Shown: positions 1-25,309 of the stretch, piece after piece
Layout: the number at the start of each line of letters is the position of its first letter
Numbering within the stretch: the stretch's first letter is position 1
Translations under genes and position numbers: made by a program
Source of the DNA: a virus
Virus record (IMG/VR): IMGVR_UViG_3300020469_000240
Span: 1 to 25,309 of that record
Reading direction: 5' to 3' (one strand)
DNA: 25,309 nt
The notes under the pieces: model-generated
The model's database searches: none
What the model was told of the DNA's origin: nothing
What the model saw: the letters and a program-made list of their open reading frames with translations, nothing else

Positions 1-3000
1 TAATTTGCATTTGTTGGTGTAGTAGAAACACCAGATGTAACAGATATAGAATTTGTTGTAGCACTTCTAAAGATGTGCTTATAACCAATACACTCCATTT
101 GGAGTCCATTTAGATAAACAGTTTCAGCTACATCAAGGTTGTGAGGTCCAACTGTGCTGACTTCCATGATTCCAGTTTCATTATCATAGAATGCAGTTTC
201 AATACCTACACGCTTTCCTTCTGTGGGGAAACCAACGATACCTGTAACAACACCATTTTCAATTACTGGTCTTACATTTGCGCCTACAAATGGAGCATAT
301 CCTCTACCTGGTGTAGATGCAACAGAAACTATGATGCCACCTCTAGGTAGCTGGTTTTCATTTATATCGCCTATGTCTATAATTGGAGTATCAAATCCAA
401 AAGAACTAATACCAGTAAATTGAACACTAGCAATACCAACAGCAGGATTGTCTAATATTTTAAAGTTTGAATCTGTATTATTTTCGCTGAATGGTGCTTG
501 GAAAATATTATTAATGAATAATACACCATTACCACCAGTTGAACCAATACCAGTAACAGCAACACCAATAGATGTTAATGGGTAGGTAGTTTCTAATCCA
601 TCAAAGTTGTTAGATATATCATCAAATACTTGGTTCTTACTATAATCTCTTCTGAGGAATGTTCTTCCACCAAAACTTGCTCTAGCATATGGTAAGTTAG
701 CAGCATTGATAATGCCTAAGTCACCACCAAGAGGTGCTTGTGTGAAATGAATCTGACTATTTAATATTTGGAATGATCCTCTAAAGAGTCTAACATCTTG
801 ACCAGCAGCATGTGGAGTAGCTGCAGTACCTACAGCACCTCTTTCAATTTCTACAAGAGTCCAAGTACCAATACCAACTACAGGACCAATTTTATTAGTA
901 CCAAATCCAACTGTTCTTACAATAGAATACTCATCTTCAATCTTAAGCAAATCTCCAGATTGAACAGAAGAAATACCACTTAATACAAATGCAGTTACAA
1001 ATCCTGCAACAGATTGTTCTAATGTGTAGTTAATTGCGGTATAAGATAATGGTTTCTGTACAAGACCACTAATAGAGATCATAGACTTAGAATCTCTCTT
1101 TCTCATAGAGAATCTATGCTTATTACCAGAACCAGTATTTGCAAGGAATGTTACGCCAGCACCTGCAATAGCATCATTTTGAGTTAATGCAATTCTATAT
1201 TGCTGATTATTATCTTTAATACAATATACAGTTTCTGGTAAATATCCAGTTACACCAGCACCAGTTTTATAAACTAAAGCTGATCCACCTATTCCAATAA
1301 GGTTTGAATCTGGTTTATATGTTAACTGCTCGTAGTTAGAGAAGAAATGATTTTGGCTAAAGACACCACTGTTATAGGTTATTGCAGCAGGATCTGAAAT
1401 ATTTGTTTCACGAGCATAGATTGGTGTTCCTAGATAATTTAAATCGAATGATTTAATATTTCTATTATTAATACCAAGATATATTGCTTGGTTAACATTT
1501 TCATACGCTTGTCCATAATTAATTTCACCAATACCATCAATAGTACCATTAGGATCTAATAATTTATACAATACTTCGTTATAAGCAGTAATACTAACAA
1601 TTCCAGCAACTGATGGATGGAATTCTAATCCATAAGTACCATCAGATCTATAAGTAGTTCCAAATGTACCTATTCCTGTTGTAGATCCAATTGCAGCAAG
1701 AGGAGTTTCATTAATGAATGATTGACTCTTTTCAGGATCAGATAGTAAATAAATTTGATGTATTGATTGAGTTGCGCCATAAGAAACATGGATTGTTGAC
1801 TTAACAGTCAAATCTGTAAGACTTGTTATACCACAAATTGTTGAAATTCCAGCTTTTGCTTGACTTGTAGTTTCTAGTCTTCCAGATCTTTCTGTACCAT
1901 CTGGTGTAAATGGAATCTTAAATCTATAGTTAGATGCACCAACATTAGATGGATCAACAACAATAGACTTATACTTAACAGTTACTGGATTTGTTCTTCC
2001 ATTTTCAAAGTCAAATTTTATTAAACCACTCTCAATCTTCGATGTTATTGTACCAATAAAGTTTGGAGCTGATAATCCACTTAAATTTTGTTTTGAGTTA
2101 AATGCTGCTAACTCAGTCAAATATGTATCAGTGCCATCATGCATTATTGCATATTCTAAATAATCAACCTGTTTCTGTTGATCTGAACCAGGATCATCTA
2201 TAACTACTACTTGAACAACAGCAGATTGTGAAGAAGTAGTTGATATTCCAAAAACATTACCTGTAGTTGAGATTCCCAGAGTACTTGCTGCACCAATTTG
2301 AGCTACTCCACCTTCTAGTCTAATATGACCAAATGCTGATACACCAAAACCTATAGAATCGGAGAAATATCCTTGAAGTGATTTAACTTCATAATCTGTA
2401 TCAAATGGTTCATTAGGACGGACAATTAGCTGTGTTTCTGACTTGAAAGCAGAATATTCAGTATCAAATCTAACATATCCACTACTTAGACCAACTTGGT
2501 CATAATTCTTCATTTCATTCTTCTGAAGAAGGAAAGTATCTTCATCAACAGTTACAGAAATAAATTCATTAAATTGATAATGGTTTTTAGCAGGATCTTC
2601 TGCTTGGTGTACAGTTTGTGTTAAGAATCTTTGGAAATACCTTCCTGCAGGATAAGTAGATACAATTCTATAGTCACTCAAATCATTAGACTCATTAGAC
2701 ACAAATTTAGGACTAATATCGTCAATATTAAGAACTCTATTTGTTTTGTTTAAAATAAAGTCAGAAAGTCTAGTATTTCTTAATTCTACAAATTTAGAGA
2801 TATTACCTTGAGATTCAAAATCTCTTGCCATATCATATGGGTATATTGAATCAACTCTAAGAGGATCGCCAATAAAGTCAAGAACCAATCCACCAGCATC
2901 TTCTGCTGGGCTATTTGTATCACCAGGATTACCCAATGCCATAACTTCGGTATTGGCAAAGTTTTTAAGTCCTGATGGGTGAACTATATCATTGACAAAA

Positions 3001-6000
3001 GTAATTAAATCTTCATATGTCTTAGGACTATCAATTGCATAAGACATGTTTTGATAATAGTCATTATCAGGCAATACTTGATTACCATCATTAATAATTC
3101 CAACATTGTCTCTCCATCCAACTAATGTCTTAACAGAAGATGCTATATCAAAACTTCCAGCAAATTCTTTAATACCAACAACTCTACATTGAGCACCACT
3201 CAATTTACCTATCAATATATCATCAATCTCTAAAGGTTCAGCACCACTAACAATTATTTTAGCAGCATTTGAATCAATAAAGTCTAAAGCAACATCTGCA
3301 AGAGGATTATCATTTCTCTTAAATGGCTCATTCTCAATGAAATCGGATGATCCTTTAACAACATCAAATCTAGCAAGAAACTCATCTTGTGTTAATTGTC
3401 CAAATCCATAGGCAACTGTTGCACCAGTACCACAATTAGTACTAATTCCATTTAAGTTAAATGTAACTTCTCTTGGGTTAGTAGCATTATTATAATCAGT
3501 AACTTCAAAAGAAGTAAATTTATAATCTCCAGAGTTATAACCACTACCACTACCAGCATCTATTGAGACACCTTCGACCATCATTTTATCACCAACTGCT
3601 ATTGGTTCCGTAACATAACCCAAAACTGGAGTAGTAATGGTAGCAGTTAGTATTCCAGCAGCAGCAGTTACATTGAGAATACTAAGACCATTACTGTTTC
3701 TAACAGGAGCAATACCATAATCATTACCAGACAATCCAATTGGAGGTACTGAAATAGTTGCTTTAGTTACAGCAGAGTCACTTAATTCGCAAGTAATAAG
3801 TCCATTATCTAAAATTTCACCATTTCCTTTATCAAACAATACTAGAGCTGGCGCAGTGATATAGAACTTACCACCAAAGGATACATTAACTTCTTTAAGA
3901 GTTGCAAAATTATCAATATTAACAACCCTAGGGACAAAAGCATCTGGTTTAAGAGTATTGTCAGAAGGATATCCAAAAACATCCTCTGGAACAGTCATAG
4001 ATGCTAATTTGTTAATTGCTAACGATTCAGCAATTACTACAGCGTTTTCTCCACTTTCTCCAATACTAGTAATACCAGGAAGTCTAGAATAATTTAATCC
4101 AGGACTAGCTATTCTTGTAGAAGCAATACCACCAGTAGCATTAGTAGAATTGGTAGTATATGTAATATCTGCAATACTGGAATCATAATATAATGATTCT
4201 GGTTTATCTTGTAAATTAAGATTAAATGTAGTATCTCCAATACTAGTAATTGGATAGCTATTTGTGTATGAACTATCAATGTATTTTATTTCAGATCCAT
4301 TGAATACAGTATTATCAGCAGTAGATATACCAGCAGAAGTGAATAAACTATAATATATTATTTTAGGTGCAGTCTCAGAATACTGTACTTTTATTGTAGG
4401 GTGATATACATTTGTATAAACTGGCATTGTTGATCCAACACCAACTGTTGCTGATGTACCAACACCAACTATTTCAAATCCAAGGCTTGTACCAGAACCA
4501 ACAAATTCATTAAAGAAGTTTTTGTCATAATAGAATTTTAAGTCATTCCCAGATAGACTAGGATGACTCATATCAAATATAAGATCATTATTCTTAAATG
4601 GTCTTAATTGTGGATTTATTGGGTTGATAGTTTGTCCAGATCCACCTTGAGATGTTATATTAACAACATTTGGAGTTCCAGAAGTCTCTTTAAATGTTTC
4701 TGCTAATTGAAGTGTATTTTCATCAATTACAACAACATAATACTCTCTTTGAGTTACTCCATCTGGAAGATTGGATCCATAATATAAAACTTTATCACCT
4801 GTTACTAAATTATGCTTATATGAAGTAATTCTATTGGTCGTAGTGTTTATTCCAGTTTGATCAATACTAATTGGGTTAACAACTAGATAATTATCAATAA
4901 TTTTAACAGCAGCAAAAGTTGTCGTACCAATACCAGTTGCAAGACCAGGTTTAACAATTAAATTGATTGTATCATCAGTTTTTAGTTCATGATTTGAAGT
5001 AGTCTGAACGGTAGAAGTAATTTTTTGTACAGATCCAGTAACTTGCTTATTTGGAGTATGTGTAAGTAAATAATCATAAGCATCTGTACCACCACTAATG
5101 AAATAAACATCTTTAGATGTTTTAGTTGTTTTTATACCAATACTATCTTCGGTTTTCCTTACAGCATAAACTGGATCTGGTATATTGAAGGTATTTCCAA
5201 TTCCATCAGTTTTTAGACCTAAAGTAGCTCCACCAGAAGGAACAGTCAAGCTTAAAGCATCATTAGTTTCTAAACCATGATTTTCTAAGAAAATAGTTTG
5301 AGTTTTAATTGATCTAGAGTTAGTACCACCAAGATAATCAAAATTCCTAGTTATAGTCTGTCCTACTGTAGTACCAAATCCTACTGTTTCTGTAGGGTTA
5401 AAATAAATCTTTTTGGATGGCCAAGAATCAAATTTATTAGTGATTATTGGTATTTCTATTTCATCAGCAAAGAATGAAACTCCCAATCCAATTAAACTAA
5501 TAGTACTTGCAGTTGAAACTGATCTACGAATTCTTAAAACATTATCATCGCCAAAGATATTCAATACATGAGCAGTTTCTGTTCCTATTCCAACTGTAGT
5601 TCCTATTCCAACTGTAGATCCAGCACCACTATATGATAATGGGGTCTGTGTTGAAAATCCGATTGTACCACCAACAGAAATTGAAGATGGAACGAATTGA
5701 ACTCTAATATCAGTAACTAATCCAACAACATCAGTCTCTAGAAGTTTACTTGAGAAATTTAAACTACTAATAAGATGAGAATCTGTTAATTTGTATACAC
5801 TAGTAGATAATCCAGCAACTTGAACATAATCACCCAACTCTAATCCGTGTGATGGATCAAAATGACCAGTAACACTTTGATTCTTCCATTCAAATACTAC
5901 ATCTTCATATAATTTAAATGTAGTAGTAATTTTATCAACTGTTTTACCATTTAAAAGATTTACTTTAGCACTTGCGCCACTTCCACCAGTACCATCATTA

Positions 6001-9000
6001 TCAAATTTGACAATTGCATTAGAAGTATATCCTGTACCTGGAGAAGATATAATTAATCTTTCTACACCACCAGTTCCGATAAGATCAGGTAATGCTACAT
6101 TAGGAATCTTTTTATATGGTTGATATACGAAATCATATCCAACACCATCCCCAAACATGTTGTATGGGAAGGTATTTCTTATTAGTTTAGAATTTTCAAA
6201 GCTAAAGTTACTTTGTCTGATTTTTTTACCAGAAACTGTATTAACATCTATTGGGAACCCTCTATAGGTATTACCAATGTAATATGGGAATATTGGGGTA
6301 TTAGTCTCATCTACAGTAGCAAAGTATGCATAGATACCTTCTTCAAAGTCAGGTGTTTTAGTAAATCTTCCATTATGATCATCTAGATCTCCACTTGCAT
6401 CATAAACATAATCTTCCACAAAGAAACCAGCTTCATAATCGCCAAGAGAAGGTCTATTATCAATTTGAGTAGTATCAAGTTTGTATGAAGACTTTAATCT
6501 TGTAGATCCTGACTGAATATTGTCTGGATCGGATAAACCATAAGGACCGTATATTGGTATTCCATCATATGCCCATCCAATAATAGGTGAGTGACCACTA
6601 CCATCATCTCCAAGGTAATTTCTAATAGTTGCCCCATAAGCAACAGATTCGATTGACAATCCACCTTCAACTGGTGTTAGATAATCACCATTTTCAGTAT
6701 TACTAGTATTGTACTTATTAGCTATTAGTTGTCTTACTCTAGTAGAGAATGTTGCAGCATCACCTGGTGCTTTAACAGCAATAGTTGTTGTAGTAGCAGC
6801 ATATCCAACACCTTGAGATAGTACAACAACACTAGCAATAGATCCACCGTCCATAACAGCACGGAGTTTAGCACCAAAAGCACTACCAACACCACTAACT
6901 GTTATATCTGGAGGTCCATCATAATTCGATCCACTACTTTGAACAAAAGCATCAATAATTCTACCATTAACAATAGTTATTCCTATTTGACCAAAATCGC
7001 CATAATTGATATCAACTGCTGGTGCTTTTTCAAAGTTTATTATATTAGATCCATAATCTTTACCCTTATCATATAAAACAGCTTCAGTAACTTCACCACG
7101 AACAATTGGATTAGCATTTAAAGTTACTGGTGTATCTGAATCAGTAATAACATTAACATCAACTGTTACTGGTGGATATGAGAAATCTTGATATCCAACT
7201 CCATGACCAGTAAATCTTACATATTCCTTATTGTTATAATTTGTCTTATCTGGAGTTCTAGTAGTAGCAATACCAGAATAACAAAGTCTAAACTTATCAT
7301 TATCTAAATTTAATACTTGATACTGACTATTAGTGGTTAAACCAGTAATTGCAGTAGCTCCAGCAGTAGTTGATATACCATAATGAATTACTTCACCATC
7401 TTTAAATCCATGATTAGGGAATTCTATAAAATCTCTAAAAGTACTAATACCTGCAGGTGCTACAGAAAGTCTCTTATTTGTATATCCACTTCCACCGTCA
7501 AGTATACTAACTCTAGAGATTCTTCTCTTAGTATTATAATCTCTTAATTCATGAATACCATTATTTAAATTTGCTGCTGTTGTACCAAATCCAACAGTAT
7601 TGACACCAGCAATAGAATCAGCTTTTGACCTATAAAGTTTAAATATGGTTGCACTGCTAACTCCAACATAATAAGATTGACCTTGAACTAAACAAGTATC
7701 AATACCAACAGGAGCGACTGTTGTAAGACCAACAACATTGTTATTATTGGAGAAATATAATACCCTATCACCATTTTTATAGTAATGGGGTTTATTCATT
7801 ATAAATCGACCATTACCTTGATCAGCATGTTCAATATTACCACCATCATAGAAAGACTTCGCATTAAATGTAAATTGTCTATATGCTAGTTCTGTTACAC
7901 CTTTTGCCTTTGCTTCAGATCCATTTCCACCATGTATATCGACAGAAACTACTTTTTTGATCTCAAAGTCTACTGGGTCAATTAATACATCTACAACTGT
8001 ACCACCAATAGCTATTCTACCAAAAGCAGTGTTAATTCCTGTAGAACTGTTTTCTATGCTTATTGAAGGTGGATAAAGAACATCATATCCAGTACCAGAG
8101 TTAACAAGATCAAGTGCTTTTAGAGGACCATAGTAAATATACCTGTCAGATTTGTAATTGGTGATTTCTACACCATTTACCAACATTCCAGTGTTACCAT
8201 CCAATGTTTGCTCAGAAGTTGTCTGTGTTGCCTTTCCTTTAGACAAGTCCTGTTTTAAAACAAACCTTTTAAGTGTTTTACCTGGAAAAACTGATTTTCT
8301 TGCCTGTTCTATCTTAATAAAATCATGAACTCCAACTGTTACATCTGGAGGAGCAAATTTTACAGAAATTCCTGATGGAATGAAAGATCTTGAAGGATAT
8401 AGTTTAATTTTGTTGTCTTGTGATAACACTTCGACAAAATAAGAATCTGCATCTAATCCACCAATAGAAATGGTAGATCCAACGGGAACATAAGCAATTT
8501 CTTCACCAGTTCTAAAAGGAACACTTTCTGCAAATGAAATTATTGTATATTTGTTAGATAAAGTATCATAACCACCCCATGATCCACCAGATACGGTAGG
8601 ATTAGTTAAAGTGGCGTGAATTTTATCTGTATCAATAGGATATGTTGGAATTGAGTTAGAAGCTACAAATCCTTCTTGTTCATTGCTTTCTGAATTCTTT
8701 TTATCTAAAATATAGGTATTAGAAACATCTCCTAAGAGCTGATTTTGTCCACCTATGATAGGAACAATAGTACTTGTTGCTTTTACCTGAATTCTTCGTA
8801 TATCATAAGATAATGAAGGGTCAGTTGTAAAAGTACCAGATACACTAATCGAATTAGTTGTATTATTTACATAAGTTACTGTTAATAATGACGCAGCAAC
8901 TGTTTCTCTGTTTCTTACTAATAATTCTATCTTATCACCTTTTCTTAAACTAGCTTTATCAATATTACCACCTAAAGTAAATGTACTTCCAGTTAAATCG

Positions 9001-10394
9001 GAAATTTGGTATCTAGCACTAGTATTGTAAATCCAAGAGTTGAAGAAAATCTGTTCATATGTCTTTGAAGTCAATGGATTGGTAACAAATCTTCCAAGGT
9101 TCTTAACATTGACCCTTGAGGTCAATGACAATCCATACAAATCTTGAAGTGCATCAAATTTACTTAAAACACCAGTTATTTTCATGTTAACTGGTTTTGT
9201 TAGGTCATTATCTTCATAACCATAAACAAAGGTTTTTGTAAAGATGTTTTTAGTCGATGCAATATCTCTTGATGTTGTAGTTACACCGATAAACTGGTTT
9301 ATAGTCTTTTCAGTATACTCTAAACGCATATAATCAGTTTCTGTAGATACACCTACTTCAATAACACCAGTTTGGCCAAATCCAACAGTAGAATCAACTG
9401 TAATAACTGTTGCGCCAAGACCAATATTACCAACTGACTGAGTTCTTCCTGGAACAACAAATGTGCCTTGTATTAGGTCTCTATCATCATATCCAATAAA
9501 GACAGAAATGCGATAATAGTCATCTCTAATCTGCACAACCTCTGAAATAGGTCCACTAGCATCATTTACTAAAACATTACCTACTTCATTGTCTTGGAAT
9601 AAAGTTTGACCGATTAATTTATTAGCATCTCCAGAAACTACCTGTACTGCAAAGGATTCTCTTCTTAAGTAGTTGGCATATGATGGTTTAATAAGGTATT
9701 TTTCAAGATCATTGATTTTTGGTTCTAAACCAAACAATGCTTTGAACAGAATCTTGAAAGACTCGTCAGTACCCTTAGATTCGTATAAACTTCTTGCTTC
9801 TTTTATAAAATTATTAACATCTAGTTCAGGACTTAACTGTACTCCTTCTAATCCAGGTGAATATTGCGCTTTTATCTTATCATAAAATTCATGAAGGAAT
9901 AATGCACTTAAATTCTGTACTGCAGATCCAGAATCATGAGCAGAAGATGTAGTTTGTGTCCATTTAATATTATCCGAGTCATTAATAGCATGATATGTCT
10001 CAATACCACAAAATCCTCTTACACAACCAGTAAAGCTATTAGTCGTTACACCACTATAGGTAACGATTTCATCACCAATCTTTAAAAGACCCCATTCTTG
10101 AGGAAATCCCTTAGTAGTACCATCAACTGTAATAATATCATCAATATTGGTAATACTAGAGGCAGTAGCTACTTGCCCAGATATAACATCCTTAGTTAAA
10201 TTGTCAATTCTAATATATTTGTCAATATTTTCGCCAAGATCTACAGGACCACTTTGATATTCTTGTGAAATATAATATTGCTTTAAAAAATCCTCGAAAA
10301 GGGGATTTTCTGCGAGAGCGAACTCTGGAGCTTGATCACCAACAAGTTGGTATGTCTTAACTCTGGAAGATAAGGGGCTATAGGTTTCTATCAT
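1..10394 (-). CDS. Giant virion structural protein, probably baseplate/tail, with a YHYH-type motif (3' end outside window)
   Basis: One reading frame stays open from the ATG at 10394 to the window edge: 3464 codons with no stop, checked at the N-terminus, several internal points and the edge. It starts 6 nt after the gp6 stop, in the place of gene 7 in T4, so it is probably a late baseplate or tail protein; it shows no recognisable gp7 similarity and is over three times longer. The N-terminus contains PLFEDFLKQYYISQEYQ. Most of the chain is beta-rich and repetitive, with many GI(S/G)TT-like runs and GxGY motifs (for example GGSGYT, SPGTGYT, SQGVGY, NSGTGY). Residues about 1267-1285 read GHSPIIGWAYDGIPIYGPY, the hallmark of the YHYH domain (PF14240) found in large virion and surface proteins. 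An exact 18-nt tandem duplication lies at 5581-5616. That it is one giant structural protein is firm; its exact virion location is inferred. Confidence 0.85.
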   Translation of the reverse strand, partial: MIETYSPLSSRVKTYQLVGDQAPEFALAENPLFEDFLKQYYISQEYQSGPVDLGENIDKYIRIDNLTKDVISGQVATASSITNIDDIITVDGTTKGFPQEWGLLKIGDEIVTYSGVTTNSFTGCVRGFCGIETYHAINDSDNIKWTQTTSSAHDSGSAVQNLSALFLHEFYDKIKAQYSPGLEGVQLSPELDVNNFIKEARSLYESKGTDESFKILFKALFGLEPKINDLEKYLIKPSYANYLRRESFAVQVVSGDANKLIGQTLFQDNEVGNVLVNDASGPISEVVQIRDDYYRISVFIGYDDRDLIQGTFVVPGRTQSVGNIGLGATVITVDSTVGFGQTGVIEVGVSTETDYMRLEYTEKTINQFIGVTTTSRDIASTKNIFTKTFVYGYEDNDLTKPVNMKITGVLSKFDALQDLYGLSLTSRVNVKNLGRFVTNPLTSKTYEQIFFNSWIYNTSARYQISDLTGSTFTLGGNIDKASLRKGDKIELLVRNRETVAASLLTVTYVNNTTNSISVSGTFTTDPSLSYDIRRIQVKATSTIVPIIGGQNQLLGDVSNTYILDKKNSESNEQEGFVASNSIPTYPIDTDKIHATLTNPTVSGGSWGGYDTLSNKYTIISFAESVPFRTGEEIAYVPVGSTISIGGLDADSYFVEVLSQDNKIKLYPSRSFIPSGISVKFAPPDVTVGVHDFIKIEQARKSVFPGKTLKRFVLKQDLSKGKATQTTSEQTLDGNTGMLVNGVEITNYKSDRYIYYGPLKALDLVNSGTGYDVLYPPSISIENSSTGINTAFGRIAIGGTVVDVLIDPVDFEIKKVVSVDIHGGNGSEAKAKGVTELAYRQFTFNAKSFYDGGNIEHADQGNGRFIMNKPHYYKNGDRVLYFSNNNNVVGLTTVAPVGIDTCLVQGQSYYVGVSSATIFKLYRSKADSIAGVNTVGFGTTAANLNNGIHELRDYNTKRRISRVSILDGGSGYTNKRLSVAPAGISTFRDFIEFPNHGFKDGEVIHYGISTTAGATAITGLTTNSQYQVLNLDNDKFRLCYSGIATTRTPDKTNYNNKEYVRFTGHGVGYQDFSYPPVTVDVNVITDSDTPVTLNANPIVRGEVTEAVLYDKGKDYGSNIINFEKAPAVDINYGDFGQIGITIVNGRIIDAFVQSSGSNYDGPPDITVSGVGSAFGAKLRAVMDGGSIASVVVLSQGVGYAATTTTIAVKAPGDAATFSTRVRQLIANKYNTSNTENGDYLTPVEGGLSIESVAYGATIRNYLGDDGSGHSPIIGWAYDGIPIYGPYGLSDPDNIQSGSTRLKSSYKLDTTQIDNRPSLGDYEAGFFVEDYVYDASGDLDDHNGRFTKTPDFEEGIYAYFATVDETNTPIFPYYIGNTYRGFPIDVNTVSGKKIRQSNFSFENSKLIRNTFPYNMFGDGVGYDFVYQPYKKIPNVALPDLIGTGGVERLIISSPGTGYTSNAIVKFDNDGTGGSGASAKVNLLNGKTVDKITTTFKLYEDVVFEWKNQSVTGHFDPSHGLELGDYVQVAGLSTSVYKLTDSHLISSLNFSSKLLETDVVGLVTDIRVQFVPSSISVGGTIGFSTQTPLSYSGAGSTVGIGTTVGIGTETAHVLNIFGDDNVLRIRRSVSTASTISLIGLGVSFFADEIEIPIITNKFDSWPSKKIYFNPTETVGFGTTVGQTITRNFDYLGGTNSRSIKTQTIFLENHGLETNDALSLTVPSGGATLGLKTDGIGNTFNIPDPVYAVRKTEDSIGIKTTKTSKDVYFISGGTDAYDYLLTHTPNKQVTGSVQKITSTVQTTSNHELKTDDTINLIVKPGLATGIGTTTFAAVKIIDNYLVVNPISIDQTGINTTTNRITSYKHNLVTGDKVLYYGSNLPDGVTQREYYVVVIDENTLQLAETFKETSGTPNVVNITSQGGSGQTINPINPQLRPFKNNDLIFDMSHPSLSGNDLKFYYDKNFFNEFVGSGTSLGFEIVGVGTSATVGVGSTMPVYTNVYHPTIKVQYSETAPKIIYYSLFTSAGISTADNTVFNGSEIKYIDSSYTNSYPITSIGDTTFNLNLQDKPESLYYDSSIADITYTTNSTNATGGIASTRIASPGLNYSRLPGITSIGESGENAVVIAESLAINKLASMTVPEDVFGYPSDNTLKPDAFVPRVVNIDNFATLKEVNVSFGGKFYITAPALVLFDKGNGEILDNGLITCELSDSAVTKATISVPPIGLSGNDYGIAPVRNSNGLSILNVTAAAGILTATITTPVLGYVTEPIAVGDKMMVEGVSIDAGSGSGYNSGDYKFTSFEVTDYNNATNPREVTFNLNGISTNCGTGATVAYGFGQLTQDEFLARFDVVKGSSDFIENEPFKRNDNPLADVALDFIDSNAAKIIVSGAEPLEIDDILIGKLSGAQCRVVGIKEFAGSFDIASSVKTLVGWRDNVGIINDGNQVLPDNDYYQNMSYAIDSPKTYEDLITFVNDIVHPSGLKNFANTEVMALGNPGDTNSPAEDAGGLVLDFIGDPLRVDSIYPYDMARDFESQGNISKFVELRNTRLSDFILNKTNRVLNIDDISPKFVSNESNDLSDYRIVSTYPAGRYFQRFLTQTVHQAEDPAKNHYQFNEFISVTVDEDTFLLQKNEMKNYDQVGLSSGYVRFDTEYSAFKSETQLIVRPNEPFDTDYEVKSLQGYFSDSIGFGVSAFGHIRLEGGVAQIGAASTLGISTTGNVFGISTTSSQSAVVQVVVIDDPGSDQQKQVDYLEYAIMHDGTDTYLTELAAFNSKQNLSGLSAPNFIGTITSKIESGLIKFDFENGRTNPVTVKYKSIVVDPSNVGASNYRFKIPFTPDGTERSGRLETTSQAKAGISTICGITSLTDLTVKSTIHVSYGATQSIHQIYLLSDPEKSQSFINETPLAAIGSTTGIGTFGTTYRSDGTYGLEFHPSVAGIVSITAYNEVLYKLLDPNGTIDGIGEINYGQAYENVNQAIYLGINNRNIKSFDLNYLGTPIYARETNISDPAAITYNSGVFSQNHFFSNYEQLTYKPDSNLIGIGGSALVYKTGAGVTGYLPETVYCIKDNNQQYRIALTQNDAIAGAGVTFLANTGSGNKHRFSMRKRDSKSMISISGLVQKPLSYTAINYTLEQSVAGFVTAFVLSGISSVQSGDLLKIEDEYSIVRTVGFGTNKIGPVVGIGTWTLVEIERGAVGTAATPHAAGQDVRLFRGSFQILNSQIHFTQAPLGGDLGIINAANLPYARASFGGRTFLRRDYSKNQVFDDISNNFDGLETTYPLTSIGVAVTGIGSTGGNGVLFINNIFQAPFSENNTDSNFKILDNPAVGIASVQFTGISSFGFDTPIIDIGDINENQLPRGGIIVSVASTPGRGYAPFVGANVRPVIENGVVTGIVGFPTEGKRVGIETAFYDNETGIMEVSTVGPHNLDVAETVYLNGLQMECIGYKHIFRSATTNSISVTSGVSTTPTNAN

Positions 10395-10400
10395 CCTTTT

Positions 10401-12320
10401 TTATGACCTTGTGATGGTTCCATTAGAGTAACTAGAGGTGACTTTATATCCAATTCCAGATATTTGCTTTCCAGAAGATATTGTGTCTCTCACGATATTT
10501 ATCTTAGTATTTGAGATGTCTAATTGAAGGTAAATATCCTTCAATCCAATAATATCATTGGATTCTGGGTATGCTTGTATTTCAACCACACCAGATGCAC
10601 GAGAAGTTCCCGTTATATTAATAGTATTGATCATAATTTCACCTTTTACATAATCAACAGTTCCTGCAGAAGGTAAAACCACTGGTGGAGCTTCATCAGA
10701 CAATTCAGTTAACTGAACTACAGCAATATCACCTGTTTTTCCATCTGAATGTGGAAGATCAGTAAAATACAAAGTATTTAAATTACCAGAAATAGTAAAT
10801 CCAGTACTTTTTATGTTTTTACCCTTAGGGTTTACATGGAAAGCATTACCAAAGCATAATTCATACTGAGTAGAGGCATTAAACACTGGTTTTAAGTCTC
10901 TTCTTATAATTAATCTAGTAATATTTGATGTAATTGCATTATTTGTACCATCTATAACTTTTAAAGCATCAGAATATTTAAATCTACCGCCAAATGCATT
11001 TAAATTAGTAGATTTTCCATAATTTGTTAGAGAATTACTAACTTGAGTCCTAAGACCATCAATATCACTGTATATATTTGAGTTAAAGTAGACAGAAGTG
11101 TCAAGTTCAATGTAAAGTATCTTAAGATCAACTATTCTTTGGTTAATTCCAGCAATAGAATAGCTTTTTAATCGATCTAAGATTTGTACTTTAGTAAAGT
11201 CGGACAAATATGTGGAATTTCGAGGTTTTACACTTAGTACAACAGTACCAAACTCAGGTGGATCCAATTCTTCACCACCAATAACGGAAACTGACTCTGC
11301 ATCTGGGAATACACTCTGTATAATACCTTCGTAATCCCTTGCTGTAACCGCCCTGTACTGTGATGAATAGACTCTAGGCGCAATATACTTAATTGAGTCA
11401 ATATCTTCTATCTCACCGCCTCCTTTGGCAGTTTGAATAGTACTTATAGTAGGAGTTATAGAAGAAGCAAGAGGAGAATCAGCATCATCTACAGCATCTC
11501 CACTGAATGAGAAGAATTTACCATCATTTCCATCCTTTCCATCAGTAATAATATAGCTAACTTCGATTACATCACCATTATCAAGTTTCTTACCAAACAA
11601 TCCATCACCAAATATCAATTCATACTTCTCATCTTTAATTTCTTGTATAAGATAGATGTTTGATTTAGCATCTAAGTTAATAATATTGTCAACCTTAGAA
11701 TATTCTAGTCCAGAACTAGATCCAGACTTTCTTACAAAGACTCTAATTGATGCAGTATCTATAAATGAGTTGTCTAAAAGGAATTTTTGATCTAAACTAG
11801 CATTTACTGTAAAGAATTTCTTTAAAAGAGTACCTTGGTATATGGTAACATTTCTAAATTCAGCAGTTCTTGGTGGATTTACTAAAATACTGCTTCCAGT
11901 GTCTATTGGACTACTGACAGTTATGTCTTCTGGAATAGAAAATGTGTAAGAAGTGTTATTTTTTGCTCCAACACAGACTAATCCTTTTCTTAGTTTAACA
12001 GTATTACTGTTTCCGTTGAACTTAAAGTCGAAATTTATGATAGCTTCTGCAGATTTACGAGATCTAGGTACATATCCTATGTTTCTTGCTAAAGAAACTA
12101 CATTTTCTCTCAAAGTTGCTGAATCCAAGAAGGATTCATTGACAACCATGTTGCTATTAAACGCTGAAATATAAGTATTGTACGCTAAAACATCAATTAG
12201 AACCGACATATTCGATCCTTCAAAGTCAAAATCAGTAAAATTACTGTTTGCTCTGAGATAAGAACGAATTTGAGCCTTAATTTGATCAAAATCAAGGTTA
12301 GTAAACTTGGTTACGGGCAT
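10401..12320 (-). CDS. 6: Baseplate wedge protein gp6
   Basis: 639 aa, close to T4 gp6 (660 aa). The N-terminus has the gp6/gpJ-like pattern: FTNLDFDQIKAQIRSYLR, then FDFEGSNMSVLIDVLAYNTY and a VVNESFLDSATLRENV stretch. gp6 dimers form the ring that links the six baseplate wedges to each other and to gp25 and gp53. The ATG is preceded by AGGTAAAAAAA, whose AGG belongs to the last codons of gp25, so the two genes are probably translationally coupled (5-nt gap). The stop lies 6 nt before the giant gene. The gp25-gp6 order is conserved in T4-like cyanophages. It is probably transcribed from the late promoter upstream of gp25. Confidence 0.93.
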   Translation of the reverse strand: MPVTKFTNLDFDQIKAQIRSYLRANSNFTDFDFEGSNMSVLIDVLAYNTYISAFNSNMVVNESFLDSATLRENVVSLARNIGYVPRSRKSAEAIINFDFKFNGNSNTVKLRKGLVCVGAKNNTSYTFSIPEDITVSSPIDTGSSILVNPPRTAEFRNVTIYQGTLLKKFFTVNASLDQKFLLDNSFIDTASIRVFVRKSGSSSGLEYSKVDNIINLDAKSNIYLIQEIKDEKYELIFGDGLFGKKLDNGDVIEVSYIITDGKDGNDGKFFSFSGDAVDDADSPLASSITPTISTIQTAKGGGEIEDIDSIKYIAPRVYSSQYRAVTARDYEGIIQSVFPDAESVSVIGGEELDPPEFGTVVLSVKPRNSTYLSDFTKVQILDRLKSYSIAGINQRIVDLKILYIELDTSVYFNSNIYSDIDGLRTQVSNSLTNYGKSTNLNAFGGRFKYSDALKVIDGTNNAITSNITRLIIRRDLKPVFNASTQYELCFGNAFHVNPKGKNIKSTGFTISGNLNTLYFTDLPHSDGKTGDIAVVQLTELSDEAPPVVLPSAGTVDYVKGEIMINTINITGTSRASGVVEIQAYPESNDIIGLKDIYLQLDISNTKINIVRDTISSGKQISGIGYKVTSSYSNGTITRS

Positions 12321-12325
12321 TTTTT

Positions 12326-12718
12326 TTACCTAGTTGCCTCTAAAATGAAGTTAAATGTTTGAAGTGGAGCAGATTGCCCTACAATTTCATATGTAATAAC
12401 CAATTCAAACTCATTTCTGTCAGGATTGGGGTTTGCTTCTACTATGATATTATCAATTCGTGGTTCGTATGTTGCTAAAAGACTTTGTACCTCTCTTGCA
12501 ATAACACCTCCAGTAGCAACATCACAAAAACCAAATAGAAGATCATAAACATCTGATCCTATATCGTCATAAAACCGTTCTTTAGTTCTGGTTTGTACTA
12601 GATTTCTCACCGAGCGCATAATAGCTCTCTCGTTTTTCAAGACATTTAAGTCTCCAGTTACAGGATTAGGTTGAAAATCGAGGGTTATGTCTTTATATCC
12701 TCTAGATTTAGCCGCCAT
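12326..12718 (-). CDS. 25: Baseplate wedge protein gp25 (GPW/gp25 family)
   Basis: 130 aa, against 132 in T4. It shows the GPW/gp25 family (PF04965) pattern: NERAIMRSVRNLVQTRTKER near residues 28-48, then a DIGSDVYDLLFG segment and a C-terminal VEANPNPDRNEFELVITYEI strand pair. gp25 nucleates sheath and baseplate assembly next to gp6 and is lysozyme-fold-like in related injection systems. It is first in the late operon gp25-gp6-giant gene. There is no clear Shine-Dalgarno; the ATG lies about 20 nt after the start predicted for the TATAAATA late promoter at 12746-12753. Confidence 0.93.
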   Translation of the reverse strand: MAAKSRGYKDITLDFQPNPVTGDLNVLKNERAIMRSVRNLVQTRTKERFYDDIGSDVYDLLFGFCDVATGGVIAREVQSLLATYEPRIDNIIVEANPNPDRNEFELVITYEIVGQSAPLQTFNFILEATR

Positions 12719-12745
12719 TAAAGAATTGGCAATACATGTCAGGGT

Positions 12746-12753
12746 TATTTATA
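12746..12753 (-). promoter_or_regulatory. T4-type late promoter upstream of gp25
   Basis: The minus strand reads TATAAATA exactly, the T4 late consensus recognised by sigma gp55 with the sliding clamp. A start 6-7 nt downstream gives a leader of about 20 nt before gp25. The box sits inside an inverted repeat with arms AGGGT at 12741-12745 and ACCCT at 12753-12757, so the motif is the loop of a short stem. I did not notice another exact copy in the window, but I did not search it exhaustively. Confidence 0.75.
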
Positions 12754-12763
12754 CCCTATTTTC

Positions 12764-13141
12764 TCAATTCCAACGAGTGACTACTAATTCTATACTATTA
12801 TCATCCATTTCCCACTCTTCTGCAACCTGCCAACCTTCTTCTTTCATAGTATTATGTACAGTCATTCTTGCATATTGTTGAGTTACCTTCTCAATAAACC
12901 TTTTTGGTGGAATAGGACTTTTCCAAGTTTGTATATCAGCTACCAATTCATACTCTGTACCATTCCAACGAAATCCTATATCATTACCTATTGATATATC
13001 TACCTGTACTTTCTCATGGTTATGACCAATAGGGTTAATTAATAGTTGATCCTCCTGTACATCATACTGAAGGATCTCTAGTGCTTCGAGCAAAGCGGGT
13101 TTTTTAGTTATCTTAGTCTTTATCGTACTGAAGTGTGACAT
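12764..13141 (-). CDS. DUF1257 / Ycf35-like protein
   Basis: 125 aa. It begins MSHFSTIKTKI, the signature start of DUF1257 (PF06868; Ycf35 in algal plastids and cyanobacteria). It continues with NDIGFRWNGTEYELVADIQTW, here about residues 53-73, then FIEKVTQQYARMTV and the family-typical QVAEEWEMDDNSIELVV.RW ending. The length is full for the family. The function is unknown; it is a soluble protein of oxygenic phototrophs. The start overlaps the stop of the DUF2997 gene by one base (TAATG), so the pair is translationally coupled as in cyanobacterial genomes. It was probably acquired from a cyanobacterial host. Confidence 0.88.
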   Translation of the reverse strand: MSHFSTIKTKITKKPALLEALEILQYDVQEDQLLINPIGHNHEKVQVDISIGNDIGFRWNGTEYELVADIQTWKSPIPPKRFIEKVTQQYARMTVHNTMKEEGWQVAEEWEMDDNSIELVVTRWN

Positions 13142-13347
13142 TAGCAGCCTTCTGAATCGTGTACATAATCCTCAACAGGTTCTGTCTCATAGAATGCAGG
13201 AGTAAACTCCCTAGTCAATACATTACCTAGCTCATCTTCTACACTCTCAGTAATCTTTAAGCATTGGTCACCAACTGCACCATATATCTCTGCAGTTACA
13301 TTTCCATTCTGTTGAATGGTATACTTGACTGTTTGCTGTTTTGCCAT
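13141..13347 (-). CDS. DUF2997-like small protein, partner of DUF1257
   Basis: 68 aa. VKYTIQQNGNVTAEIYGAVG, then DQCLKITESVEDELG and TREFTPAFYETEPV, match the DUF2997 (PF11211) pattern of an N-terminal beta hairpin, G.C...T, and a C-terminal TPEYYE-like motif. In cyanobacteria this family is typically next to DUF1257, as here. The two reading frames overlap by one base. A near-late-promoter box lies about 20 nt upstream. The biochemical role is not known. Confidence 0.75.
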   Translation of the reverse strand: MAKQQTVKYTIQQNGNVTAEIYGAVGDQCLKITESVEDELGNVLTREFTPAFYETEPVEDYVHDSEGC

Positions 13348-13368
13348 AACTAAAAAAGCGAGTGTGTG

Positions 13369-13376
13369 TTATTTAG
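13369..13376 (-). promoter_or_regulatory. Possible late promoter for the DUF2997-DUF1257 pair
   Basis: The minus strand reads TCTAAATA at the 3' end of the 49-aa gene, 7 of 8 matches to the T4 late box. A start 6-7 nt downstream gives a leader of about 15 nt before the DUF2997 ATG, similar to the gp25 layout. It overlaps the stop codon of the upstream gene. A single mismatch in an AT-rich genome makes this tentative. Confidence 0.35.
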
Positions 13377-13522
13377 AACTGTTTAGGATGTGTAATTACA
13401 TCTCCATGTATCTCACCAATGTCATCTATATGTGCATGGTCTATATCAACATGCAGACCCTTTTCATAGAAGTCTGCAATTCTCTCTAGTGCATTTGCAA
13501 TGCGAGTCAAATCATCACTCAT
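13373..13522 (-). CDS. Small hypothetical protein, 49 aa
   Basis: The frame begins MSDDLTRIANALERIADFYE, an amphipathic helix with heptad-like leucine/isoleucine spacing, followed by a His/Asp-rich half (HVDIDHAHIDDIGEIHGDV) that could bind a metal. The start overlaps the stop of the 64-aa upstream gene as ATGA, which supports coupled translation and this start. I do not recognise a family. It is the last gene of the glycosyltransferase cluster. Confidence 0.7.
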   Translation of the reverse strand: MSDDLTRIANALERIADFYEKGLHVDIDHAHIDDIGEIHGDVITHPKQF

Positions 13523-13713
13523 GGTTTTCCTGTTTTTATCTGTGTCTCTAGTATAGCGTCTCTTATAACAGTTTTCAACTGTCTTAACTTTTTCTTCCCA
13601 AGTCCTGCTCTAGTATCGATCTTTACCTTTACCCAGTATACTCCTGCTAATACTAACAGAAATGGAATTGCTTCTGCCCAAGAGATGTCATTCCATGCTT
13701 GTACTACATTCAT
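13519..13713 (-). CDS. Small membrane protein, 64 aa
   Basis: One predicted transmembrane helix (AEAIPFLLVLAGVYWVKV, about residues 14-31) is followed by a basic tail (KKKLRQLKT) that would face the cytoplasm. It overlaps both neighbours by four bases (ATGA at each end), so it lies in a coupled chain. There are no catalytic motifs. The family is not recognised. Confidence 0.75.
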   Translation of the reverse strand: MNVVQAWNDISWAEAIPFLLVLAGVYWVKVKIDTRAGLGKKKLRQLKTVIRDAILETQIKTGKP

Positions 13714-13853
13714 CTTCCTTGACCTCTATAAGCTTTACGAGCCGAGTTTCGGGCGGTAGGGGAATATTTGGTATTCTTACCTTGTCCCTGTCGAGTCTTC
13801 TTTGGAGTCGTTTGAATCTTGATCCCTGTCGAGGATACTACTATCTTTGCCAT
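13710..13853 (-). CDS. Small basic hypothetical protein, 47 aa
   Basis: It begins MAKIVVSSTGIKIQT and continues as a Lys/Arg/Gln/Gly-rich tail with repeated TRQGQGKNTK and YRGQGR elements, so it may bind nucleic acid or act as a structural decoration. I chose the internal ATG at 13853 over one at 13901 because the added 16 residues look random. It overlaps the upstream 77-aa gene by 77 nt in another frame and the next gene by ATGA. No Shine-Dalgarno is visible. The sequence style is familiar from cyanophages but no function is known. Confidence 0.65.
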   Translation of the reverse strand: MAKIVVSSTGIKIQTTPKKTRQGQGKNTKYSPTARNSARKAYRGQGR

Positions 13854-14010
13854 TGTATGTTGAATGTGAAATAATATTTGGATGTGGATACCCAGTGTCA
13901 TAATAACACTGAGATAGCTCCACTATTTTATCGAGGAATGCATCCTCAGAGAGACCTGTGTAGATCTCTCCTCCTTCGATGGTTATATTATATAACTCGT
14001 TGCTTTTCAT
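13777..14010 (-). CDS. Hypothetical protein, 77 aa
   Basis: The conserved-looking core is YNITIEGGEIYTGLSEDAFLD, followed by QCYYDTGYPHPNIISHSTYN: a short beta hairpin, a helix and a Cys/Tyr/His-rich loop. The last 25 residues are an Asp/Ser-rich tail that overlaps the 47-aa gene in another frame. The start overlaps the end of the glycosyltransferase by 23 nt, with a weak AGGG before the ATG. Function unknown. Confidence 0.65.
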   Translation of the reverse strand: MKSNELYNITIEGGEIYTGLSEDAFLDKIVELSQCYYDTGYPHPNIISHSTYNGKDSSILDRDQDSNDSKEDSTGTR

Positions 14011-14746
14011 GCCCTACACGGATACGAGGGTCACACCAGATGTCAAATCCTGCTTCGAGAGCATCTAGACAGAAGGAGACATCCTCTCCACACATGTCTT
14101 GTACCTCTCCACTTTCAAAGACTTGCATCTTAGGTGCAAACCAAGGATACTTCATCTCTTTATGTTCCCATACACCATGCTTGATAAGAACCCAACCGAA
14201 TCCAGTGTAATCGACTGTAAATGGTTTCTTACGCTTAGACATGGTTTCACCAGTCTCATGATTCATAACTCCTCCGTTATTACGGAAGTTATCCTCATCG
14301 AGCCAGTGAGCAACAGAAGTAGTTTGACCATCTTCTGTCATATACCAACCTGCAGCAATATCTTGATCCATAAGGACTAGTTGTAAGAACTTAGGAGTAT
14401 TGAATACAATGTCACTATCAATCCATAACTGATAATCATATTGCAACTTACCATCCCAAGGTATCTGATCTGGTCCTCTTAAGACATTTGCACCAAGGCA
14501 CTTGCATCTAGCAAAGTTTACCATTGATGAGTAGTCTTGAGATATTTGTATACTAACTCCATGTTGAACTAAGTCAAATGCGAGTTGTACAAAATTCTTA
14601 AGGAAGACATATGAACAACCACGACCAGGCATACAAAAGACAATAGACTTGCCCTTTAGTATCTCCCATGCTTTATCGTAGTCCCATTCTTCTTCCGCAT
14701 TTCTCTTAGGCGGGTTTTTCGCCTTAACCGTAAATCCTTTAGCCAT
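13988..14746 (-). CDS. Glycosyltransferase-like protein (GT-A type)
   Basis: 252 aa. After a basic N-terminus, KSIVFCMPGRGCSYVFL (about 33-49) starts a nucleotide-sugar-binding fold. WIDSDIVF (108-115) carries the DxD metal motif (D110-D112). TGFGWVLIKHGVW (181-193) and CGEDVSFCLDALEAG (219-233) with a following RVGHE (243-247) match the late acceptor/metal-ligand motifs of GT-A glycosyltransferases. It probably transfers a sugar from a nucleotide donor, to virion protein, modified DNA or host envelope; the target cannot be read from the sequence. It is first in an operon with four small overlapping genes and is driven by a good sigma70 promoter at 14769-14797. Confidence 0.78.
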   Translation of the reverse strand: MAKGFTVKAKNPPKRNAEEEWDYDKAWEILKGKSIVFCMPGRGCSYVFLKNFVQLAFDLVQHGVSIQISQDYSSMVNFARCKCLGANVLRGPDQIPWDGKLQYDYQLWIDSDIVFNTPKFLQLVLMDQDIAAGWYMTEDGQTTSVAHWLDEDNFRNNGGVMNHETGETMSKRKKPFTVDYTGFGWVLIKHGVWEHKEMKYPWFAPKMQVFESGEVQDMCGEDVSFCLDALEAGFDIWCDPRIRVGHEKQRVI

Positions 14747-14768
14747 AATGTTTTACTTGGACATCAGT

Positions 14769-14797
14769 ATTATAACAGATTATATATGCTTAGTCAA
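14769..14797 (-). promoter_or_regulatory. Sigma70-type promoter for the glycosyltransferase operon
   Basis: On the minus strand TTGACT (14797-14792), 17 nt, then TATAAT (14774-14769). A start near 14762 gives a leader of about 16 nt before the ATG at 14746. The -35 box overlaps the stop codon of the upstream 55-aa gene. A host-type promoter suggests early expression with host RNA polymerase. Confidence 0.75.
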
Positions 14798-14961
14798 TAC
14801 GACCCCTCGGATATGTCATCTTCTTCTACTTTAACTATGCGTAATTCGTCATACTTATTAACTCTCTCTTTAATTTTTTTAATCAACTGCTCTTCATCGA
14901 GGTTAATTAAATCCCCTACTGGATAGTTGTGATCATCGTAAACATGGAAAGTAGTGTTCAT
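14794..14961 (-). CDS. Small hypothetical protein, 55 aa
   Basis: The reading frame starts MNTTFHVYDDHNYPVGDL and continues with an acidic/basic helix (LDEEQLIKKIKERVNKY) and an acidic end. The start overlaps the stop of the upstream AbrB-like gene as ATGA, which supports both. Its own stop lies in the -35 box of the next operon. No recognised family. Confidence 0.7.
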   Translation of the reverse strand: MNTTFHVYDDHNYPVGDLINLDEEQLIKKIKERVNKYDELRIVKVEEDDISEGSY

Positions 14962-15122
14962 TCTTCGTCAATGTAAAGACCGTTATCTGTAAGTGTTATA
15001 CTAACTTCTGTATCTTCATACCAGTTGAGTTCATTGACATATGACTCAGGAACTGCTATAATGTATTCATTGGTTACATTATCGACTCTTATGACTGTTT
15101 GGAATTTATCTGATTTTTTCAC
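14958..15122 (-). CDS. Small AbrB/SpoVT-like protein, 54 aa (GTG start)
   Basis: The frame is open from a stop at 15168 and contains no ATG; the best start is the GTG at 15122, giving KKSDKFQTVIRVDN and then NEYIIAVPESYVNELNWYED. The pattern P-[ED]-x2-[VL]-x-[ED]-L-x-W-x-[ED]-[GD]-x-[ED]-[VL] resembles the swapped-hairpin AbrB/MazE DNA-binding fold, although homology is uncertain at this length. The stop overlaps the next ATG (ATGA). It lies downstream of a consensus promoter at 15394-15422 with a long untranslated stretch between. An alternative non-ATG start (CTG or ATA) further upstream is possible. Confidence 0.6.
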   Translation of the reverse strand: MKKSDKFQTVIRVDNVTNEYIIAVPESYVNELNWYEDTEVSITLTDNGLYIDEE

Positions 15123-15393
15123 AATATGCGTGGACTGACCTATGATTTTATATATCAGAAATTTTTTTTATAGATTGATATCACGAAGTCGATCTGGGTC
15201 GTTTATAGCTTATGAACTAGGAACCCTATTAAAACACGCATCACGCCACACCACGATAACACATAATACGCAAAACACTGTCCCTAATTGTTAATCAGTG
15301 TGTCACACAGTTCTTATTACTTAAGACTGCCAATTATAATACTCGTTGTTACTTAGAGTGTCATGATTACCTCATAGTTTGTGTTACCTTAGT

Positions 15394-15422
15394 ATTATAA
15401 CATGATACTCACAGACTGTCAA
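15394..15422 (-). promoter_or_regulatory. Consensus sigma70 promoter inside the gene-free region
   Basis: The minus strand reads TTGACA (15422-15417), a 17-nt spacer, and TATAAT (15399-15394): a perfect match to the host vegetative consensus. The predicted start is near 15387. Downstream are only tiny frames (MR*, MTL*) before the GTG-started gene at 15122, so the transcript would have about 265 untranslated nucleotides. Confidence 0.8.
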
Positions 15423-15648
15423 CAACTGTGTGTGTCTTATGTTTATAACAACTGCATGATAATCTGATGGACTGTGTGTTACAAACTGTGTATCCCCTAT
15501 TTGACATTGTGGGATCCTCATGTTACGCTCGCTTAGTCAACATCATAATGACACGATTAGACCCCTTAGAGTATCATTTAGTGGACACACAGTAAGAGAC
15601 ACTTAACACGCAACATAGTTTATTTAAGTATTTAAAAGAAATGCGTAG

Positions 15649-15685
15649 TTATCCACAAAAGTGTTAATAACTGTGGAAAACACTT
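15649..15685. repeat. Opposed DnaA-box-like sites within an inverted repeat
   Basis: TTATCCACA at 15649-15657 (plus) is a canonical DnaA box. TGTGGAAAA at 15672-15680 is the reverse complement of TTTTCCACA, the cyanobacterial-type box. A perfect 7-bp inverted repeat, AAGTGTT (15659-15665) and AACACTT (15679-15685), brackets the second site. AT-rich DNA (15619-15640) lies next to it. Possible origin or DnaA-titration site; chance occurrence is possible. Confidence 0.4.
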
Positions 15686-15716
15686 GTTGTTACATAGGCA
15701 TGAAATCGCTGAGATC

Positions 15717-15989
15717 TCACTGTATATCTGAATACCTATGTTCTTGCGCCTGGTACATACTTAGTGTGGAATCTTCTGTGGAATTGTTGTTAACAACTAA
15801 CTCACAATCTTTCCAGTGGTTAGTATAAACTAGCATTGCTACTTTACAGGTTGGATGTAAAGAATGTCCACAAGTTGTTGGTCTTTCACTAACACAAAAG
15901 GTGATGTAATCGTCACAAACAAATTGTACATCACCTATAATATTGTCATAGCTAATTGTTAACCCGATCTGGAAGTCCTCTCTCTGCAT
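15717..15989 (-). CDS. Hypothetical protein, 90 aa
   Basis: The beta-rich core IGLTISYDNIIGDVQFVCDD, then YITFCVSERP and HPTCKVAMLVYTNHWKDCEL, contains five cysteines and could be a small metal-binding or OB-like domain. The C-terminal 20 residues are polar and disordered-looking. The start overlaps the upstream gene by 31 nt; no internal ATG before the conserved-looking part offers a better choice. The gene is the last before the gene-free region. Family not recognised. Confidence 0.65.
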   Translation of the reverse strand: MQREDFQIGLTISYDNIIGDVQFVCDDYITFCVSERPTTCGHSLHPTCKVAMLVYTNHWKDCELVVNNNSTEDSTLSMYQAQEHRYSDIQ

Positions 15990-16153
15990 GATACTAACTG
16001 GTGTAAGGTAGTTGATAATAAATCGTCAACATGTGCAGGTAGTTGTTGACTATCAGTCTTCCAGACTTGCTGGTATTGTAATAAGATAGCGTGAACAAAT
16101 GACACTTGGTTGTGTGATAGTTCCACTGTGTAATTAGATGTTTTAGATCTCAT
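15959..16153 (-). CDS. Hypothetical protein, 64 aa
   Basis: Mostly helical. ELSHNQVSFVHAILLQYQQVW resembles the helix found in many small phage proteins of unknown role, followed by a second helix VDDLLSTTLHQLVS. It overlaps the next gene by 31 nt and starts 9 nt after the stop of the 50-aa gene upstream. GAGGA lies about 13 nt before the ATG, rather far for a Shine-Dalgarno. Function unknown. Confidence 0.65.
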   Translation of the reverse strand: MRSKTSNYTVELSHNQVSFVHAILLQYQQVWKTDSQQLPAHVDDLLSTTLHQLVSCRERTSRSG

Positions 16154-16162
16154 TTAGTGTTG

Positions 16163-16315
16163 TTAATCCTCATGTGATTGTTTATAATCTAGGGGCGAAA
16201 TCGGGCGTGACTCGTTGTTACCCACATTTTGCATTAATTCCTCTGGGTATAACTCAAAGTACCTCTTAATCTCTTCGTAGTTAGTGATAACAACTGGTGA
16301 AGGATTAGTGTTCAT
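16163..16315 (-). CDS. Small hypothetical protein, 50 aa
   Basis: The frame reads MNTNPSPVVITNYEEIKRYF, then ELYPEELMQNVGNNESRPIS, and is short and helical in the centre. The ATG is preceded by TTTTATTATTATCTT, the AT-rich Shine-Dalgarno-less leader shared by several genes in this window. It is first in a three-gene cluster after a terminator-like hairpin. Family not recognised. Confidence 0.6.
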   Translation of the reverse strand: MNTNPSPVVITNYEEIKRYFELYPEELMQNVGNNESRPISPLDYKQSHED

Positions 16316-16365
16316 AAGATAATAATAAAAGGGGATAGATTAGTGTGTGTTGAGTAATAAGAATA

Positions 16366-16384
16366 AGGGGGAAATGATCCCCCT
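16366..16384 (-). terminator. Hairpin terminator after the 98-aa gene
   Basis: A perfect 7-bp stem AGGGGGA/TCCCCCT with a 5-nt loop begins 4 nt after the stop of the 98-aa gene. On the minus strand it is followed by TATTCTTATT, a weak T-rich tract. It is probably an intrinsic terminator or a 3'-end stabiliser. Confidence 0.6.
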
Positions 16385-16388
16385 ATTG

Positions 16389-16685
16389 TTAACACTCTTC
16401 TATAACATGTAACTCGAAGTCAATAACATTTATATCCTCACTCATAATGTTAATTAGTGAGTGCAATTGCTTCTGTCCGTTACTATAAATGTTGAAATGT
16501 ACGATGTAGTCATTAACACTAACTGGATCTACAATTACATCATCTTGTTGATATTTAGAGATGAAATTGTCAATCAATGTGTTAGCTACTGACACGAACG
16601 CTATTTCACATTTAGCGACATATCCTTCAAAGAAGTTTATATCTTTTGCCAATCTTTCAGGCGTTAAAGAAGATTTTCTACCCAT
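16389..16685 (-). CDS. Hypothetical protein, 98 aa
   Basis: A basic N-terminus (MGRKSSLTPERLAKD) precedes a long helix (INFFEGYVAKCEIAFVSVAN) and an alternating hydrophobic C-terminal half (DYIVHFNIYSNGQKQLHSLI). A good GGAGAG Shine-Dalgarno 6 nt before the ATG lies in the last codons of the 36-aa gene upstream, so the two are coupled. A hairpin follows the stop directly. No domain recognised. Confidence 0.75.
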   Translation of the reverse strand: MGRKSSLTPERLAKDINFFEGYVAKCEIAFVSVANTLIDNFISKYQQDDVIVDPVSVNDYIVHFNIYSNGQKQLHSLINIMSEDINVIDFELHVIEEC

Positions 16686-16688
16686 TAA

Positions 16689-16799
16689 TTACTCTCCTAC
16701 AAGTTCATTTAGGACTGCTAATACATCATTTCCAGTTTTAGCATCTTCAAAGAATGACTCTAGGTCAATGTTAACGAAAGGAACGGATTGCAAAGACAT
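16689..16799 (-). CDS. Small hypothetical protein, 36 aa
   Basis: The frame MSLQSVPFVNIDLESFFEDA continues to NDVLAVLNELVGE. Its last codons supply the Shine-Dalgarno of the next gene, 3 nt away. The ATG follows TCTTATTATT, the same Shine-Dalgarno-less leader seen at other starts here. A promoter-like TATAAA lies about 37 nt upstream. It is short, so confidence is moderate. Confidence 0.55.
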   Translation of the reverse strand: MSLQSVPFVNIDLESFFEDAKTGNDVLAVLNELVGE

Positions 16800-16835
16800 A
16801 ATAATAAGAAATCGTACAAAAATACCCCTGTTATG

Positions 16836-16868
16836 TTTATAGTCCCACAGAGGTGATTGGGGGGACTA
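16836..16868 (-). promoter_or_regulatory. Inverted repeat overlapping a -10 box (36-aa/98-aa operon)
   Basis: On the minus strand a perfect 7-bp inverted repeat TAGTCCC (16868-16862) / GGGACTA (16846-16840) with a C-rich loop runs directly into TATAAA (16841-16836). It stands just after the stop of the 115-aa gene. It could combine transcript 3' end, operator and promoter. No -35 match is visible. Confidence 0.45.
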
Positions 16869-16872
16869 AATG

Positions 16873-17220
16873 TTAAGCAACCTGTAAGGTTTGCTCATCT
16901 AATAATATCATTCCATCCCAGAACATTAGTGTTTCTTTGTTCTTACTTAAGAACCACACATAGTTTTTCTGGAATACTCTAACACCGCCCATTACCTCTT
17001 CTAAAATAGCATTTAGTCTAGATTTTGTGGTTACTGTTTCATAACCACAAGAGGACAATTTGAGAGCATTTGTTGTATGATCTAGCGTTGCGATGTTGTG
17101 ACCATGTAATAAAACTTGACTGCAATTTGTTGACTCATTGTAAACAACTGTAGTGTTAGACCCTGCCCAGTTACCCTTATTGCTAAGAGCGAAGTTCATT
17201 TGTCTTTCAAGTTTTCTCAT
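16873..17220 (-). CDS. Conserved phage hypothetical protein, 115 aa
   Basis: It begins MRKLERQMNFALSNKGNWAG, then VVYN..TNCSQVLLHGHNIATLDH, LSSCGYETVTTKSRLNAILEE and a C-terminal VFQKNYVWFL strand. The layout (basic N-terminus, YLHGH-like motif, T.TTKSRLNAIL motif) is one I associate with small proteins of cyanophages and marine cyanobacteria. No function is known to me. It has its own promoter at 17255-17282 and a 35-40-nt leader without a Shine-Dalgarno. Confidence 0.75.
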   Translation of the reverse strand: MRKLERQMNFALSNKGNWAGSNTTVVYNESTNCSQVLLHGHNIATLDHTTNALKLSSCGYETVTTKSRLNAILEEVMGGVRVFQKNYVWFLSKNKETLMFWDGMILLDEQTLQVA

Positions 17221-17254
17221 AGTGTGAAATGCTTTGTGTTTGCTTTACTCTTTA

Positions 17255-17282
17255 ATTATACACGATTTAGGGGGCATGTAAA
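17255..17282 (-). promoter_or_regulatory. Promoter with overlapping inverted repeat, 115-aa gene
   Basis: The minus strand has TTTACA (17282-17277), 16 nt and TATAAT (17260-17255). A 6-bp inverted repeat with one wobble, TACATG (17280-17275) / CGTGTA (17264-17259), brackets CCCCCTAAAT and overlaps the -10 box by two bases. A second CCCCTAA lies 20-30 nt further upstream. Confidence 0.6.
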
Positions 17283-17292
17283 CCACTTAGGG

Positions 17293-17312
17293 GACAGTTT
17301 GTCTACTGGCAC
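17293..17312 (-). repeat. Dispersed hairpin repeat, copy A (degenerate)
   Basis: A variant of the GTGCCAGT-6 nt-ACTGGCAC element. On the minus strand GTGCCAGT is intact, and the partner arm ACTGTCC has diverged, with GGACA and TGTCC now able to pair further out. The TAG stop of the 60-aa gene lies inside it. Confidence 0.6.
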
Positions 17313-17485
17313 ATGTCCTCAAATCTTCGCTGTGCTTCATCTGATATAATAGGCAAGTAACCTAATTCAGAATTTTGATCTAATGTATTTAATTGATCAT
17401 CAGTTAATGAGTTTTTAATTCTATATTCTTCCCATACTTCATCATATATGGTCTCTAATATGCTTTCATTGTGTATACATGACAT
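17303..17485 (-). CDS. Hypothetical protein, 60 aa
   Basis: Acidic and helical: ETIYDEVWEEYRIKNSLTDD, then LNTLDQNSELGYLPIISDEA and RRFEDMCQ. A strong GGAGGT Shine-Dalgarno 9 nt before the ATG sits in the last codons of the 93-aa gene upstream (2-nt gap). Its last codons and stop are formed by a copy of the dispersed hairpin repeat. Family not recognised. Confidence 0.72.
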   Translation of the reverse strand: MSCIHNESILETIYDEVWEEYRIKNSLTDDQLNTLDQNSELGYLPIISDEAQRRFEDMCQ

Positions 17486-17487
17486 AG

Positions 17488-17769
17488 CTAATTAACCTCC
17501 GTTGGTGTTAGTTTATTAAGAGTATTCTCAACACTAAGTGAAGCATATTGTGGGATACCTCGCTTATTATCTGTTACAATATAATCGAAATCGTTGATTC
17601 TAGTTAATATATCATCACCCATAATATGTCTGCTAACTATTCTTTTGTTCATAGTCTCACCTTTAAATGATAATATTCTCAACACATTATCAGGGTCAAT
17701 GTTATTATTCCAATCCTTAATAGGATAGAAATCTAATACTATTGTTCCGTTTTTACAAGTGATTTGCAT
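17488..17769 (-). CDS. Hypothetical protein, 93 aa
   Basis: Alternating strands (ITCKNGTIVLDFYPIKDW) with a central RIVSRHIMGDDILTRINDFD segment and a polar C-terminus. No motif that I recognise. The ATG follows CACTAATTATT, one of the Shine-Dalgarno-less AT-rich leaders. It couples to the 60-aa gene by providing its ribosome site. Confidence 0.7.
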   Translation of the reverse strand: MQITCKNGTIVLDFYPIKDWNNNIDPDNVLRILSFKGETMNKRIVSRHIMGDDILTRINDFDYIVTDNKRGIPQYASLSVENTLNKLTPTEVN

Positions 17770-17800
17770 AATAATTAGTGAATGAAGTTTGCTGTTGTGA

Positions 17801-18082
17801 TTAATATAAATTTATTGGATTTGCGTAACGCCCTGCTGGATGTGGGTTTGCTTTAGTATAACCAAATGAACTAAAATACTCATCTAACATGTTAGAATCT
17901 AGATCAGGATTCAACTCAAATCCTTTACCAAATAGATCAACTTGCCCGATGTGAGTAACGCCCCACTCTTGAATCTCATCTACAAATGATTGAAAGTCTT
18001 CGCATAGTTCAGCGATGTCTTCAAACTTCTCAACTTCTTTGATTCTGTCGATTAGTCTTTGAGTGAGTTCTTTGTTTGGCAT
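17801..18082 (-). CDS. Hypothetical protein, 93 aa
   Basis: The N-terminal half is a charged helical pair (LTQRLIDRIKEVEKFEDIAE, then LCEDFQSFVDEIQEW), followed by a loop-rich C-terminal half ending NPHPAGRYANPINLY. AAAGGA lies 11 nt before the ATG. It has its own promoter at 18110-18115 and a hairpin repeat upstream. It is probably first in the operon with the 93-aa and 60-aa genes. Function unknown. Confidence 0.75.
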   Translation of the reverse strand: MPNKELTQRLIDRIKEVEKFEDIAELCEDFQSFVDEIQEWGVTHIGQVDLFGKGFELNPDLDSNMLDEYFSSFGYTKANPHPAGRYANPINLY

Positions 18083-18109
18083 AAATGTTTTTTTCCTTTG
18101 TATACTACT

Positions 18110-18145
18110 ATTATAACCAGAAGAGCACCCTATTTGGGGTTCTGG
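18110..18145 (-). promoter_or_regulatory. -10 box with adjacent inverted repeat, 93-aa gene
   Basis: TATAAT (18115-18110, minus) is preceded one base away by an inverted repeat CCAGAA (18145-18140) / TTCTGG (18122-18117) whose interior contains ACCC/GGGT pairs. No good -35 is visible. The predicted leader is about 20 nt with an AAAGGA ribosome site. Confidence 0.55.
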
Positions 18146-18146
18146 T

Positions 18147-18168
18147 GTGCCAGTTTGTCCACTGGCAC
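18147..18168 (-). repeat. Dispersed hairpin repeat, copy B (perfect)
   Basis: GTGCCAGT, six bases, ACTGGCAC: a perfect 8-bp stem located 10 nt after the stop of the 104-aa gene. It is the best copy and serves as the reference for the five-member family. Confidence 0.8.
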
Positions 18169-18178
18169 TAGCTAAATG

Positions 18179-18493
18179 TTAGATTCCTTGAGACATTACA
18201 AGATCTTTAAGATAATCTTCAGCACAATCTTGTGCCTCGTAGATATCATAAAACTGACCTAATTGTACACTGTCACCAGTTAAACAACCGTTGTAAGTAT
18301 AGTTCATTGTTTGAACTACAAAACGATCATTACCGTAATGGTAGATACTTAGATCTGGATCTAAGTTGTTATCTCGTGTATACTTATCAAACATATTTGA
18401 AGAGAATGTTTTAGTATAGTCAAAAGATAGATAGTCATCAGTCAAATCGATTGACTGAGAGAAAAGAGATTTAGATGTAATTGTTTTATTCAT
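18179..18493 (-). CDS. Hypothetical protein, 104 aa (possibly leaderless)
   Basis: The sequence reads MNKTITSKSLFSQSIDLTDD, then YNGCLTGDSVQLGQFYDIYEA and AEDYLKDLV near the C-terminus; tyrosine- and aspartate-rich. A GTG at 18508 would extend it by five residues, but that extension overlaps the TATAAT box, so I start at the ATG. The ATG lies 7 nt after the -10 box, where transcription should begin, so the mRNA may be leaderless. Family not recognised. Confidence 0.7.
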   Translation of the reverse strand: MNKTITSKSLFSQSIDLTDDYLSFDYTKTFSSNMFDKYTRDNNLDPDLSIYHYGNDRFVVQTMNYTYNGCLTGDSVQLGQFYDIYEAQDCAEDYLKDLVMSQGI

Positions 18494-18499
18494 ATCTCT

Positions 18500-18538
18500 A
18501 TTATACACACAAAAGGGGTCACTTTGGGGGTTTTGTGT
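18500..18538 (-). promoter_or_regulatory. -10 box with adjacent inverted repeat, 104-aa gene
   Basis: TATAAT (18505-18500, minus) is preceded one base away by a perfect 8-bp inverted repeat ACACAAAA (18538-18531) / TTTTGTGT (18514-18507) with a 16-nt C-rich loop. The repeat touches the hairpin copy C on its other side. Confidence 0.6.
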
Positions 18539-18560
18539 GCCAGTTTGTCAACTGGTTGCC
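18537..18560 (-). repeat. Dispersed hairpin repeat, copy C
   Basis: Plus strand GTGCCAGTTTGTCAACTGG followed by a diverged arm; CCAGTT/AACTGG (18540-18555) still forms a perfect 6-bp stem with a 4-nt loop. The TGA stop of the 51-aa gene (18548-18550) lies inside it. Confidence 0.75.
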
Positions 18561-18703
18561 ACCTCATCTAACTTTATAATTAGTGGTTCTAATTCATCCA
18601 TCTCACTATCACTTAAGTCTATAACCATTTGTTCATAACACCACAACAATAAGTCTGCTTGATGCTTATTAACTGTGATAGATTGTGCAACAGTTTGTGT
18701 CAT
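18548..18703 (-). CDS. Small hypothetical protein, 51 aa
   Basis: MTQTVAQSITVNKHQADLLL is followed by a helical acidic part ending KLDEVATS. The final codons ACC AGT TGA are part of hairpin repeat copy C, so the repeat supplies the stop. The gene sits 35 nt after the 48-aa gene. A helix-turn-helix-like length but no recognised motif. Confidence 0.6.
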   Translation of the reverse strand: MTQTVAQSITVNKHQADLLLWCYEQMVIDLSDSEMDELEPLIIKLDEVATS

Positions 18704-18738
18704 TGAAGGGGTTGTAATTAGAGTTGAGTTAGTGTTAT

Positions 18739-18885
18739 TTAGATAAGGAATTCAAAGACTAAGTAATCCAAACTCACATTGAGTTCTTTACATTTAGCTT
18801 CGTAATGTGCTAGACTTTCCTTTGTAGTTTCTAGATCAAAGTGTCTAGTTTGGATGATAAACTCATCAGGTAATTTGCTGTTCAT
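18739..18885 (-). CDS. Small hypothetical protein, 48 aa
   Basis: MNSKLPDEFIIQTRHFDLET is followed by a helix (TKESLAHYEAKCKELN) and a hydrophobic end (YLVFEFLI). The start overlaps the stop of the 83-aa gene as ATGA, which supports it as a real coupled gene. Family not recognised. Confidence 0.62.
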   Translation of the reverse strand: MNSKLPDEFIIQTRHFDLETTKESLAHYEAKCKELNVSLDYLVFEFLI

Positions 18886-19133
18886 TGTTCCCAATGAAGA
18901 GCATTAAATTGAGCGATTGATAGATAGTCAGGGTCATGCAATCTGCCCAAGTGATTAACATCTTCAACACCATCTTCATCATAACAAATGAATACAAATT
19001 CCTCCATAAAATGTTCAACAGATGCAATATGTTCTCTTTCAATACATCTTAATATGTCCCCTATTTGATCATCATCCATATCACATTCATCAATACAAAA
19101 TGCAATGTTTTTCTCTAATTGTGTTGTTTTCAT
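18882..19133 (-). CDS. Hypothetical protein, 83 aa
   Basis: Strongly acidic: CIDECDMDDDQIGDILRCIE, then EHFMEEFVFICYDEDGVEDV. I prefer the ATG at 19133, 2 nt after the upstream stop and about 10 nt after GGAG, to the ATG at 19148, which overlaps the upstream gene. The charge and size would fit a DNA-mimic or protein-binding inhibitor, but that is only a thought. Stop overlaps the next ATG. Confidence 0.7.
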   Translation of the reverse strand: MKTTQLEKNIAFCIDECDMDDDQIGDILRCIEREHIASVEHFMEEFVFICYDEDGVEDVNHLGRLHDPDYLSIAQFNALHWEQ

Positions 19134-19135
19134 TG

Positions 19136-19402
19136 TTAGTGACTCCATGTGAATTGTGGTTGATCAAGTATAATATCTCTTACTCTTTCTCTATCTAAAC
19201 TATCACCTCCACCCCAACTATATGTTACATTGAACCATAGTCCGTTATTACTTTCTGCTTCTTGTATCCTTTTACGATATACTTTAAAGGCATCTAATAT
19301 GTCATCCTTAGTTAAACCTTTTATAGGGTAAATCGTATCATCATGTTCACCATAGAATGACCAAACATATTCAACGAAAGAGTTTAAATTAGTGACGCTC
19401 AT
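19136..19402 (-). CDS. Hypothetical protein, 88 aa
   Basis: NSFVEYVWSFYGEHDDTIYP (about 7-26), then a helical part LTKDDILDAFKVYRKRIQEA and a C-terminal WFNVTYSWGGGDSLDRERVR motif. It has the size and look of a conserved cyanophage orphan, but no function is known to me. It lies 3 nt after the stop of the upstream gene. Confidence 0.72.
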   Translation of the reverse strand: MSVTNLNSFVEYVWSFYGEHDDTIYPIKGLTKDDILDAFKVYRKRIQEAESNNGLWFNVTYSWGGGDSLDRERVRDIILDQPQFTWSH

Positions 19403-19405
19403 AGA

Positions 19406-19558
19406 TTAATAGTTGTGTAAAGTACGGAATGGTTTGTAACACTTAGCATAATCAGATTGTGTTTGATAAGTGTTAATTAAGGAACTTAATCCTTGAGTTT
19501 GGTTTCTATCCTCAGTTGCTAACTTAGCAAAGTAGGATTGTAATTCATCAGTGTTCAT
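19406..19558 (-). CDS. Small hypothetical protein, 50 aa
   Basis: MNTDELQSYFAKLATEDRNQ, then LSSLINTYQTQSDYAKCYKP. I use the ATG at 19558; a TTG at 19624 would add 22 residues of Asn/Thr-rich sequence and overlap the upstream gene. No Shine-Dalgarno before either start. Mostly helical; family not recognised. Confidence 0.6.
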   Translation of the reverse strand: MNTDELQSYFAKLATEDRNQTQGLSSLINTYQTQSDYAKCYKPFRTLHNY

Positions 19559-19610
19559 GTTAATAAAATAAACGAAGTTTGTAGAATTAGTGTTAATGAG
19601 AGTAGATGAA

Positions 19611-19982
19611 TCATTGATTAGCAAGAATAAGAAGTTTACCTAGTAAGAGTGAATTAAAGCGACAAGTATCGTCATCTTTATATTCTTTTTTGATCTCATT
19701 AAAGACCAATTCTATTAACTTTTCGTATTCTTCAACTTGTAAATCATTGTGATCATTTAAGATCTCAGCACCCCACGCAAATTGCATTTCTTGAGTTTGT
19801 GTTTCAACTGGTTGCATAAGTGCCTCAATTTGTATACTATCATTATAATGGTTATCAGGTGCATACTCAACCCCTCTTGTGCCAGTTTGTCCACTGGTTT
19901 CTTTGAACCAAAATCCATCTGCTGTCATTTCCCACCCATTCGCAATACATTCATCATAGGTCATTTCTTTACATTTAACCAT
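19611..19982 (-). CDS. Hypothetical protein, 123 aa, containing a hairpin-repeat insertion
   Basis: The frame starts MVKCKEMTYDECIANGWEMT with GGGGA about 9 nt before this ATG; an ATG-less upstream extension to 20039 looks random. The middle ETSGQTGTRG is encoded by a copy of the dispersed hairpin repeat, in frame. The second half (EEYEKLIELVFNEIKKEYKD) is helical. It overlaps the upstream gene by 8 nt. Function unknown. Confidence 0.7.
   Translation of the reverse strand: MVKCKEMTYDECIANGWEMTADGFWFKETSGQTGTRGVEYAPDNHYNDSIQIEALMQPVETQTQEMQFAWGAEILNDHNDLQVEEYEKLIELVFNEIKKEYKDDDTCRFNSLLLGKLLILANQ
19879..19897 (-). repeat. Dispersed hairpin repeat, copy D (inside a gene)
   Basis: Nineteen bases identical to the left part of copy B (GTGCCAGTTTGTCCACTGG), including both inner arms. 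Here it lies inside the 123-aa reading frame and encodes T-S-G-Q-T-G-T. No frame is broken. Confidence 0.75.
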
Positions 19983-20328
19983 AGATACATTCCCCAAAAA
20001 TAGTAGTTTGTATGATCCAATCTGCCATATCACTATCACAAACTGTTTGATCGTTATCTATAATATACTGGTACACTAAATGTCTATTTGTAACATGCAA
20101 TCCTATCTCTCCTTCACACTTAGCTATCTTAACTATTGCCTTCTCAACATCATCTTTATTGATAGTATGTGATTTTTCTCCTTCACAATCATGGAAAGTT
20201 ACACTTTTATAATCATCAGCAATATCCATTTCATCTGCCCAATAGTTACAACCATAACCCGCCATTTCTAATATACATTCAAACTCTTCATCTGTAAGAG
20301 TGTAATCAATTGTTAGTTTTTGAGTCAT
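19975..20328 (-). CDS. Conserved phage hypothetical protein, 117 aa
   Basis: MTQKLTIDYTLTDEEFECIL begins an N-terminal strand-helix unit; YGCNYWADEMDI (about 25-36) and CEGEIGLHVTNRHLVYQYII (about 71-90) are distinctive, the second in a style I associate with cyanophage orphans. GGAGAGG stands 4 nt before the ATG. The ATG overlaps the stop of the 58-aa gene (ATGA). Function unknown. Confidence 0.75.
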   Translation of the reverse strand: MTQKLTIDYTLTDEEFECILEMAGYGCNYWADEMDIADDYKSVTFHDCEGEKSHTINKDDVEKAIVKIAKCEGEIGLHVTNRHLVYQYIIDNDQTVCDSDMADWIIQTTIFGECIYG

Positions 20329-20501
20329 ACTTCCTCTCCAAGTTTGTTGAATTGTTTGTTAATTAGTGGTACAATAAGTATACCGTTATCTTTTAATTTG
20401 CACCTCATACTGTAGAACCATTCATTATTTGCATGATGTTCTTCAAATGTTAATCTGTAATCTTTCATGTAAGATTGTGACCAGTTATGTATAAAGTTCA
20501 T
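20325..20501 (-). CDS. Small hypothetical protein, 58 aa
   Basis: MNFIHNWSQSYMKDYRLTFE, then an aromatic stretch (HHANNEWFYSMRCKLKDNG) and ILIVPLINKQFNKLGEEV. The last codons carry the GGAGAGG ribosome site of the 117-aa gene, and the stop overlaps its ATG. It begins 3 nt after the upstream stop. Not recognised. Confidence 0.65.
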   Translation of the reverse strand: MNFIHNWSQSYMKDYRLTFEEHHANNEWFYSMRCKLKDNGILIVPLINKQFNKLGEEV

Positions 20502-20504
20502 TGA

Positions 20505-20735
20505 TTAAAGACCGTCCTTAATTGTTATTGAGTTTGCATGATTCCACAAAATGTTTAAACATGCCATGTGAATATCTAAGAGGTTTGACATATTAACTCC
20601 CTCCCAATCTTCCCAATCTGATACATAATCTTCCATGTCAAAATCACCAGTTCCATCTAACTTTTGTGGACATGATTTAAAATCGTGGTTCTCATCTACC
20701 CAGAAGATTCTTCCAAAAGATTTACTACAAAACAT
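20505..20735 (-). CDS. Hypothetical protein, 76 aa
   Basis: Start set at the ATG 8 nt after a strong AAGGAGG; a longer frame to 20819 would overlap the upstream gene by 73 nt. MFCSKSFGRIFWVDENHDFK, an acidic MEDYVSDWEDWEGVN stretch and a helical C-terminus (LLDIHMACLNILWNH). Tryptophan-rich and acidic. Function unknown. Confidence 0.72.
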   Translation of the reverse strand: MFCSKSFGRIFWVDENHDFKSCPQKLDGTGDFDMEDYVSDWEDWEGVNMSNLLDIHMACLNILWNHANSITIKDGL

Positions 20736-20746
20736 GATAATCCTCC

Positions 20747-20947
20747 TTAATAGTTTACAATAATGTCCCAGACTTTGATATAGTTTTGCAACCAATCTAT
20801 CTGGTATGGTGTTAAACAATCTATCTCAGCATACTGATGACCATATAAAATATCATCTGCACTCATAAACTCTAAGTTATACTTAGTGCAGAAGTCTTCC
20901 AATACATCTGATAATAAATCTAGTTGATTAGTAATACCTGATGACAT
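20747..20947 (-). CDS. Hypothetical protein, 66 aa
   Basis: The start is fixed by AAGGAGG 9 nt upstream and by lying 2 nt after the previous stop; the in-frame ATG at 20986 is inside the upstream gene. MSSGITNQLDLLSDVLEDFC precedes ILYGHQYAEIDCLTPYQIDW and a hydrophobic end. Helical; family not recognised. Both this and the next gene have unusually strong ribosome sites. Confidence 0.72.
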   Translation of the reverse strand: MSSGITNQLDLLSDVLEDFCTKYNLEFMSADDILYGHQYAEIDCLTPYQIDWLQNYIKVWDIIVNY

Positions 20948-20949
20948 GA

Positions 20950-21357
20950 TTAACCCCTCCTTAAATATAACCAACCACCTGCCCAATCACAGTTCTCATA
21001 TACATATTCACGCTGATTTATGATCCTTAAATCATAACGAACATTCTTAAGTGGTGATTTCCATGATGCAGGTTTATGAACTTCGCCAGTATTCTTATTA
21101 ACGAAACAGTGAACACTTGTATCTACATATTCACCATCACGCCATTCTTGTTGATTTAGTTTATAATATTTACGACCTTCTCTAATAACAAATTGTGTCA
21201 ACTTCTCAGTTCCATCATTTATTCTCTTCAATTGCTTAGTAGCATAGTCTGAAGTAAATGTTTCTAAAGATTTTACAGTATATCTTTTATACTGTGCATT
21301 TAAGCGGTCTTTGAGTTCAACTGTCCAATCGGACACTAACTCTGGAACTGTTTTCAT
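20950..21357 (-). CDS. Conserved phage hypothetical protein, 135 aa
   Basis: A charged N-terminal helical part (ELVSDWTVELKDRLNAQYKR) is followed by YYKLNQQEWRDGEYVDTSVH, then CFVNKNTGEVHKPASWKSPL and a C-terminal YENCDWAGGWLYLRRG. The NTGEV-KPASWKSP and CDWAGGWLY motifs have the look of a protein family repeated across cyanophages. Function unknown. AAGGTAA lies 5 nt before the ATG; the promoter is inside the end of the methyltransferase gene. Confidence 0.78.
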   Translation of the reverse strand: MKTVPELVSDWTVELKDRLNAQYKRYTVKSLETFTSDYATKQLKRINDGTEKLTQFVIREGRKYYKLNQQEWRDGEYVDTSVHCFVNKNTGEVHKPASWKSPLKNVRYDLRIINQREYVYENCDWAGGWLYLRRG

Positions 21358-21384
21358 AAGTTACCTTGTTTTGTTTACTCTTCT

Positions 21385-21390
21385 ATTATA
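21385..21390 (-). promoter_or_regulatory. -10 box at the end of the methyltransferase gene
   Basis: TATAAT on the minus strand contains the TAA stop codon of the methyltransferase gene. It is preceded by two direct copies of ATGGACT 21 nt apart. A start near 21378 gives a leader of about 20 nt for the 135-aa gene with AAGG before the ATG. No clear -35. Confidence 0.5.
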
Positions 21391-22360
21391 GTCCATCTAG
21401 AGCATCTGTCAGTCCATTGTGTACCACTTTGTTAGCTGGCACACGCTCATCAATCAATGTGCTATAATCTTCATGCAACTCACATCCAATATAATTACGC
21501 TTGAGATCCCTTGCTACCATTGCAGTTGTGCCACTTCCCATGAACGGATCTAACACAATATCACCTTCACTTGATCCTGCTTTGATACATGGTATTATTA
21601 AATCAGGTGGAAATACTGCAAAGTGAGCACCTTTAAAAGGTTTATTAGTTATATTCCAGACAGATCGTTTATTCTTTGTTGGATATGATTTTGTAAGACC
21701 CGAATGTGGTTGTAATCCTGTTCCTTCGTTGTGATACTTTCCTTTTGATCTATCTCTGGTTCCCCAATCTTTTGCTGGTTCTTTGATACTTTCATTGTCA
21801 TAATAGTACTTCTTGTTTTTACTTAATAGGAACACATATTCATGAGCTTTTGTACATCTATCTCTCACACTTTCAGGCATTGGATTAGGTTTATGCCATA
21901 TAATATCTTGTCTTAAATACCATCCATCTGCTCTTAATGCAAATGCTAACATCCAAGGAATACCAATCAAATCTTTCTCTTTATATCCTTTTAGTTTATT
22001 ACCTCGTCTTGCACATTTGTCTGGTAAATCTTGTTTAGTCTTAGATACAGTTTGTTTAACTAACCCTTGACCTTTTCCAGGTCTATAGTTATAATAACTA
22101 TCACCCATATTCAACCACAATGTACCATCATCTGATAGACAATCTCTAACACCTCTAAACACTTCTACAAGGTTTTGAATATATTCTTCTGGTGAATCTT
22201 CTTGCCCTATTTGATTAGATTCACCACCATAATCACGCAACCCGTAGTAAGGTGGGGATGTAACACACATACGAGGTTTATCACATATACCAGTGGTAAT
22301 ATGACTCCTTAATGTAGTAAGTGTGTGGCGACAATCACCATATAATATTGTATCTCTCAT
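21386..22360 (-). CDS. DNA methyltransferase, N4-cytosine/N6-adenine type (beta class order)
   Basis: 324 aa from the ATG at 22360. TSPPYYG (34-40) is catalytic motif IV and comes before DPFMGSGTT (271-279), the SAM-binding motif I; this order defines the beta class of N6_N4_Mtase (PF01555). The intervening part (about 190-240) is likely to hold target recognition. The SPPY form is common in N4-cytosine and some N6-adenine enzymes, so the target base is not decided. It modifies phage or host DNA using SAM, probably to evade restriction or regulate. The start overlaps the stop of the 50-aa gene as TGATG. A TTG one codon upstream is possible. The C-terminal VPANKVVHN is encoded by a hairpin-repeat copy. 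Confidence 0.9.
   Translation of the reverse strand: MRDTILYGDCRHTLTTLRSHITTGICDKPRMCVTSPPYYGLRDYGGESNQIGQEDSPEEYIQNLVEVFRGVRDCLSDDGTLWLNMGDSYYNYRPGKGQGLVKQTVSKTKQDLPDKCARRGNKLKGYKEKDLIGIPWMLAFALRADGWYLRQDIIWHKPNPMPESVRDRCTKAHEYVFLLSKNKKYYYDNESIKEPAKDWGTRDRSKGKYHNEGTGLQPHSGLTKSYPTKNKRSVWNITNKPFKGAHFAVFPPDLIIPCIKAGSSEGDIVLDPFMGSGTTAMVARDLKRNYIGCELHEDYSTLIDERVPANKVVHNGLTDALDGL
21421..21442 (-). repeat. Dispersed hairpin repeat, copy E (inside the methyltransferase gene)
   Basis: On the minus strand GTGTGCCA and TGGTACAC pair with one G-U wobble, keeping the stem although the sequence has drifted from copy B. It encodes V-P-A-N-K-V-V-H near the C-terminus of the methyltransferase. The preserved pairing suggests selection on the RNA, but only one such change is present. 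Confidence 0.6.
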
Positions 22361-22512
22361 CAATTTAAATTGACTCTTTTAATGTCAACATCACCATACT
22401 GTTCAATAACAGTTCTCCTAGCACTATCATAATTAGTGGCAGGAACTTCAACATCAATTAGACCCATATCGTTACGAAAAAATGTAACTGTGGCAGTGCG
22501 ATAAGCAGACAT
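22360..22512 (-). CDS. Small hypothetical protein, 50 aa (third of a related trio)
   Basis: MSAYRTATVTFFRNDMGLID, then VEVPATNYDSARRTVIEQYG and an IKRV end. It shares the strand-strand-helix-strand plan of the next two genes, with weaker identity. The stop overlaps the methyltransferase ATG (TGATG), which gives translational coupling. The ATG follows TTTAATTATT. Function unknown. Confidence 0.7.
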   Translation of the reverse strand: MSAYRTATVTFFRNDMGLIDVEVPATNYDSARRTVIEQYGDVDIKRVNLN

Positions 22513-22531
22513 AATAATTAAATAGCTAAGG

Positions 22532-22711
22532 TTATTTGAGTGTGTTGTTAAACACTTTGGATGGAACAGAAGTTAATACTCTATCAACGGTAATTTCAGT
22601 ACCAAGTCTATTTGCTATTGCTGTTTGTGCCTTTGCAGGTGTATCAGCAATAACTTCTTCAGTATAAACTTTACCGTTAGATCTGTATGTTACTGTTTGT
22701 AGATAAGACAT
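22532..22711 (-). CDS. Small hypothetical protein, 59 aa (paralogue of the 68-aa neighbour)
   Basis: MSYLQTVTYRSNGKVYTEEV continues to IADTPAKAQTAIANR and an ITVDRVL segment. It aligns along most of its length with the 68-aa gene: Y-x-Q-x-VTYR, GK, YTExVIA, Px2A. A plausible small beta-beta-alpha-beta fold. No Shine-Dalgarno; the leader is AT-rich. Lies between helicase and methyltransferase genes. Confidence 0.7.
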   Translation of the reverse strand: MSYLQTVTYRSNGKVYTEEVIADTPAKAQTAIANRLGTEITVDRVLTSVPSKVFNNTLK

Positions 22712-22716
22712 AATTG

Positions 22717-22923
22717 TTACTCTATTTTAATGGAATTTTTGAGATCATTGTCACTTAACATACTAATTAATGTTGTTTTGTTATCAATAATCTCAATGTT
22801 ACCTTTTGACTCTTTGAGTGCATCATGGGCAACAACTGGTGACTCTGCAATGACATTTTCAGTGTAATGTTTCTTACCTGATGGTAACTTACGATAAGTT
22901 ACTATTTGTACATAGTTTGCCAT
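22717..22923 (-). CDS. Small hypothetical protein, 68 aa (paralogue of the 59-aa neighbour)
   Basis: MANYVQIVTYRKLPSGKKHY, then TENVIAESPVVAHDALKESK and IEIIDNKTTLI. It shares YVQ-VTYR, GK, YTExVIA and the following helix with the 59-aa gene, so the two arose by duplication. Starts 2 nt after the helicase stop, with TTAATT before the ATG and no Shine-Dalgarno. Function unknown. Confidence 0.72.
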   Translation of the reverse strand: MANYVQIVTYRKLPSGKKHYTENVIAESPVVAHDALKESKGNIEIIDNKTTLISMLSDNDLKNSIKIE

Positions 22924-22925
22924 AA

Positions 22926-24170
22926 TTAATATGCGAATGAGTGAGCAGTGAGACCATCTTCAAAGATTAATTGTATTAACTTTTGAAGACGATTGCGAGT
23001 AGCAGCAGATGATTTACTATTAACTGGAACAGTTACAACTCCATGTTTTTTACGATAAAGTTGTGATTCACCTGCTGGTATTACATTATTTTGAATGTTG
23101 TTATAATCATATTTATGAAGACGGATAACCCTTCCAATCGTTTGTGCCATTTCAATAATAGGTAGATTTCTCAACAATACTGTATGAGTTAAACCTCTAA
23201 CATTGATACCTTCAGATAATATTGAATAATGAAATAGTATAAACTTTTTGTTATCATCATCACCCCATTTCTGAAGAGTATCAAAGAATACTTGACGATT
23301 AACTTTCTTTCTATTAACATATGCACCATGCTTTGATGTAATATGCATAATATCATATCCTCTTCTTTTTAGAGTTGATATAATATTAGTTTTAGATAGC
23401 ATGTTCCATAATATTGTAGTATTAGGGGCAGCAACTAACACTTTAGGTGATAGCTCTGACTTAACATTCTTAATGATATCTAACACCATCTTACAATCAA
23501 TCTCTGGTGCATTATGTTTTGTTCTTGTTACATCTGTCTCATGTACTATAAGTTTAGGTGATAATATCACACCATTCTTAACAAGTTCGGGTGCTGGTAC
23601 ACTAATTAAAGTATTACCATAAACCTTAGTATTATTCATACCTCTTTCATTCATACCTCTTGAATATTTTGGTGTAGCAGTAAAGAAATAACTATTATTT
23701 GGTGTAGCAGTAGATAAACCTACAAAGTGATTCTTATTAGTTGAATTGTGTGCTTCATCACAGTATAATACATCAATATCAACCATAGAATCAACTATCC
23801 TATGTAATGAATGATATGTTGTAAATATAAACTTATTATGATGTGGATTAATACTATTCCAATGTGTTATCTCTGCAACTTTAGTAGTTTGTTCATACTT
23901 AGTTTCACCACTATGTACATGTAATACTTTGATACTATTAGTTATTTGTGATATAAAATCATTACACAATTGTTGTGCTAATAATATACGAGGTGCAACA
24001 ATTACAAATGTAAGTTGCTTACCATAAGAATTTGATAGTCTATCTTTACAATCTTCAATCATTATTTGTGTTTTACCACCACCAGTAGGAACATAAATGC
24101 ACCCCTTATTTGATAGTTTCATAGCATCAATAGCACGAGATTGATGTGGTCTTAATAATGTAGTTGTCAA
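22926..24170 (-). CDS. SF2 DEAH-box helicase/ATPase (TTG start)
   Basis: 414 aa. LRPHQSRAIDAM (6-17) is the Q-like motif, PTGGGKT (28-34) Walker A, CDEAH (137-141) the DEAH box, FTATP (163-167) motif III, SEGINV (319-324) motif V and QTIGRVIRLHK (343-353) motif VI. This is the type III/UvsW-like SF2 fold that couples ATP hydrolysis to unwinding or translocation on nucleic acid. An in-frame TGA lies five codons upstream and the first ATG (residue 17) would remove the N-terminal motif, so the start is probably TTG at 24170. It is the first gene of an operon with three small genes and the methyltransferase. It could be a recombination/repair helicase or part of a DNA-modification function. Confidence 0.88.
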   Translation of the reverse strand: MTTTLLRPHQSRAIDAMKLSNKGCIYVPTGGGKTQIMIEDCKDRLSNSYGKQLTFVIVAPRILLAQQLCNDFISQITNSIKVLHVHSGETKYEQTTKVAEITHWNSINPHHNKFIFTTYHSLHRIVDSMVDIDVLYCDEAHNSTNKNHFVGLSTATPNNSYFFTATPKYSRGMNERGMNNTKVYGNTLISVPAPELVKNGVILSPKLIVHETDVTRTKHNAPEIDCKMVLDIIKNVKSELSPKVLVAAPNTTILWNMLSKTNIISTLKRRGYDIMHITSKHGAYVNRKKVNRQVFFDTLQKWGDDDNKKFILFHYSILSEGINVRGLTHTVLLRNLPIIEMAQTIGRVIRLHKYDYNNIQNNVIPAGESQLYRKKHGVVTVPVNSKSSAATRNRLQKLIQLIFEDGLTAHSFAY

Positions 24171-24193
24171 AGGCGTTTTGTCTCAATACATGT

Positions 24194-24202
24194 ATTATAG
24201 CA
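24194..24202 (-). promoter_or_regulatory. Extended -10 promoter for the helicase operon
   Basis: Minus strand TGCTATAAT, an extended -10 box, begins a few bases after the T-tract of the upstream terminator. A start near 24187 gives a leader of about 17 nt before the TTG codon. It is almost identical in layout to the junction at 24950-24983. Confidence 0.65.
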
Positions 24203-24204
24203 TG

Positions 24205-24228
24205 AAAAAAGACCCCAAAAGAGGTCTT
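24205..24228 (-). terminator. Intrinsic terminator after the 58-aa gene
   Basis: On the minus strand AAGACC pairs with GGTCTT around a short loop, followed by TTTTTT: a standard rho-independent terminator. It closes the ArdA-like operon; the helicase promoter follows at once. Confidence 0.75.
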
Positions 24229-24254
24229 GTGTAGCTTTTCTAACTGTCACAGTA

Positions 24255-24431
24255 TTAATATCCTTCTCCATAAATTTCTGACATTAACTCATAATACATT
24301 TTCTTTAGTTTAGATGCTGTAATACTCTTTGCTTTGTTGTTAATCTCCTCCTCAGTTTTATCATCAAAGTTCTTAGCGATCTGTTTGATCTCATTGATGT
24401 AGTAACGACAGTCTGATCTAGTTATTGTCAT
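24255..24431 (-). CDS. Small hypothetical protein, 58 aa
   Basis: MTITRSDCRYYINEIKQIAK, then a charged helix and ITASKLKKMYYELMSEIYGE. The ATG at 24431 is chosen because GGAGG stands 9 nt before it and it overlaps the ArdA-like stop (TAATG). Helical. It could be a partner of the ArdA-like protein through coupled translation, but no family is recognised. Confidence 0.7.
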   Translation of the reverse strand: MTITRSDCRYYINEIKQIAKNFDDKTEEEINNKAKSITASKLKKMYYELMSEIYGEGY

Positions 24432-24865
24432 TATCTTATCCTCCAAAAATCATATCCAAAGTTAGGATCATCAATCTTTTCAAAATCAAATCGTAGTGCT
24501 GAATCCCATGTTCTCTCGTAATCTATTACTACCCATGATGGAATCTCATGGTCAATTAGTTCACGATCATCAATAAATTGCTCTACTGATTCATAGTTTC
24601 CCTCATACATTTCATCAGCACCTTGAATATATTCCAGACCAGTATCAGCAACATATCTATCAACTACATCCTTAGGATCATCAGAGAATATGTTATTAAC
24701 TACATCAAGATAGTCCTCAACATATTCTATTTTATCTTCACCATAAGTATCAACGAAATCAATAAGATCATCAAGTTCATAACTATATTCTGATAGTTCT
24801 TCTATCTTTTCAACAACTTCTTTGCTGAAAACTTCTTTATAATTTGATGATAAAGTCACTGGCAT
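24431..24865 (-). CDS. Antirestriction ArdA-like acidic protein
   Basis: 144 aa. ADEMYEGNYESVEQFIDDREL, about residues 90-110, then IPSWVVIDYERTWDSALRFDF resemble the C-terminal motif of ArdA proteins (F-x-E-x-Y-x-G-x-F/Y-x-S-x2-D/E and P..L..Y.D...), DNA mimics that inhibit type I restriction enzymes. The rest is very acidic (DDLIDFVDTYGEDKIEYVED), as expected of a DNA mimic. ArdA proper is longer (about 165 aa). I start at 24865 because its leader (GCTATTTTATTATTATTATC) matches that of another gene here; an ATG at 24934 would add 23 unlikely residues. Moderate certainty. Confidence 0.6.
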   Translation of the reverse strand: MPVTLSSNYKEVFSKEVVEKIEELSEYSYELDDLIDFVDTYGEDKIEYVEDYLDVVNNIFSDDPKDVVDRYVADTGLEYIQGADEMYEGNYESVEQFIDDRELIDHEIPSWVVIDYERTWDSALRFDFEKIDDPNFGYDFWRIR

Positions 24866-24894
24866 GATAATAATAATAAAATAGCTAGCGGATG

Positions 24895-24930
24895 TTAGTT
24901 CTTTCTTCGGTTGCGAACCGAGAGGCACAT
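24895..24930 (-). CDS. Possible 11-codon leader peptide
   Basis: A tiny frame M-C-L-S-V-R-N-R-R-K-N with GAGGAG 4 nt before its ATG, inside the leader of the ArdA-like gene. It crosses a tight hairpin. It may be a leader peptide controlling the downstream gene, or a chance frame. Confidence 0.3.
   Translation of the reverse strand: MCLSVRNRRKN
24907..24921 (-). promoter_or_regulatory. Tight hairpin in the ArdA-like gene leader
   Basis: Minus strand TCGGTT, CGC, AACCGA: a 6-bp stem with a 3-nt loop (15 bases). It lies between the promoter at 24950 and the ATG at 24865 and could affect translation or stability. Confidence 0.5.
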
Positions 24931-24949
24931 CCATCTCCTCGTTATATTC

Positions 24950-24958
24950 ATTATAGCA
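24950..24958 (-). promoter_or_regulatory. Extended -10 promoter for the ArdA-like operon
   Basis: Minus strand TGCTATAAT, directly after the T-tract of the preceding terminator. The start near 24943 gives a leader of about 78 nt that holds a ribosome site, a hairpin and a small frame. Confidence 0.65.
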
Positions 24959-24960
24959 AT

Positions 24961-24983
24961 AAAAAACCCCTTGTTCAGGGGTT
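24961..24983 (-). terminator. Intrinsic terminator after the 44-aa gene
   Basis: On the minus strand AACCCC, a 7-nt loop and GGGGTT, followed by TTTT: a rho-independent terminator 24 nt after the stop of the 44-aa gene. A second inverted repeat (GACAGT/ACTGTC, 24988-25005) precedes it. Confidence 0.8.
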
Positions 24984-25006
24984 GTGTGACAGTTGTTTGA
25001 CTGTCT

Positions 25007-25141
25007 TTAGAAGAGTAAACCCCATGCTAGAACTATAAAAAATGCCCATGCTAGAAAGTTTCTTTCTTCTATGCTATTAGATTCTGCGTTGATAGCACTA
25101 AGCAATTCAGTCTTAGTGTTTTTCATGCTGAACTTGTTCAT
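25007..25141 (-). CDS. Small membrane peptide, 44 aa
   Basis: MNKFSMKNTKTELLSAINAE, then a C-terminal transmembrane helix (NFLAWAFFIVLAWGLLF). Followed by a strong terminator, which supports a real transcribed gene. The ATG at 25126 (39 aa) is an alternative; neither has a Shine-Dalgarno. Tail-anchored inner-membrane topology is likely. Family not recognised. Confidence 0.6.
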   Translation of the reverse strand: MNKFSMKNTKTELLSAINAESNSIEERNFLAWAFFIVLAWGLLF

Positions 25142-25247
25142 GTAATGTTGTATATAAAGAGTGGGCGAAACATTAAGGGGAATGTAATTTTAATTCATCG
25201 TCATGTCTCTACTTCTTGATTGAGAGTGGGACTTACAACTTCAAAAC
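25142..25247. other. Leader region of the 44-aa gene
   Basis: No frame of useful length. The minus strand contains CCCCTTAATG and a TATATA at 25151-25156, weak candidates for a promoter of the 44-aa gene. Confidence 0.4.
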
Positions 25248-25309
25248 TCAAGCAACTAAGTTGACAGTTTCAAACTGTGAGTACAAGAGGTCTCCAAACA
25301 TAAAGAGCA
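25248..25309 (-). CDS. Possible 3' end of a gene entering from the right edge
   Basis: A frame open to the edge ends FGDLLYSQFETVNLVA and stops at 25248. It may be the C-terminus of a gene starting outside or a 17-codon chance frame from the ATG at 25301. A palindrome ACAGTTT-C-AAACTGT (25264-25278) lies inside it. Confidence 0.25.
   Translation of the reverse strand, partial: LFMFGDLLYSQFETVNLVA

Follow-up and report, generated by a model that had tools for sequence, protein, structure and literature searches.

The dispersed inverted repeat in this viral sequence is a promoter part, and we consider it about two-thirds probable that its copies mark cyanophage promoters carrying CGRE1-like sites for a host GntR-family regulator and driving cassettes of small genes. 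Under this proposal, each copy would be a 24-bp imperfect dyad, TGTGNCASTT-N4-AASTGNCACA, acting as a duplex DNA site for a dimeric regulator; its centre would lie approximately 53 bp ahead of the start of a promoter of the sigma70 type (TATAAT, mostly lacking a good -35 box), which would drive the cassette of small phage genes that comes next. The likeliest regulator would be the host GntR-family protein PMM1637, because the site has the sequence and the geometry of the element that precedes the host Yfr2 sRNA genes, and PMM1637 would be expected to contact host RNA polymerase at the phage promoters as it would at yfr2.

Copies of the dyad and their promoter context

The window that we analysed is the entire IMG/VR record (25,309 bases). 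A preliminary description had claimed a family of five dispersed hairpins, and all five (dyads 1 to 5 in Table 1) are present: there are five copies at 3 or fewer mismatches against 0.04 expected, a number that none of 100 shuffles equalled. It had also held, correctly, that the copies at 18147 and 19879 have 19 identical bases in common, with one difference in that stretch in the copy at 18537, and that the structural genes (1-12.7 kb) contain no copy. The copy at 18147-18168 is perfect, with 8+8 bp. Two minus-strand members of the family had been overlooked (25007-24986 and 24250-24229). The functional orientation of the dyads is the minus strand, and when read on the gene strand each copy in the window lies where the preceding gene ends or close to that point. 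Some copies are not intergenic (see dyads 4 and 5).

Table 1. Dyads, -10 boxes and spacer hairpins in the window.
Feature	Positions	Strand	Sequence	Context
Dyad 1	17291..17312	-	GTGCCAGTAGACAAACTGTCCC	Overlaps end of 60-aa ORF (17303-17485); upstream of 115-aa ORF (16873-17220)
-10 box of dyad 1	17255..17260	-	TATAAT	Spacing 30 nt
Dyad 2 (perfect)	18147..18168	-	GTGCCAGTGGACAAACTGGCAC	Flanked by 109-aa ORF (18179-18508) and 93-aa ORF (17801-18082)
-10 box of dyad 2	18110..18115	-	TATAAT	Spacing 31 nt
Dyad 3	18537..18558	-	CAACCAGTTGACAAACTGGCAC	Overlaps end of 51-aa ORF (18548-18703); upstream of 109-aa ORF
-10 box of dyad 3	18500..18505	-	TATAAT	Spacing 31 nt
Dyad 4	19879..19900	-	AAACCAGTGGACAAACTGGCAC	Within the frame of a continuous 142-aa ORF (19611-20039), ~60 nt ahead of an internal ATG at 19818
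-10 box of dyad 4	19842..19847	-	TATAAT	Spacing 31 nt
Dyad 5	21421..21442	-	GTGCCAGCTAACAAAGTGGTAC	Within final codons of dam-type methylase ORF (21386-22363); upstream of 135-aa ORF (20950-21357)
-10 box of dyad 5	21385..21390	-	TATAAT	Spacing 30 nt; overlaps methylase stop codon
Dyad 6 (overlooked earlier)	24229..24250	-	GTGACAGTTAGAAAAGCTACAC	Just beyond 63-aa ORF (24255-24446); upstream of helicase ORF (22926-24170)
Intrinsic-terminator-like hairpin	24209..24228	-	AAGACCTCTTTTGGGGTCTT then TTTTC	In the spacer of dyad 6, ahead of the -10 box
-10 box of dyad 6	24194..24199	-	TATAAT	Spacing 29 nt
Dyad 7 (overlooked earlier)	24986..25007	-	AAGACAGTCAAACAACTGTCAC	Upstream of 167-aa ORF (24431-24934)
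Intrinsic-terminator-like hairpin	24965..24983	-	AACCCCTGAACAAGGGGTT then TTTTA	In the spacer of dyad 7, ahead of the -10 box
-10 box of dyad 7	24950..24955	-	TATAAT	Spacing 30 nt

All seven dyads in the window are followed on the gene strand by an exact TATAAT 29-31 nt downstream. At loci picked by the dyad alone, 26 of the 31 TATAAT boxes found downstream are at 29-32 nt, and in P-RSM4 9/10 are at 29-30 nt. Among 264 instances, collected by a search that itself demanded 28-33 nt, the spacing is 30 nt in 150, 31 nt in 68 and 29 nt in 30. Beyond the TATAAT, an ATA resembling a start site lies at a constant distance. The position of the dyad derived from this spacing is about -53. A good -35 box is present in about 10% of the dyad promoters, and therefore an activator would not be needed by all of them.

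The unit of dyad plus TATAAT, with a spacing of 30±1 nt, was found in most of the cyanomyoviruses tested and in more than 120 IMG/VR stretches, and in most Kyanoviridae cyanophages tested; the earlier view that such repeats are unusual in a phage genome does not hold for cyanomyoviruses, in which they are common. Among the phages tested, the dyad was absent from T4, RB49, Pelagibacter phage HTVC008M and S-TIM5, and no convincing dyad-promoter unit was found in P-SSP7 or in the first 50 kb of PSS2. Copy number across the phage genomes tested ranges from 0 to 15 each, and the sites are therefore not essential in every cyanomyovirus.

Hairpin, terminator and mobile-element readings

The preliminary description had likened the repeat to a small REP- or MITE-like hairpin spreading in a phage genome. 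Related phages do carry multiple copies at non-orthologous positions, as this reading would have it, yet the conserved sequence comprises only the dyad and promoter elements at a fixed distance: outside the ~24-bp dyad, conservation is confined to TATAAT and its surroundings, 30 nt away. Insertion is not independent of context, as the spacing of 30±1 nt at loci chosen by the dyad alone indicates, and a self-complementary stem is not conserved. Of 211 instances, 62 have a Watson-Crick pair at positions 7 and 16, where 102.7 would be expected (p=7e-9), so pairing there is disfavoured, and positions 4 and 19 pair at chance level. The same dyad, moreover, precedes host sRNA genes. We rejected a mobile element spreading by transposition on the fixed spacing and the lack of wider homology; the results on covariation and spacing already contradict it, and it is extremely unlikely. 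What survives of the proposed spread through phage genomes is the dispersal itself, for the dyad recurs in relatives and the genes that keep it change neighbours.

Because the stem is not conserved, with pairing of positions 7 and 16 below expectation, the evidence points to two half-sites that would be read as duplex DNA at about -53. CRP- or NtcA-type sites were set aside by reasoning rather than computation, as their half-site spacing does not fit.

An RNA hairpin or terminator was ruled out by the covariation together with the lack of a gene-strand U-tract. Folding compared with shuffles is suggestive for the perfect copy at 18147 only (z -3.6), the other four giving z values of -0.9 to -2.3. 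On the gene strand no T-run follows the dyad. The dyads do not have the form of an intrinsic terminator, a GC-rich stem that leads into a U-tract; the only one flagged as a terminator, the copy at 19879, was flagged on the opposite strand. A separate intrinsic-terminator-like hairpin does lie in the spacer of 2 of the 7 window copies. These observations bear on a classical PeSL (promoter early stem-loop), in which the stem-loop terminates the upstream gene and is paired with the early promoter of the next. The position of the dyads at gene ends just ahead of promoters, the shuffled flanking genes, the terminators in some spacers and a spacer folding energy below that of shuffles would all suit such a module. 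The dyad itself, however, has neither the U-tract nor a conserved stem, and the terminators, where found, are a second, different hairpin, and we judge a classical PeSL rather improbable.

In P-RSM4, the 60-aa, 115-aa and 93-aa (17801-18082) ORFs have orthologues that retain an adjacent dyad but stand beside other partners than in the window. The best reading is that dyad promoters are shuffled with gene cassettes, as PeSLs are. Placed at gene ends, and sometimes with an intrinsic terminator in its spacer, the unit would mark cassette boundaries at which neighbouring genes have been swapped.

Host Yfr2 promoters and the candidate regulator

Yfr2-type sRNA genes (Rfam Cyano-1) were located without using the motif, and at the genes so found the dyad ends 34-42 nt upstream; in many other cyanobacteria the distance from dyad to Cyano-1 is 39-42 nt. 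At 23 of 29 picocyanobacterial Cyano-1 loci the dyad falls in one 7-nt window, against a maximum of 12 over 300 column-permuted PWMs, and 6 of the 10 host palindrome loci searched are Cyano-1 promoters. Of 386 cyanobacterial genomes, just 45 contain the exact dyad, with 1-2 copies each, which rules out a host-wide repeat. At the single-copy sites of Nostocales, no conserved downstream ORF was found among the loci examined, and the downstream feature is therefore probably an RNA.

The GntR-family regulator PMM1637 has been reported to bind CGRE1 in yfr2 promoters (Lambrecht et al. 2018, via PMC6778093), and PMC6778093 describes PMM1637 as mediating Yfr2 induction and CGRE1 as absent elsewhere in the MED4 genome. 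The two picocyanobacterial genomes tested have one match each to the GntR domain PF00392, in a protein of 328 aa with the domain at its N-terminus. The same model gave 0 matches in 17 virus records, the window included, and a phage-encoded GntR protein was accordingly rejected for these records. Tested in this way, the regulator would appear to be supplied by the host rather than by the phage.

The phage and host sites nonetheless differ. Of the two halves of the site in picocyanobacterial yfr2 promoters, the promoter-distal one, TGTGACAGTT, is conserved and the proximal one weak; in phage sites it is the proximal half that is conserved, and their median score is 28.6, whereas the better host sites score about 9. 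With the opposite half conserved and scores far higher in phages, another protein could therefore read the phage sites. They might be operators for a phage-encoded activator or repressor that is not recognised by sequence, the site being common to, or evolved from, the host GntR element. The greater strength and symmetry of the phage sites would favour this, as would their occurrence in arrays in phages (13 genome_contigs stretches matched a pattern combining dyad and -10 box, and no title among them is that of a marine picocyanobacterium) and the precedent of T4, whose own middle-promoter activator MotA is missing in T4-like cyanophages (PMC5780444). Against it, no candidate gene was identified, and a phage-private factor would leave unexplained why host Yfr2 genes are preceded by the same dyad at the same distance; we regard it as unlikely.

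The better motif match of phage sites would also suit a role as decoys that titrate the host GntR protein off yfr2, or as sites at which this protein represses phage genes, with the promoters themselves constitutive. As many as 15 sites per genome, multiplied by replication, would exceed the few sites of the host. A decoy, however, could stand at any distance from a -10 box, whereas these sites keep to 30±1 nt, and the geometry equals that of yfr2, where the regulator reportedly mediates induction. We find this very improbable.

For the promoters proposed here, we infer that the phage dyad is CGRE1, that PMM1637 binds it, and that the effect of the regulator is activation. On this reading, a regulator of the host is probably co-opted by the virus for turning on its own genes.

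Significance and relation to known systems

Transcription in T4-like cyanophages is strongly light-dependent (PMC5082946), and these phages lack MotA/AsiA and T4-like middle promoters (PMC5780444). The dyad promoters bear on this light dependence and on gene timing without MotA/AsiA. In these viruses, which are very abundant in the sea, a repeated site that matches the promoter element of the light- and nitrogen-responsive host Yfr2 sRNAs offers a concrete and testable connection from the physiology of the host to phage gene expression; the motif can be used to find promoters of many unknown small cyanophage genes, and the unit is a candidate mechanism for their shuffling. Tentatively, we can imagine a wider possibility, to which we give less than even odds: that T4-like cyanophages have exchanged the MotA/AsiA middle-promoter system for the GntR/Yfr2 activator site of the host, seeded as strong copies in the small-gene region, that transcription of these phage genes thereby reads the light and nitrogen state of the host directly, and that the modules are recombination joints of the cyanophage ORFanage.

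Several known systems resemble parts of this arrangement. The middle promoters of T4, with a MotA box near -30 and AsiA, likewise combine a sigma70-type -10 box with an upstream activator site that replaces a good -35 box, but the cyanophage site is palindromic and lies at about -53, which does not fit a MotA-type promoter with a phage activator and a site near -30. Cyanophages exploit host PhoB through the Pho box (PMC10976474), and cyanophage promoters with PhoB or NtcA sites (PMC10976474, PMC3037559) similarly draw on a host cyanobacterial stress regulator; those sites involve another regulator and motif and serve particular genes, whereas the dyad is a module repeated across the small-gene region. 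In halovirus HF2, dispersed intergenic repeats also turned out to be promoters (PMC8707807), though archaeal ones of unrelated sequence.

The PeSLs of T4-type phages RB49 and phi1 (Arbiol 2010 and Comeau 2014, as cited in PMC4503421) are closer in organization: they are repeated sigma70-type promoter modules that bound small genes in a hypervariable region, with some terminators and with neighbours that differ between relatives. The window shares the sigma70-type promoter (7/7) and the plastic, many-copy region with shuffled neighbours, but not the stem-loop terminator; the palindrome here would be a pair of DNA half-sites at -53 rather than a terminator stem, and the dyad is absent from RB49. 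In S-PM2, PeSLs have been reported as only sparse (PMC4503421). With CGRE1 of the picocyanobacterial yfr2 promoters, to which the phage dyad would correspond, the phage sites differ in being more symmetric, stronger, present in multiple copies and placed before small protein genes; they share with it the dyad family and the distance upstream that is seen at Cyano-1/Yfr2 genes, and each of the two picocyanobacterial genomes tested has the GntR gene.

Copies of the dyad in the window and in other genomes

The preliminary description reported five copies of a hairpin repeat, and all five were present where it had placed them: at three or fewer mismatches the window contains five matches to the palindrome GTGCCAGT-N6-ACTGGCAC, against 0.04 expected, and none of 100 shuffles gave five. 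With a degenerate form, GTGNCAST-N6-ASTGNCAC in minus-strand reading, we identified two additional members. We call the imperfect palindrome the dyad and, together with a TATAAT about 30 nt downstream, the unit. An exact TATAAT lies 29-31 nt downstream of the dyad in all seven copies, and two copies have a hairpin resembling an intrinsic terminator between the two elements.

Judged by its sequence, the window is a piece of a T4-like cyanomyovirus genome; P-RSM4, P-SSM2, P-SSM4, P-HM1 and single-cell marine viruses have counterparts of its methylase, helicase and small genes. The dyads are located among small unknown genes adjoining the methylase and helicase, on what is called the "ORFanage" side of cyanomyovirus genomes, and all genes in this part of the window lie on the minus strand. 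Two dyads with their -10 boxes fall within coding sequence, so that promoter and codons are jointly constrained. The same small-gene region holds a second promoter class, comprising two perfect TTGACA-17-TATAAT promoters with TG preceding the -10 box and no dyad.

Features of the window and of phage P-RSM4
Sequence	Position	Strand	Feature
Window	15034-15062	+	promoter without dyad
Window	15422-15394	-	promoter without dyad
Window	17291-17312	-	dyad
Window	17801-18082		93-aa ORF
Window	18147-18168	-	dyad
Window	18537-18558	-	dyad
Window	19879-19900	-	dyad
Window	19842-19900		dyad and -10 box, middle of 142-aa frame
Window	21421-21442	-	dyad
Window	21385-21442		dyad and -10 box, methylase gene end
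Window	24250-24229	-	dyad (degenerate form)
Window	25007-24986	-	dyad (degenerate form)
P-RSM4	49623-49724		PRSM4_081
P-RSM4	50502-50684		orthologue of 60-aa ORF
P-RSM4	51217		93-aa ORF with dyad kept
P-RSM4	51239-51586		PRSM4_089
P-RSM4	52065		orthologue of 115-aa ORF

Cyanophage genomes hold further copies of the dyad. At one mismatch or fewer there were 10 in P-RSM4, 9 in P-SSM2, 15 in the freshwater phage S-CRM01, 6 each in S-PM2 and P-HM1, 4 each in P-SSM4 and a 182,180-base record, and 1-2 each in Syn9, S-SM1, S-RSM4 and Syn33. At this threshold the dyad was absent from S-SM2, T4, RB49, Pelagibacter phage HTVC008M and S-TIM5, and the control pattern, the dyad read backwards, matched nowhere in the phage genomes counted. 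No convincing unit was found in P-SSP7 or in the first 50 kb of PSS2. Relatives of P-RSM4, S-PM2 or S-CRM01 proteins (E<1e-10) are encoded at 89 of the 119 IMG/VR loci that carry the unit, and many of the other loci are short. Clusters of units also occur in contigs filed under Bacteroidota (scan loci L169 and L181, Nonlabens xiamenensis NZ_RMVE01000006.1, 188 kb; L171, L176 and L180, Flavobacteriales TMED113 MAG), which look like T4-like cyanophage contigs within bacterial assemblies.

Promoter geometry and gene order

The scan for dyad plus TATAAT matched at least 120 stretches. Across 264 distinct instances the spacing was 30 nt in 150, 31 in 68 and 29 in 30, in a search that itself demanded 28-33 nt; when IMG/VR loci were selected only by their dyad, the 95 nt downstream held 31 exact TATAATs, of which 26 were 29-32 nt away. 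Nine of ten TATAATs in P-RSM4 lie 29-30 nt from the dyad, and S-CRM01 (NC_015569, L296-L304), whose 15 dyads are mostly symmetric, keeps the 30-nt distance while using variant -10 boxes such as TAGAAT and TATGAT. A start-like ATA follows TATAAT at a constant distance, which places the dyad centre near -53. Five or six of six matches to TTGACA at 16-18 nt were present in 9.5% of 211 dyad promoters versus 0.9% in shuffles, and 69% had three or fewer. Among the matches listed, five single dyads (L056, L068, L088, L093, L116) have a TATAAT about 30 nt away on both sides and apparently serve divergent promoters.

Ten of the P-RSM4 dyads lie between 41.4 and 52.0 kb and the eleventh at 129.5 kb; all 11 start within about 26 nt of the preceding gene's annotated end. 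The annotated starts of PRSM4_089 and PRSM4_081 lie upstream of or span a dyad promoter; probably these starts were called too early, or the ORFs are spurious.

The order in the window is 60-aa ORF, dyad, 115-aa ORF. In P-RSM4 the orthologue of the former is followed by a dyad and then a different gene, and that of the latter is preceded by a dyad but has a different gene upstream; the 93-aa ORF keeps its dyad with a changed upstream neighbour. At other orthologues the dyad has been lost or gained. Such changed partners are the trace that recombination at promoter modules would leave, although the three junctions are few. Recombination at promoter modules has likewise been proposed for the promoter early stem-loops (PeSLs) of RB49-type phages.

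Pairing within the dyad

A functional stem would be expected to show covariation that keeps pairs at positions 4/19 and 7/16. We examined 211 dyad instances gathered with no pairing condition at either. Positions 7/16 were Watson-Crick in 62 instances versus 102.7 expected under independence, a departure against pairing (Fisher p=7e-9, optimistic because the set contains related sequences) that was the same across 173 distinct 22-mers; positions 4/19 were close to independence (118 pairs versus 110.5). An RNA stem or cruciform would not be expected to give this result, and the earlier description of the element as a hairpin is not supported. CAGT in one half-site tends to accompany CACT in the other, and the overall pattern is what half-sites of a dimeric DNA-binding protein would show.

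Host sites at Yfr2 genes and a candidate regulator

Few cyanobacterial chromosomes contain the exact dyad: it was present in 45 of 386 genomes, with 1-2 copies in each. One group among 25 host dyad loci read has it upstream of an Rfam Cyano-1 (RF01701) gene (6 of 10 loci searched). Cyano-1 is equivalent to the Yfr2 sRNA family; its sequences here contain GUGUGAGGAG, which is complementary to the Yfr1 motif. In a reverse test, Cyano-1 genes were located by covariance model alone and the phage dyad was then sought upstream. In larger cyanobacteria the dyad ends 39-42 nt before the sRNA start at many of these genes, scoring 13-17 of 18, whereas the best shuffled score seldom exceeded 12. At 26 of 30 loci in picocyanobacteria, which are the natural hosts, the top-scoring match to the phage PWM was 34-40 nt upstream. 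A stricter PWM placed 23 of 29 loci in a single 7-nt window. For 300 versions of this PWM with permuted columns, the average was 5.7 loci and the highest count 12, and no permuted version attained the mean score of the real one. The loci are not independent trials because they are related by descent. Host Yfr2 sites retain TGTGACAGTT on the far side and have a weak near half; the sites in phages show greater strength and symmetry.

Large cyanobacterial genomes, most of them apparently from Nostocales (L323-L332, L336, L341, L342, L177:800-870), each carry one copy of a dyad that belongs to this family, GTGTCAGTTAAKAAASTGTCAC. It is conserved ahead of a short stretch, TGCAAGGAGTGATACCA(C/T)TT, that is itself conserved, and no conserved ORF follows at these loci. 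The short stretch probably represents a further small RNA controlled by the same regulator.

The host GntR-family regulator PMM1637 reportedly binds CGRE1, an element in picocyanobacterial yfr2 promoters, and mediates Yfr2 induction (PMC6778093). We infer that the phage dyad is CGRE1 or an extended form of it. Each of two picocyanobacterial genomes tested has one GntR domain, and none was found in the 17 virus records searched.

On these sequence patterns, the unit is most likely a promoter module whose activator site is borrowed from the host. T4-like cyanophages lack the T4 middle-promoter proteins MotA and AsiA (PMC5780444), and transcription of phage P-HM2 depends strongly on light (PMC5082946); both facts would be consistent with a GntR/Yfr2-type site. 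Cyanophages also have predicted NtcA sites (PMC3037559), and their hijacking of host PhoB, demonstrated by gel shift and transcriptomics (PMC10976474), is comparable to the borrowed host activator proposed here.
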